Origin: a bacterium
Lineage (GTDB): Bacteria > SZUA-79 > Acidulodesulfobacterales > Acidulodesulfobacteraceae
DNA length: 56,081 nt
Assembly: GCA_021850985.1 (NCBI GenBank)
Contig: JAJZJX010000011.1
Span: forward strand, 1 to 56,081
Reading direction: 5' to 3'
Shown here: positions 1 through 56,081 of the stretch, in pieces
Numbering within the stretch: the first letter of the stretch is position 1
Layout of the letters: the number at the start of each line of letters is the position of its first letter
Notes under the pieces: generated by a model
Told to the model about the DNA's origin: nothing
The model's database searches: none
The model's input: only the letters and a program-made list of their open reading frames with translations
Program-made: the position numbers and the translations under genes

Positions 1-656
1 CTTACTTTTTCGTACAGGCCCTGCGAATTTAAATCCAATATTTCTTTTATTGCGATATCGTCTTTATATTTTGCCGACTCTGCGGATTCGTAATGCGTCA
101 TATCGGAACTTGCAACTATCAAAACGTCGTCTATTAAATCCAGTTTTTTTAAAGCGTTATATATAGCTTTTGAAGCATTAAGAACATCGATATACCTGAT
201 AAAAGAAACAACTATAGGAACTATGGAAAAATCTTTTTTTAAATTATATATAAGGGGGATCTGAACTTCGACGGAATGCTCCCTTAAATGAGCCTGTTCG
301 TCGGCAATAAAAGGACTGTCTGCTCCGTCGATAATAGCATCGGCGAGTTTTGAATTAATAGGAACGGCAAAATCTTTAAAATCGTATTTTCCTTTATTCA
401 TTACCGAATAGTCCGCTCCCATGCCGGTATGGTTCGGACCTATAATGATTATATTGTTTTTTATGCCGATACTGGAATAACCCTCATAGGCAATTTTTCC
501 GGAATATACATAGCCGGCATGCGGCGAAATAATTCCGAATGCGTCTATTTTTTTGCCTGTGACGGGAATATCTCCCTTAAAGGAATCTATGAAATTATTT
601 ATGTTATTTAATCCTTCCGGATAAAAATAACCCATTGCCGCGGCTTTTCTAATCAA
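1..656 (-). CDS. amrB: MEMO1-family protein, AmmeMemoRadiSam system protein B (partial)
   Basis: The C-terminus is cut by the left edge of the window; about 218 residues remain of a family that usually has about 270. The frame reads from a TTG at 656 behind a GGACGGTGG ribosome-binding stretch, and an in-frame TAG at 674-672 blocks any longer start. Visible family motifs are AAAMGYFYP near the start, SPHAGYVYSG, IIGPNHTG, EHSVEVQIP and SSDMTHYE, with the conserved histidines and aspartate of the MEMO/dioxygenase-like fold. MEMO proteins occur with an AMMECR1 protein and a radical SAM enzyme in the AmmeMemoRadiSam set; the biochemical role is unknown. The radical SAM partner lies at 19861-20928, not beside this gene. 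Family assignment is secure; function is not. Confidence 0.88.
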   Translation of the reverse strand, partial: MIRKAAAMGYFYPEGLNNINNFIDSFKGDIPVTGKKIDAFGIISPHAGYVYSGKIAYEGYSSIGIKNNIIIIGPNHTGMGADYSVMNKGKYDFKDFAVPINSKLADAIIDGADSPFIADEQAHLREHSVEVQIPLIYNLKKDFSIVPIVVSFIRYIDVLNASKAIYNALKKLDLIDDVLIVASSDMTHYESAESAKYKDDIAIKEILDLNSQGLYEKV

Positions 657-693
657 TTTAAAACCACCGTCCTATACACATTATACCACAAAA

Positions 694-2604
694 TTACGCA
701 TTGCAAGCCTCGACGTAGATCAAGGTTTCGTCGGGATTTACGCTGTCCCCTTCTTTTATGTAAATCTCTTGGACCGTTCCGTCAATAGGAGTATGTATTT
801 CGTTTTCCATCTTCATTGCTTCCACTATTAAAACCGTATCGCCGGCCTTGACGGAGTCGCCTGCTTTAACCATAACCTTAGTAATTCTTCCTGGCATAGG
901 CGCATAAACATCGCCTTCTCTTTTCGGCGAAGGTCTTTTCGATCTCGCTATGCTCTCTCCGACAATTTCTCCGCCGGCGCTTGGAACTATTTCAGTAAGA
1001 GATTCTATAACAACTTCTTCAAGTGTTCCGTCCACGTTTAAAAAGAAAGGCCTTTTTTGATCGGATTTATGACCTGCTCCGGCAATTTTAATCTTATAGC
1101 TTTCGCCGTGAACGGTTACGATAAATTCGCTCGGAGCCAACCCTCCGTCTTTTGCAAGAATAGAAGAATCTAAAACTTCCGCGGATATATTATTCTCTTC
1201 CGATAAATTTTTTAGAGCATCCGTATCCGTAGGCTTTGAATAGTCTGGAAGACTGCCTTCTTTTCTTGCCTTGAAAAATTCTAGCGCTATATTCGGAAAC
1301 AATACGTAAGACATTAAATCTTCTTCGCTAATATCGAATTCTTTAATATCTTTATATTCTTTAGACATTTCAGGCTCGATTAAATCAGCCGGCCTAACCG
1401 TTACAACCTCTTCATCTCCAAGTACTTTCTTTAGTAGTTCCGGATTGATTGTGTGGGGTGCTTTTCCATAATATCCCTTGAGATAGTTTTTAGTTTCGCT
1501 CGTGACAACTTTATATTTTTCTCCCGTTATTACATTAAGAGCGGCTTGAGTCCCTACTATCTGAGAAGATGGCGTAACAAGGGGCGGGTACCCGAAATCT
1601 TCCCTTACCTGAGGCACTTCGTAAAGAACCTCTTCCATTTTATCAAGAGCGTTCTGCTCCTTAATCTGGTTTGCCAGATTAGACATCATTCCGCCTGGAA
1701 CTTGAGTAACAATAACATCGGCATTTATATTTGTATATTCGCTTTCCAAAGAAGCATATCTTTTTCTGACAACTCTAAAATAATCGGCAACCTCTTTAAG
1801 TTTTTCAAGGTCAAGATCAACATCGTAGCCCATTTCAGATAAAGTAAAAACCATAGATTCGGTAGGCGGATGCGATGTTCCGCAAGACATAGAAGAGATT
1901 GCAGTGTCTATAATATCAGCACCGGCTTCTACCGCTTTAAGCAACGACATAGAAGAAAATCCACTTGTAGAGTGGGAATGAACATGAATAGGCAAAGAGA
2001 CTTTTTTCTTGATCATAGAAACCAGATTATATGCATTTGCAGGAGAAAGTATTCCTGCCATATCTTTTATACATATAGTATCCGCCCCTATATTTTCGAG
2101 CTCTACCGCCATTTGAGTAAAAAGTTCGTTTGTATGAACAGGGCTTGTAGTATAGCATATAGTCGCTTCGACAATCTTTTTTTTCTTTTTTGCAACTTCT
2201 ACCGCTTTTCTTATGTTTCTAAAATCATTTAGGGAATCGAAAATTCTAAATACGTCTATTCCGTTATCGGCGCTTAAAGACACAAATTTTTCTACGACAT
2301 CGTCTGCATAATGCCTGTATCCGACTAGATTTTGCCCTCTTAAAAGCATTTGTAAGCGGGAATTTTTATATGCTTTTCTAACTCTTTTAAGTCTTTCCCA
2401 CGGATCTTCTTTTAAAAACCTAAGACATGAATCAAAGGTAGCCCCTCCCCATACTTCAAGCGACCAGAACCCAATATTGTCCAAAACATTAGCTATTCCA
2501 AGTATATCAGGTGTAATCATTCTTGTAGCTAATAAAGACTGATGGGCATCCCTTAAAACGGTTTCCATAACGCCTATTTTTCTTATGTAGGTTTTTTCTT
2601 CCAT
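694..2604 (-). CDS. pycB: Pyruvate carboxylase subunit B (carboxyltransferase plus biotin carrier)
   Basis: 636 residues. The N-terminal carboxyltransferase TIM barrel starts with the family motif LRDAHQSLLATRM and carries the CIKDMAG active-site stretch and metal-ligand HVHSH. A conserved PYC/OAD linker domain follows, then a biotinyl domain with EAMKMENE, where the biotinylated lysine is K598. It transfers CO2 from carboxybiotin to pyruvate to make oxaloacetate, replenishing the TCA cycle and feeding gluconeogenesis. The biotin carboxylase partner ends 27 bases upstream, so the two form one operon. Oxaloacetate decarboxylase alpha has the same architecture, but no membrane OadB/OadG genes are here and the neighbouring biotin carboxylase favours the two-subunit pyruvate carboxylase. 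Confidence 0.93.
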   Translation of the reverse strand: MEEKTYIRKIGVMETVLRDAHQSLLATRMITPDILGIANVLDNIGFWSLEVWGGATFDSCLRFLKEDPWERLKRVRKAYKNSRLQMLLRGQNLVGYRHYADDVVEKFVSLSADNGIDVFRIFDSLNDFRNIRKAVEVAKKKKKIVEATICYTTSPVHTNELFTQMAVELENIGADTICIKDMAGILSPANAYNLVSMIKKKVSLPIHVHSHSTSGFSSMSLLKAVEAGADIIDTAISSMSCGTSHPPTESMVFTLSEMGYDVDLDLEKLKEVADYFRVVRKRYASLESEYTNINADVIVTQVPGGMMSNLANQIKEQNALDKMEEVLYEVPQVREDFGYPPLVTPSSQIVGTQAALNVITGEKYKVVTSETKNYLKGYYGKAPHTINPELLKKVLGDEEVVTVRPADLIEPEMSKEYKDIKEFDISEEDLMSYVLFPNIALEFFKARKEGSLPDYSKPTDTDALKNLSEENNISAEVLDSSILAKDGGLAPSEFIVTVHGESYKIKIAGAGHKSDQKRPFFLNVDGTLEEVVIESLTEIVPSAGGEIVGESIARSKRPSPKREGDVYAPMPGRITKVMVKAGDSVKAGDTVLIVEAMKMENEIHTPIDGTVQEIYIKEGDSVNPDETLIYVEACNA

Positions 2605-2631
2605 ATATTAATACCTTCCTTTAATTTCTTT

Positions 2632-4056
2632 TTAAATTCCGTAATAAGCTGCAATAGCTGCCGATATTGCAAGTATCCTGTCAAACGGATCTTTCTGCGG
2701 CTTATAATCCCTCAAATAAAGCCTTTCGTCTATAAAGTGCGTATCGAAATTTCCTTTTAAAAAATCTTCGTCCTGAACTATTCTAAGCTGAAAAGGTATA
2801 GTGGTCTTAACGCCTTTAATAACATATTCGTCTAAAGCCCTCTGCGCTCTCCGCACGGTTTCTTCCCAAGTTCTGCCGCTAACGGTCAGTTTAGCAATCA
2901 TGGAATCGTAAAAAGGCTGGATTACATAATCTTTATAAACCGCGCCGTCTATTCTTACTCCGATTCCGCCCGGAGAATAATACGCCGTTACTTTTCCGGT
3001 GCTCGGAACAAAATTTTTTCTGGGATTTTCTGCGTTGATGCGGCATTCTATGGCATAACCCCTCATAGAAACATCTTCCTGTTTAATGTCTAGCTCTTTA
3101 CCCATTGCTATCTGTATCTGTTCGCCGACTATATCGACTCCCGTAACTATTTCGGTGACGCTGTGCTCCACCTGTATTCTGGTGTTCATTTCCATAAAAT
3201 AGTAATTGCCGTTTTTATCGACGATATATTCTATAGTTCCGGCATTGCGGTAATTGCAGGCTCGTGCGGCCTTTATAGAAGATTCTCCCATTTTTCTGCG
3301 GGTTTCTTCGTTAAGTATAAGCGACGGTGCTATTTCTATAAGCTTTTGATGTCTTCTCTGTATAGAGCAGTCTCTTTCGCCGAGATGTATAATATTTCCG
3401 TAATTATCAGCCAGTATTTGAAACTCGATATGATGTGGTTTTTCTATATATTTTTCTATGAAAACTTCCGGATTGCCAAAAGCTTTTTCAGCCTCGGAAC
3501 GGGATAACGAAAAATTTTTAACAAGCTCGCCGTCGTTAAAACATATCCTGATTCCTTTACCGCCTCCTCCCGCCGAAGCTTTTATCATGACGGGATAACC
3601 TATCTTATTTGCTACGGCAACCGCTTCTTCCTCTGATTCTATGCCGCCTTCGGATCCTTCGACTACCGGCACTCCTACAGACCTCATAAGCCTTTTTGAC
3701 TCTATTTTATCTCCCATCATAGCGATGGTTTTTGAAGAAGGGCCTATAAATATTACGCCTCTTTTTTCGCAGACTTCCGGAAATTTCGGATTTTCCGATA
3801 AAAATCCGTATCCGGGATGTATTGCGTCCGCTCCGGTATTAATAGCTAAATCTACTATCCTGTTAATATTTAAATAGCCCAATATAGGTCCTGGACCTAC
3901 CAAGTAAGCTTCATCCGCTTTTTTAACGTGAAGAGCCTGGCTGTCTGCTTCGGAATAAATAGCTACGGTTTTAATTCCAAGCTCTTTGCAAGCCCTGATT
4001 ATTCTGGAAGCGATTTCTCCCCTGTTGGCTATCAATACTTTTTTAAACTGTTTCAT
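2632..4056 (-). CDS. pycA: Pyruvate carboxylase subunit A (biotin carboxylase)
   Basis: 474 residues, usual for a stand-alone biotin carboxylase. The N-terminal preATP-grasp domain begins KVLIANRGEIASRI. The ATP-grasp domain has the glycine-rich loop KASAGGGGKGIRI and the catalytic stretch MEMNTRIQVEHSVTE, followed by the C-terminal cap. It uses ATP and bicarbonate to carboxylate biotin on PycB. AccC of acetyl-CoA carboxylase is closely related, but the gene sits directly upstream of a carboxyltransferase/biotin-carrier gene of the pyruvate type, which argues for PycA. It is the promoter-proximal gene of the pair; the 205 bases upstream, up to the island, hold no gene. Confidence 0.92.
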   Translation of the reverse strand: MKQFKKVLIANRGEIASRIIRACKELGIKTVAIYSEADSQALHVKKADEAYLVGPGPILGYLNINRIVDLAINTGADAIHPGYGFLSENPKFPEVCEKRGVIFIGPSSKTIAMMGDKIESKRLMRSVGVPVVEGSEGGIESEEEAVAVANKIGYPVMIKASAGGGGKGIRICFNDGELVKNFSLSRSEAEKAFGNPEVFIEKYIEKPHHIEFQILADNYGNIIHLGERDCSIQRRHQKLIEIAPSLILNEETRRKMGESSIKAARACNYRNAGTIEYIVDKNGNYYFMEMNTRIQVEHSVTEIVTGVDIVGEQIQIAMGKELDIKQEDVSMRGYAIECRINAENPRKNFVPSTGKVTAYYSPGGIGVRIDGAVYKDYVIQPFYDSMIAKLTVSGRTWEETVRRAQRALDEYVIKGVKTTIPFQLRIVQDEDFLKGNFDTHFIDERLYLRDYKPQKDPFDRILAISAAIAAYYGI

Positions 4057-4261
4057 AAAATTTTTTATAGACTTATCTTTATATACTGTTGAAATATTTT
4101 AATTAGAAAAACGATTAAGGCTGTATTCGCGGAAGCGGTTTGTATTATAGAAATCAGTTAAATTTTTACAAACAGCGGTCGATGATTAATTTTAAACCAT
4201 TATTTTAAAAAAGTCAAACTAATTAGGACTAATTAGGGATTTAATATATATTTTGGAGAAT

Positions 4262-5008
4262 TTAACTGCCGGACAAAAAAGAGCCGTTCAGCTCTTTTTT
4301 GTAACTTCTCCAGGACGGGAGGAATTTATCCATAATTTCTTTAAATCTTTTATTATGGTTTTTTTCTATAAGGTGTGCAAGTTCGTGAACAACGATATAT
4401 TCAATGCAGTAAACCGGCTTTTTTATAAGGTCTAAATTTATCCATATTCTTTTGGCTTTAATGTTGCAGGTTCCCCATTTTGTTTTCATCTGCTTTATTC
4501 TTACCTCATTGGCGGAAACGCCCATTATAGTCTGCCATTTATCAAAAATATCGGGGAGTTCTTTTGCAAGTTCCTTCCTCTGCCAGTTTAAGAATATTTT
4601 TTTTCTTTCTTCAACCGTCGCCTCTTTTTTTATATAAAGACATATGTATTTTTTATCGTTAATAGCAATACTTGGTTTTTTGTCGCAGTGGATAACATTT
4701 AAAAGATACTTTTCTCCTTTAAAGTAATGGCTTTCTCCCGAAACATATTCCCTCGGAGTTTCTCTCGGCTGTTCTTTAAATTTGCTTACATGTTTTTCTA
4801 TCCAAGACATCTTAGATACAATAAAAACGCGTATCGACCCCTCGTCCATTCTCTTAGGCGCCGACACCCTTACTTTTCCGTCCGGCGGAAGTATATTTAA
4901 ATGAAGATTTTTAATATCTTTTTTTAAAACCGTAATATTAAAACCGCCTATTATTATTTCTGATTTTATAACGGTTTTATCGCGCTTTTTTTTAAAAAAT
5001 TTAAACAT
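4262..5008 (-). CDS. YgjP/DUF45-family zinc metalloprotease of the restriction operon
   Basis: 248 residues. The C-terminal half carries the zinc-protease helix HELAH (H208, E209, H212) followed by EKNHNKRF with the likely third ligand H218, and the upstream family motif TKWGTCN (177-182). This is the YgjP/SprT-like DUF45 family, which is often encoded next to type I HsdR genes, but its role there is not established. The start overlaps the end of the hsdR frame by 8 bases, so it belongs to that operon. There is no signal peptide or membrane segment. The last codons are built into an intrinsic-terminator hairpin at 4275-4300. Unlike the R-M genes before it, this gene looks intact. Confidence 0.85.
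   Translation of the reverse strand: MFKFFKKKRDKTVIKSEIIIGGFNITVLKKDIKNLHLNILPPDGKVRVSAPKRMDEGSIRVFIVSKMSWIEKHVSKFKEQPRETPREYVSGESHYFKGEKYLLNVIHCDKKPSIAINDKKYICLYIKKEATVEERKKIFLNWQRKELAKELPDIFDKWQTIMGVSANEVRIKQMKTKWGTCNIKAKRIWINLDLIKKPVYCIEYIVVHELAHLIEKNHNKRFKEIMDKFLPSWRSYKKELNGSFLSGS
4275..4300 (-). terminator. Intrinsic terminator inside the 3' end of the DUF45 gene
   Basis: A 10-bp perfect stem (AAAAAAGAGC / GCTCTTTTTT) with a 6-base loop reads as a stem followed by a T run on the minus strand. It lies wholly within the last 13 codons of the DUF45 gene and would end the island operon before pycA. Confidence 0.65.
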
Positions 5009-7055
5009 AATCGGATTGATTTTTTACTATATTAAACAGTTTTTTCACTGTTTCATCTATGTTTTTATTTAACAACACACCTAAATTATTATATGCAGGC
5101 TTGCTCTCCTTAATAGTTACTATACCGGCTTCAACCCCTATACCGTTCTTATATTCCGCTAAAACTTGTTTTATTATGTTTTTTAACTCTCTCTCCTTTA
5201 TTTTATCGCCTCTCCAATTATCTTTTTTCCTGCTCATTATTTCTTTATCAATTTTCAAAGCTAAATATGCACTCTTGATTTCACCTAAATTGTCATATAG
5301 TGATTTTTGTGCTTTGCTTTTTAAAGATAAAGGATAATCTTCGCTTTCTTGGTCATTTGCAATAAGTTTTTTAATTAAAACTTCTATTTCTTTAAGATAA
5401 TTTTTATAATCTACAACCTGCTCTTTTCTTTGTTTTGTTAAATCCTCAAGAATAGTAGATATTTTGTCATAATACTTTGGATTTGTCGGCTGCTCGTCAA
5501 TAATTAATTTACGAATATTATTTTCTATAGTTTCTGCAACAGCGTCGGCATTGTTTCTTATATCTTCAGGCATCGATTCTATTATCGAATATAAATTTTT
5601 AATTTTCAACATTTGAAGCATGGAATGGTCTTCAAAAGAGGATAATTTTACGCTGCTATCGGCAACAAGCATGACATTTCCTCGCCCATCTTTAAGCCTT
5701 GGTTTTGTTTCAAAATCAAAAATAATATCATCTACGATTTTTTCCAATCTTGACCTTGACGATTAAAGTTTCTGCATAGTTCCCCATTTCTTTTTCAACT
5801 GATTTCTCGCAACATCAGTCAAACCTTTTGTTTTTGCCTCAAACCATGTATCTATTCTTTCCTGTGAATCAATCTTTTGATCTACGTCTCTTGCTTCATA
5901 TCTTAAATCTAAAATAACACCGTCTTCTACAGCACGGTCGAATTTATAAGTATGAATGTAGTTTCCAAATGTTTCCAAAGTAGATAGTTTGTCTTTCTTA
6001 AGCAATGGAGTTCCGGTAAACCCTATAAACACCGAATTTGGCAAAATGCTTTTCATTGCCTTATGCAGTTTTCCAGATTGCGTCCTATGACATTCGTCGA
6101 CAAAAACATAGATATTGCCTTTAGGGTTGAATTCTTTAGGTAAATTTTGTTTAAGTTCCTCAATATAATTTTCATAATACTGTTCTATATAATTATTTTT
6201 TGTTCTGCCAAATTTATGAATTAATGAACATATCAAAGATTTCTGTGCAGATTTTACCGCAAAATACTGATTATGCCTTGCAATTTTTTTAATACCCTTA
6301 TCAAATATTATAAAATTATAGATTAATTCCAAAAACCTGCTTTTTTTTAAAAGAAAAAATAATGCCCTATCCAAAATATTTTCTATTTTTTCTATACCTG
6401 AAATATTTTCGGCTTCCTCTTCTTTCCACTCCATATAATATTTTGCAGGGGTTAATACCGTTCCGTATCTCAATCCCTGCGTATCGTTTCCAGCCAATAT
6501 AATCTGTTGAGTAGTGAAAAATTGAGGTATAAACTCTTTCTTCTGATTGTCTAAATTTTGCCTAATACCTTCGCCTATCGATATGCTGCTTCTTTTTAAT
6601 TCAAGAACTCCTAAGGCTATGCCATTAACGTAAATGACAATATCCGGTCTCTTATTATATTTCCCGATAATCGTCACTTCTTCGGCAATAGCAAAATGAT
6701 TATTTCTGGGATTTCTCCAGTCTATAGGCCAGACTGTTTTAGTCGTTTCCGATTGAGATTCTTTGATATGCAAGCCATAACGCAATAAACTATATACATC
6801 TTTATTCTTGTCGTAAAGGCTCTTTTGCTGATTTGTGGAGGTTTTAATAAGTTCTGCAATTGCTTTTTTTATTAAATTTTCGGAGTAATTTTGCTTTTGT
6901 AAATATTCTTTTAAAAGTGTTTCTTCGATATTCCCGTTATTTTCTCTTTTTTCCCAGTTTCCAAGATAATCGTAACCTAATTCTTTTTTAAAGAATTCTA
7001 TAACTCTATCCTGAGTTTTTCTTTCTATCTGTCCAATCTGAGAGAACTGCTCCAT
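5001..7055 (-). pseudogene. hsdR: Type I restriction subunit HsdR, broken: two in-frame deletions and an in-frame stop
   Basis: One frame of 685 codons where related HsdR proteins have about 1000. Residues 1-270 hold the N-terminal nuclease region with the PD-(D/E)xK elements RPDIVIYVNG and LELKR. The frame then passes from KSAQ directly to KSLICSLIHKFG (junction near 6242), so the segment that normally carries the Walker A GxGKS motif is missing. DECHRTQSG (motif II, D320) and GFTGTP (motif III) follow. A TAA at 5765-5763 replaces what is probably a leucine codon after GTMQKL, and the same frame continues SSRSRLEKIV. Near 5654, GNVMLVADS joins SVKLSSFED, skipping the second motor domain and most of the helical region. 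A TTG at 5747 could restart a 248-residue tail. A functional ATP-driven translocase is not expected. The missing segments are inferred from the family architecture. Confidence 0.85.
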
Positions 7056-7301
7056 TATTTATTAGTATCTAAAATAATTTATCTTTCATTCGCCTCATTC
7101 CTATTAAATCTATATGAAGCGAGGTTAATGTTATATCTCTTAAAAAAAGAATCTACATTCTCAATTCAGCTTTCATTAACTTTTTTATATTTTACTCGGC
7201 ATTTATTTGCATTTAATAGTTATTTAAATTATTCGTAATAATTATTTTTATTATAACATAATTTATTTTGGTAAATTAAAATGATATCTGCTTTTTAAAA
7301 C
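7056..7301. other. 246-base gap between hsdS and the hsdR remnant
   Basis: Very AT-rich. On the minus strand short frames broken by stops are seen (for example around 7080-7180), but none is recognisable as a gene. A TATAAT-like box lies near 7250-7258. The gap is unusually long for this otherwise tight operon and may be the scar of another deletion; that is inference. Confidence 0.4.
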
Positions 7302-8492
7302 CTATACTAAACGTATTTTCCCTGTAAGCAATACCTGCATTACCCCTAGCTTAATCTGTTTATATTTATCCCTTTTTCGTTCAAGCGTCTCAATTTCCGT
7401 ATCCATGTCTGAAAGGACGGAGGCGATGGTTTGTTGTTCAAATGTATTTGGAATTTTAATTTCAATATTTTGATACTCTGAAATCCAATATTTTTTATGT
7501 TCTAAATTTAAGGGCAAATTGATCAATTGAATTTTACCGTAAATAAAATTTAAATCACAGCTAATGTCTTTTAATTTTAAAATTTTTATCGCTGAAGATT
7601 TTACCTTAAAAACAAAATCTACATATTTATTTTCTGTAGTGAAATCATCAAAAATAATAACGGGTAATTCTCTAAAAACTCCATTTTTTTCTTCTGTATA
7701 ACCTAAAATAAAAGTTTTTCCAGCAGTCAATACAGGAATAGTTGCATTTTTAAAATATTCTGCGCTTTTAACTATATATTTTGCTGGTTGCTCATACTCT
7801 AATACATCCCTTAATTGTTTCATTTTCCAATCTTCATTAAATCCTGGCAGTTTTCTTTTTCCCGTCAACAACTCCTGCATCGTTCCCTGCTTAATAAGTT
7901 TTTTCTTTTCTATTAATTTATCAAGGTTTTCAATAAGTTCGTCAATATCTGAAAGAACAGAAGCAATTTTGGATTGCTCCTCTTTTGATGATGGAACTTG
8001 AAAATAAATTTCTGAAAAATCCTTTTTAGATATAATATTAGTTGCTGTTATTCCTGCTTTGCTTAGCAAATAATTTTTATTAAATTCAATTAAATAATAT
8101 AAAAATTCATAATTATATTTTTTATTAGGTATAATTGCATTTATCTGCTGATTGCTCGCACCTCTCTTTTTTAATATAACATTTTTACCGATACTTGCAA
8201 TACATGTAACTAAAATTGAATTTTCCGGTAACTCTCTAATTGTTTTTAATCCTTTTTCGGTGATTTTTCTTTCAGTTGTATAAATATTTTTTTTATTTAT
8301 TATATCTGTCGGGGTAACCCATGAAATATTGCCATTCCAAAAGTCTTTAATCTCTGTTGAAGGTGTTGCGCCGGTAATAATCTTTCCTAATTCATAACTT
8401 TTTTTAATTTCCCAGTCTTCCGGAATTATCCCAAGTTCTGTTTTTTTGTATCCTTCTGGAATAACATTTTTCACTTTTGCATTCAAATCCAT
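7302..8492 (-). CDS. hsdS: Type I restriction-modification specificity subunit HsdS
   Basis: 396 residues with the usual two-fold layout. Target-recognition domain 1 begins at GIIPEDWEIKK (about residues 22-175). A conserved helical spacer follows (EEQSKIASVLSDIDELIENLDKLIEKKK, then QGTMQELLTGKRKLPGF). Target-recognition domain 2 covers about 220-350, and a second copy of the spacer closes the protein (EQQTIASVLSDMDTEIE, GVMQVLLTGKIRL). Each domain normally recognises half of a bipartite DNA target and the helices position two HsdM subunits. It starts 29 bases after the RadC/HsdM gene. It looks complete, although both of its partner subunits are damaged, so it may now bind DNA without modifying or cutting it. 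Confidence 0.92.
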   Translation of the reverse strand: MDLNAKVKNVIPEGYKKTELGIIPEDWEIKKSYELGKIITGATPSTEIKDFWNGNISWVTPTDIINKKNIYTTERKITEKGLKTIRELPENSILVTCIASIGKNVILKKRGASNQQINAIIPNKKYNYEFLYYLIEFNKNYLLSKAGITATNIISKKDFSEIYFQVPSSKEEQSKIASVLSDIDELIENLDKLIEKKKLIKQGTMQELLTGKRKLPGFNEDWKMKQLRDVLEYEQPAKYIVKSAEYFKNATIPVLTAGKTFILGYTEEKNGVFRELPVIIFDDFTTENKYVDFVFKVKSSAIKILKLKDISCDLNFIYGKIQLINLPLNLEHKKYWISEYQNIEIKIPNTFEQQTIASVLSDMDTEIETLERKRDKYKQIKLGVMQVLLTGKIRLV

Positions 8493-8521
8493 ATTTAATT
8501 TAATTATTGTCTTTCTTTTAA

Positions 8522-10045
8522 TTAAACTTCAAACCCCATTTCTTTCAAATGCGATTTTACCTTTTGTTCAAGCTTAATCGTATTTTTCTCCAATACGCTT
8601 AATTTATTTTCATACCTAAGAGCAAGTTCCTGTATCCTTTGTGCCAGCTTTTGAGAAACCTTCTCCTTCTCTTCTATTATTCTCATCTTGATTGCGCTAA
8701 ACCATTTATCTTCGACAACGAGAGTTTTAGTTTCATCTTCGTTTAGTTCTTTATACTTATTTAATAATTTTTCGTCGAGCTCATACTCTGCTTTTTTAAT
8801 TTCCGCGTTTATTGCTGATTCCTTTGCTATCAATTTTAAGTATTTAAGTAAAACCTCAAGTTCATCAACAAATTCTGCGTCCGTTTTTATTTCTTTTATT
8901 CTCAATTCTACGTTTTTCTTTTTAATTTTTCCGTCGCTCGATTTAACTTCTTCTAAAAGTCCTCCCTCCGAACCGTTTTCTTCTTCAAATTCTTCTATAT
9001 ATCTTTTTATATTTTCTTTTTTAATATTTAATTCGTCTATTTTTTCCTTATCTTGCAGAAAATATTTGCCGATAACAATTTCTTTAGGTAAAAGTTCTGA
9101 ATTCCATTCTCCTTTTTTTATTTTTCCTTTACTATCCTTTATTTCATTTATGTCCGCTTTCCAATCATTTTCCATAATTATATAAACATCGTCGTGCATT
9201 GTTTCTGACCAATAGTCCATAAGCTGTTGATAAATATCGTACTTATCTATAAGCTTTATATTTTCAAAACAATTCAATAAATCCTCGGAAATTTCTTCAA
9301 TTAATTTTTTAGGCGCCGTGTTTTTATTTATTTTTTTTAATTTATTAATATTGTTATTTTCCCATTTTTTTAAAACATCTATAGAGTTAAGCATTTTATT
9401 TTCTTGAAAACTATAATAACCCGACTTAGATACTATTATATGATCTAAAATATTAATGCCAAGTATTTTGCCTGCATCTTCAAGTTGTTTTGTAACGTTT
9501 AAATCTTCTTTGCTTGGCTCAAGACTTCCAGATGGATGGTTATGGACTAAAATTATATCTGCTGCTCTATCAGTCAGGGCATCGGCAAATATTTCCCTAG
9601 GATGGATAAGCGTTCTGTTAAGCGTTCCTATAAAAACAACTCTTTTCTGTATAAGATTGTGTGCCCCGTCAAGAGTTATAACTATAAAATATTCCTGTTT
9701 TTTACTTTTTAAATCGTCGGTTAATTTTAAAATATCATCGGATGACATTATTTTTACTTCTTCTTTTATTAAAAATCTTCTAGAAAATTCTATAGCCGCC
9801 GATATTTGAGTGGCTTTTGCCAATCCTATGCCATCTATTTTTGTGAGATTGTCGATATTCAAGGAATTAAAATCCGATCGTGCAATTTTTAAAATATCTC
9901 CGGCTAAATTAAAAACGTCTTTTCCTTTTATGCCGCTTCCCAATAATACTGCAAGCAGTTCGATATCCGAAAGTGCTCTGGAACCTTTCTTGTTCATTTT
10001 TTCACGAGGCTTGTCAAATACCTGCATTTCTTTTATGCGCTTCAT
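8522..10045 (-). CDS. Chimera: RadC (JAB/MPN) joined in frame to the C-terminal part of HsdM
   Basis: 507 residues. Residues 1-221 form a complete RadC-like protein: a helix-hairpin-helix stretch (IDGIGLAKATQISAA, about 70-84) and the JAMM metal motif HNHPSG...D (H168, H170, D181), ending at the usual RadC terminus GYYSFQE. From about residue 222 the sequence is that of the C-terminal part of a type I methyltransferase subunit HsdM: IDVLKKW, then PKKLIEEISEDLL, DKYDIYQQLMDYWSETMHDDVYII, and a long charged coiled-coil tail ending VKSHLKEMGFEV. The N6-adenine methyltransferase core (SAM loop and NPP[FY] motif) is absent. The junction lies near 9382. This could be a deletion between neighbouring radC and hsdM genes that happened to stay in frame, or an established fusion. 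Confidence 0.85.
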   Translation of the reverse strand: MKRIKEMQVFDKPREKMNKKGSRALSDIELLAVLLGSGIKGKDVFNLAGDILKIARSDFNSLNIDNLTKIDGIGLAKATQISAAIEFSRRFLIKEEVKIMSSDDILKLTDDLKSKKQEYFIVITLDGAHNLIQKRVVFIGTLNRTLIHPREIFADALTDRAADIILVHNHPSGSLEPSKEDLNVTKQLEDAGKILGINILDHIIVSKSGYYSFQENKMLNSIDVLKKWENNNINKLKKINKNTAPKKLIEEISEDLLNCFENIKLIDKYDIYQQLMDYWSETMHDDVYIIMENDWKADINEIKDSKGKIKKGEWNSELLPKEIVIGKYFLQDKEKIDELNIKKENIKRYIEEFEEENGSEGGLLEEVKSSDGKIKKKNVELRIKEIKTDAEFVDELEVLLKYLKLIAKESAINAEIKKAEYELDEKLLNKYKELNEDETKTLVVEDKWFSAIKMRIIEEKEKVSQKLAQRIQELALRYENKLSVLEKNTIKLEQKVKSHLKEMGFEV

Positions 10046-10063
10046 AAGATTAATTCAATTTAA

Positions 10064-10528
10064 TTAAATTTCAAACTTCTTCGTCAATTTTATTCCCAAT
10101 GTCTGAAGTTTGCGGTATTGAGGCGTTCCTTTTGGTATATGAATTCCGTTTGTAGCAATCCATATAAAGCAGTAGTCTTTTTTGATATTGCCGTTCAAAC
10201 TTTTTATTAAATCCTTTAACCAGTTAAGCTTCTTTTCTATAAGGCTTACTGCTTCGCTTTTGGCTGGGTGAATTTCAATACATTGGCACGAAGAATAATT
10301 CTTTATATCTAAAAAAATTATATAATCCCATCTATTTTGATTAGGATAGGTTTTTTCATAACAAAAATCTATATTAATACTTCCTAAAATATGCTGTTTT
10401 CTTTTACCGCTTTTTAATTTAATATAATTTTCTTTATGTTGCTTTTCTATACCATCAAGTCCATCTTTAAAGCACTTTGATAAAAACGAATGTGCTTTAA
10501 ACTTATTTATTTCCTTATTTATCTCCAT
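10064..10528 (-). CDS. Uncharacterised 154-residue protein paired with the AAA ATPase
   Basis: Not recognised as a named family. It is soluble, lysine-rich and has no signal peptide. A core of alternating strands (HILGSINIDFCYE, RWDYIIFLDIK, CQCIEIHPAKSE) is followed by a helix (VSLIEKKLNWLKDLIKSL) and a further strand (YCFIWIATNG). The IEIHPA stretch after an acidic strand resembles small proteins I have seen called hypothetical in other genomes. The order of acidic residues, with D82 and the E of IEIH, is loosely reminiscent of nuclease folds, but the ExK lysine is not evident, so I do not call it a nuclease. It overlaps the end of the ATPase gene by 14 bases, which implies coupled translation and a shared function, and is followed 18 bases later by the RadC/HsdM chimera. 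Confidence 0.7.
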   Translation of the reverse strand: MEINKEINKFKAHSFLSKCFKDGLDGIEKQHKENYIKLKSGKRKQHILGSINIDFCYEKTYPNQNRWDYIIFLDIKNYSSCQCIEIHPAKSEAVSLIEKKLNWLKDLIKSLNGNIKKDYCFIWIATNGIHIPKGTPQYRKLQTLGIKLTKKFEI

Positions 10529-11666
10529 AAATAGAACCCACTATGTCGGCAACTTTTCCACTAAATTCCGCAATTCCACCCCAGTTAGATTTCTCCTCTA
10601 AATCAAGGGAAGTAATGTCTTTCGTTTGAACACCTAAATTTTCATTATCGAAATAATAAATTTTATAAGTTTTAGAAAGAATTTCTTTTGCAAAATTAAT
10701 AATATCCTTATTTTTTGAATTTATACTAAAAAGATTTAAAAACTTTTCCTCTGCTTCGTTTTTTTTTATACTGTTTTTATTTTTTTTAATTTCAGAAATT
10801 CCCCACATTAATTCTAAAATAGTATTTGAATGAGTAGAAATTGTAATTTTATAACCTCTAAGCAATAATTCAAAAATAAGCAGCATAACATCTAAAATTG
10901 CGCTTGGATGCAATCCCATTTCCGGTTCTTCGATAGTAATATATTTAACATGGTCTCTCCTTTGCACTTTACCAGACGGTAAAGCCCAATACAGTCCAAA
11001 CAATAAAGGTGCAAATTCTTTTTGTCCGGCAGACCACCCTCCAACTGAAAGTTCTATATTGTCTTTTAAAGACATGACTAATTGTTTCCTTCCTGATACT
11101 GTTTTAAAAATTATTTCGCCTTGTCTAAAAATATTTTTTTGTATGATTCCTCTTAGTTCTTTTCTTAATTTATTCTGCTGAGGAAATAGAATCTTATTTC
11201 TTGCAGACCAGTTATCTAATTCAAGCCTTATAATTTCGCTGAATTGCTTTAATACATGCGGATATGAATGGTCAAATCCTGAAAAAGGTCTTGCCCAACC
11301 CTGGTCCATAATCATAACTCTCTGCGCCGGAATATAAAAATGACTAAATTTGCGCTCTCTAGATTTTTTTATTTCTTGTTCCAAATTATAAGGTTTGTCA
11401 TTAAATATAACTTCGCTTTTTTCACCAAAAGCATTTTGCATGCCTCCGCCGAAGTATAAAGAATAAAACTCTTTTTTAATATCTTTCCATCCATAACCCC
11501 ATATTTCTAAATCTTTTTTGATATAACCCGAACTGTGTATAAGGTCAATGAGTTGCAATAATAAACTTTTACCTGTCGCCTGCGGACCTACAAATATTGT
11601 TAAATCTCCAAAATCAATGTTTGCATTATCAATAGGTCCAATATTTTTAACCTGTAATGTTTCCAT
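10515..11666 (-). CDS. AAA/ABC-type ATPase of the SMC-like (OLD/AAA_15) class
   Basis: 383 residues. It has a Walker A GPQATGKS close to the N-terminus, an ABC-like signature SVGGWSAGQKE, Walker B YITIEEPEMGLHP and the switch histidine in ISTHS. This is the two-lobed ABC ATPase layout of the AAA_15/AAA_21 families that drive several two-gene anti-phage systems. No TOPRIM or nuclease domain is visible in it, so the effector would have to be the overlapping 154-residue protein or the C-terminal lobe (about 290-383, unassigned). It is the first gene of the island operon. Its leader has no ribosome-binding sequence, only an A/T-rich AATTAATT run. Defence is inferred from architecture and neighbourhood. 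Confidence 0.85.
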   Translation of the reverse strand: METLQVKNIGPIDNANIDFGDLTIFVGPQATGKSLLLQLIDLIHSSGYIKKDLEIWGYGWKDIKKEFYSLYFGGGMQNAFGEKSEVIFNDKPYNLEQEIKKSRERKFSHFYIPAQRVMIMDQGWARPFSGFDHSYPHVLKQFSEIIRLELDNWSARNKILFPQQNKLRKELRGIIQKNIFRQGEIIFKTVSGRKQLVMSLKDNIELSVGGWSAGQKEFAPLLFGLYWALPSGKVQRRDHVKYITIEEPEMGLHPSAILDVMLLIFELLLRGYKITISTHSNTILELMWGISEIKKNKNSIKKNEAEEKFLNLFSINSKNKDIINFAKEILSKTYKIYYFDNENLGVQTKDITSLDLEEKSNWGGIAEFSGKVADIVGSIYGDK

Positions 11667-11795
11667 ATAAATTAAATTTTAATTAATTCAATTAATTTTA
11701 TTTTTTATATATTTAAACAAATTTTACAATAAATTTCTTTAGTATCTTTGATAATCGCTTATTAAGGCATGTTGCATATGGATATGCTATTAAAA

Positions 11796-13175
11796 TTATT
11801 GTTTTTTTGTGATTAATTCGGCAGCTTTTTCTGCAGAAACGGTTTTTTCTTCCCTAGTTTTGATATTTTTTAAGGTAAGTTTTTGTTCGGCGGCTTCTCT
11901 TTCGCCTATTATGGCAACATATTCTATTTTTTTCTTATCGGCATATTTTATCTCTTTGCCTATGTTGGGTTCTGAAGAAACGCAAATTTCGGTGTTTATT
12001 CCGTTTGAGCGAAGAATTTTTGCTGTTTTATACGCAAACGGCTTTTCTTTTTCGGTTAAATAAACTATGTATATTTTTACCGGCGCAGAAACGTACTGAA
12101 GGACATCCACATTTTTTTGCGTTATTATGTCTATTATTCTTTCCACTCCGAAGGATATCCCGCAGGCGCCTTCGGGGCGGGCGCCGTAAAGCTCTACAAG
12201 ATTATCGTATCGTCCTCCGGCGGCAAAACTGCCGATAGCGACGTCTTTCGATTTTATCTCAAAAATGGGTCCAGTATAATAACCTAACCCTCTGACTAAA
12301 AGAGGGTCAAATTTTATAAAGTCCTCGCTTGGCAATTCGGCGGTTTCTGAGACAGCTGCAGTTTTACGCCCGCTTTCAATAATCAAAGAAAGCTCGTCTA
12401 TGCCTTCTACTGTTCTTTGTTTAACGGATTCGTCCTTTAATTCCGCTATAATGCGCTCTTTTAAAATAGAAAGTTTTTTTGCGTTATCGTTTGTCTCATT
12501 TTCATAGTCTAAATCGATAATACGCATAAACGAACGGTAATTTTCTTCGCTTATACCGTTTTCCTGCAATTCTTTAATAACGCCGGCTTCTCCTATTTTA
12601 GCCGTTTTGTCTAAAGCCCTTAATGCCGCATCTTTTTTGCTTTCGTCTATACCTGCCGCGTTAATGATACCGTCGAGTATTTTCCTGTTGTTTATAACTA
12701 TTTCATAGCTTCCAATGCTCAGCTTTTCAAGTGTAAAAACCGCAAGATCTATAAGCTCGCTCTCGACGTTCATAGAATACGAGCCTATTATATCGGCATC
12801 CGCCTGATAAAATTCCCTGTATCTTCCCGCCTGGGTATTTTCGTACCTGTAAACTTTACCTATTATGTATCTTTTAAAAGGCTTTGTAAGCTTTTCGGCG
12901 TTTGTCGCGTAATACCGCCCTAAAGGAGAAGTAAATTCAAACCTTAACCCCAGTTTGCGCTTAGCCTTATCCTCAAAAACGTAAATCTCTTTTTCCACTT
13001 CGCTTCCGCATTTACGGGAAAGAAGTTCGAAATATTCAAACACCGGCGAATCTATTTCTACAAAACCGTAAAGAGTAAAGCATTCCCGTATGGTTTCGAT
13101 AACCCTTCTTCTTAAAATCATCTCTTCGGGAAGAAAATCCTTTGTTCCTTTAGGCGGCTGGACTAATTGGCTCAT
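11796..13175 (-). CDS. hisS: Histidyl-tRNA synthetase
   Basis: 459 residues, class II synthetase. Motif 1 region KGTKDFLPEEMILRR, motif 2 FEFTSPLGRYYA, the histidine-binding stretches GLGYYTGPIFEI and FAAGGRYDNLVELYG, motif 3 GISFGVERI, and a C-terminal anticodon-binding domain (about 365-459) are all present. It charges tRNA-His. It begins 20 bases after the DsrE-like gene with an A/T-rich leader and no Shine-Dalgarno. It marks the right-hand border of the AT-rich defence island; the 129 bases between them carry no gene. Confidence 0.96.
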   Translation of the reverse strand: MSQLVQPPKGTKDFLPEEMILRRRVIETIRECFTLYGFVEIDSPVFEYFELLSRKCGSEVEKEIYVFEDKAKRKLGLRFEFTSPLGRYYATNAEKLTKPFKRYIIGKVYRYENTQAGRYREFYQADADIIGSYSMNVESELIDLAVFTLEKLSIGSYEIVINNRKILDGIINAAGIDESKKDAALRALDKTAKIGEAGVIKELQENGISEENYRSFMRIIDLDYENETNDNAKKLSILKERIIAELKDESVKQRTVEGIDELSLIIESGRKTAAVSETAELPSEDFIKFDPLLVRGLGYYTGPIFEIKSKDVAIGSFAAGGRYDNLVELYGARPEGACGISFGVERIIDIITQKNVDVLQYVSAPVKIYIVYLTEKEKPFAYKTAKILRSNGINTEICVSSEPNIGKEIKYADKKKIEYVAIIGEREAAEQKLTLKNIKTREEKTVSAEKAAELITKKQ

Positions 13176-13194
13176 TTATATTAATATATATTAA

Positions 13195-13524
13195 TTAAAG
13201 TGCTATGTAAACGCATCCTTCTTTTGAAAGTTTTCCGATTTTTTCTACGCCCGCAGGCACTATTTTTGCGTAATCCGGTATGTCGCCGTCTTTAAGTTCA
13301 AACATATTCATAGCGTTGCGGCAAACATAAATATTAACTTTGTCGTTCAATACGGCTCTCAACTGCTCCTTGAGCTGAGAATGATGCAGAAGGGCGACTA
13401 CGGCCGGACCTATAACTACGACGTTTATTTCTTCAGTTTCGCTTATAGCGCTTGTATTTTTAATTACGCTCATTAAAAGACCGGGATTAATAGTTCCGTT
13501 TGACGCCTGAATAACGTATTTCAT
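13195..13524 (-). CDS. DsrE/DsrF-like family protein
   Basis: 109 residues, single domain. The alternating strand and helix pattern (MKYVIQASNG, EINVVVIGPAVVALL, KVNIYVCRNAMNMF, KIVPAGVEKIGKLSKEGCVYIAL) is that of the DsrE-like fold of small sulfur-relay or peroxiredoxin-like proteins. Two cysteines are present, C71 or thereabouts in YVCRNAM at the usual active-site position and one in EGCVYIAL. Family members carry sulfur in dissimilatory sulfur metabolism or tRNA thiolation, but many are of unknown role. It is followed closely by hisS and preceded by a 117-base inverted-repeat element, with a GGAGG-like site before the start. Confidence 0.78.
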   Translation of the reverse strand: MKYVIQASNGTINPGLLMSVIKNTSAISETEEINVVVIGPAVVALLHHSQLKEQLRAVLNDKVNIYVCRNAMNMFELKDGDIPDYAKIVPAGVEKIGKLSKEGCVYIAL

Positions 13525-13546
13525 AATTTTTACCTCCGTTTTTATC

Positions 13547-13663
13547 GGAAAAGGTGTCAGATTAATTTTCCCCTTAGCTCCCCTCCTTAATAAGGAGTGG
13601 AGTCGGCCAAAGGCCGACGGGGTGGTTCACTAAAAATAAAAAAATTAATCTGACACCTTTTCC
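13547..13663. repeat. REP/MITE-like element with perfect 23-bp terminal inverted repeats
   Basis: Both ends carry the same 23 bases in inverted orientation, with the core GGTGTCAGATTAATTTT (13547-13569 and 13641-13663). Between them are two hairpins: CTCC-CTCCTT/AAGGAGTGGAG, and TCGGCC-AAA-GGCCGA followed by GGGGTGG. It fills the gap between the DsrE-like gene and tpiA. Related elements are at 48506, 49980, 52586 and 53697. Confidence 0.85.
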
Positions 13664-13665
13664 TT

Positions 13666-14454
13666 TTAATTAATATTTGATGCCATTTTAAATATATTGT
13701 AAAAACTTTGCGGGTCTAAACTAGCCCCGCCTACCAATACGCCGTCGATATTCGGCTTTGCCATAAGCTCCCGGATGTTTTTTTCGGTTACGCTGCCGCC
13801 GTATATAACCCTTATTTCGCCTATAGAATAACCCGACTTCAAATAATCGTAAATAAAACGGTGCATGGATTCGCCGTCTTCGGCTTTTATAGGCATTCCC
13901 GTGCCGATAGCCCATACCGGTTCATAGGCGACTATTAAAGATTTTATATTAGTTCCCTTAACGTATCTTAATGCTGCCGATAACTGATCTTCTACGAATT
14001 TTTCCTGGCCGCCGTTCTTTCTTACTTCTAAGTTTTCCCCTACGCATAATATAGGCGACAGTCTTCCGTCTTTATAAACCGCTTCTACTTTTTTTCCTAT
14101 TAATTCATCGCTTTCATTAAATATGTTTCTTCTTTCGCTATGTCCTATAATAGTATATCCGCATCCGCAAGATGCCAGCATATCTATGGAAATTTCTCCG
14201 GTATATGCTCCGCTTTTTTCGTAATAAACGTTTTGCGAGGACAGTTTTATAAAATCACGGCAAGGCTTAATAATTTTATAAGTTTCGGCAAGGGAAGTAA
14301 AAGGTGGAGCAAATATAAGGTCGGAATCCAAACCGCTTAAATTAGAATTATTTTTCAATCCGTTAATGAGGTCGAGAAAAACGGCAAAATACTTCTTAAT
14401 ATCTTCCTCAGTCTTATTCATTTTAAAATTTGCGGCAATTATCTGCTTTCTCAT
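13666..14454 (-). CDS. tpiA: Triosephosphate isomerase
   Basis: 262 residues. The active-site residues are present: N9 and K11 in AANFKMNK, H105 in IIGHSERR, E178 in AYEPVWAIGTG, and the phosphate loop YGGSVTEKN near the C-terminus. It interconverts dihydroxyacetone phosphate and glyceraldehyde 3-phosphate in glycolysis and gluconeogenesis. The stop codon abuts the inverted-repeat element that separates it from the DsrE-like gene. A GAGGAAAT ribosome-binding site precedes the ATG. It is isolated from other glycolytic genes in this window apart from the PfkB kinase at the far right end. Confidence 0.96.
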   Translation of the reverse strand: MRKQIIAANFKMNKTEEDIKKYFAVFLDLINGLKNNSNLSGLDSDLIFAPPFTSLAETYKIIKPCRDFIKLSSQNVYYEKSGAYTGEISIDMLASCGCGYTIIGHSERRNIFNESDELIGKKVEAVYKDGRLSPILCVGENLEVRKNGGQEKFVEDQLSAALRYVKGTNIKSLIVAYEPVWAIGTGMPIKAEDGESMHRFIYDYLKSGYSIGEIRVIYGGSVTEKNIRELMAKPNIDGVLVGGASLDPQSFYNIFKMASNIN

Positions 14455-14520
14455 AATATATTTCCTCTAAAATGTTCGACCGTTTACTGCGGAAAAGTCA
14501 ACTATTTTTGTAATCAACAG

Positions 14521-14547
14521 TCATTGCGAGCAAAGCGAAGCAATCTC
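14521..14547. repeat. TCATTGCGAGC-type dispersed repeat
   Basis: The stretch TCATTGCGAGCAAAGCGAAG followed by CAATCTC matches a short repeat that is scattered through many unrelated bacterial genomes. It lies upstream of tpiA in the 283-base gap before ileS and has no coding potential. Confidence 0.6.
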
Positions 14548-14653
14548 GTATATTACTATTTTACAAGATACAAGAAAGGATTGCTTACATCTTTTACTAT
14601 ATACTTTTACTATAAAAGATATGCTCCGATGACCAATTCACCGGCAAAATGCC

Positions 14654-14727
14654 AAAAAAGGCGTCAGATTATTTTTTTGCAAACAGCTATCTATGTTATG
14701 GTATGGGGACAGAATTAAATTCTGTCC
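14654..14727. repeat. Half repeat element plus GGACAGAATT palindrome downstream of ileS
   Basis: A single arm of the GTCAGATTATTTTTTTGCAAA type (14660-14683) is followed by the palindrome GGACAGAATT-A-AATTCTGTCC at 14707-14727. The palindrome sits 10 bases past the ileS stop and can also fold as a transcript-ending hairpin. The same palindrome core recurs at 53810-53850 and, altered, at 46872-46894. Confidence 0.7.
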
Positions 14728-14737
14728 TCTTCACAAT

Positions 14738-17545
14738 TCATGCCTTTTCCTTCATTATTTCCGAAACTACGCTATGGCATCTTCCGCAAATATCAGGATA
14801 ATCGTCGTAAGTTCCGACCGTAGCATCGTACTTCCAGCACCTTGCGCATTTTTCGCCGTCCGCTTTTTCGACTTCGGCTTCCGTTATATCGGCTTCGGTA
14901 GATTCCTTTTTTTGCAGGACTATTCCCGATACTATAAACAGGTCTTTCAATTCTTCTGCACTGATTTTACTAAGCATATCATAGTCTTCGCTGCTTGTCT
15001 TCAAAACAATCTTCGCCTCTAAAGAACTTCCGATAACTTTTTTATCTCTTTCCTTTTCCAAAGCGGATAAAACTATATTTCTGATTTCTATTAATTTATC
15101 GAACTTTTCTTCGATATCGAAATTTTGTAAATTTTCGTCGGGTTCGTCAAAATTTTCAAAAAATAAACTTTCCGGTTTTAAAGGCTTTTTAAAAGATCCC
15201 CAGGTTTCCGAAGCGGTAAAAGGTATAATAGGCGCAAGGAATTTAATAAACACGTTCAAAGTATAATTTAACACGGTTTGAACGGAACGCCTCTTTAATG
15301 AGTTTTTTCCTTCGACATACATCATATCTTTTACTATATCTAAATAAAAAGATGAAAACTCTATAAGAAATTTATAAATACCCTGATAAACGAGATGAAA
15401 ATCGTAATTTTCGTAATACCTGAAAATATCCTGCGAAATAAGGGTAATCCTGTGTAAAGCATATTTATCCAATTCCGATAAATTTTCATATTTTACGGAA
15501 TTTTCTGTTTCTTGAAAATCGTATAAATTACCCAGCATAAAACGCATTGTATTCCTTATCTTCCTGTATCCTTCGGAAAGCCTGAGTATTATTTCCTGCG
15601 ATATTCTCATATCGTTTTTATAATCTTCAGATGCCGCCCATAATCTTAAAATATCGGCGCCGTATTTATTGATTATTTCATCGGGACTCATGACGTTGCC
15701 AAGTGACTTAGACATTTTTTTCCCCGAACTGTCGACGACGAAACCGTGGGTCAGAACCGTTTTATAGGGAGCTCCGTCATCGGTTCCAACCCCTATTAAA
15801 AGGCTTGAGTGAAACCATCCCCTGTGCTGGTCGGACCCTTCAAGATATAAATCTGCCGGAAATCCGTAAGCTTTAACCTCTTCGTCGTTTTTAAGAACGC
15901 AGTAATAGCTGACGCCGCTGTCAAACCAGACGTCTAAAATATCCTCTTCTTTTTCAAAATCTTTTGAACCGCATTTTTCGCATTTTACTTCTTTTTCGCT
16001 TAAATTTATAAAATATTCGGCAGGCTTGTCAAACCACGCGTCGGCGCCGTATTTATCGAATTCTTCGGCTATTTTAAGCGTAAGGTCATAATCTATGTAG
16101 GCTTCTCCGCAATTTTTGCAGTAAAATGCGGTTATAGGCACACCCCACGATCTCTGCCTCGAAACGCACCAGTCGGGTCTTGTTTCAAGCATGCCCGAAA
16201 TTCTGTCTATGCCCCATTTCGGTATCCACTTTACTTTTTCTATCTCCTCCAGCGACTTGTTTCTTAAATCGTTTATTTCCATAGAAACAAACCACTGTTT
16301 TGTCGATCTTAAAATTACCGGTTTTTTGCATCTCCAGCAGTGAGGATAGGAATGATCTATTTTTTCTTCCAGAACTAACGCTCCGACTTCTTTAAGTTTT
16401 TCTATAACATGCGGATTGGATTCAAATACGTGCATTCCCGCGAACGTTTCAATTTCGCTTAAAAACCTGCCCTCGTTATTTATAGGGGCATAAGCCGGAA
16501 GGTTATACTTAAGCCCTACGGCATAGTCGTCGTCTCCGTGGCCCGGCGCAGTATGCACTAAACCCGTTCCGGCGTCTTTTTTAACGTGCGTGCCGAGTAT
16601 CAAGAGCGAATCCCTGTCTATAAAAGGATGCCTTGCTTTTTTATTTTCCAGATTCTTGCCGTTGGTTTTGGCTAAAATTTTAAAATCGCCGCAGCCGAAT
16701 TTTTTCATTAATTCTTCGGCGAGGCTTTCTTCGAGGATAAAAATTTCATCGCCTTTATCGACGAAAACATATTCAAAATCCGGGTGTAAAGATATAGCAA
16801 GATTAGAAGGCAGCGTCCAAGGAGTGGTAGTCCATATTACCGCAAAAACGTCTTTACCGCCAGTTTTAGAGCCGTCCAATATTTCGGAAATGTCGGAATT
16901 AATCCTGAACTTCACGAAAATAGACGGCGAAGATTTTTCTGCATATTCGACTTCGGCTTCCGCAAGAGCGGTTTTGCAGGACGAACACCAGTATATAGGT
17001 TTGTTTGCCCTGTAAAGCCCGCCGTTTTTTATAAAATCCGCTAGTTTTCTGACCGTATTTGCTTCATAGGCATAATTCATAGTCAGGTAAGGGTCGTCGT
17101 ACCTTCCTATGCTTCCCAGCCTTTTAAACTCCTGCTTCTGAATATCCACAAACTTTGCCGCATACTCTCTGCAAAGTTTCCTTTTTTCGCTTTTCGAGAT
17201 AGAGTCTTTAGATTTTAAAGTTTTATCAACGTTGTGTTCTATAGGCAGCCCGTGACAGTCCCAGCCCGGAATAAAAGGGGTATGGTAACCGGACATCTGT
17301 TTGAACCTGACTATAATATCCTTTAATATTTTATTTAAAGCCGTTCCAAGATGAATGTGTCCGTTTGCGTAAGGCGGTCCGTCGTGAAGGATAAAAGTTT
17401 TATGACTGCCTTTGGTTTTCTCCGTTATGTTCTTATAAAGTCCGCTTTCCTCCCATTCTTTAAGGAATTTTTCTTCCGTAGCTTTTAAATTAGCTTTCAT
17501 CGGAAAATCGGTTTTCGGAAGATTCAGCGTGTCTTTATAATCCAT
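14738..17545 (-). CDS. ileS: Isoleucyl-tRNA synthetase
   Basis: 935 residues, the normal bacterial length. The class I signatures are PPYANGHIHLGTALNKILKD (HIGH type) and GKKMSKSLGNVM (KMSKS). The editing domain lies between them with the WTTTPWTLPSN stretch, and the C-terminal zinc finger is CARCWKY...CGRCH. It charges tRNA-Ile and hydrolyses misformed Val-tRNA. It starts 16 bases after the 2-hydroxyacid dehydrogenase gene in the same direction, with an AGAGGACTGC site upstream, so the two are probably cotranscribed. No T-box leader was recognised. Confidence 0.97.
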   Translation of the reverse strand: MDYKDTLNLPKTDFPMKANLKATEEKFLKEWEESGLYKNITEKTKGSHKTFILHDGPPYANGHIHLGTALNKILKDIIVRFKQMSGYHTPFIPGWDCHGLPIEHNVDKTLKSKDSISKSEKRKLCREYAAKFVDIQKQEFKRLGSIGRYDDPYLTMNYAYEANTVRKLADFIKNGGLYRANKPIYWCSSCKTALAEAEVEYAEKSSPSIFVKFRINSDISEILDGSKTGGKDVFAVIWTTTPWTLPSNLAISLHPDFEYVFVDKGDEIFILEESLAEELMKKFGCGDFKILAKTNGKNLENKKARHPFIDRDSLLILGTHVKKDAGTGLVHTAPGHGDDDYAVGLKYNLPAYAPINNEGRFLSEIETFAGMHVFESNPHVIEKLKEVGALVLEEKIDHSYPHCWRCKKPVILRSTKQWFVSMEINDLRNKSLEEIEKVKWIPKWGIDRISGMLETRPDWCVSRQRSWGVPITAFYCKNCGEAYIDYDLTLKIAEEFDKYGADAWFDKPAEYFINLSEKEVKCEKCGSKDFEKEEDILDVWFDSGVSYYCVLKNDEEVKAYGFPADLYLEGSDQHRGWFHSSLLIGVGTDDGAPYKTVLTHGFVVDSSGKKMSKSLGNVMSPDEIINKYGADILRLWAASEDYKNDMRISQEIILRLSEGYRKIRNTMRFMLGNLYDFQETENSVKYENLSELDKYALHRITLISQDIFRYYENYDFHLVYQGIYKFLIEFSSFYLDIVKDMMYVEGKNSLKRRSVQTVLNYTLNVFIKFLAPIIPFTASETWGSFKKPLKPESLFFENFDEPDENLQNFDIEEKFDKLIEIRNIVLSALEKERDKKVIGSSLEAKIVLKTSSEDYDMLSKISAEELKDLFIVSGIVLQKKESTEADITEAEVEKADGEKCARCWKYDATVGTYDDYPDICGRCHSVVSEIMKEKA

Positions 17546-17561
17546 AATAGCAGTCCTCTTT

Positions 17562-18548
17562 TTATAACAAATCTTTATTTACGCAGTTAGTTAAATCTCC
17601 GTTATCTATCCACCTGTTTATATTTTGGGCGCATATGCGCGAAATATCCTCAATAGATTCAAAAGTCGCTCCGCCTATATGGGGAGTAGCGATAACGTTA
17701 AAATGAAAAATTTCGTCGCTTATATGGACCGGCTCTTCCCAAAATACGTCAAGACCCGCCCCTTTAATCTTTCCGCTTTTTAAGCCTTTTATCAAGGAAT
17801 CTTTGTTTATTAATCCTGCCCTTCCTACATTAACGATACATGCGCCTTTTTTCATCAAATCTACGGTTTCGCCGTTGATTAAATTTTCCGTATTTTTTTC
17901 AAGCGGAACGGCAAGTATAACGTAATCGGCCGACGGTAAAATTTTTTTGAAATCTTCGTCGACGGTACCGGCAAACTTAATGCCGAGTTTTTCCGCATAG
18001 CCGGCATCGGGTTTGCTATGCTTCAAACCGTAAATTTCAGGATTAAAAGGTTTTAAAATCTTTATTAATTCCTGCCCTATTCCGCCCAATCCGACTATTA
18101 CAAACTTTTTATTAGTAATACTGCTGCCCATAGGACGGTTTGCAATAGCGTGATTTATAGAATCGACGCATCCGTTGTAATCCCGAGCCAAGGCTAAAAT
18201 AAAAAACAGCGATAATTCCGCAACCGATACGGCGTTAAAAGTGCCCGTCGTCGGTGCGTTAAACACTAAAATGCCTTTCTTAGACGCATAATTTATATCG
18301 ACGTTTTCATATCCTATACCGAACTGCTGAATTGCTTTTATGTTCGGAAAAGACAAAACGTCTTCTCCTATCGGAATTCCCGCATTAACTATTAAAGCCA
18401 AGTTTTCTGCGTCTTTAGCGCAATTCGACTCTTTAATCCAGATTAAAAAGTCTTCTTTATTTGAATAATGCCGCACATTATGTCCGGCAAGGAAAGGCTT
18501 TAAAATATCGTACATTTCCCTTGACCTTAATATTACGGCAATATTCAT
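17562..18548 (-). CDS. D-isomer-specific 2-hydroxyacid dehydrogenase (phosphoglycerate dehydrogenase-like)
   Basis: 328 residues. The nucleotide-binding loop VGLGGIGQELIKIL and the catalytic set of this family are present: arginine in NVGRAGLI, glutamate in DVFWEEP and histidine in PHIGGATFES. The N-terminal substrate domain ends with QQFGIGYENVDI, a family hallmark. There is no C-terminal ACT domain, so it is a short type that could act on 3-phosphoglycerate, glyoxylate or another 2-keto acid. The substrate cannot be read from the sequence. It lies directly upstream of ileS on the same strand. Confidence 0.88.
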   Translation of the reverse strand: MNIAVILRSREMYDILKPFLAGHNVRHYSNKEDFLIWIKESNCAKDAENLALIVNAGIPIGEDVLSFPNIKAIQQFGIGYENVDINYASKKGILVFNAPTTGTFNAVSVAELSLFFILALARDYNGCVDSINHAIANRPMGSSITNKKFVIVGLGGIGQELIKILKPFNPEIYGLKHSKPDAGYAEKLGIKFAGTVDEDFKKILPSADYVILAVPLEKNTENLINGETVDLMKKGACIVNVGRAGLINKDSLIKGLKSGKIKGAGLDVFWEEPVHISDEIFHFNVIATPHIGGATFESIEDISRICAQNINRWIDNGDLTNCVNKDLL

Positions 18549-18598
18549 AATAATTTATAATACGCGAGTTTTTATTTTGTTTTTTTGTTACTTTTTAT

Positions 18599-18973
18599 TT
18601 ACTGTTTTACCGATTTAGCTTTTTTATTTATTTTTTCCGAAACCTTTAAGGCAGGTTTTAAAGTTTTAACCGTCGGCTGCGCGGTACTGCCCTTTAAAGT
18701 ACCTTCGCCAATACATAACTGCAATTTTTTATCGTAAGTATATTTATCGGGACAGATATATATATGATGTTTACCTTCAAATTTATTAATTTTAGTTGCA
18801 GGCAATGCATCATATCCTTTTAATTTGCCTTTACCTACGCAAAGTTGTAACTTTGGATTAAACGAATATCCGAGCGGACAGTAATAATGCCTTGCATATG
18901 ATATTCCGGAAAAAAATGATATTGCAAAAAAAGAAACAAATGCCGAAACTGCTAACAGCTTGAAACTTTTCAT
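18599..18973 (-). CDS. Small secreted protein with two cysteine-containing repeats
   Basis: 124 residues. A clear signal peptide (basic MKSFK, hydrophobic core to about residue 24, cleavage near SYA-RH) indicates export. The mature part has two copies of a motif of about 24 residues: YYCPLGYSFNPKLQLCVGKG and YICPDKYTYDKKLQLCIGEG, each followed by the same LKG. Each copy has two cysteines about 15 apart that could form a disulfide. The C-terminus is lysine-rich. I do not recognise a named family. The spacing C-P-x2-Y-x6-LQLC resembles small disulfide-knot binding modules, which would fit a surface or matrix protein, but function is unknown. It is monocistronic. Confidence 0.8.
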   Translation of the reverse strand: MKSFKLLAVSAFVSFFAISFFSGISYARHYYCPLGYSFNPKLQLCVGKGKLKGYDALPATKINKFEGKHHIYICPDKYTYDKKLQLCIGEGTLKGSTAQPTVKTLKPALKVSEKINKKAKSVKQ

Positions 18974-19052
18974 AAATTTACCCCCGTTTAAATTTAATTT
19001 TATTTATTATAGCACTTAAGGTTTTATTTGTGAAGATTTTTATCAAGGCTGC

Positions 19053-19109
19053 AAGAAATTACGCATTATAAGAAATTACGTTGAAAATAGAAAGTATATA
19101 AATTATAAT
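19053..19109 (+). promoter_or_regulatory. Promoter of the glyoxalase gene with an 11-bp direct repeat
   Basis: A -35 TTGAAA (19081-19086), 17-base spacer and -10 TATAAT (19104-19109) place the expected transcription start at about 19116, which is the first base of the start codon. Two copies of AAGAAATTACG (19053-19063 and 19070-19080) lie just upstream of the -35 and could bind an activator. Confidence 0.6.
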
Positions 19110-19115
19110 AAGAAT

Positions 19116-19502
19116 ATGAAACTGATACATTCTGCTATAAGAACACGCGACCTTAATAAGGCGATTGATTTTTACGTAAAAGTTTTCGGATTTTCCGTCA
19201 GGGAAAAAAGATACATAGAAGCTCATAAAACGACTTTAGTTTTTCTCAAAAGCGCGAACACGGACTTTGAAATCGAACTCATAGCGGATGACAACCCGAA
19301 ACCTTATAACGACTGCGAAAACTCTTTTGCTCATCTTGCATTTAAATCTGAAAACATAGACGAAGACGCAAAAAAAATAAAAGAAGCCGGCATAGTCTTT
19401 TCGAGAGAACCGTTCTATTCTATGGATAAAAGCATGAAAATCGCCTTTCTTAACGACCCCGACGGCGTCATGATAGAAATAATCGAATATCTGAAGAAAT
19501 AA
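19116..19502 (+). CDS. Glyoxalase I-like protein (lactoylglutathione lyase family)
   Basis: 128 residues with two vicinal-oxygen-chelate repeats. The metal-ligand pattern of glyoxalase I is visible: H5 in KLIHSAIRT, E54 in EIELIADD, H73 in FAHLAF and E121 in GVMIEII. It is predicted to isomerise the methylglyoxal-thiol hemithioacetal. The thiol cofactor is not known here, and other members of the superfamily cannot be excluded. It stands alone on the plus strand. The promoter places the transcript start at the ATG and no Shine-Dalgarno is present, so it may be a leaderless mRNA. Confidence 0.85.
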   Translation: MKLIHSAIRTRDLNKAIDFYVKVFGFSVREKRYIEAHKTTLVFLKSANTDFEIELIADDNPKPYNDCENSFAHLAFKSENIDEDAKKIKEAGIVFSREPFYSMDKSMKIAFLNDPDGVMIEIIEYLKK

Positions 19503-19624
19503 CGTCTATTCTTGTCAGTTTGCAGCTTTATTACTTACCTTTATTGCATTCTAAATACGTATTAGTTAAATTTTTTATAATAATTTTAGACCTGTAATAT
19601 TAATGCAATTGAATTCTTTATTGA

Positions 19625-19698
19625 TGGCTGGGGGAGAAGGATTCGAACCTCCGTAATGGGAGTCAGAGTCCCAGGTCCTGCCGCTAGACGATCCCCCA
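19625..19698 (-). tRNA. tRNA-Gln (anticodon CTG)
   Basis: 74 nt with encoded CCA. The acceptor stem TGGGGGA pairs with TCCCCCA, the anticodon stem-loop is GGGA-CTCTGAC-TCCC giving anticodon CTG, and the T arm has GGTTCGAATCC. It reads CAG codons. It lies alone between the glyoxalase gene and the radical SAM gene; the flanking 120-160 bases on each side hold no gene. Confidence 0.95.
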
Positions 19699-19860
19699 AT
19701 TGAAATTTTTCGGAATGAATAGCTTAATAATACTTGCATAATAGATTATATAATATTGCGGCACTTTAATTCAAGAAAATTTTGCTAATACCGATTTTAC
19801 ATTAAAAACTTATAGAGAACTGTCCGTTCTTTAGGAAGGAGAATTTCACGGTAATATTAG

Positions 19861-20928
19861 CTAAAACACGCCGTAAATTTTATATCCGCAGAATTTACAT
19901 TTTCCTTCACCTGTCCCGTCTGCTTCAACTGCGCCCGCCCCTTTAATCACGTTATTTTCCAGAACGTTATATCCCCGCCTCTTTATTAAAAGTTTCCCGC
20001 AGGAAGGGCAAGACGTATCCTCATAGCCGTCCAGACGTATATTACCGGCATAAATATAGTTAAGTCCGGCAGCCTTGCCGATGTTATAAGCATTTATTAT
20101 CGTTTTTTCCTCGGTTACGCGTCCGTCCTGCATCTTATATAACGGAAAAAATCTTGAAATATGCCACGGCAGATTTTTATCTACCGAAACTATAAAATCG
20201 GCTATTTTTTTTATTTCTTCGTCGTTGTTGTTGTATTCGTCTATTAAAAGAGTGGTCAGTTCCAAATGCACGCCGTTTTTATGAAACAGTTCAACGGATT
20301 TAAGCACCGGCTCAAGCCTTCCGCCGCATATTCTCCTGTAGCTCGTATCGTTAAAAAATTTAATATCGACGTTTGCCGCATCTAAAAGCCCTTTTGCTGC
20401 GTTTATCGATTCTTCCGTATAATATCCGTTGGTAACGAAAATATTTTTTAATCCTTTTTTATGGGCAATATCCATAACGTCTAAACTGTAATCGAAGAAA
20501 ACTGCGGGGTCTGTATAAGTGTACGAAATCGATTTGCAGTTAGCTTTTAATGCGTTTTCTACGACGTCTTCCGGCGGCGTCTTTTGCAGGCTATTAAAAT
20601 ATCCGAGATAAGACTCAAAATTTTCGTCCCTGTATGTTTGTGATATATCGGCATTTTGACAGCCTAAGCACCTGAAATTGCATCCGGGAGAAGCGATAGA
20701 ATACGAACCCGTGCCCGGAAGAAAATGAAAAAGCGGCTTTTTTTCTACAGGATCGACGCTCTTTGCCACTATTATGCCGTAATTTATGCTGTATAGAATG
20801 CCGTCCACATTTGCGATGGTTTTGCAGACGCCGGTCATGCCTTTTTTAATTTTGCATTTATGGGCGCATATGAAACACTGCATAAAATCGTCGGATTCTA
20901 ATTTGCGATAAAGCCTGATAGCATTCAT
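19861..20928 (-). CDS. amrS: AmmeMemoRadiSam system radical SAM enzyme
   Basis: 355 residues. The radical SAM cluster motif is CNFRCLGC (C83, C87, C90). An N-terminal cysteine set precedes it (C18, C21, C25, C35 in CFICAHKC...GVC) and a C-terminal zinc-ribbon-like set follows (CPSCGK...CKFCGY). The glycyl-activase-like order and the stretch VEKKPLFHFLPG are typical of the AmmeMemoRadiSam radical SAM proteins, formerly annotated as PflA-like. Its biochemical product is unknown. The MEMO1-family partner is at the left end of the window about 19 kb away, and the AMMECR1 partner is not in the window. It starts behind ATTAATTAAAA with no Shine-Dalgarno. Confidence 0.9.
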   Translation of the reverse strand: MNAIRLYRKLESDDFMQCFICAHKCKIKKGMTGVCKTIANVDGILYSINYGIIVAKSVDPVEKKPLFHFLPGTGSYSIASPGCNFRCLGCQNADISQTYRDENFESYLGYFNSLQKTPPEDVVENALKANCKSISYTYTDPAVFFDYSLDVMDIAHKKGLKNIFVTNGYYTEESINAAKGLLDAANVDIKFFNDTSYRRICGGRLEPVLKSVELFHKNGVHLELTTLLIDEYNNNDEEIKKIADFIVSVDKNLPWHISRFFPLYKMQDGRVTEEKTIINAYNIGKAAGLNYIYAGNIRLDGYEDTSCPSCGKLLIKRRGYNVLENNVIKGAGAVEADGTGEGKCKFCGYKIYGVF

Positions 20929-21138
20929 TTTTAATTAATTATCATTTATTTTTTAATTCAATTCCGTCCGATTATTATACTTTATATCGGAAAAAATAAT
21001 TACCTATATTAATTATACATTAAATTTTTAAATTATTTCTTCGATATATATTTTAAAATTGCATTTTATTTTTTATTTATGTAAAATTAATTTCAAGTTT
21101 AACTTAATAAAATTTATTAAAAAGATTAAAGGTGCAAA

Positions 21139-21969
21139 ATGCTTAATAAAAATAAAAAAGATTCGGAAAAACCGGCTAAAAAAAAGGATAAAACAAATTA
21201 TCTTATTAAAACGGTTTTAAACTCTTTAGATTTACTGGAAGCGTTTAAAGGTGATAAATCCGAACTCGGGGTAAGCGAACTTAGTAAAATTCTAAAACTT
21301 CATAAAAATAAAATTTTCAGGCTACTGGCTACGTTAGAATACATGGGCTATATAGAGCAGGACCCGTTCACGGAAAATTACCGTTTAGGTCTTAAGAGTT
21401 TAGAGTTAGGACAATCGTTCATTAATCACCTAAGGCTTTTGAGTATCGCAAAACCTGTACTGAAAGAATTGGTCGACAAAATAAAAGAATCTGCTTACGT
21501 AGGGGTAATCAGGGAAAAAAATCTTATTTATCTCGATATAGTCGAAGCAGACCAGGTTTTAAGGGTAGCATCAAGGGTAGGCAATATGCTTCCGGTTTAC
21601 GCTTCGGCCATAGGCAAATGTCAAATAGCTTTTGAGTCGAGAGAAAATATTGAAAAAATTTTACCCGAAAAACTTAAATCTTTTACGAAAAATACTATCA
21701 CCGATAAAGAAAAACTGTTCAAAGAATTAGAAAAAGTAAAAGCTCAGGGTTACGCCATAGACAACGAAGAGCTTGACGAAGGCATTATCTGCATCGGCGC
21801 TCCGTTGAGAGATTATACCACGCATATCATAGGCGGAATATCTATTTCCGCTCCGGTAATAAGAACTACGCCGGAAAGGCTCAAAAATCTGTTTATTCCG
21901 CTAACCGTCGAAGCAAGCAATAAGATTTCCGAAAAATTAGGCTACGAAATAGGCAAAAAATACGTTTAA
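21139..21969 (+). CDS. IclR-family transcription regulator
   Basis: 276 residues. A lysine-rich tail of about 20 residues precedes the winged helix-turn-helix (LDLLEAFKGDKSELGVSELSKILKLHKNKIFRLLATLEYMGYIEQ, about 30-75), followed by the IclR effector-binding GAF-like domain with SAIGKCQIAFE and DEGIICIGAPLRD. Such proteins sense small organic acids and usually repress or activate neighbouring catabolic genes, but no obvious target pathway is adjacent. It is divergent from the radical SAM gene with a 210-base AT-rich gap between them. A ribosome-binding AAAGGTG precedes the ATG. Confidence 0.9.
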   Translation: MLNKNKKDSEKPAKKKDKTNYLIKTVLNSLDLLEAFKGDKSELGVSELSKILKLHKNKIFRLLATLEYMGYIEQDPFTENYRLGLKSLELGQSFINHLRLLSIAKPVLKELVDKIKESAYVGVIREKNLIYLDIVEADQVLRVASRVGNMLPVYASAIGKCQIAFESRENIEKILPEKLKSFTKNTITDKEKLFKELEKVKAQGYAIDNEELDEGIICIGAPLRDYTTHIIGGISISAPVIRTTPERLKNLFIPLTVEASNKISEKLGYEIGKKYV

Positions 21970-22043
21970 TTTGAATTTTAATCCGATTAGGTTTATAATA
22001 TTCATATAAGGATAATTAAACGTATAGAAATAAGGAGGTTAAA

Positions 22044-22292
22044 ATGCTTTCAAAAGACGATAAATCTTTCTGGGAAAAAAGATCCGAATTCAGGCATAAA
22101 ATTGTAGATGGAATTTATGACAGAATTCCGGTCGAAGTCGTAGAGCATCTCGGCAATGCTAATAAAGAATTTATATTTGCTATCGAAGGAGTTTTTAACG
22201 GTTTCGTCAAAAGAATAGACGACAGAATCGCAAAAACAAAAGAGCGCAGAGAAAAAAGCAAAACCGATGACAATGGAGAAGATAACGATTAA
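22044..22292 (+). CDS. Small acidic-tailed hypothetical protein
   Basis: 82 residues, no recognised family. A strong AAGGAGG site 7 bases before the ATG and the coding style support this strand; an antisense frame over the same bases has no such site. The protein is predicted to be mostly helical (SFWEKRSEFRHKIVDGIYDRIP, VEVVEHLGNANKEFIFAIEGVFNGFVKRIDDRI) with a highly charged C-terminus (KTKERREKSKTDDNGEDND). It has no signal peptide or membrane segment. It follows the iclR gene by 74 bases on the same strand and ends at a hairpin terminator. Function unknown. Confidence 0.75.
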   Translation: MLSKDDKSFWEKRSEFRHKIVDGIYDRIPVEVVEHLGNANKEFIFAIEGVFNGFVKRIDDRIAKTKERREKSKTDDNGEDND

Positions 22293-22301
22293 TAATAAAA
22301 A

Positions 22302-22348
22302 CGGCAATACGTTTTAATTTATTTTATATAATTAAAAACGTATTGCCG
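22302..22348 (+). terminator. Intrinsic terminator-like hairpin
   Basis: A 14-bp perfect stem (CGGCAATACGTTTT at 22302-22315, its complement at 22335-22348) with an AT-rich loop lies 10 bases after the 82-residue gene. It separates that gene from the convergent tiny gene at 22392. Confidence 0.6.
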
Positions 22349-22391
22349 GTATTCGTAGTACTGCTTCAAAGCAAAAACCGCAAAAGTTAGA

Positions 22392-22460
22392 TTATTTGCT
22401 TTTTGATTTTGCCGGTTTGCTTTTAGATGTAGAAGCGGTTTTTTTGGATGCGCATGCCAT
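22392..22460 (-). CDS. Tiny lysine/serine-rich basic protein (22 residues)
   Basis: The frame reads ATG at 22460 to TAA at 22392 and encodes MACASKKTASTSKSKPAKSKSK, 20 of whose residues follow MA. Nine of the 22 residues are lysine and six serine, with no acidic residue. The start is preceded by a textbook GGAGGTGAT site 6 bases upstream, one of the strongest ribosome-binding sites in the window, which is the main reason to believe in it. Composition resembles the alanine/lysine-rich tails of bacterial histone-like proteins, suggesting DNA, RNA or membrane binding, but this is a guess. It is monocistronic and has a hairpin in its upstream region (22501-22533). Confidence 0.6.
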   Translation of the reverse strand: MACASKKTASTSKSKPAKSKSK

Positions 22461-22500
22461 TTTTTATCACCTCCGTAAGTTATCTATTTATTAAACGGAA

Positions 22501-22533
22501 TATTTAATAATTATCTTTAGTAATTATTAAATA
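22501..22533. promoter_or_regulatory. 13-bp inverted repeat upstream of the tiny basic protein gene
   Basis: TATTTAATAATTA (22501-22513) and its exact inverse (22521-22533) flank a 7-base loop, 41 bases before the start of the tiny gene. It could be an operator or a leader hairpin; AT-only composition means chance is possible. Confidence 0.4.
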
Positions 22534-22608
22534 TAATTATTAACTTTTAAATAGATTATACCATATTAAAACGGAAATATTTATTCAAAATATTTATTCC
22601 ATGATAAA

Positions 22609-24282
22609 TTAAATCTCGGTGATCATCGGGAAGATAAATGGATGCCTGTCGATATTTTTATTTAAATATTTTTTTAATGCCCTTCTTATATCGTCTTTAA
22701 CCTTTACCCAGTCTATATTTTCTTTTTCTTTTTTTTGATTTTCTTCAATAACGTTCATTACTAATTTGTGAAGAATTTCGTTTAACTCCTTAAAATAATC
22801 TTCAAAAACAAATCCTTTTGAAACAATATCGGGGCCGGAAATTATATTCGACGTTTTGGAATCCACTACAAGCTGGACTATAATCATGCCGTTTTCGGAA
22901 AGGTGCGCCCGCTCTTTAAGGGTATGGGCGCCGACGTCTCCTATTCCTTTGCCGTCCACGAAAATTCTGCCGGCGTAAACGTCAGCATCCCTGACGCATT
23001 CGGATTCTCCGTTAAATTTAAGGCTGTTTCCATTTTCGAGGACAAAAACATTTTCAGCAGGAATTCCTGAATTAACGGCAAGTTTTTTATGTTGATACAA
23101 ATGTTTTAACTCTCCGTGAACGGGAATGAAATATTTCGGCTTAACTATATTTATCATAAATTTAAGCTCTTCTTTGCTGGCGTGTCCGGATACATGAATT
23201 TCGGATATATTTTCGTAATAGACTTCCGCTCCTCTTTTATAAAGATTGTTTATTATTTTGGATATTGCTTTTTCGTTTCCCGGAATAAACTTAGAAGACA
23301 TTAAAACAAGGTCGTTAGGCCTTATTTTTACATATTTATGGTCGTCGACGGAAATCCTTGACAGCGCAGACATCGCTTCGCCTTGAGTACCGGTAGTAAG
23401 TATTAAAAGCTCTTCCGGTTTATAATAGCTTATGGTTTCTTCGTCTATTAAAATTTCTTCGGGAATGCTTAAATAGCCTAACTTTCTGGCTACCTTAGTG
23501 TACGTCATAAGGCTTCTTCCGCTGAATATAACCTTTTTATTAAATTCGACCGCAAGCGAAAGAAGTTCCGAAATTCTGTGAATATTAGAAGCAAAAAGAG
23601 CAACTATTATTCTTGTTTCGTTATCCCTAAAAATATTTCTGAAGGTCTTTTTAATATCGTTTTCGGATATGGTAAACCCTTCTTTTTCTATATTGGTAGA
23701 ATCCGAAAATAAAGCCAATACTCCTTTATCTCCATAATATGCAAGCCTGTTAATATCTGTTGCGGCATCTTTTTCGAGCGTCTGGTCGAGTTTAAAATCT
23801 CCTGTATGTATTATCGTTCCGACTGGTGTTTTGATAGCAAGGCTGGCGCCGTCGATTATCGAATGGGCTACTCTTATAAATTCAATTTCAAAATCGCCTA
23901 ACGTAATAGTATTTCCGGTTTTAACAGTAAACAGGGATACTTTAAAAGGAAGGTCGTGTTCTTTTAGCTTTTCTTCAAGCACACCAAGCGTAAAAGGCGT
24001 GCCAAATATAGGAATATTTAATTCTCTCAGCACGTATGGAATTGCGCCTATATGGTCTTCATGCCCGTGCGTAAGAACTATACCTCTAATTTTATTTTTC
24101 TTTTCGTTATCGTATAAATACCTTATATCGGGAATAACCATATCTATTCCCAGCATATAATCTTCCGGAAACATGATTCCGGAATCGACTATGATAATGT
24201 CTTTTTCGGTCTCGTAAACCATCATATTGAGGCCGATTTCGCCGAGTCCGCCGAGAGGTATGGCTTTTAATAACTTGGGCAT
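22609..24282 (-). CDS. rnj: Ribonuclease J
   Basis: 557 residues, the usual length. The metallo-beta-lactamase core has LTHGHEDHIGA (H72, H74, D76, H77), IHTGDFK and the beta-CASP region (SDSTNIEKEGFT, GRSLMTYTKVARKLGYL, LTTGTQGE, HVSGHAS). The C-terminal domain follows, ending in the conserved helical region IDWVKVKDDIRRALKKYLNK. It is an endo- and 5'-3' exoribonuclease in RNA maturation and decay. It starts 6 bases after plsC on the same strand, behind an A/T-only leader, so translation is probably coupled to plsC. Confidence 0.95.
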   Translation of the reverse strand: MPKLLKAIPLGGLGEIGLNMMVYETEKDIIIVDSGIMFPEDYMLGIDMVIPDIRYLYDNEKKNKIRGIVLTHGHEDHIGAIPYVLRELNIPIFGTPFTLGVLEEKLKEHDLPFKVSLFTVKTGNTITLGDFEIEFIRVAHSIIDGASLAIKTPVGTIIHTGDFKLDQTLEKDAATDINRLAYYGDKGVLALFSDSTNIEKEGFTISENDIKKTFRNIFRDNETRIIVALFASNIHRISELLSLAVEFNKKVIFSGRSLMTYTKVARKLGYLSIPEEILIDEETISYYKPEELLILTTGTQGEAMSALSRISVDDHKYVKIRPNDLVLMSSKFIPGNEKAISKIINNLYKRGAEVYYENISEIHVSGHASKEELKFMINIVKPKYFIPVHGELKHLYQHKKLAVNSGIPAENVFVLENGNSLKFNGESECVRDADVYAGRIFVDGKGIGDVGAHTLKERAHLSENGMIIVQLVVDSKTSNIISGPDIVSKGFVFEDYFKELNEILHKLVMNVIEENQKKEKENIDWVKVKDDIRRALKKYLNKNIDRHPFIFPMITEI

Positions 24283-24288
24283 TTATTT

Positions 24289-25077
24289 TTATTTTTTTAT
24301 TTTATTTTGATCTTTTTTGATAACTGTGTTAATTTTATCATCTGATGCTTTTTTATTCAAGACCTCTCGTATTTCGTCTTCTATCGTTTTGATTATGCCG
24401 TCTTCTTTACCGGACGTTAAACCCTTATTCTTTTCTGATACTTCCATAGGCTTTAAAATGTGTAGTTCAACTTTTTTTCCGGGGTGGACGGCAAAACTGT
24501 TTTTTCTTAAAATATTTACGGTACCTTTAATTGCAACAGGCAGGACCGTTATGCCGCCCTGTTTCAAAAACATATTAAGCCCGCCTTTTTTAAAACTTAA
24601 AAGTTTTCCGTCTAATGATCTTGTGCCTTCCGGAAAAATGACTATGGAAGTTTTATTTTTAATAAGTTCCGTCGATTTTTTAACGCTTTTTAGCGCGCTT
24701 CTTAAGTTTTCCCTGTCTATGGGGATATAGCCGAGTCTTTTCATTGCCCAGCCGAGGAAAGGTATTTTAAAAAGCGATGCTTTTGCAATGAATTTAAAAT
24801 TTAAATCGAGCGATGCAAGCAAAACGAATATATCGAAATAACTCTGATGATTAGGCGTAATAATGTAAGACTTTTGCGGGGATATGTTTTCCGCTCCCTT
24901 TATGTTTACTTTTATAAAGCAGGCTCTTAATATTAATTTTGCCCATAATTTTGCAATGATTTGTGGATTTTTTTCGCCGAAATACGAACTTAAAACCGCA
25001 AACATGCCAAGTATTACGGTCGAAAACGAAATAATAATCCAGCAGTATAAACTTTTAAAAAAACTATACTTTCCCAA
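24289..25077 (-). CDS. plsC: 1-acyl-sn-glycerol-3-phosphate acyltransferase
   Basis: 262 residues. An N-terminal membrane segment (about residues 7-30) is followed by the acyltransferase motifs NHQSYFD (catalytic H and D), KFIAKASLFKIPFLGW, and FPEGTRS. It adds the second acyl chain in phosphatidic acid synthesis at the inner membrane. The C-terminus is a charged tail with DDKINTVIKKDQNK. It lies directly upstream of rnj and just downstream of pilY1, separated from the latter by 29 bases, so it may be read from the pilin operon. Confidence 0.93.
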   Translation of the reverse strand: MGKYSFFKSLYCWIIISFSTVILGMFAVLSSYFGEKNPQIIAKLWAKLILRACFIKVNIKGAENISPQKSYIITPNHQSYFDIFVLLASLDLNFKFIAKASLFKIPFLGWAMKRLGYIPIDRENLRSALKSVKKSTELIKNKTSIVIFPEGTRSLDGKLLSFKKGGLNMFLKQGGITVLPVAIKGTVNILRKNSFAVHPGKKVELHILKPMEVSEKNKGLTSGKEDGIIKTIEDEIREVLNKKASDDKINTVIKKDQNKIKK

Positions 25078-25106
25078 GCATTCCTTCCATTGCTATATTG
25101 TGTACT

Positions 25107-28100
25107 TCACGGCAGCTGAAACCATGAAGTAGGAGTTAATTTAGAAGGCGGCGATGGAACCGGCAAATTAGTAAATCCTCCTCCGGTAGTCGAGCCGGTA
25201 TTTGACGTAGAAGCATTTGAAGTAGTTACTATTAAACTGCCGTTAGCTGTAATTATAGGCGCGGAAGGCACTCCGCTTCCGTTTAACGTTCCCGACTGGG
25301 AAGTTCCGCCGGTTCCTATGCTAGACACCGTTCCGTTTGCGGAAGTGCTGATTTCTCCGGCACCTGTTAAATAGTTTACCGCATATAATTTTGGAGTTCC
25401 GTAGCCGCAAGTTCCCTGTGCAGGAGGAATATAAGTCGTAAAATAAACTATTCCATCGTAAACGGTAGGCGGGCCGGCTAATTTTTCGCCCTGTCCGTTT
25501 AAAGTTATATACCAGCCGTCGCTTGTGCTTGGAGGCGTATAACCGGTAGAAGTCGGATCCGTCCAAGTCAGATTGCTTTCATTATACGGCGTATTATGAG
25601 GGGGCGTCCCTACGCATTCACCGACGCCTTGAGTTTCTGCCGTATTAATCGCTATAAATTCGTTAGACCTTGAACTGTTGATATTATTTAAATCTTCCTC
25701 GTCTCCGGTGCCGAAATAAAGCCATAAATCGTTATTCTGTCCGTAAGCTATAGCCGGCGGATAAAATATTTGCAGAAGATTAGGAGAAGCCTGATTTGAC
25801 GCAAAAACTCTGCATCCAGTCCAATCCGACGGATTTTCGCCGTAAGGAATATTAAAAGCCCACATTTGTCCGCCTAAATCACCAACGTAAAAAGCCTCAA
25901 GGTTAAAACTTGAACCGGTAACAGGCGCTATTTCAGAAGGAATTGAATACTTCATATTAGAATCGTTTGCAGAATCGAATTTCCATAATTCCTGTTCATC
26001 GACGTAATCAGGAGCTGAAGCCGTTCCCGTATTAACAGGATTGGGCTCTGCGTAAAGAGCATATACCGCCTGACCTGCGGTATTGTTAGCAGAATAGCCG
26101 CCTCCGACGAAAGCCGCATACGTCGCCAAAAATTCAGGCGCTACTAACGGCGAAGCAGGGTCGGGATCGTTGCCGCAAAGTCCGTTATTAGCCGTATTAT
26201 CTGGGTTTGGAAGACAGACGTAGCTTATAATAGGTTCCGACCATGTTGCCCCCATCGGATCTACTGAAGCCGAAGAATCCGAAAAATCCCATAAAGGGTC
26301 GGGGTAACCGTTTTTTAAATTAGCTGGATTAGTAAGTCCAAGCGCAAAATATGAATCTCCTCCGTTTCTTTCTCCGCCTACCAGCACTGTATGCCAACTA
26401 TCCTGCAGCGAATTTTGATTTATCGGATAATTATGATTATTTAAATTATTAAAAAACACGTCGCTGACGTATGGAGGTCCGTCAACAAACTCAAAGTCCT
26501 GGTAATATTTTTCTACGTTAAACTGAGAGGTATTAATCTGGGACAGTTCGTACCAGCATGCCAATTTTGAAACCGTCAAAGAAGTATTCGAAGGACATAC
26601 CATGGCATTAAAAAAGTCCGGCGGTATATATCCGAATAATTCGGCTCCCGTTCCGTATCCGTAAGTATTTGCCGTAGAACCGGGTCCGCTGCCGTAGCTT
26701 CCGGCATCGAATCCGTGAAGCATTCCGTCGTTTGCGCCTGCAACCAATACTTGCTGTCTTTCGTCATATTCGGTTTTAAAAGCCTGATAAGATGTGCTGG
26801 AATACGTATAATCAGGCGCAGTTATTAAAACCGGATTTGAATGATATACCGCTCCTAATTTCCATCCATCAGACGACGGATTTAAGACAAAATTTATTAT
26901 ATCGTCCGCACAAGCAGATTCAGATGATGCAGAAGGACAGACGGAAGGATAATTTGAAGTCGTTAAGCCGAGCATTGTTTCCAAAGTCGTATCGTTAGAT
27001 ACGCCGAAAGGAACAACTTGGGTTGCGCCGGTAGCGGAATCAACAGAACTTGTAAAAATATATCTATTATTGGAATTTTCCGCCTGAAGCTCTCCTCCCG
27101 CTCCAAGTCCGTTATCCCAGTATGAATCCGATGTTATTATATTTCCGTTTGCGTCTATTGCGGAACCGTTCGGACCTGTTAGCTGTCCCAGCGCATTCGT
27201 TCCAAACAAAAATATATTGCCTTCTCCCCAAAGAGGCTGATTTAAAGCTTTAAAATCGGAATAGTAAATATAGCCGCTGCTGCCTGAAGTTTCGTGTATT
27301 ATAGGGGAAGTGTAAGAACCGGACATAATAATTCCTTTGATTATTATGCTTAAATCCGAAGCGACTTGTGCTGCTGAAGTAGCCGGATAGTATGAATTAG
27401 TACCGCCTGCAACCGCCATAGCCGTTAGTGTTGCAGCAGCCTGAGGATTTAACGAAGGATCTACTCCTGCGCCTACTCCTATAACGTAAGTATCTATTCC
27501 TTTTGATTTTAATGTTGAAATTTCATTGATAGTTTCCTGCAAAGCGTTGTCGTTTGTCGTATTTAAAGAACCGTCTGGATTAAACGCAGCCGTTTCGCCG
27601 TAGCCGGCTGCTGCGGCGCTGCCGAGCGGCGGCCATAAATTTCCGTTAAGCCCGTAAGTAGGCAGTCCGTCCGTTATAAATATTATATATTTCTGCGCCG
27701 GACAGGTTGTAGAAGGAAGCGCCGGAAAACCGCCCGCTCCGGTTAAATAATTATAAGCCGATTCCAAAGTTCCGGCCATAGGTGCGTTTACCGCATCTGC
27801 TTTAATTTCACTAGAATTAGGATCATTGGTTTCAGGAGCCGTAGAGGTGCTGAATGCGCTCTGCTGGCTTGTTCCGGAAGCCGCTATAGGAATTACCAAA
27901 TCTCCGGATCCCGTAACATTATTATCGTATCCGAATCCCCGCTCGGAATACCAGACTTGCGGAGAATAAGGAACATAACCGGCGTTTGTCGGGTTTGTAG
28001 AAAAGGCGCCGACACCGTCGGTGCCTTTTGAATATGCTTCCGATATTTGATTTTTATTATAATTTGATAAACTGTAATTTGGCGGATATGGAGTCGATGG

Positions 28101-28835
28101 ACTGGGTCCATCATATGTGACAAAATTTGATGGCAATCTGTTTCGAGATGTAGCATAAAGCACATCGTTAATATCCGGTTCGTCGCTTGAATCTTGTATG
28201 TAGAGATATTGATCACTTTCGGCAGTTGAGCCTAATAATTTTTCTATATCGTTGCAAGCAGTTGTGGAAGACTGATAGCACGGATTAGCTAAGGCTGTTA
28301 ATCCGCTGGGCGGCGTTGAAGAAGTTCCAAAAGTAAACACATCGCTGCCGCTGCTTTCGCTCATATAGTAAACCCAAGTAATATATAAGGAAGGCGCACC
28401 TTGCACCCCGTAATCCATTAAACCGAATTCCGCATAACCGCTCCATTCGTTATACGCATCCATTATAGCGGCTTTTGCGACATTTAATCGGCTTGCGGAA
28501 TTGTCTATCAAAGTTCCGTTAGCGGCGGTATAGGTATATTCAGTGGATGTTCCCGCCGCAGCTCCCGTTTCCGGTGCGGTAAAACCGGTCGGCACGGTAT
28601 AATTCGTAGGGCTCGACGACGAAGTATCGGCAGCTACCGTTCCCGAACCGGTCATTATCGCTCCGCTCAAATCTCCGTCCATCGACTGGGAATTATCTAA
28701 AATTATAAGTATTTGCGGCGTATTAATCTGCAAAAGAGCGTAAGCATTTTTTAAACAGCCGCCGAGAAGTAATATTGTAACGGATAAAACGGTTATAATT
28801 TGCAACTTAAATGCAATTTTATTATTTTTTTTCAT
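25107..28835 (-). CDS. pilY1: PilY1-like type IV pilus tip adhesin/assembly protein
   Basis: 1242 residues. A signal peptide covers about residues 1-34. A von Willebrand factor A domain follows, with the metal-binding DNSQSM (D47, S49, S51) and IIFITDGLPTYG. The C-terminal half is the PilY1 beta-propeller, with QVLVAGANDGMLHGFDAG, GYIPPDFF, VLVGGERNGGDSYFALGLTNP and YVGDLGGQMWAFNI. A low-complexity serine/threonine/glycine tail ends the protein. PilY1 sits at the pilus tip with minor pilins, primes assembly and controls adhesion and retraction. It is the last gene of the pilV-pilW-pilX-pilY1 set. The LLGGC at residues 23-27 is a weak lipobox, so lipidation is uncertain. Confidence 0.9.
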   Translation of the reverse strand: MKKNNKIAFKLQIITVLSVTILLLGGCLKNAYALLQINTPQILIILDNSQSMDGDLSGAIMTGSGTVAADTSSSSPTNYTVPTGFTAPETGAAAGTSTEYTYTAANGTLIDNSASRLNVAKAAIMDAYNEWSGYAEFGLMDYGVQGAPSLYITWVYYMSESSGSDVFTFGTSSTPPSGLTALANPCYQSSTTACNDIEKLLGSTAESDQYLYIQDSSDEPDINDVLYATSRNRLPSNFVTYDGPSPSTPYPPNYSLSNYNKNQISEAYSKGTDGVGAFSTNPTNAGYVPYSPQVWYSERGFGYDNNVTGSGDLVIPIAASGTSQQSAFSTSTAPETNDPNSSEIKADAVNAPMAGTLESAYNYLTGAGGFPALPSTTCPAQKYIIFITDGLPTYGLNGNLWPPLGSAAAAGYGETAAFNPDGSLNTTNDNALQETINEISTLKSKGIDTYVIGVGAGVDPSLNPQAAATLTAMAVAGGTNSYYPATSAAQVASDLSIIIKGIIMSGSYTSPIIHETSGSSGYIYYSDFKALNQPLWGEGNIFLFGTNALGQLTGPNGSAIDANGNIITSDSYWDNGLGAGGELQAENSNNRYIFTSSVDSATGATQVVPFGVSNDTTLETMLGLTTSNYPSVCPSASSESACADDIINFVLNPSSDGWKLGAVYHSNPVLITAPDYTYSSTSYQAFKTEYDERQQVLVAGANDGMLHGFDAGSYGSGPGSTANTYGYGTGAELFGYIPPDFFNAMVCPSNTSLTVSKLACWYELSQINTSQFNVEKYYQDFEFVDGPPYVSDVFFNNLNNHNYPINQNSLQDSWHTVLVGGERNGGDSYFALGLTNPANLKNGYPDPLWDFSDSSASVDPMGATWSEPIISYVCLPNPDNTANNGLCGNDPDPASPLVAPEFLATYAAFVGGGYSANNTAGQAVYALYAEPNPVNTGTASAPDYVDEQELWKFDSANDSNMKYSIPSEIAPVTGSSFNLEAFYVGDLGGQMWAFNIPYGENPSDWTGCRVFASNQASPNLLQIFYPPAIAYGQNNDLWLYFGTGDEEDLNNINSSRSNEFIAINTAETQGVGECVGTPPHNTPYNESNLTWTDPTSTGYTPPSTSDGWYITLNGQGEKLAGPPTVYDGIVYFTTYIPPAQGTCGYGTPKLYAVNYLTGAGEISTSANGTVSSIGTGGTSQSGTLNGSGVPSAPIITANGSLIVTTSNASTSNTGSTTGGGFTNLPVPSPPSKLTPTSWFQLP

Positions 28836-28874
28836 AAAGATAAACCTCTTTAATTTATTCTGCTTATTGTTTAA

Positions 28875-29477
28875 CTATTGCTGATTATATCCTATCTGCT
28901 GAGGAAACGGTCCGTAAGTAAAAAACATGCCGGCTTCAACAGGCTGTCCTATTACCTGTCCGTCGACGTTTTTATCGGCTATTGCCTCGATTTCTCCGTT
29001 ATAGCATTTATATTGGGTAATATTATAGCCGCCCGGACAAGCCCCGTAAGTTCCTATATATTCAAACCCGAAATTAGCGTTATTGACTACGTTAGCCGAA
29101 AAATTCATAGACGCAAGCGAAAACGAATTAGGATCGACTGCCGACAGCAGAGGGCAGGTACCCTGCGTTCCGCCGTATGCCTGAACGGAATTTACGCCGT
29201 TTGAATAGTAGCATACGTTTGACGCAGGCAAACCTATATTTAAATTAGTAGGCAAGGCATCGGTGCCTAACTGCGACAAAACAAAATTCATCGCCGAATT
29301 AGATACGTTCAGCGTCTGCTCTGAACTCGTAATATTGCCTGCGTTCATAATATCCGAGCCGGTCGTTTCGATAGCCGCTGCAGCCAAAATTCCCAGTATG
29401 GCTATTATCAGAATAACCGTTACCAGCGCTATGCCGTCGCTGTTTAAAATTAATTTTTTGCTTATATTTTTATTCAT
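28875..29477 (-). CDS. pilX: PilX-like minor pilin
   Basis: 200 residues. The N-terminus NSDGIALVTVILIIAILGILAAAAIETTGSD is the short hydrophobic PilX-type helix, preceded by a basic leader (MNKNISKKLIL) with a cleavage-site glycine. The C-terminal globular part contains paired cysteines (NVCYYSNG, GTCPLL, GACPGG, YKCYNGE). PilX-type minor pilins join PilV, PilW and PilY1 in the priming complex of the type IV pilus. It starts 2 bases after the pilW stop and is followed 39 bases later by pilY1. Confidence 0.85.
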   Translation of the reverse strand: MNKNISKKLILNSDGIALVTVILIIAILGILAAAAIETTGSDIMNAGNITSSEQTLNVSNSAMNFVLSQLGTDALPTNLNIGLPASNVCYYSNGVNSVQAYGGTQGTCPLLSAVDPNSFSLASMNFSANVVNNANFGFEYIGTYGACPGGYNITQYKCYNGEIEAIADKNVDGQVIGQPVEAGMFFTYGPFPQQIGYNQQ

Positions 29478-29479
29478 GA

Positions 29480-30664
29480 TTAACTTCCGTAATAAACGTT
29501 TCTTAAAAATATATTGGAGCTTAGCGTCTTTAATATATTATTTCCTACCGTCTGTCCGGCATTTCCTATTGCGCCGGCTCCGTTTGCGCTGGAATTATAC
29601 GGAACGTCGACGCTGTATGCCGGAGAGTCCGACAGGGCGGCGCTGGATTCGCCGGTAATAGTTAAAATATAGGTATTATAAACGGCTTTATATTGGACTG
29701 TATAAGGCAAAGCCGGAAATGACGAAAAACTCTTGCTGGGATTGCCGAGAGGCGTCAAGCTGAAATTATATATATAATTTGAAAGCGAAACTGTGCTGTT
29801 TGCTTCGCATACCGGCATAGCGTCTATGTCCGGAGGAGACTGCACGGCGCATTTGTAAATATGCCCCGGTTTATCGAAAGGATAATTAAAACCGTACGTG
29901 CACCACTCTCCGTTTGAAAAATTTTCCAAACTGCCGCCGTTTGGACAGGCGCCGTTAACCGATTTATAACCGTTACCCCAGTAAAAAAGAAACTGTTCCG
30001 CTCCGGAAGGCTGAAGGGCGACCGAAATACTTGCGCTTGACGGTAAATTAGGAGGCGTTGGATTCATCTGCTCGCAGCTGCTGTCTTCTCCGTGATTAAA
30101 TTGAAGCAGGCCGTTTACGCTGTCTATATGGGTAATGCACATCTGTTTAACGGCATTATTTGAAGGCACGGCATTAGAAATGTTTACGATTTCTCCAGTT
30201 TGAAAATCAGATATATTGCATGAAGAAGACAGCGGAAATTCAGTTCCGGTAGGATTGCTTATGGTGCATCCGGCTCCGAGATTCATAAGCGAAGGGCTGG
30301 TTTGAGGAGGCGGAAAATATGAAATTTCGACTTCGTAAGGATAAGTAACGCCTCCGTAAGTCTGGGACGGAATAATTAAAACAGGCAGGATAGTAGTTTG
30401 ATTATCTACAAAAACTTGCTGCCCCTGGTCGAAACCGGCCGATCTGATAGAATATCTTACGGTATTAAATGCGACGTTAAGATTTTGCTGTTCGGCCGAA
30501 ACAGACCTGCTTAACCGTATGACTCCGGACTGTGAAAGCAGTATAAAACCGGCAGCCGCTACTACTATAACAGAAATAGCCAGCGCTATAATTAATTCGA
30601 CAAGCGTCAGCCCTTTTTCGTTATTTAATATTTTAAAAGAATTTTTGATATTTTTTTTGTTCAT
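29480..30664 (-). CDS. pilW: PilW-like minor pilin
   Basis: 394 residues. The prepilin signal is NEKG-LTLVELIIALAISVIVVAAAGF, with the G/L cleavage site and the conserved glutamate at +5, followed by the amphipathic helix LLSQSGVIRLSRSVSAEQQNLNVAFNTVRYSIRSAGFDQGQ, typical of PilW. The globular domain has several cysteines (TISNPTG region, SSCNIS, EQMNP, CAVQ, CEANS). It is part of the minor pilin complex with PilV and PilX. It starts 9 bases after pilV and ends 2 bases before pilX, so the four genes are one operon. Confidence 0.9.
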   Translation of the reverse strand: MNKKNIKNSFKILNNEKGLTLVELIIALAISVIVVAAAGFILLSQSGVIRLSRSVSAEQQNLNVAFNTVRYSIRSAGFDQGQQVFVDNQTTILPVLIIPSQTYGGVTYPYEVEISYFPPPQTSPSLMNLGAGCTISNPTGTEFPLSSSCNISDFQTGEIVNISNAVPSNNAVKQMCITHIDSVNGLLQFNHGEDSSCEQMNPTPPNLPSSASISVALQPSGAEQFLFYWGNGYKSVNGACPNGGSLENFSNGEWCTYGFNYPFDKPGHIYKCAVQSPPDIDAMPVCEANSTVSLSNYIYNFSLTPLGNPSKSFSSFPALPYTVQYKAVYNTYILTITGESSAALSDSPAYSVDVPYNSSANGAGAIGNAGQTVGNNILKTLSSNIFLRNVYYGS

Positions 30665-30673
30665 ATTTATTTT

Positions 30674-31237
30674 CTATGAAATTACGTCGTTCATTTCAAT
30701 CACGTGCTGAGCGTACTGCCCGCCGCCGTCTAACCTGCATACCAATCCGCCGTCCTGCCAGCATACTTCCACCACCGCATTTATGACTTCCGAAGAGGTT
30801 TGAGCGGTGTTTTGATTTAATATAAACATTACTGTATAAGGCAATGTTACTCCATTATCTACGTTTTCCGCAGGGCTTCCTGACTGCGGCGCATCCTGAG
30901 GGCTTATTTCGTATTCATAACATATGCTTCCGTTAAAACTGCTCGGGCAGTTTGCAGAAATTTGGGTAGCGCCGTAAGAAGGAGACGGCAGGTAGGTGGC
31001 AAAATCAGCTTCTAAATTCGCCGGCCCTTCCGTTTCTCCGATATAATTAAGCTGGCTTACCTCCGCCTGCGCTATAGCAGTAGCGGTATTTATCTTGCCT
31101 GCGGTAGCATTGTTGTTGGTAAGCGCGATAGCAAGAGCCATTACTCCAAGAAACCCGACGGTAAGTATAACCATTGCTATCATTACCTCAAGAAGCGAAG
31201 CCCCGTTATTGTTTTTTACCGATGCGAAAGTTTTCAT
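30674..31237 (-). CDS. pilV: PilV-like minor pilin
   Basis: 187 residues. The prepilin motif is NNGA-SLLEVMIAMVILTVGFLGVMAL, with cleavage between A and S and glutamate at +5. The following ALTNNNATAGKINTATAIAQAEVSQ is the usual continuation of the pilin alpha helix. The globular part carries cysteines in ANCPSS, SICYEYE and CWQDGGLVCRL. It is the first gene of the minor pilin operon. No FimT/GspH gene lies upstream; the 279 bases before it are the divergent control region shared with ssb. Confidence 0.88.
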   Translation of the reverse strand: MKTFASVKNNNGASLLEVMIAMVILTVGFLGVMALAIALTNNNATAGKINTATAIAQAEVSQLNYIGETEGPANLEADFATYLPSPSYGATQISANCPSSFNGSICYEYEISPQDAPQSGSPAENVDNGVTLPYTVMFILNQNTAQTSSEVINAVVEVCWQDGGLVCRLDGGGQYAQHVIEMNDVIS

Positions 31238-31350
31238 AGCTATAAAATTTTATTTTAAAAATCCTATTTTTGTTTTATATAAATAATTATATCATTGTAT
31301 AAAAAAAAGTCAAAATTTATTAATTTATTATATAACTTAATATAAAATTG

Positions 31351-31416
31351 TAACCGAAACGTAACATAAATTTAACATAAACGAAACAAAAATTTAACAT
31401 AAATTTAACTTGCCAA
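31351..31416 (+). promoter_or_regulatory. Six 11-bp phased direct repeats, PhoB/OmpR-type binding array
   Basis: TAAC starts at 31351, 31362, 31373, 31395 and 31406, with a degenerate AAAC at 31384, so units of exactly 11 bases run for 66 bases. Three units read TAACATAAA and the last two bases of each unit alternate CG and TT. The 11-base period and the AACATAAA core resemble the direct-repeat boxes of PhoB/PhoP-family response regulators. The array lies 101 bases before ssb and 114 before the divergent pil operon. Confidence 0.6.
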
Positions 31417-31516
31417 ATTGTTTTACTTAATTTATCATAACTTTATTACGTAAAAATTTTTATAGATATATAATTTTTTAACTTTATCAATTAATCTATT
31501 TTATTTTGGAGGTTTT

Positions 31517-32005
31517 ATGGCGAGTTTAAACAAAGTAATGCTTATAGGCAATCTTGGAAAAGACCCTGAGTTGCGGTACACGCCCGACGGTTTGGCTATT
31601 TTAAAGTTTTCCATTGCTACATCGGAGTATTTTAACGATAAATCCGGCAATAAAACGGAAAAAACCACCTGGCATAATATAGTAGTATTCGGAAAGATAG
31701 CTCAAACTCTTGCAAACTATCTTAGCAAGGGAAAGCAGGTTTTCGTAGAAGGAAGAATTAATAACCGTTCTTACGATAAACAGGACGGAACAAAAGGATA
31801 TATTAGCGAGGTCATCGCTAACACTATCCTTATGCTCGGTGCGAAAGGCGGAGGCGGCGCCGAATCTGCAGATGCCGATTACGGCCAGGCGGCAAACGAT
31901 TACGGCTATGCAGGACAAAACGGCGGCAATTCTTACGGCGGCGGTACCGCAAATACCGGAGGGGCATCAAACCAGTTAAACGAGGATGACGATATTCCGT
32001 TTTAA
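31517..32005 (+). CDS. ssb: Single-stranded DNA-binding protein
   Basis: 162 residues. The OB fold begins LNKVMLIGNLGKDPELRYTP and contains the conserved TTWHNIVVFGK and YLSKGKQVFVEGRI. A glycine-rich linker follows (about 115-150) and the protein ends with the acidic tip NEDDDIPF that recruits repair and replication partners. It protects single-stranded DNA in replication, repair and recombination. A GGAGG site precedes the ATG. It stands alone on the plus strand, with the phased-repeat array upstream and a long hairpin downstream whose left arm includes its stop codon. Confidence 0.96.
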   Translation: MASLNKVMLIGNLGKDPELRYTPDGLAILKFSIATSEYFNDKSGNKTEKTTWHNIVVFGKIAQTLANYLSKGKQVFVEGRINNRSYDKQDGTKGYISEVIANTILMLGAKGGGGAESADADYGQAANDYGYAGQNGGNSYGGGTANTGGASNQLNEDDDIPF

Positions 32006-32055
32006 TTAAGAGCGGCGGACGTAAAATTTATTTTATGTCCGCCGCTCTTAATTAA
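32002..32055. terminator. Bidirectional terminator between ssb and glnA
   Basis: Arms of 25 bases with one mismatch (32002-32026 and 32031-32055; core AAGAGCGGCGGAC) surround a 4-base loop. The A/T-rich outer part gives a T run in both directions. It lies between convergent ssb and glnA, with the ssb TAA inside the left arm. Confidence 0.8.
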
Positions 32056-32082
32056 TTAATAAAAATATAATAATTTTAGCTA

Positions 32083-33495
32083 TTAAACGTCGTAATACAA
32101 TGCAAATTCGTAAGGAACCGGCCTCATACGGACTGGATTTACGTCGTTTTCCATTTTGCGTTCAATCCATGCCTTAATTAAATCTTCCGTAAATACTCCG
32201 CCTTCAAGTAAAAATTTATGGTCTTTTTCAAGTTCTTTAAGCGCATCTTCGAGAGAACCAGGAGCGACAGGAATATTTTTAAGCTCTTTTTTAGACAAAG
32301 TAAACAGGTCTTTGTCAACGGGATTACCCGGTTTTATTTTATTTTTAATTCCGTCTAATCCTGCCATAAGAAGCGCAGAAAAAGCAATATATCCGTTTGC
32401 GGTCGGATCCGGAGTCCTGTATTCTATTCTTTTTGCTTTAGGAGAATTGGAATACATCGGAATTCTTATAGCGGCGCTTCTGTTTCTGGACGAGTAAACG
32501 AAATTAACCGGCGCTTCAAAACCCGGTACTAATCTTTTATAAGAATTTGTCGTAGGATTTGTAAATGCGCATAACGCCTTTGCGTGCTTTAATATTCCGC
32601 CGATATAATAAATAGCCATTTCGGAAAGTCCGGCATATCCTTTTCCGGGGAAAAGGGGCTGACCGTTTTTCCATAACGACTGGTGGACGTGCATTCCCGA
32701 TCCGTTGTCGCCGAAAAGCGGTTTAGGCATAAAAGTGGCCGTCTTATCGTATCTCTTTGCGACGTTTTTAATTATGTATTTAAACCACATGAAATTATCG
32801 CCCATTGCGGTTAAAGAATTAAATCTCATATCTATTTCAGCCTGTCCGCCGGTTGCCACTTCATGATGCGCCGCTTCTACCCTTATTCCTACGTTTTGAA
32901 GCTCAAGAGCCATCTCGTTTCTTATATCGGTTTGGCTGTCTATAGGAGAAGCAGGGAAATAACCCTCTTTATGTCTGGGTTTATGGCCGAGATTCGGCAT
33001 TTCGTCTCTGCCGGTATTCCATGTTCCTTCTTCTGAGTCAATGTAGTAATATCCGCTGTTAGAAGTCTGATCGTATCTTATGTCGTCGAAAATAAAAAAT
33101 TCCGCTTCAGGTCCGAAATAAGCCGTATCCGCAATACCGGTAGATTTTAAGTATTCTTCGGCTTTTTGGGCTATATTGCGGGGATCTCTTTCGTAAAATT
33201 TTCCGGTAACCGGATCTTTTATGTTGCATATCAAAGACAGCGTTTTTGCTTCTATAAAGTTGTCGATAACGGCAGTGGAAGGATCCGGTATCATAAGCAT
33301 ATCGGATGCGTCTATCGCCTGCCATCCTCTTATGCTGGAACCGTCAAAGCCCAAACCTTCTTTAAAAGTATCTTTTGAAACTTCGCTTACCGGTACCGTA
33401 AAATGCTGCCATGTTCCAAGAAGGTCGCAAAACTTAACGTCTATGAACTGCACCTCCTGCTCTTTAATTAACTGCAAAACTTCGTTTTCGGTCAT
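32083..33495 (-). CDS. glnA: Glutamine synthetase type I
   Basis: 470 residues, GSI-beta length. The beta-Grasp domain has [12 protein letters not shown]. Metal and substrate motifs are [27 protein letters not shown], the ATP site [28 protein letters not shown] and [17 protein letters not shown]. It makes glutamine from glutamate and ammonium. The loop that carries the adenylylated tyrosine in enteric enzymes (NLYDLP) reads DLFTLS here, with F398 at the tyrosine position, so covalent adenylylation at that site is not possible. It starts 38 bases after glnB, giving a glnB-glnA operon under the sigma-54-like promoter. Confidence 0.96.
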
Positions 33496-33533
33496 TTCTC
33501 CTCCAAAAAAATTAAAATTAATTGTTATATTTA

Positions 33534-33884
<351 letters not shown>

Positions 33885-33895
33885 TCAAATTTAAA

Positions 33896-33911
33896 GCAAA
33901 AAATATGCCGT
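33896..33911 (-). promoter_or_regulatory. Sigma-54-type promoter of glnB-glnA
   Basis: On the minus strand the sequence CGGCATATTTTTTGC has GG and GC exactly 10 bases apart with the consensus GGCA...TTGC. The predicted start (about 33884) is 12 bases before the glnB ATG. No upstream NtrC-type dyad was found with certainty. Confidence 0.55.
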
Positions 33912-34027
33912 GAATAAACTTATAAGAAAATCAAAATATATTAACTTTTATATTATAAATTTATTTATATATTTTGTATAAAAAATATGCAATAAAAAAA
34001 ATACTGCTTAAAAAATGGTCATTTAAA

Positions 34028-34513
34028 TTAATCTCTGAAATTAATATATGCCAACTCGATATCTAACGGAAAAGCTTTTAAATGGGCGATAATATTTTGA
34101 AGTTCGTCCTTAGATTTTGAATTAACGCGCAGATGGTCTTTAAGATTCTCCACGCCCGCCTTGGGAGCAATTTTTTTTATTTCCTGTATAATTTTCTTTG
34201 AAGATTCTTTATCGATCCCTTCTTTAATTTCCACTTCCTGACGCACCATTCCTTTAGACGCTTCCTCTTTTTTCTTAAAATCCAAAAATTTAACGGAAAC
34301 TCCGCGTTTTATGAGTTTGCCTTTTAATATATCTATGACGGCGGTAAGTTTATAGTCGTCATCGCCCAAAAGCGTAATAATATTATCCTGCCGTTTAATT
34401 TCGCTTTTGGTTCCTTTAAAATCGTATCTGCCTGTAATTTCTTTTATCGCCTGATTAATTGCATTATCTACTTCCTGCATATCTGCTTTTGACGCTATAT
34501 CGAAAGAAGGCAC
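34028..34513 (-). CDS. YajQ-family nucleotide-binding protein
   Basis: 161 residues, full length. The protein begins PSFDIASKADMQEVDNAINQ and has the family stretches RYDFKGTKSEI, DDYKLTAVIDILKGKLIKRGV and the C-terminal RVNSKSKDELQNIIAHLK. Two ferredoxin-like domains are expected. Some YajQ proteins bind cyclic di-GMP, others bind nucleotides or RNA; which applies here is unknown. It is followed by no close downstream gene and has a GGAG site before its start. It lies 61 bases from lolA on the same strand. Confidence 0.93.
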   Translation of the reverse strand: MPSFDIASKADMQEVDNAINQAIKEITGRYDFKGTKSEIKRQDNIITLLGDDDYKLTAVIDILKGKLIKRGVSVKFLDFKKKEEASKGMVRQEVEIKEGIDKESSKKIIQEIKKIAPKAGVENLKDHLRVNSKSKDELQNIIAHLKAFPLDIELAYINFRD

Positions 34514-34574
34514 GGCATTCTCCTTTTTTTATTAATTTTATTATTAAAATGATACTAAATTTAATTAATTTACT

Positions 34575-35237
34575 TTAATTCGCTTTTATTATTTTATAAT
34601 ACGGCGGAAAATTAACTCTAAAAATTTTATCTTTTATGGGACCGTTTAATTTAACGTTTTTATATTTAAAAATAATCGTCTGCCCCTGATAAGTTATAAT
34701 TTTTAAAGATTTTATCTTGAAATTTCCTGAATCGAAACCGACGTATATTTTTTTAGCCCTCTGCATTTTTATAGGCTTTAAAACAAGCGTTGTTTCGTTT
34801 GAAGCAGTCTTTTTAAACACGTTTAATACTTTAAAATAATGCGTAAGATTTCCTATTACTTCGACTACGTTAGGGGGAAATCCTCCTTTTTCGCCGCTTA
34901 CGTTTATTACCGTTACTTTTTTCATATTTTTATCGACGATATAAAGCCTGCCGTTTTTCAAAACCTGCCTTTTATGAAAAGGATATTGATAAATCCACGC
35001 CATTCCTTTATATCTTTTATAATAAAAATATCCCTTAAACGCCATATTTTGGGAATAACCCGGTATTTCTTCCTTCTGATAAAAATATGCTGCTATGGAA
35101 TAAACGTTTTTATATTTTGCCTCTATTTTATTGACGGTATTAAAAGATTCGGCAAAAGATTTACCTGTAAAATATAGCGCGGCAAAAGACCCTAAAACTA
35201 AAAAAAATATAAATAATTTTAAAAATTTGGTTTTCAT
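34575..35237 (-). CDS. lolA: LolA-like outer-membrane lipoprotein carrier protein
   Basis: 220 residues. A signal peptide (MKTKFLKLFIFFLVLGSFAA...) of about 29 residues points to the periplasm. The LolA pattern follows: FYQKEEIPGYSQNMAFKGYFYYKR, KGMAWIYQYPFHKRQVLKNGRLYIVDKNMKKVTVI, and the C-terminal sheet with KIYVGFDSGNFKIKSLKIITYQGQTIIFKYKNVKLN ending NFPPYYKI. It moves lipoproteins from the inner to the outer membrane, which shows the cell is diderm. Its start overlaps the ftsK stop by 4 bases, so the two are translationally coupled; this ftsK-lolA order is common in proteobacteria. Confidence 0.88.
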   Translation of the reverse strand: MKTKFLKLFIFFLVLGSFAALYFTGKSFAESFNTVNKIEAKYKNVYSIAAYFYQKEEIPGYSQNMAFKGYFYYKRYKGMAWIYQYPFHKRQVLKNGRLYIVDKNMKKVTVINVSGEKGGFPPNVVEVIGNLTHYFKVLNVFKKTASNETTLVLKPIKMQRAKKIYVGFDSGNFKIKSLKIITYQGQTIIFKYKNVKLNGPIKDKIFRVNFPPYYKIIKAN

Positions 35238-37441
35238 TTTATCTGTCTCCTTTTTTTAGTCAAAATTCCTTCATTCTGCATTTTTTCTATTATTCTAGCC
35301 GCTCTGTTAAAGCCTATCCTGAATCTTCTCTGAACGTAAGAAATAGAAATATTTTCTTTATCTTCTTCGGATTGGACGAGACTAAGCACCTCGTTATATA
35401 TTTCGTCGTCGGGGTCGTCCGTAATTATTCTATCAAAATTAACGGCATTGTCAAACTCATTTATCAGCAGTTCGTTTTTTTGAGAAGGAAAGTTTTTTTC
35501 TTCTATAAATTTTATCGCTTTTTTAATTTCGTCTTCAGATATATACGAACCGTGAATTCTCATAAGTCTGGCTTGTCCCGGCGGCATAAACAGCATATCT
35601 CCGTTTCCCAGCAGTTCCTCGGCGCCGTTTGAATCCAATATAGTCCTTGAATCTACTTTCGACGATACTAAGAAAGATATGCGGGAAGGCATATTTGCTT
35701 TAATAACGCCCGTCACTACGTTTACGGAAGGTCTTTGCGTAGCTATCACCAAATGTATCCCGCATGCCCTTGCCATTTGAGAAAGCCTTATTATAGAGGT
35801 TTCGACGTCTTTTGGACTGGTAAGCATTAAATCGCTTAACTCGTCTATTATCACGACTAAATAAGGCATAGGCTTTAAACCCTGCTTCCTGTATTTTTCG
35901 TTGAACTGTTCTATATTTTTAACCTTTTCCGACTGCATTCTTTTGTATCTGGATTCCATTTCCGAAACAGCCCACTTTAATGCTACGCCTGCTTTTTTAG
36001 GGTCATAGACTACGTCGCTTATTAAATGCGGCAGATTTTCAAAAGGCGCCAGTTCTAATCTTTTAGGGTCTATCATTAAAAAATTAAGCTCTTCGTGGGT
36101 TGCTTTAAAAATAAGGCTCATAACGAGCGTATTGATAAAAACGCTTTTTCCGGCGCCGGTCGCTCCGGCTATAAGCAAATGCGGGGCTTTTGCAATATCG
36201 AATAAGACGTCGTTTCCTCTTGTATCCTTGCCGAGTACTATAGTGAGCATAGATTTTGAATCGGCAAATTCTTTGGAATTAATAATTTCGGAAAATAATA
36301 CTGTTTCCCTTTTATTATTTGGAACTTCGATTCCTACTGCGGATTTCCCTTCTATTACTCCGGTTATCCTCACGGGTTTAGATTTAAGCGCCATAGTCAA
36401 ATCTTCCGAAAGAGTCAAAATTCTGCCCACCTTAATGCCGCTTGCGGGTTCGAATTCATACATAGTTACAATCGGACCCGGGTTAATGCCGGTAACTTTT
36501 CCTTTAACTCCGAAATCCATAAGCTTCTTTTCGATAAGGGTTGCGTTTACAAGCAAAGACTGCTTGTCGGTCTTCTGTAAATCTTTTGCGGTCCCGTCCG
36601 CCTGCATTAAAGATATAGGCGGTATTTTTGAATCCCTGCCGCCTATAAAGTCAAAGGTTGCAGGTTTTTCTTCTATGCGTTCAGGCTGAACCGTTTCCGC
36701 CTTTTCTTCTTTTTTCTCTAAATCGCTTATAAGTTCTTCTCTTGTGCCTCCGAATAATTCTTTATTCATTACGAAACTTTTTTGCCTTTTTTTAAGCCCC
36801 TTTCTTTTTTCAAACCTTAATTTTATGGAATTAAATAAAGCGGCTGTTTTTAACCGGAAGGATTTAAAATCGGAAAATTTGATTTTCTTAGAATTTATTT
36901 TATTATAATATTCTGCGATATGTTTGAAGTCTATTTTCTTAAAAAAAATATAGAATGCCGCCAGAAAAAGCAATAATATAATTATTACGGCGCCGGCAAA
37001 GCCGAAAAATTTAAAAATAAAGCCGTAAATTCCTCTGCCTATAAGCCCTCCTCCGGACATCATAAAGCCGTGATACGATACTTTTGGAAGTAAGCGGTAC
37101 AACAGAATGGATAAGGCTAAGACGAAAAGCAAAATTCCTGCGTAAAATCTTTTTGCAAGAGCTTTATTCAACAGTAAAATAAATCCTACGAATAGAATAA
37201 AAAGGATTATTACGAAAGTGTTAAGTCCGAATAATTGAAGCAAAAAATTAGAAAGAACTCCGCCGAAATAACCGCCCCAATTTGCTCTGTGAACCGTAGA
37301 AATTGAATAGGAATTAAATGTCTGCTCGACTATATCGTACGAATAAAGAGACAGCAGGGAATAAACGGAAAAAAAAATAATCAAAATTCCCCATATTGTC
37401 TTTTTACGGCTCGGCATATTAAATAAATTCTTCCATTCCAA
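35234..37441 (-). CDS. ftsK: DNA translocase FtsK
   Basis: 735 residues. Four or five membrane segments occupy residues 17-168, and a short charged linker (about 170-290) is well below the length in E. coli. The alpha/beta motor follows, with Walker A AGATGAGKSVF (G426-S433), Walker B VVIIDELSDLM and ATQRPSVNVVTG. A C-terminal gamma winged helix (RRFRIGFNRAARIIEKMQNEGI) recognises KOPS-like sites. It pumps DNA at the septum and activates chromosome dimer resolution. The start lies 23 bases inside the 3' end of serS. Confidence 0.95.
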   Translation of the reverse strand: MEWKNLFNMPSRKKTIWGILIIFFSVYSLLSLYSYDIVEQTFNSYSISTVHRANWGGYFGGVLSNFLLQLFGLNTFVIILFILFVGFILLLNKALAKRFYAGILLFVLALSILLYRLLPKVSYHGFMMSGGGLIGRGIYGFIFKFFGFAGAVIIILLLFLAAFYIFFKKIDFKHIAEYYNKINSKKIKFSDFKSFRLKTAALFNSIKLRFEKRKGLKKRQKSFVMNKELFGGTREELISDLEKKEEKAETVQPERIEEKPATFDFIGGRDSKIPPISLMQADGTAKDLQKTDKQSLLVNATLIEKKLMDFGVKGKVTGINPGPIVTMYEFEPASGIKVGRILTLSEDLTMALKSKPVRITGVIEGKSAVGIEVPNNKRETVLFSEIINSKEFADSKSMLTIVLGKDTRGNDVLFDIAKAPHLLIAGATGAGKSVFINTLVMSLIFKATHEELNFLMIDPKRLELAPFENLPHLISDVVYDPKKAGVALKWAVSEMESRYKRMQSEKVKNIEQFNEKYRKQGLKPMPYLVVIIDELSDLMLTSPKDVETSIIRLSQMARACGIHLVIATQRPSVNVVTGVIKANMPSRISFLVSSKVDSRTILDSNGAEELLGNGDMLFMPPGQARLMRIHGSYISEDEIKKAIKFIEEKNFPSQKNELLINEFDNAVNFDRIITDDPDDEIYNEVLSLVQSEEDKENISISYVQRRFRIGFNRAARIIEKMQNEGILTKKRRQIK

Positions 37442-38684
37442 AATAAGGCTTCAAAGCGCCGGGAACCTTTATAAAACCGTCTTTAGTCTGGTAATTTTCT
37501 ATTACGGCTATCATTACCCTTGGAAGCGCAAGTCCAGATCCGTTTAAAGTTGAAACGAATTCCGCTTTGGAGTTATTGTCTCTTTTAAATTTTATATTTG
37601 CGCGTCTTGCCTGAAAAGTGCCGAAATTAGAACATGAACTGACTTCGAGCCACTCGTTTATTCCAGGCGCGTAAACTTCTATATCGAATTTTTCGCTTGC
37701 GGTAAAACTTAAATCTCCGGTACATATCCTGATTAATCTGTGCGGCAGATCCAATCTGTTTAATATGTCCTGCGCATCGGCTATCAGACTTGATAATTCT
37801 TCTTTTGCGGTTTCCGGCGCAACAATCTTTACAAGTTCGACCTTGTCGAACTGATGGCCGCGCTTTATGCCTTTCGTGTCCTTGCCTGCGGAAAGCTGTT
37901 CTTTTCTAAAACAAGCCGTATAAGCAGCATGTTTTATAGGAAGCTTATTCATCGGCAGTATTTCGTTCCTGTACATATTGGTAACGGGAACCTCTGCCGT
38001 CGGAACGAACCACATTCCCGAATCATCGTCTTTGTAAAGATTTTCGGAAAATTTAGGAAGCTGCCCCGTCCCGGTAAGACATTCTTCGTTCACCATAAAC
38101 GGCGGGTAAACTTCTTCGTATTCGTGATAATTTACGTGGGTGTCGAGCATAAAGCTAATCAGCGCTCTTTGAAGTTTTGCAAAACCTTTTTTTAATACGT
38201 AAAAACGGGTGCCGGAAATTTTAACTCCCCTTTCAAAGTCTATTAAATCTCTTTTTTCACCGATATCATAATGAGTTTTAGGCTCAAATTCAAATTTTTT
38301 CTTTTCGTTAAAATATGCGGTAGGAATGTTTTCGGAATCGTCTTTTCCGACGGGAACTTCGGGGTCGGGAATATTAGGCACGTTAAGCATAAGCGAATTG
38401 AGCCTTTCTTCTAATTCGCCCAGTTCGTCTTCCTGAACTTTAATAAGTTCGTTTATCCTTTTTACCTCTTCTTTTTTCGCCGAAATTGTTTCGGCGTTTT
38501 TTTCCGATGAAATCTCCTTAGAAAGAGTTTTTCTTATGTTCCTTAAATTTTCCGAATCGAATAAAAGTCTCCTTTTAGCTTCGTCCAATTCAAAAATTTC
38601 GTCTATAGGAACGGAAACGAAAAGTTTTTCCATCTCCTTTTTGACGTATTCTTTCTGTTCCCTAATAAGCTTGATATCTATCAT
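37419..38684 (-). CDS. serS: Seryl-tRNA synthetase
   Basis: 421 residues. The N-terminal long coiled-coil arm (about 30-105) that binds tRNA-Ser is present, followed by the class II core: motif 2 YTACFRKEQLSAGKDTKGIKRGHQFDKVE and motif 3 NGSGLALPRVMIAVIENYQ. It charges tRNA-Ser and tRNA-Sec. It overlaps the start of ftsK by 23 bases and is followed by ftsK and lolA in one unit. Its leader is A/T-rich and lacks a Shine-Dalgarno. Confidence 0.96.
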   Translation of the reverse strand: MIDIKLIREQKEYVKKEMEKLFVSVPIDEIFELDEAKRRLLFDSENLRNIRKTLSKEISSEKNAETISAKKEEVKRINELIKVQEDELGELEERLNSLMLNVPNIPDPEVPVGKDDSENIPTAYFNEKKKFEFEPKTHYDIGEKRDLIDFERGVKISGTRFYVLKKGFAKLQRALISFMLDTHVNYHEYEEVYPPFMVNEECLTGTGQLPKFSENLYKDDDSGMWFVPTAEVPVTNMYRNEILPMNKLPIKHAAYTACFRKEQLSAGKDTKGIKRGHQFDKVELVKIVAPETAKEELSSLIADAQDILNRLDLPHRLIRICTGDLSFTASEKFDIEVYAPGINEWLEVSSCSNFGTFQARRANIKFKRDNNSKAEFVSTLNGSGLALPRVMIAVIENYQTKDGFIKVPGALKPYFGMEEFI

Positions 38685-38754
38685 ATTTTATTTTTCGGAT
38701 TAACTATTTTTTAATTTTAATTAATATATTAATATTTTTAAAGCAAAATATCAA

Positions 38755-38997
38755 TTAAGAATCTAATAAAATATTTACGTTATCATTGCTTACTTCCGCC
38801 AATCCGCTGCTTAAAACTTCTATTTCTTTAATAGTTCCGCCGATTTTATATTTTATAGAGCCGGCGGTCAAATAAGATATAAAATTAACGTGTCTAAGCA
38901 TAATTCCCTCTATACCGGACATTGCAGGAAGTTCGCAAAAATCCGTTTCGCCTTCGAATATCAGCTTTTTTTTATCCGCTATTTTTAATTTCAGCAA
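38755..38997 (-). CDS. atpC: ATP synthase epsilon subunit, short form without the C-terminal helices
   Basis: 80 residues against about 130-140 in most bacteria. The N-terminal beta-sandwich is complete (LKIADKKKLIFEGETDFCELPAMSGIEGIMLRHVNFISYLTAG, then VLSSGLAEVSNDNVNILLDS). The C-terminal helix-turn-helix that inhibits ATP hydrolysis is missing. The 70 bases after the stop are A/T-rich and do not encode it in any frame, so this is not a simple frameshift. The start is TTG at 38997, 3 bases after the atpD stop. Green sulfur bacteria have similarly short epsilon subunits. Confidence 0.9.
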   Translation of the reverse strand: MLKLKIADKKKLIFEGETDFCELPAMSGIEGIMLRHVNFISYLTAGSIKYKIGGTIKEIEVLSSGLAEVSNDNVNILLDS

Positions 38998-39000
38998 GGT

Positions 39001-40407
<1,407 letters not shown>

Positions 40408-40442
40408 TTATAAATTCTCCCGATACTTTAAAAATTAAAAAT

Positions 40443-41333
40443 TTATTTTACCGCGTTAACTCCGTTTATAATATCTAAAATTTCAAGCGTAACCGCCGTC
40501 TGTCTGGCTTTGTTGTAGGCTACCGTCAGCTTGTTTATTAATTTTCCCGCATTCCTGGTAGCATTATCCATTGCATTCATTCTTGAAGCCTGCTCGCCGG
40601 CAAAAGATTCCAATATTTTATAATAAATTTTAGTCCGAAAATAATTATTAAAAATCGTATCTATTATTTCGTTTTCGTAACCGGTAGTTTCTTCTATTAA
40701 GTAGCCGCCGCTTTTAGATGTTACGCTATCGTCGGGAGTTTCGAAAGGTAAAAGTTTTTCCGAATATGCCCTCTGCTGAAGAGTGGAAATATATCGGTTC
40801 GATATTATATAAACTCCGTCTATCTCCTTATTTTTAAAATCTTTTATAACGGCATCGCATAAAAGTCCTGCAATATTTAATATCGAATCGCCGTCCGAAT
40901 AAAGCATTCCGAAAGAGATATCGTAATTATTCTTTTTAAAAAAATCGTAGGCTTTTTTACCAAGAACATATATTTTAATTTTACCTTCGTCAAATCCTTT
41001 GCTTCTAATTTCTTCGTTAAAAAGCTTAAACAGATTTATATTGAAAGAACCGCAAAGCCCTCTGTCCGTCGAAATTATTACTATTCCGGTATTTCCGCCG
41101 ATTTTTCTATCTTTTCCGTCATTTTTTCCGTAAAAAGGATGAAGATGCAGCACGCTGTTGTTCTTAATATTATTAATAATGCCGTCGTAAATCCCTGCAT
41201 ATGCTCTATATTCGTTCATAGCCGACTGATTTTTTTTAAACTTTGACCCGGCAACCATTTTCATGGCTTTCGTAATCTGCCTCGTATTTTTAATGCTGGA
41301 GATTTTTCTTTTTATGGATTTTAAATTAGGCAT
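40443..41333 (-). CDS. atpG: ATP synthase F1 gamma subunit
   Basis: 296 residues. The N-terminal helix MPNLKSIKRKISSIKNTRQITKAMKMVAGSKF, the central STDRGLCGSFN and the C-terminal helix ASRMNAMDNATRNAGKLINKLTVAYNKARQTAVTLEILDIINGV are the conserved gamma features. It is the rotating shaft of F1. It starts 6 bases after atpA. No regulatory cysteine insert is present. It has a normal length and order for the gene cluster. Confidence 0.97.
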   Translation of the reverse strand: MPNLKSIKRKISSIKNTRQITKAMKMVAGSKFKKNQSAMNEYRAYAGIYDGIINNIKNNSVLHLHPFYGKNDGKDRKIGGNTGIVIISTDRGLCGSFNINLFKLFNEEIRSKGFDEGKIKIYVLGKKAYDFFKKNNYDISFGMLYSDGDSILNIAGLLCDAVIKDFKNKEIDGVYIISNRYISTLQQRAYSEKLLPFETPDDSVTSKSGGYLIEETTGYENEIIDTIFNNYFRTKIYYKILESFAGEQASRMNAMDNATRNAGKLINKLTVAYNKARQTAVTLEILDIINGVNAVK

Positions 41334-41339
41334 AAATTA

Positions 41340-42851
41340 TCAGTCTTCTACGAATATTTTTTTAAAATTGCCCAACGCCGTTATAATCTTTGTTTTAAGC
41401 GCATCGTCTATAGATTTTTTTTCTCTTATATCAGAATAGATTTCGGGATAATTATTTTCTATATAATAAAGGAGTTCTTCTTCATATTTTTTTATAGACG
41501 TAAGTTTATACTCCTGAAGATAACCGCTATTAGCCGCAAACAGAATAACTACCTCCTTTTCAACCGGCATAGGACTGTATTGCGGCTGTTTAAGAAGTTC
41601 CGACATCATTCTGCCGCGCGCAAGCATTTCCTGCGTGGTTTTATCGAGATCCGCTCCGAACTGCGAAAACGCCGCCAGCTCCCTATATTGTGCAAGCGAA
41701 AGCCTTAAGCCTCCTGAAACCTGCTTCATAGCTTTAATTTGAGCGTCTCCGCCGACTCTAGAAACCGAAAGTCCGGCATTGACGGCGGGTCTGGTTCCCG
41801 CATAAAACAGGTCTGTTTCTAAAAAAATCTGCCCGTCCGTTATAGATATAACGTTGGTCGGAATATACGCCGACACGTCTCCTGCCTGAGTCTCTATTAT
41901 AGGCAGAGCGGTAAGTGACCCTCCGCCGTGCGTCTGGTTCATTTTAGCGGCTCTTTCGAGAAGCCTTGAATGCAGATAAAAAACGTCTCCGGGATATGCT
42001 TCCCTTCCCGGCGGCCTTCTTAAGAGCAGCGAAAGTTCCCTGTATGCTACCGCGTGCTTGGATAAATCGTCGTAAATTATCAGGCAGTGCATACCGTTGT
42101 CCCTAAAATATTCGCCCATAGTGGCTCCCGTATAAGGGGCGAAATATTGCATTGCCGCAGGGTCGCTTGCGTTAGCGGCAATAATAGTAGTATATTCCAT
42201 TGCGCCGGAATTCATAAGGCGGTCGTAAATAAACGAAATACTCGATTGCTTCTGTCCTATACCTACATATATACAGTAAACTCCTGAATCTTTCTGATTT
42301 AATATTGTATCAATGGCAATAGCGGTTTTGCCGGTCTGTCTATCTCCTATTATAAGCTCTCTCTGTCCTTTGCCGATAGGTATTAACGAATCTATAACTT
42401 TTATGCCTGTATATAAAGGTTCATTAACCTTCTGTCTTTGAACTATACCAGGTGCTTTTCTTTCTATATTATAATATTTTTCGGCTTCAACTGGACTTTT
42501 GCCGTCTATAGGCCTTCCTAGTCCGTCTAATACTCTGCCTATAACCTCTTTGCCAACAGGAACTTCGGCAATTTTCCCGGTTCTTTTAACCGTATCTCCT
42601 TCTTTTACCAAAAATTCTTCACCGAGGACTATAACGCCGGCGTTATCTTCTTCCAGATTTAAAACATAGCCGTAAACGTCGGGGGTGAATTCAAGCATTT
42701 CTCCTATAACCGCATTTTTAATACCGTAAATTCTCGCGACGCCGTCTCCGACGGATAAAACCACGCCTACTTCGCTGATATCGATGTTTTTAGTATAAGA
42801 TTCTATCTTGCTTTTTATAATATCGGTAATTTCAGAAGGCTTAATTGCCAT
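41340..42851 (-). CDS. atpA: ATP synthase F1 alpha subunit
   Basis: 503 residues. The P-loop GDRQTGKTA, the signature [14 protein letters not shown], and the N-terminal [16 protein letters not shown] are conserved. It forms the non-catalytic nucleotide-binding half of the F1 hexamer. The start overlaps the atpH stop by 11 bases and an AGGAGCG site lies within atpH. It is followed after 6 bases by atpG. Confidence 0.98.
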
Positions 42852-43401
42852 TAATAAACGCTCCTTGCTTTAAGTATTTATGAAAATTATCTAAACGGGT
42901 TTTTATGCTTGAATCGTATAAAACATTATCTATATTTATAATATAGCCGCCTATAATATTTTCGTCTATTTCGGACTCAATAGATACGGTTTTTTTCAGG
43001 GTTTTTTCCAGCATTTCAATTAGTTTGCTTTTTTCTTCGGGTTTTAATTCTTTTGCGGAAATAACTTTTACTTTCAATATATTATTAAGGTTATCGCGCA
43101 GATTTGAATATTCCGTGAAAATTTTAGGAAGATACCCTATTCTTTCATGTTCTATTAATAAATGAAGAAAATTTATAAAATGCTCGTTAAAAGAAAGCTC
43201 TTCGCCAAGCAATTTTATAACTTCAAACCTTTCCAGCTTATCAATATACGTTTGCGAAATAAATTCTTTAAGGCATAGCTTTTCGTAGCAGAAATTAATA
43301 AACTTATTTAAATCGTTAAAAATTTCGTCAACTATACGAAAATTTGCGGCTGCTTCAAACAGCGCCGAACCATAGCGCTTACTTATTTGACTGTCCAGCA
43401 A
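42841..43401 (-). CDS. atpH: ATP synthase delta subunit
   Basis: 186 residues. The N-terminal helical bundle ([13 protein letters not shown], then [30 protein letters not shown]) and the C-terminal part with [48 protein letters not shown]...[16 protein letters not shown] are typical OSCP/delta features. It links the peripheral stalk to the top of F1. It overlaps atpF by 23 bases upstream and atpA by 11 downstream. Confidence 0.95.
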
Positions 43402-43873
43402 ATCCTTCCTCTTGTGCTTTAAGAAAATTTTCGTTTAATTTACTGTCGCCGTATGATTCCATCTCTTTTTTTATCTTTTCGTTTGCGGTTTTAAACGACT
43501 TGCCTATCATTTCTTCCAGAAGCTCTTTCCTGTGGTTGTCTATTTCCGATTTTGCATGCTCCAAATAAGCATTGACGATTTTATCGGCGGTCATTTGGGC
43601 ATTTTTAATAATCAAATTTTTTTCCGCCGCCGCTTCTTTTATTGCGTCTTCCCTGATTTCCCGTATCTCTTTTCTTGTTTTCTCAAGTTCGGACTTAGCC
43701 TCTTGGTATATCTCTTTTGCCTTGTTTTCATATTCCCTTGCTTTTTCAAGATGAGCTTCTATGTCGCGCCGTCTGCCGCCCAAAAAAGTTATGCCGTACT
43801 TAATATAAATATAAGCGATTCCTATTGCAAGTATAATCGTATCGACTATTCGCCAAAAGATTTCCATATTCAT
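43379..43873 (-). CDS. atpF: ATP synthase F0 b subunit
   Basis: 164 residues. One membrane helix (IFWRIVDTIILAIGIAYIYIKYGI, about 5-28) is followed by a long charged coiled coil to about residue 120 and a C-terminal part containing KSFKTANEKIKKEMESY. It forms the peripheral stalk together with the b' protein encoded just upstream, with which it overlaps by 4 bases (ATGA-type). Membrane anchor and coiled coil are clear; the exact b versus b' naming follows the gene order. Confidence 0.9.
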   Translation of the reverse strand: MNMEIFWRIVDTIILAIGIAYIYIKYGITFLGGRRRDIEAHLEKAREYENKAKEIYQEAKSELEKTRKEIREIREDAIKEAAAEKNLIIKNAQMTADKIVNAYLEHAKSEIDNHRKELLEEMIGKSFKTANEKIKKEMESYGDSKLNENFLKAQEEGFAGQSNK

Positions 43874-44298
43874 AGTTTTATAATTTTTTTAGCTATTAAA
43901 TCCGCTATTTCATCCGATTTCAACATATAATCTTTGATTAAATCGTTTTTTTCTTCATCGAAGTTTTTAAGCGCTTCGGCTAAATTTTCCGACGCTTTTT
44001 TTCTGGCTTCCGCAATTATTCTGTGCGCTTCGGCTAAACCTTCTTTTTTATAAGATTCGCGGATACCGTTTACTTCTATTTTTAATTTATTTTTTTCCTG
44101 CTCGGCAGATTCGTATAATTTCTTAGTTAAATCTTCAAAATTTTCTTTATTGTCTTTATGCGAAGACAAAATGCCTTCGCGTTCTTTAAGAATTTTCCTT
44201 ATAGGTTTAAACAAAAAAAGGTTTAAAAGAAAAGTGAAAATTAAAAACGAAACGGCTTCGAATAAAAGCCCCTGCCAGGTAATGACTAATTCGGGCAT
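43870..44298 (-). CDS. atpF': ATP synthase F0 b' subunit
   Basis: 142 residues. The N-terminal helix TWQGLLFEAVSFLIFTFLLNLFLF (about 7-30) ends in the b-type KPIRKILKEREG, followed by a coiled coil to the end. Two different b-type genes in tandem indicate a heterodimeric peripheral stalk, as in many deltaproteobacteria and phototrophs. It is the first atp gene in the cluster and starts 33 bases after parB. The a and c subunit genes are not in the window. Confidence 0.9.
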   Translation of the reverse strand: MPELVITWQGLLFEAVSFLIFTFLLNLFLFKPIRKILKEREGILSSHKDNKENFEDLTKKLYESAEQEKNKLKIEVNGIRESYKKEGLAEAHRIIAEARKKASENLAEALKNFDEEKNDLIKDYMLKSDEIADLIAKKIIKL

Positions 44299-44331
44299 AC
44301 TGTATTTATATTTTTTATTTTTTTTATTATA

Positions 44332-45237
44332 TCAATTTTTATTTATAAATTCTATAATTCTTTCAAGCTCTTCGCCCGAATAAAATTCTATTTCGATTTT
44401 GCCTTTAAGTTCGTTTCCTTTGGCTTTATAGTTAATTCTAACTTTCGTCTGAAGTTTTTCAAGCAGTTCTTCTTCATAGCCTTTAATCTGATAAGATACC
44501 GGCAGGTCCTTTTTCGGCTTTTTTTCTTTAATTTTAGATTTTAGCTCTCTCGCCTTTCGCTCAGTTTCCCTTACGTTTAATTTTTCGCCGGAAATCGTAT
44601 TTAGCAGCATGCCGGCTTCGTCGTCGGACAACCCTATAAGATTTCTTGCATGCGAAGGCGTTATCTTTCCGTAAATAAGCTCTTTTTTTACTTCGTCGGG
44701 CAGTGAAAGCAGCCTGAGCATATTGGTAATGGTTGCTCTGTCCTTTCCCACTTTTGCCGCAAGCTCTTCATGCGTAAGTTTATATTCATTTATAAGCCTC
44801 ATATAGCAGTTTGCTTCTTCGATAACGTTTAAATCCTGTCTCTGTATGTTTTCTATTAATGCAATTTCAAGCGCAGACGCACCTGAAATGTCTTTAATAA
44901 TCGCTGGAACTTTTTTAAATTTAAGCTCGACAGCCGCTCTGTATCTTCTTTCTCCGGCTATTAAATCGTATTCCCCTTCTTTTTTAGATTTAGCTACTAT
45001 TAAAGGCTGAATTATACCGTTTTCTTTAATAGAATTTTTCAGCTCTACAAGTTTATCTTTATCGAAATACTGCCTCGGCTGATATATGCCGGTATTAATT
45101 TTTTCTATTTCTATTTCAAAGACGGAAAACTTATCGTCTATGCCGGGCATGTTTTCTTTCGGGTTGAAATCGGTCAGCAGCGCTCCAAGACCCCTGCCCA
45201 GCACATTTTTTTTAATATGTTTTGCTTTTTCTTCCAT
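44332..45237 (-). CDS. parB: Chromosome partitioning protein ParB
   Basis: 301 residues. The N-terminal segment includes LGRGLGALL. The CTPase/ParB box has QPRQYFDKDKLVELKNSIKENGIIQPLIV and GERRYRAA, the helix-turn-helix has LTHEELAAKVGKDRATITNMLRLLSLP, and a C-terminal dimerisation part ends in GKIEIEFYSGEELERIIEFI. It loads at parS and spreads as a CTP clamp to segregate the origin region. It starts 18 bases after parA, with a single perfect parS site 80 bases before parA. Confidence 0.95.
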   Translation of the reverse strand: MEEKAKHIKKNVLGRGLGALLTDFNPKENMPGIDDKFSVFEIEIEKINTGIYQPRQYFDKDKLVELKNSIKENGIIQPLIVAKSKKEGEYDLIAGERRYRAAVELKFKKVPAIIKDISGASALEIALIENIQRQDLNVIEEANCYMRLINEYKLTHEELAAKVGKDRATITNMLRLLSLPDEVKKELIYGKITPSHARNLIGLSDDEAGMLLNTISGEKLNVRETERKARELKSKIKEKKPKKDLPVSYQIKGYEEELLEKLQTKVRINYKAKGNELKGKIEIEFYSGEELERIIEFINKN

Positions 45238-45255
45238 ATTAGTCCTTTTTTAATT

Positions 45256-46023
45256 TTATGCCGCTTTAGATAAAAACTCTTTGGTAAGTTCAAGATAATA
45301 AAGCGCCCCTTTTGAATTTATGTCGTACAGAATTATGGGCTTTCCGAAACTGGAACTTTCCGGAAGTTTTACGTTTCTCGGTATAACGTTTTCGTAAATT
45401 TTTTGTCCGAAATATTTTTTAACTTCGCTTACTATCTGATTCGTAAGATTGGCTCTTCCGTCGAACATGGTGAACAAAACACCTTCTAAGTATAAAGTTT
45501 TATTTAATCTTTGATTGACTAATTTTATAGTCTGCATAAGGCGGGATATTCCTTCCAAAGAATAATACTCGCACTGCATAGGAATTAAAACGCTGTCCGA
45601 AGCGGTCAGGGCATTAATAGTCAAAAGCCCTAAAGAAGGCGGGGTATCTATAAAAATATAATCGTAATCGTCTTTTATTTTATCTATAATATTTTTTTTA
45701 AAAAAATACTCTCTTTCCTGAACGTTTACGAGTTCTACTTCTATGCCGGCAAGGTCGGAATTTGCAGGCATTAAATAAAGATTTTTCATCTGAGTCTTAT
45801 AAATTGAATCGCCGGCTTCGGCAGTGCCTGCAAGGCATTCATAAACAGTCGGTTTTCCTTTTTCGGCTGATGTATTTAATCCGCTTGTGGCATTTGCCTG
45901 CGGATCTGCATCTATTAACAGCACTTTCTTCTCGTAAGCAGACAAACATGCGGCAATATTAATAGCCGTAGTAGTTTTGCCCACTCCGCCTTTCTGATTT
46001 GAAATACAGACTACTTTTGACAT
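45256..46023 (-). CDS. parA: Chromosome partitioning ATPase ParA (Soj)
   Basis: 255 residues. The deviant Walker A KGGVGKTTTAIN, the switch IDADPQANAT and IDTPPSLGLLTINALTASDSVLIPMQCEYYSLEGI are all conserved. The protein lacks an N-terminal DNA-binding domain, as in chromosomal ParA/Soj. It forms an ATP-dependent gradient on the nucleoid that moves ParB-parS complexes. It lies at the head of a parA-parB-atp gene run on the minus strand. Confidence 0.96.
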   Translation of the reverse strand: MSKVVCISNQKGGVGKTTTAINIAACLSAYEKKVLLIDADPQANATSGLNTSAEKGKPTVYECLAGTAEAGDSIYKTQMKNLYLMPANSDLAGIEVELVNVQEREYFFKKNIIDKIKDDYDYIFIDTPPSLGLLTINALTASDSVLIPMQCEYYSLEGISRLMQTIKLVNQRLNKTLYLEGVLFTMFDGRANLTNQIVSEVKKYFGQKIYENVIPRNVKLPESSSFGKPIILYDINSKGALYYLELTKEFLSKAA

Positions 46024-46102
46024 AAAATCAACCCGTAAACAGTATTTATATAAATTATATATATGCAGCCATAAAAAATTATGAAATAATTATATCATAT
46101 TT

Positions 46103-46118
46103 TGTTTCACGTGAAACA
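46103..46118. promoter_or_regulatory. parS: parS site
   Basis: The 16-base palindrome TGTTTCACGTGAAACA is identical to the consensus ParB-binding site. It lies between the VIT1-like gene and parA, 80 bases upstream of the parA start. Confidence 0.96.
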
Positions 46119-46126
46119 AAATATTT

Positions 46127-46837
46127 TCACATTAATGCTATCAGCCTTCCGCAAATAAACCCTGCGGCGGCAGCGGCTCCGCCTATCAAAACCATTTCGG
46201 CGGCGCTTTTTAATCTGCCGGTCTTGGTTACTTTTGCTTTGGCAAGTCCGGTAACGGCAAGAATAATAACGGTAAAAAGAACAGAAACCGAAACCGCCGT
46301 TAAAGAATGTTTTATAAAGAAAAAAGGCAGCAGCGGCGGAATGCCGCCCGCCAAAAAAGATAATCCGGTATAAGATGCTATTTTTAAAGGGTTTTCATAG
46401 TAATCTTTGCTTATTCCAAGTTCGTCCTGAACCATAAAATCAAGGAGTATTTTTTTATCGGACATAAGTTTTTGAACTATAGGCTCTATTTCTTCGGTAG
46501 TAAACCCTTTATCCTGATATATCTCATATATTTCTTCTATTTCATGTTCAGGATTTTCCTTAATTTCTCTGATCTCCCTGTTGATTTCTTTCTGATAAAA
46601 TTCATTCTGAGATTTTGTTGCAAGATAAGCGCCAAAAAACATCGATACCGTACCTGCGACGATTTCCGCGGCACCGGACATTAAAACAATTTTTAAGTTT
46701 ATCAAGGCTCCGGTAACGCCCGCTATAAATCCGACCGTTGTAACTAACCCGTCATTAATTCCGAATACGAACTCCCTTATCAATCTGCCTTCAGGCGTGT
46801 GCCAGTCTTCATTATGAAATTTTTTTAACGGATCCAA
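46127..46837 (-). CDS. VIT1/CCC1-family iron/manganese transporter
   Basis: 236 residues. It has the family opening GRLIREFVFGINDGLVTTVGFIAGV, a second helix with EIVAGTVSMFFGAYLATKSQNEFYQKEI, a charged cytoplasmic domain (about 80-145) rich in glutamates, and three C-terminal helices. VIT1/CCC1 proteins export ferrous iron or manganese from the cytoplasm. The glutamate-rich region is the metal-binding domain of the family. It lies between gltX and parA; its stop is 8 bases from parS. Confidence 0.9.
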   Translation of the reverse strand: MDPLKKFHNEDWHTPEGRLIREFVFGINDGLVTTVGFIAGVTGALINLKIVLMSGAAEIVAGTVSMFFGAYLATKSQNEFYQKEINREIREIKENPEHEIEEIYEIYQDKGFTTEEIEPIVQKLMSDKKILLDFMVQDELGISKDYYENPLKIASYTGLSFLAGGIPPLLPFFFIKHSLTAVSVSVLFTVIILAVTGLAKAKVTKTGRLKSAAEMVLIGGAAAAAGFICGRLIALM

Positions 46838-46871
46838 TTATCACCCCTCTCCCTGTTTCAAAATTGTAACA

Positions 46872-46894
46872 GTGACAAAATTCAATTCTGTCAC
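46872..46894. repeat. GTGACAAAATT palindrome downstream of gltX
   Basis: An imperfect palindrome (GTGACAAAATT-C-AATTCTGTCAC) lies 5 bases after the gltX stop. It is related to the GGACAGAATT palindromes at 14707 and 53810 and may act as a transcript end. Confidence 0.6.
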
Positions 46895-46899
46895 CGTGT

Positions 46900-48387
46900 C
46901 TAAGCCAAAAGTCTTTTAATAGTTCTTTCTCTTCCTAATAATTTTATAATTTTAAGAATAGACGGTCCGTCATGCCTTCCGGTTATGCAAAGCCTTAACG
47001 TTTCATAGCAGTCTTTTGAAGTTTTGCCGCTTTCGGAAGCAGAATATTTAACGGCATTTTTTATCGCATTTTCATCGAATTTATAGGATTCTATTTTTTG
47101 AAGATTATTTAAAAGCGTTTCCTTTAATTTAATATCATATTTAATTTCCGGCGTTTCTGTTTTAAAATCTTCAAAAAATATCTTAATTTCCGCTAAAATT
47201 TCTTTGACGGTCTTAAACTCATTTTTTAAAAAATTTATTATTTCTATATATAAAGTTTCTCCGTAAGTTTCTTGAATACTTTTCAACGCTTCTTCCGAAT
47301 TAAATTTTTCGATTAAAATTTTTATCAACATTTCCGCTTTCATTCCCTGCAGCAATTTTTCGTTTATATGCCTTAACTTATCTTCGTTAAAAATTGCGCT
47401 TGACCCCTTAGCTTTTTTAATGTCAAAAAGGTTAGCCATTTCATAAACATCTGAAAATATCTCCTTTTCCGATATTTTTTCTTTACCGTTTTCAAACTGA
47501 TGGACGGTAAAGGTATTGCCCGTTATTGCAAGATAGTTTAATATGGCATTGGGAAGATAGCCTTCTTTCTTGTAATATTCAATATTCGCGGCATCGTCCC
47601 TTTTAGACATTATTTTTCCGTCTTTTCCGTATAAAAGAGAAATATGCGCAAAAATCGGCGGAGTTTTATCTAATGCGTTAAGAATTAAAATCTGCTTCGG
47701 CGTATTGCTTATATGGTCTTCGCCCCTTATTACGTGTGTTATTCCTATATCATAATCGTCTATTATAGATGCAAAATTATACGTAAACCTGTTATGCTCT
47801 GTCTTCAAAATAAAATCGCCGATAAGTTTAGGATTAAAAGAAATCTTCCCGTGCACCGCGTCTTCAAATTCTACAGCTTTAAAATTTCCGACGGCTTTTA
47901 AAACTTTTGCTATGTTTAAACGGATTGACGGATATATGCCTCGTTCTTTAAACTGACTGCTTAATTTTTCTTTTTCTGAGCCTGCAATATTGGCGCATCT
48001 GCCGTTATAAATATAGGGCTTTTTAGACTTAACCGCAATTTCTTTAGCTTTTAAAATTTCTTCTTCGGTACAAAAACATTCATATATAAGGTCTTTTTCT
48101 TTAAGAACCTCAAGATATTTTTCGTAAACATCCGTTCTTTCCGACTGCTTGTAAACTTCAGAATATTCAATTCCAAACCAGTTTAAATCCTTTATTATTT
48201 CTTTTTCATATTCTTCCCTACTCCTTGCTTTATCCGTATCGTCTATTCTTAAAATCAATTTGCCGTGATGCTTCAAAGCAAATAAATAATTAAAAAGTGC
48301 GGTCCTAACCCCTCCTATATGCAAATTTCCGGTGGGGCTCGGTGCAAAACGAACCTTTACTTCGTCTGCTTTTAAATTTTCTTTCAT
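46900..48387 (-). CDS. gltX: Glutamyl-tRNA synthetase
   Basis: 495 residues. The class I signatures are FAPSPTGNLHIGGVRTALFNYLFA and KIMSKRDDAANIE. The anticodon-binding C-terminal domain is present (about 330-495). It charges tRNA-Glu, and in organisms lacking GlnRS it also charges tRNA-Gln. No gatCAB genes are in the window, so this cannot be decided. It begins behind an A/T-only leader without a Shine-Dalgarno. Confidence 0.95.
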   Translation of the reverse strand: MKENLKADEVKVRFAPSPTGNLHIGGVRTALFNYLFALKHHGKLILRIDDTDKARSREEYEKEIIKDLNWFGIEYSEVYKQSERTDVYEKYLEVLKEKDLIYECFCTEEEILKAKEIAVKSKKPYIYNGRCANIAGSEKEKLSSQFKERGIYPSIRLNIAKVLKAVGNFKAVEFEDAVHGKISFNPKLIGDFILKTEHNRFTYNFASIIDDYDIGITHVIRGEDHISNTPKQILILNALDKTPPIFAHISLLYGKDGKIMSKRDDAANIEYYKKEGYLPNAILNYLAITGNTFTVHQFENGKEKISEKEIFSDVYEMANLFDIKKAKGSSAIFNEDKLRHINEKLLQGMKAEMLIKILIEKFNSEEALKSIQETYGETLYIEIINFLKNEFKTVKEILAEIKIFFEDFKTETPEIKYDIKLKETLLNNLQKIESYKFDENAIKNAVKYSASESGKTSKDCYETLRLCITGRHDGPSILKIIKLLGRERTIKRLLA

Positions 48388-48505
48388 TTTTATTGATTTT
48401 TTTATTTTATTGATAACTATTTAGCCGTTTAATTTCTTTGAATATAGAATAACATATATGAGAGCAGATATTCAATAAAATCGTTTAATTCTAATTTGCC
48501 GGTAA

Positions 48506-48635
48506 GGAAAATGTGTCAGATTAAGTTTAAATGTAGGGTCAGCATTAATTTATCATATACTTGGGGAATTATAATATAAATTCCCCTCCTTTTTAAAGGA
48601 GGGGCGGCAGGCAAAGCCTACCGTGGTGGTTTTTA
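48506..48635. repeat. Degenerate copy of the GTGTCAGATTAA repeat element
   Basis: The left arm reads GGAAAATGTGTCAGATTA (48506-48523). The right arm is not recognisable. The central part CCCCTCCTTTTTAAAGGAGG (from 48583) and GGCAGGCAAAGCCTACC with a following GTGGTGG match the middle of the elements at 13547 and 53697. It fills the gap between gltX and the CDGSH gene. Confidence 0.65.
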
Positions 48636-48653
48636 TTAGTTTCTAATTACTAA

Positions 48654-48848
48654 TTACAGCTTAACTCTTTTATCTCCTTCGTAAACATAGACTCCGTTGT
48701 CGGATTCATCCTTGGCATGGTCGTGCGAACCGTCGCAAAACGGAAAATTCTTCGATAAACCGCATGCGCAAACATAAATAGGAAATTTTCCGTCCTTTTC
48801 TTCGATTACAGCAGGCAGTTTCTTTTCGTGTTTGACTAATCTTGGCAT
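48654..48848 (-). CDS. CDGSH iron-sulfur domain protein
   Basis: 64 residues. The 2Fe-2S binding motif is complete: C27-x-C29, then C38-D-G-S-H42. The N-terminal strand PRLVKHEKKLPAVIEEKDGKFPIYV is typical of the short bacterial family. These proteins are redox-active and bind a labile 2Fe-2S cluster. A strong AAGGAGG site precedes the ATG. The promoter has a TTGACA -35 (48932-48927) and lies on the same dyad found between hxlR and doxX, suggesting common control. Confidence 0.93.
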   Translation of the reverse strand: MPRLVKHEKKLPAVIEEKDGKFPIYVCACGLSKNFPFCDGSHDHAKDESDNGVYVYEGDKRVKL

Positions 48849-48927
48849 AATAAATACCTCCTTAATTAAGTTAATTTTTATAGAAGTTTAGCATTAATAA
48901 ATAATATAATGTTTATACGTATATATT

Positions 48928-48957
48928 GTCAATCAGGGATTTTAAAAATACTTGGTT
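48928..48957 (-). promoter_or_regulatory. HxlR-type operator and promoter of the CDGSH gene
   Basis: A half-site GTCAATCAGGGATTTT is followed by an imperfect inverted partner AAAATACTTGGTT (10 of 13 match). On the minus strand the left half contains the -35 TTGACA with a TTATAT/TATATT -10 box at the right distance (48903-48909). Confidence 0.55.
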
Positions 48958-48980
48958 CTTTTTATATACTTATTATATAT

Positions 48981-49331
48981 TTAGACGCGGACTAATTTTT
49001 CGATGTGTTTTATATTTTTTTTATTTTTAATTGTCCAGTCGTGCAGTATTTCAATGGCATCTGTAAGCTCTTTGCCCGCTTCGGTAAGGCTGTATTCCAC
49101 CATTATAGGTTTAGCGGAAATTATATTTCTGCTTATTGCCCCTATTTCCTCTAAAACTTCAAGTCTTTTGGAAAGTTCGCGCGAAGAAATTCCGTCTATC
49201 TTTTTTTTAATTGCGTTGAATCTCATTTTTTCGCTTGACAGTTCTTTGATTATCATTAAAGACCACTTGTTTGCAAGCACTTTAAAAGCTTCCTGTGCGG
49301 GACAATAATTCTTATTAGCTTCGTTTTTCAT
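48981..49331 (-). CDS. HxlR-family transcription regulator
   Basis: 116 residues. The winged helix is typical of HxlR proteins: CPAQEAFKVLANKWSLMIIKELSSEKMRFNAIKKKIDGISSRELSKRLEVLEEIGAISRNI. The conserved N-terminal cysteine (C10, in NYCPAQ) is the sensing residue in the redox- and quinone-responsive members such as YodB, HypR and QorR. It is divergent from doxX and downstream of the CDGSH promoter. It probably autoregulates through the 52-base operator between it and doxX, since its own -35 lies in the left arm. Confidence 0.9.
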   Translation of the reverse strand: MKNEANKNYCPAQEAFKVLANKWSLMIIKELSSEKMRFNAIKKKIDGISSRELSKRLEVLEEIGAISRNIISAKPIMVEYSLTEAGKELTDAIEILHDWTIKNKKNIKHIEKLVRV

Positions 49332-49365
49332 AATAATAAAATAATATCATTTTCTGATATAAAGT

Positions 49366-49417
49366 GTCAATTAGGTATCTTTTTTTATACTTAATAATAA
49401 AAAAATCCCTGATTGAC
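49366..49417. promoter_or_regulatory. HxlR operator overlapping the divergent hxlR and doxX promoters
   Basis: Two 19-base arms (49366-49384 and 49399-49417) with the shared core GTCAAT[TC]AGG[TG]AT are separated by 14 bases. On the plus strand TTGACG (49413-49418), 17 bases and TATCAT (49436-49441) form the doxX promoter. On the minus strand TTGACA in the left arm and a TATTAT form the hxlR promoter. Confidence 0.65.
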
Positions 49418-49516
49418 GATTTATATTTAATAGAATATCATTATTGCATAACATATTTACATCAAGTCAATTAACTAAATTAACTTACTTTTAAATGTTT
49501 AACGGAGGAATTAATT

Positions 49517-49930
49517 ATGAAAAAGGAATCAGTTGCATTATTCTTTTTAAGATTTGTGTTATTCCTTAGCTTTTTCTATCATGGAACGGGGATACTTTTT
49601 GACTGGTTTGACGGACCCGGGATTCAGGGATTTGCCGGATACATGCATTTCCCTATAGTAATTGCTATTCTCGTAGGAATTGCAGAAACTACCGGCAGTC
49701 TTGCAATGATAAGCGGAGTCTTGACACGGATCGGCGCATTAAATATTATGCTCGTAATGTTGGGCGCTATATTTTTACTGCACCTGCCTAACGGTTTTAA
49801 TATAATGAACAACGGCTATGAATATGCGTTAACGGAATTTACGATAGCTTTATGCATATTTATAATGGGTCCCGGCGATTTTTCGCTGACTAAATTAGTT
49901 ACTAAAGAAGTTCCTTTTATTTTGCAGTAA
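49517..49930 (+). CDS. DoxX-family membrane protein
   Basis: 137 residues with four predicted membrane helices. The family start is ALFFLRFVLFLSFFYHGTGILFDWF, followed by GFAGYMHFPIVIAILVGIAETTGSLAMISGVLTRIGALNIMLVM and a GNG-like loop ending in a helix (FTIALCIFIMGPGDFSL). DoxX-type proteins are found in redox and sulfur metabolism, and some are linked to disulfide or quinone handling. It is divergent from hxlR, which likely controls it. A GGAGG site lies 8 bases before the ATG. Confidence 0.9.
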   Translation: MKKESVALFFLRFVLFLSFFYHGTGILFDWFDGPGIQGFAGYMHFPIVIAILVGIAETTGSLAMISGVLTRIGALNIMLVMLGAIFLLHLPNGFNIMNNGYEYALTEFTIALCIFIMGPGDFSLTKLVTKEVPFILQ

Positions 49931-49979
49931 AATTAAGATATGGTTTTATGGCAAACCGCGTCGCGGCCTTGGCCGCATA

Positions 49980-50036
49980 AAAAAGGTGTCAGATTTTATT
50001 TTTTTGCATACAAAATCGTCAATTCTGACACCTTTT
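49980..50036. repeat. GGTGTCAGA inverted repeat between doxX and the aldo/keto reductase
   Basis: Arms AAAAAGGTGTCAGATT (49980-49995) and AATTCTGACACCTTTTT (50020-50036) surround a loop that contains TTTTTTTGCATACAAAA. It lies between convergent genes and may end both transcripts. It belongs to the family at 13547, 52586 and 53697. Confidence 0.75.
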
Positions 50037-50039
50037 TCC

Positions 50040-51089
50040 TTATTTTAACTCTTCAGGATTAAACGATGTTCTGTTATTCTGCCACTCTACCATCCATTGA
50101 GGATATAATTTTTTAGGCAAAGTAACGTTCGACAGTTTGGAAATCTCATCTTCGGTTAAATGAACGCTTAAGGAACCTAAATTGTCTTCAAGCTGAGATA
50201 TCTTGTTTGCGCCTATAATAACAGAAGTAACGCCTTTTTGGGCTAAAAGCCACGCAAGCGACAATTGGGCTATCGATACGTTTTTATTTTTTGAAATATC
50301 GCTCAATACGTCTATAGCGTCGTATCCTCTTTCATCCACCGGAGGAAAATTAAATTCGCTTCTTCTTGCGCCGGACGGTTTTTGGTTTTGTCTTGTGTAT
50401 TTACCGGTCAAAAATCCGCCGGACAGCGGCGACCACGGAAGAACACCGAGTCCTTCTTCGTTGCACAGAGGCAGAAGCTCATGCTCCAAATCGCGTCCGA
50501 CAAGCGAATAATATGCTTGAAGGGAAACAAACCGGCTGTAATTTTTGGCTTTTGCCAAATAAAGTGCTTTCATAATATGCCGTGCAGTCCAGTTTGAAAC
50601 GCCGAGATAAAGAACCTTGCCCTGCCTTACTAAATCGTTCAGCGCTTCGAGCGTTTCTTCTAATCCGCAGGACAGATCCCAGCCGTGAACCTGATATAAA
50701 TCAATATAATCAGTTTTTAATCTTTTTAAACTGTTATTACAAGTCTCGATAATATGCTTTCTGGAAAGTCCGACATTATTTACGTCGCCTGTGCCGCTCA
50801 TCGCTGCTTCGCTAAGAGGGGAACGAACTTTCGTCGCGATAACGAATTTTTCCCTTGGAACGTTTAAGATTTTTAATGCATTGCCGAGTATCTCTTCAGA
50901 CTCTCCAAACGAATACATATCGGCAGTATCAAAAAAATTAACTCCTGCATCATATGCCTTTTTTACCATTGTATTTGCATCTTCTTGTCCCACTGCGCCG
51001 ATGTTTCTAAAATTAAAGCCGAAAGTCATTGCGCCTAAGCAAAGCCTAGATACTTTTAATCCGCTATTTCCGAGATTAACATATTGCAT
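50040..51089 (-). CDS. Aldo/keto reductase
   Basis: 349 residues. The catalytic tetrad is visible: D54, Y59 (FFDTADMYS), K87 (ATKVRS) and H135 (YQVHGWD). The NADPH-binding C-terminal IGANKISQLEDNLGSLSVHLTEDEI is typical. It reduces aldehydes or ketones with NADPH, but the substrate is unknown. It resembles the broad YghZ/YajO-like AKR group. It is convergent with doxX across the inverted repeat, and starts 36 bases after the bacterioferritin gene on the same strand. Confidence 0.93.
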   Translation of the reverse strand: MQYVNLGNSGLKVSRLCLGAMTFGFNFRNIGAVGQEDANTMVKKAYDAGVNFFDTADMYSFGESEEILGNALKILNVPREKFVIATKVRSPLSEAAMSGTGDVNNVGLSRKHIIETCNNSLKRLKTDYIDLYQVHGWDLSCGLEETLEALNDLVRQGKVLYLGVSNWTARHIMKALYLAKAKNYSRFVSLQAYYSLVGRDLEHELLPLCNEEGLGVLPWSPLSGGFLTGKYTRQNQKPSGARRSEFNFPPVDERGYDAIDVLSDISKNKNVSIAQLSLAWLLAQKGVTSVIIGANKISQLEDNLGSLSVHLTEDEISKLSNVTLPKKLYPQWMVEWQNNRTSFNPEELK

Positions 51090-51125
51090 ACAAAATCCTC
51101 CATGCTTTACTTTTTTAATATTATC

Positions 51126-51593
51126 TTATTTTCTGAACGTCGAAAGATAAACAGGAAGTCCCATCTGCTCTATTTGGTCAAGATAAACTTCAAGTCGGTC
51201 TATATGTTTCTCTTCGTCGTCTAAAATGGATTGCAACAAATCTTTAGTGCCGTTGTCTTTTATTTCCGCAGCAAATTTAATATCTTCGTTATACGCTTTA
51301 ATTGCATCCTCTTCGGCTTCCCTGTCGTTTTTATGCATTAATTCGACGTTAGCTCCAATATGAAGCTTATTATAATTAGATACTATAGGTATTCCTTCAA
51401 GAAATAATATCCTGCCTATTATTTTTTCGGCATGTTTCATTTCATCAATAGCCCTTTTTTCGACTTCATTATGCAATTCTTCATAACCCCAGTTGTCCAG
51501 CATTTCCGCATGAACCATATACTGGTTTATAGCGGTTAATTCCTCTGCAAGCCTTAAATTAAGTCTTTTGATAATTTCTTCGTTTCCTTTCAT
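51126..51593 (-). CDS. bfr: Bacterioferritin
   Basis: 155 residues. The four-helix bundle has the ferroxidase ligands E18, E51, H54, E127 (DDEEKH) and H130, and the haem-ligand M52 in DEMKHAEKI is present. It stores iron as a haem-containing 24-mer and limits oxidative damage. It lies upstream of the aldo/keto reductase on the same strand with a 36-base gap. The promoter region (51650-51680) has an extended -10 TGGTATAAT and a palindrome over the expected -35. Confidence 0.92.
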   Translation of the reverse strand: MKGNEEIIKRLNLRLAEELTAINQYMVHAEMLDNWGYEELHNEVEKRAIDEMKHAEKIIGRILFLEGIPIVSNYNKLHIGANVELMHKNDREAEEDAIKAYNEDIKFAAEIKDNGTKDLLQSILDDEEKHIDRLEVYLDQIEQMGLPVYLSTFRK

Positions 51594-51649
51594 AATCCGT
51601 GTCTCCTAATTTTTTTTATTTTGTTATTATTTTTATACACATGTTATTT

Positions 51650-51680
51650 ATTATACCATATTAAAATGAATGTATTCATT
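51650..51680 (-). promoter_or_regulatory. Promoter and palindrome of bfr
   Basis: An extended -10 TGGTATAAT is at 51650-51658 on the minus strand. The palindrome AATGAAT-GT-ATTCATT (51665-51680) covers the -35 position 17 bases upstream, so a repressor bound there would block the promoter. The palindrome is not a canonical Fur box. Confidence 0.45.
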
Positions 51681-51744
51681 GTATAATATTTTTATTACAC
51701 CGTATTGCTTAATGAATTTAAATTTAATTTAAAAACACTTCTTT

Positions 51745-52602
51745 ATGATAAAACTTTTAGGTGCTCACGTTTCAGTTGCCGGAGGATTTAAAAATGCCTG
51801 TATTTCCGCTGAAAACACCGGCTCAACAGCAATACAGATATTCACCAAAAGCCAGCTGAGATGGCAGGCTAAAGAATTGGATTTAAAAGATATAAAAGAT
51901 TTTAAAGAATGCGCGGAATCTCAAAAATTAATCGTTTTATCGCACCTCTCATATCTTGTAAATCTTGGAAGTTCTGACGAAGATATTACGGAAAAGTCTC
52001 TAAACGCATTTATAGACGAAATTAAAAGATGCAGCGCGCTCGGCATTAAATATTTAATATTTCACCCCGGTTCAAATAAAAATTTAACCGAAACTGAATC
52101 TATTCATAAAATTGCTCAAAATTTAAATATTATTCTTAACAAATCAAAAGATTTTATAAACGTAATTTTAGTCATAGAAACTACTGCAGGACAGGGAAAT
52201 CAGATAGGATACAAACTCGAACATATAGCAGAAATTATTAAACAGTCAGATAATCCTGAACGACTTGGAGTCTGTATTGATACATGTCACATTTTTGCCG
52301 CAGGATATGACATAAGAACAACAGATACTTATAATAATTTTATGAAAAACTTTAATAAAATCATTGGATTTAACAAATTATGCGCATTTCACCTTAATGA
52401 TTCACTCAAACCTTTAGGTTCTAAAATCGACCGCCATGCGCCTATCGGAAAAGGATATATAGGATTAGACGCTTTCAGATTTATTTTAAACGATAAAAGG
52501 CTCGATAATATTCCTCTCATAATAGAAACGCCAGGCGGCGACAAAGAGCATAAGGCTGATTTAGATATTTTAAAAAATCTTTCGGAAAAGGTGTCTGATT
52601 AA
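51745..52602 (+). CDS. nfo: Endonuclease IV (AP endonuclease)
   Basis: 285 residues. Zinc-site motifs are conserved: the HPGS loop, VIETTAGQGNQIG, GVCIDTCHIFAAGYDI, FHLNDSLKPLGSKIDRHAPIGKGYIG and IIETPGGD. It cleaves DNA at abasic sites and removes 3' blocks. It starts ATG with no Shine-Dalgarno. The final codons EKVSD and the TAA lie in the left arm of the inverted repeat at 52586-52670, so the insertion set the C-terminus of the protein. Confidence 0.95.
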   Translation: MIKLLGAHVSVAGGFKNACISAENTGSTAIQIFTKSQLRWQAKELDLKDIKDFKECAESQKLIVLSHLSYLVNLGSSDEDITEKSLNAFIDEIKRCSALGIKYLIFHPGSNKNLTETESIHKIAQNLNIILNKSKDFINVILVIETTAGQGNQIGYKLEHIAEIIKQSDNPERLGVCIDTCHIFAAGYDIRTTDTYNNFMKNFNKIIGFNKLCAFHLNDSLKPLGSKIDRHAPIGKGYIGLDAFRFILNDKRLDNIPLIIETPGGDKEHKADLDILKNLSEKVSD

Positions 52603-52670
52603 TTTTTTTGCAAATAAATTTTATGTTAACTATCTGTTTAGTATTCAAAAAAATTAATCAGACACCTTTT
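52586..52670. repeat. GGTGTCTGATTAATT inverted repeat covering the 3' end of nfo
   Basis: Perfect 24-base arms (52586-52609 and 52647-52670, core AAAAGGTGTCTGATTAATTT) are separated by 37 bases. The left arm contains the nfo stop codon. The element ends 29 bases before the stop of the convergent epimerase gene, and could end both transcripts. Confidence 0.85.
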
Positions 52671-52699
52671 TCACCGTCACAAATTGATCAAATTATCTG

Positions 52700-53644
52700 C
52701 TATCGGTTGAGCCAGTCCAAATATTTCTTTACTCCTTCTTCGACGGATGCAAAATCTTCTTTATATCCGATGTTTCTTAATGCCGCTATATCCGCTTCGG
52801 TAAAACTTTGATACGCTCCTTTAAGATGCTCCGGAAACTTAACGTACTCAGTCTCACCTTTTCCGTGATATTTTATTACGGCGTTTGCTACGTCGTTAAA
52901 AGATCTTGCCTTACCAGTGCCTATATTAAAAATTCCGGATTTTTCCGGATTATCCATAAACCACAAGTTAATCTTTGCGCAGTCTTCTACGTATACAAAA
53001 TCGCGCCTCTGCTCTCCGTTGCCGTAACCGTCTGTCCCCTCAAAAAGCTTTGCTTTTCCGGTTGAAATTATCTGGTTGTTAAAATGATAAGCTACGCTTG
53101 ACATTGTCCCTTTATGAGATTCACGCGGACCGTAAACGTTAAAATATCTAAAACCCGCTATCTGATACCTTGCATTTTTAATTACGCTCCTGACGTACTG
53201 ATCGAACTGAAACTTTGAATAAGCGTACATATTTATCGGAAGCTCGCATTCTCTTTTTTCGGTAAACCCTTTTTTACCCAGCCCGTAAACCGAAGCTGAA
53301 GAAGCATAAATATATTGGGCTCCGTTTTCCTGACACCACTTTAAAAGCTCCTTGGAATACTCAAAATTATTCCTCATTATAAATTTTCCGTCCCATTCGG
53401 TAGTAGAAGAACAGGCGCCTTCATGAAAAATTGCCGATATCTTTCCGAAATCGTAATTTGATTTTATTCGTTCGATAAAATCTTCCCTATCCATATAGTC
53501 TAAAATATCAAGGTCGTGAAGATTATACATTTTTCTTCCGTTAGTCAAATTATCTACGACCAATATATCAGATTCGCCTCTTTTATTGAGTTCTTCGATA
53601 ATGTTTGACCCTATAAACCCCGCACCGCCGGTAACTACTATCAT
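52700..53644 (-). CDS. hldD: ADP-L-glycero-D-manno-heptose-6-epimerase
   Basis: 314 residues. It has the Rossmann [10 protein letters not shown], the catalytic Y140-x3-K144 in MYAYSKFQ, and the HldD signatures [52 protein letters not shown] and [20 protein letters not shown]. It makes the L,D-heptose donor for the lipopolysaccharide inner core, consistent with a diderm envelope. No other LPS gene is in the window. It has a GGAGC site before the ATG and lies between two inverted-repeat elements. Confidence 0.95.
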
Positions 53645-53696
53645 TGCATCGCGCTCCTGTTAAATTATAATTTTAAAAATTAATTTTATTCTTTCT

Positions 53697-53801
53697 AAAA
53701 GGTGTTGGATTAATTTTCCGTCTTAGCACCCCTCCTTTTTAATGAGGGGTGTCGGCCTAAGGCCGACGGGGTGGTTCACGGAAAATAATCTGACACCTTT
53801 T
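53697..53801. repeat. GGTGTTGGATTAATTTT inverted-repeat element
   Basis: The outer arms (53697-53720 and 53779-53801) match with two or three differences. The interior holds CACCCCTCCTTTTTAATGAG as a hairpin with its partner, then TCGGCC-TAA-GGCCGA and GGGGTGG, the same interior as at 13547. It lies 53 bases upstream of the hldD start. Confidence 0.85.
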
Positions 53802-53809
53802 CCTATCCT

Positions 53810-53850
53810 ATTACGGTGCGGACAGAATTTAATTCTGTCCGCACCGTAAT
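53810..53850. repeat. 20-bp palindrome of the GGACAGAATT type
   Basis: Arms ATTACGGTGCGGACAGAATT and its exact inverse are separated by a single T. It ends 8 bases before the stop of the PLD-like gene, where it could act as a terminator, and directly follows the 53697 element. Confidence 0.85.
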
Positions 53851-53858
53851 AAATTGAT

Positions 53859-54434
53859 TTAATTAACGTCGATATTCGATTTCCTATCCCACATACGATA
53901 AAAATTATGCAGAGCAGTTCTTATTTCGCTTTTATTTGTAATATATGTAGCATTGTTGTCTTGATTTTCAGCAGGTCCGCAATTTCCGCCGTAGCAGGAT
54001 GCGCCCTCGGCGGAAGGCGACCAGTTAGCAGAACCTTCCCTAAATACGACGCCGGGTATGATAAAGATTTTTTCGTGCATAATATTCCAGAACCCTCTGT
54101 CTCTTTTTGCTTTTATAAAAATATTTTTTACGTTTTTAAGCATATAAGTCCTGTCGGTTTTGTCTTTCATCTGCAAATCGTCCCTGTAAATATAAATCTT
54201 TACTCCTCTGTGCGCAAGATATATTAAGTCTTTTGCAATTTTATAATCGGTAAAAGAAAACATCGCAATATATAATCTCTTGGCAATTAATGATTTATTT
54301 AACCAATGTATATCAATGTTTTGAAGATTATATCTCGGCGAAAAATAGGTTGCCGTTTCGGCGTTAGCGGATAAAGGTGCCGCAAAACAACCCAAAAAAA
54401 TAAAAATTAACGCTGCCCATGCAAGCGGTTTCAT
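53859..54434 (-). CDS. Exported phospholipase-D-like protein with altered HKD motif
   Basis: 191 residues from the ATG at 54434, chosen because a GAGG site lies just before it and because the signal peptide MKPLAWAALIFIFLGCFAAPLSANA begins there; a longer frame to 54524 exists without a site. The fold has SLIAKRLYIAMFSFTDYKIAKDLIYLAHRGVKIYIYRDD, as in the short Nuc-type PLD proteins. The catalytic HxK is HEKIFII and the GSxN is GSANWS, but the aspartate of HxKx4D is a proline. Activity is uncertain. C-terminal cysteines CYGGNC are odd for the family. Confidence 0.8.
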   Translation of the reverse strand: MKPLAWAALIFIFLGCFAAPLSANAETATYFSPRYNLQNIDIHWLNKSLIAKRLYIAMFSFTDYKIAKDLIYLAHRGVKIYIYRDDLQMKDKTDRTYMLKNVKNIFIKAKRDRGFWNIMHEKIFIIPGVVFREGSANWSPSAEGASCYGGNCGPAENQDNNATYITNKSEIRTALHNFYRMWDRKSNIDVN

Positions 54435-54535
54435 AAAAAACCTCAATCTTAAATTAATACGGCTATTTAAATTTATAAATTTTATAAAATTAATTATATT
54501 ATAGACGAAATTCGTATGCAACAAATATAAGCATA

Positions 54536-54715
54536 CCCAAATCCCGATTTAGAAATTTATTTTCTGCATAAACTTAATGCGTTTATATCCGCCTGTGCGG
54601 GAATGACTTTGAGAGGATTTATCGTTTCACCCGTTGGGCGTCATTCCTGCGAAAGCAGGAATCCAGATTTACTTAACATTGGAATATATAAATATTTTCT
54701 AAATCGGGATTTGGG
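54536..54715. repeat. MITE-like element with perfect 20-bp inverted ends
   Basis: CCCAAATCCCGATTTAGAAA at 54536-54555 is inverted exactly at 54696-54715. The 140-base interior holds a degenerate GCGGGAATGAC (about 54596) and the full hairpin GTCATTCCTGC-GAAA-GCAGGAAT, a type of repeat scattered in many bacterial genomes. No transposase is inside. It fills the gap between the PLD-like gene and the sugar kinase gene. Confidence 0.75.
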
Positions 54716-54733
54716 AGTAGTTGGTATTGCCGA

Positions 54734-55672
54734 TTAAATATTTATTTTTTCTATTTTTATTTCTTTTACTATATTATCGACAAGATCCGTCGTAAACAGC
54801 TCCGTTCCGGGCATCTGTACCGTTGCCGCACCGCAGGCCATTCCGATTTTTAGGGAATCTTCTGCGCTCCCTCCGTTTGCGATAACGCTTAAAATACCGG
54901 CAACCATAGAATCTCCGGCTCCTACTCTCGACACCAGAGGAACTTCAGGAGACGCACCGTAAAAAATTCCTTCTTTTGAAGCCAATATTGCCCCTCTATG
55001 CCCGATAGATATAAATACGTATTCTATCCCTAAATTATGCAAATCTTTTGCGGCAGCCGCAATGTCATCTATCGAATCCAGATTTTTTTTGACTAACCTT
55101 TCAAGTTCGTGTATATTCGGCTTTATTATATAAGGTTTTGATTTTACCGCGCTGTTCAATAATGCGCCGTCCGCATCTACTAAGCATTTTATACCGGCGT
55201 TTTTCAAACGCGAACATAATATGTTATATATGTCATGGGTTATATTTAAAGGAGGGGAACCGGTAAGCACGGCAAAACCGTCCTTTGAATAAGCGTATAG
55301 TTCTTTTTCCAGTTTATCGAGAACAGAAGCGCTCATAGCGGGACCCATGCCGTTTATTTCATATTGCGAAACGGGATCGCTTTGCTGAATAACGCAATTT
55401 ATCCTCGTTTCGCCTTCCTCCCATATAAAATGCGGGTCGTCTAACTCGTCGCTTAGAATATCCGATATAAGAGTTCCTATTTTTCCGGCTAAAACACAGC
55501 AAGTAGCAGCTTTAACTTTAAGCCTTTTAAATGCCCTGCCTACGTTTATTCCGTTTCCGCCCGGATCAAACCGTGTTTCAAATGAATGAATTTTTTCGTC
55601 ATCGACTAATTTTTGAATTTTATATGTAACGTCTAATGCGGGATTTAGCGATAATACGGCAATATTAGCCAA
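54734..55672 (-). CDS. PfkB-family sugar-phosphate kinase (1-phosphofructokinase-like)
   Basis: 312 residues. The PfkB signature 1 is GGNGINVGRAFKRLKV and signature 2 is RVGAGDSMVAGIL, with the catalytic base in GAGD. It resembles 1-phosphofructokinase, 6-phosphofructokinase 2 and tagatose-6-phosphate kinase, which cannot be separated by sequence alone. The start is TTG at 55672 behind a strong GGAGGA site. No PTS genes are nearby, which argues against a FruK in a fructose PTS and favours a glycolytic role. Confidence 0.88.
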   Translation of the reverse strand: MANIAVLSLNPALDVTYKIQKLVDDEKIHSFETRFDPGGNGINVGRAFKRLKVKAATCCVLAGKIGTLISDILSDELDDPHFIWEEGETRINCVIQQSDPVSQYEINGMGPAMSASVLDKLEKELYAYSKDGFAVLTGSPPLNITHDIYNILCSRLKNAGIKCLVDADGALLNSAVKSKPYIIKPNIHELERLVKKNLDSIDDIAAAAKDLHNLGIEYVFISIGHRGAILASKEGIFYGASPEVPLVSRVGAGDSMVAGILSVIANGGSAEDSLKIGMACGAATVQMPGTELFTTDLVDNIVKEIKIEKINI

Positions 55673-55748
55673 TTAATTCCTCCGATATAATTTGCATACT
55701 TATTATAGCAATAAATTTAAGAATAAAAAATATAATTTAAAAAATATA

Positions 55749-55777
55749 TTGACATTCATATATATTTATTTTAATAT
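55749..55777 (+). promoter_or_regulatory. Promoter of the DUF134 gene
   Basis: A consensus -35 TTGACA (55749-55754), a 17-base spacer and a -10 TAATAT (55772-55777) predict transcription from about 55784, inside the palindrome at 55781-55802. Confidence 0.7.
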
Positions 55778-55780
55778 ATA

Positions 55781-55802
55781 ATTATTAGCATATGCTAATA
55801 AT
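55781..55802. promoter_or_regulatory. 22-bp palindrome at the DUF134 promoter (operator)
   Basis: Half-site ATTATTAGCAT followed by its exact inverse, covering the predicted transcription start. A protein bound here would repress the promoter, so the DUF134 regulator may control itself. Confidence 0.6.
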
Positions 55803-55822
55803 AAAATAAAAAATTAATAAAT

Positions 55823-56081
55823 ATGAGACCCTATAAGTGTAGAAAAGTTGAAAAAGAGCCGGAAATAAAATTTTTCAAACCGAACGGGATTCCGGCAAAA
55901 TTATTAGAAAAAGTTGTTTTGACGGTAGATGAATTTGAAGCCGTAAGGCTTGCAGATTTAAACGGGCTGTATCATGAAGAAGCGGCGGAAAAGATGAATA
56001 TATCCCGACAGACGTTCGGCAATATCATAGCTTCCGCCAGACGCAAAATCGCGGATTGTTTGGTTAATGCTAAAGCTCTTA
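55823..56081 (+). CDS. DUF134-family DNA-binding protein (partial)
   Basis: 86 residues are seen before the right edge. The family motif is RPYKCRKVEKEPEIKFFKPNGIP, followed by a helix-turn-helix (LTVDEFEAVRLADLNGLYHEEAAEKMNISRQTFGNIIASARRKIADCL). DUF134 proteins are often next to genes for NifX/NifB-like (MTH1175) metal-cluster proteins, which suggests a role in iron-sulfur or metal regulation. A 22-base palindrome sits over its promoter. The start is an ATG with no clear Shine-Dalgarno. Confidence 0.88.
   Translation, partial: MRPYKCRKVEKEPEIKFFKPNGIPAKLLEKVVLTVDEFEAVRLADLNGLYHEEAAEKMNISRQTFGNIIASARRKIADCLVNAKAL

Follow-up and report, generated by a model that had tools for sequence, protein, structure and literature searches.

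A single open reading frame in the window (the whole stretch of 56,081 nucleotides that was analysed) encoded a complete RadC joined in frame to the C-terminal tail of a type I methyltransferase subunit, HsdM. The preliminary description had offered two alternatives for its origin. That a deletion fused neighbouring radC and hsdM was well supported, and the chimera is very probably a by-product of gene fusion in a decaying defence island. This was based on the unfused gene order in another genome (G284), the lesions in the adjoining hsdR, the loss at the same site in the sister species G005, where a fossil of the operon was left, and the finding of no second fusion in the sets searched. On the other hand, the tethering of RadC to HsdS as a new DNA-targeted protein showed no sign of selection.

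The frame ran on the minus strand from position 10045 to 8522, started with ATG and was 507 aa long. It was composed of a complete RadC (residues 1 to ~220) and the C-terminal ~287 residues of an HsdM of ~810 aa. Pfam assigned residues 4–78 to UPF0758_N (E 2.4e-20) and residues 101–217 to the RadC JAB domain (E 4.5e-43). The NCBIfam RadC models NF000642 and TIGR00608 spanned residues 12–219, above their curated cut-offs. H168, H170 and D181, which we take to be the residues of the JAMM-like HxH...D motif, were all present where the preliminary description had put them. RadC homologues stopped at about the join of the chimera (...SFLENGLIN in L003 and ...SFQAEGLLNK in L125).

Residues 202–506 matched the PADLOC profile MTase_I PDLC03027 at profile positions 498–809 of 810 (E 1.9e-71). 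By tblastn, the tail was 39–40% identical over 286–290 aa to the ends of HsdM frames of 805 and 817 aa in two other genomes, and its identity with the corresponding region of six intact HsdM proteins was 39–44%. The N6_Mtase domain (PF02384) was absent from the frame in the Pfam search (E ≤ 0.001), and the PADLOC methylase matches were confined to the tail, from profile position 498, leaving the catalytic core unmatched. These searches bore out the earlier account of one frame with a complete RadC, an HsdM tail and no methylase core, and placed it on the minus strand. The alignment put the join at about residue 221 (window ~9385), close to the position of about 9382 given before. The missing part of HsdM, which includes the N6_Mtase core, was equivalent to codons 9–522 in the 817-codon frame of the congener G009, codon 9 being taken as the likely start of that frame.

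An AlphaFold model from a 22-sequence alignment had a mean pLDDT of 84.1 and a pTM of 0.52. This pTM made the relative placing of the two halves uncertain, and the confidence applied to each domain only. The modelled JAB domain matched the RadC structure 2qlc with a TM of 0.90 by target length, and the chimera is predicted to fold as a RadC with a helical tail. Against solved structures, the HsdM tail gave weak matches only, to proteins of other kinds. A Foldseek search of viral models returned RadC matches as well as a single fragment of an adenine methyltransferase (501 aa, E 6.6e-4, rmsd 22), which was set aside.

Table 1. Features of the chimera and of the operon around it, in window coordinates.
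Feature	Position	Strand	Remarks
ygjP-like metallopeptidase	4262..5008	-	Follows hsdR in related operons (M-S-R-ygjP); most congeners retain it at this site
hsdR 3' piece	5001..5747	-	Same frame as the 5' piece; second in-frame deletion, ~285 codons at ~5654
hsdR 5' piece	5763..7055	-	In-frame deletion of ~81 codons at ~6242; in-frame stop at 5763-5765
hsdS-hsdR spacer, 246 bp	7056..7301	.	~210 bp similar to part of G005 contig C34; an internal piece is missing here
hsdS, 396 aa, full length	7302..8492	-	66% identity to HsdS from congener G009 (residues 11-396)
HsdM C-terminal ~287 residues and stop codon	8522..9385	-	Equivalent to codon 523 onwards in the 817-codon G009 frame
RadC part of chimera (residues 1 to ~220)	9386..10045	-	UPF0758_N and JAB domain; H168/H170/D181; fold match to 2qlc
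154-aa protein, PADLOC candidate PDC-M56B	10064..10528	-	PADLOC E 7.4e-32
AAA ATPase, PADLOC candidate PDC-M56A	10515..11666	-	PADLOC E 1.5e-128; dN/dS 0.10 vs G005

In the order of transcription, the neighborhood consisted of the AAA ATPase (PDC-M56A), the 154-aa protein (PDC-M56B), the chimera, HsdS, two HsdR pieces and the YgjP-like peptidase (Table 1). HsdS was next to the chimera and intact, as described before. The AAA ATPase and the small protein lay side by side, as members of PDC-M56 do, and form a candidate defence pair. The GC content of the genes from the ATPase to hsdR was 28–33% (30% for the island), that of hisS, accC and oadA 39–41%, and that of ygjP 34%. PDC-M56B was matched in 5 of 366 genomes. 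The pair was present in G067 and G287 with no radC or hsd match in the examined locus, and methyltransferase-like frames were seen by eye near the pair in G067. A stretch of 17 in 18 bases was repeated at the 3' ends of the chimera and the 154-aa gene (window 8517–8534 and 10059–10076); a role for this repeat was considered, but the match is probably due to chance, as both 3' ends look native to their families.

The hsdR lesions, absent from the preliminary description, were mapped against the 1012-aa homologue of G009. The Walker A motif GSGKS was lost within the ~81-codon deletion, and no single open frame with Walker A was left for HsdR. In the G009 operon hsdS and hsdR nearly touch, a few bases apart, compared with the 246 bp between them here. 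The similar stretch on G005 contig C34 adjoined a frame resembling, by eye, a PIN/VapC toxin, and shorter matches to the spacer were found in six further genomes of the genus. Judged by eye, the spacer may be what is left of a small antitoxin-like gene. Other type I genes were present elsewhere in the same genome (G000): a different hsdS with hsdR near the end of contig C14 (L114), and a distant hsdM (31% identity) with hsdR on contig C44 (L116).

The site between hisS and accC was compared in 15 congeners. In the sister species G005, it contained hisS, the ATPase (92% identity), the 154-aa gene (89%), the last 22 codons of hsdR, ygjP and accC. The ATPase frame was open, and the 154-aa gene carried an in-frame TAG. 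Within this 20-kb locus there was no match to radC, the HsdM tail, HsdS or the rest of hsdR. Thus, G005 itself shows that PDC-M56, the hsdR end and ygjP were present in the ancestor. Eight congeners (G001, G002, G003, G004, G009, G011, G013 and G014) had hisS, ygjP and accC at the site, and the other island genes were unmatched in the examined loci; that of G002 held ~0.6 kb of other sequence. Of the remainder, two had these genes on two contigs each (G007, hisS with the ygjP start and ygjP-accC; G006, hisS-accC and ygjP), G008 and G015 had hisS and accC with ygjP unmatched, and G012 had accC alone near a contig end. G010 provided no usable hisS-accC locus.

The 120 nt upstream of ygjP were aligned locally with the hsdR end of the window. 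In G005 and G006 the score exceeded every one of 2000 mononucleotide shuffles; in the other eight of the ten congeners tested it was no better than chance. The hsdR-ygjP junction had thus existed in more than one lineage, and hsdR was then lost. The ygjP gene also followed hsdR in G009 and G057 and in six of nine regions examined around HsdM-tail matches elsewhere. It is possible that ygjP between hisS and accC is a domesticated leftover of a defence operon.

Between G000 and G005, dS was 0.41 for the ATPase gene, 0.36 for the 154-aa gene, 0.45 for hisS, 0.40 for accC, 0.54 for ygjP and 0.89 for oadA. The island values were about those of hisS and accC, and the island therefore looks as old as the split of the two species. 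The dN/dS ratios were 0.10 for the ATPase, 0.14 for the 154-aa gene and 0.12 for ygjP, and the first of these indicated that the PDC-M56A ATPase is still under constraint. In the congeners searched, unfused radC, hsdM and hsdS were not seen at this site, and the ancestral order there is our inference.

An unfused order was found elsewhere. Nine regions around good RadC matches were examined, and five of them (G284, G270, G298, G253 and G245) contained restriction-modification (R-M) genes. G284 (L130) had unfused radC-hsdM-hsdS-hsdR. In G270 (L125), whose RadC was the closest full-length match (54%), unfused radC was followed by an N6_N4_Mtase gene and then a gene for a ResIII protein. G298 and G253 had hsdR followed by radC, and in G245 an AlwI-type endonuclease came after a RadC-D12 methyltransferase fusion. 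In the other four regions (G129, G185, G259 and G331), where only type I genes were looked for, none was matched. The presence of radC directly before a methyltransferase gene in other genomes suggested that one deletion would be enough to produce the chimera. Around HsdM-tail matches, on the other hand, no RadC match was found in any of the nine regions, of which two of the three lacking ygjP were short contigs. HsdM of this ~810-aa kind was not seen with radC elsewhere, nor was an unfused copy of the radC/hsdM pair of the window, in the genomes searched.

The same fused architecture was sought in other genomes, as had been proposed, and none was found in the genome, viral, plasmid and phage sets. 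In the search of 366 genomes (at most 4 candidates scored per genome), 244 had some match, and only the window covered residues 1–507 among the matches listed. Searches with the chimera protein against 61 genomes and against 30 genomes of the phylum found no second RadC-HsdM fusion, and the chimera as query had no match in genome_contigs. With the HsdM-tail alignment as query, a RadC match was present in none of 80 loci in genome_contigs (the best 80 of at least 570 relatives) and in none of 12 in viral_contigs. Seventy of these 80 loci lay in frames of at least 700 aa, and ten in frames of less than 700 aa, presumably at contig ends or in split frames. Short HsdM-tail frames in G355 and G123 were rejected as fusions, with pieces of the HsdM core just upstream in both. 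No single place covered 80% of the chimera query in any of the 2321 plasmid records or 46 phage records that were matched. In the literature searched, which left subscription papers largely outside and included the available text of PMC12458937, PMC5512222, PMC9613975 and PMC6158711, no RadC-HsdM fusion was found.

To evaluate conservation, invariant columns were defined in intact homologues, each of which was left out in turn to give its range. The tail kept 43 of 47 invariant columns (0.86–0.98 in nine intact HsdM tails), HsdS 41 of 42 (above the 0.88–0.96 of seven others) and YgjP 40 of 44 (0.83–0.98 in eight others). The broken hsdR kept 153 of 163 (0.85–0.99 in eight others), about the same as the tail. 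Since hsdR is broken beyond doubt and still conserved, the lesions are recent, and the conservation of the tail was rejected as a sign of function. Recent decay explains it equally well.

We propose that an ancestor common to at least G000 and G005 carried, between hisS and accC, an A+T-rich island of PDC-M56A, PDC-M56B, radC, hsdM, hsdS, hsdR and ygjP, in which radC, hsdM and hsdS would have been present before the two species split. One in-frame deletion would have removed the stop codon of radC together with roughly the first 514 hsdM codons, so that RadC reads on into the HsdM tail. hsdR would have been broken by two more in-frame deletions and a stop codon; the order of these events is presumed. 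Modification and restriction by this operon would have been lost, as the catalytic parts are missing, which leaves it with neither a methylase core nor a functional HsdR. The chimeric protein may well be made. If it retains any activity, this is most likely only that of its RadC part, and it perhaps also binds HsdS unproductively. Judging from a single genome, the origin of the chimera is ordinary.

Some observations did not fit this decay as easily. All three joins (the two hsdR deletions and the radC-hsdM join) were in frame, with a probability of 1 in 27 by chance if independent. This was mildly unexpected, and nothing favours a selected protein more than this and the intact HsdS. The join also lies in a tidy place for an accident, where RadC ends and beyond the methylase core, which counts against decay as well. 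The chimera might then be a selected new protein, in which the HsdM tail docks RadC on HsdS, and HsdS would carry it to a specific DNA site, to give a methylation-free, DNA-targeted RadC complex. In the available text of PMC9613975, the C-terminal tail of the PacII M subunit packs against the S subunit, in a four-helix bundle, and is needed for assembly. Binding of HsdM tails to HsdS in that solved complex made a tethered RadC physically conceivable, and by analogy the chimera might stick to HsdS. The good conservation of the tail, the confident model of each domain and the recurrence of RadC as a partner of R-M methyltransferases (the D12 fusions, in the genus and in G245, and the unfused genes of G270 and G284) were consistent with such a protein. 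However, the fusion was present in one genome only among the sets searched, the sister species lacked the radC-hsdM-hsdS block, and the adjoining hsdR was plainly broken yet about equally conserved. We consider a selected protein very improbable. In its fullest form it would be a working adaptor-enzyme, with the tail in the place of HsdM on a sequence-specific HsdS that brings RadC to its recognition site. In that case hsdR would have been shed as unwanted, with RadC, the tail and HsdS kept in frame, and the protein would be part of a wider theme of RadC with R-M methyltransferases. We hold the adaptor to be very improbable.

A draft of 84 contigs that is ~81% complete, such as G000, could also contain an assembly or binning error, in which two separate places have been united in the contig and hsdM is in fact whole. 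The hsdR lesions would then have to be errors too, and the independent G005 draft showed loss at the same site. Moreover, the G000 draft contained no second copy of this HsdM tail, and its sole N6_Mtase match was with the different type I system on contig C44. Such an error is highly improbable. A variant of the deletion explanation, with odds that overlap it, is that the fusion was tolerated, with RadC still working and the tail as passive baggage. The RadC part reaches the end of its homologues and keeps the metal-site residues, and its modelled JAB domain resembles 2qlc as above. Against this, G005, the only relative keeping the island at the site, lacked radC there, though it had RadC genes elsewhere. 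We regard passive baggage as a possibility, somewhat doubtful in itself. Short JAB-only RadC proteins lacking the N-terminal half (L003, L005 and L022) were found in G005 (two) and G027, and were 70–72% identical to chimera residues 94–223 or 95–219.

The decaying island gives a clear snapshot of a type I defence operon being dismantled, with other stages at the same site in congeners. It also cautions against reading every in-frame domain fusion in a lone draft genome as an invention. If the chimera did work, a RadC of disputed function would have gained a definable DNA target.

Compared with the RadC family, the chimera shares both domains, the HxH...D motif, scores above the curated cut-offs and the JAB fold; it differs in its ~287 extra C-terminal HsdM residues and in its place inside a type I R-M operon. 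RadC of E. coli is implicated in DNA repair "with some dispute" in the available text of PMC5512222, and the RadC half here may be active. With the type I HsdM of ~810 aa (PDLC03027) in hsdM-hsdS-hsdR-ygjP operons, such as that on G009 contig C28, it shares the tail and the usual gene order, whereas the N-terminal part and methylase core are missing and hsdR is broken.

RadC and a D12-class adenine methyltransferase occurred in one frame of 606–637 aa at L021 (G000:C32:1128-1793), L004, L007 and L138. Frames of this length were found in 7 of 30 genomes of the phylum, with Pfam confirmation in G013 and G014, and the fusion was also present in G245; in G142 and G144, RadC lay in frames of similar length. 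The AlwI-type endonuclease that follows it in G245 gives the RadC-D12 fusion the look of a type II R-M methyltransferase. Fusions of this kind, with a complete adenine methyltransferase and present in several genomes, give a better handle on RadC function, and are more interesting, than the chimera. The two share a RadC joined in frame to a DNA methyltransferase protein (G013, G014, G245 and the same-length frame of contig C32), but the D12 fusion has the whole methylase domain and recurs, whereas the chimera carries a non-catalytic tail and is the single case found. The unfused genes of G284 and G270 have the order that the deletion would require, with radC immediately upstream of a methyltransferase gene. 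There the genes are separate and the methyltransferase domains present, whereas in the chimera they are fused and the methylase domain is missing.
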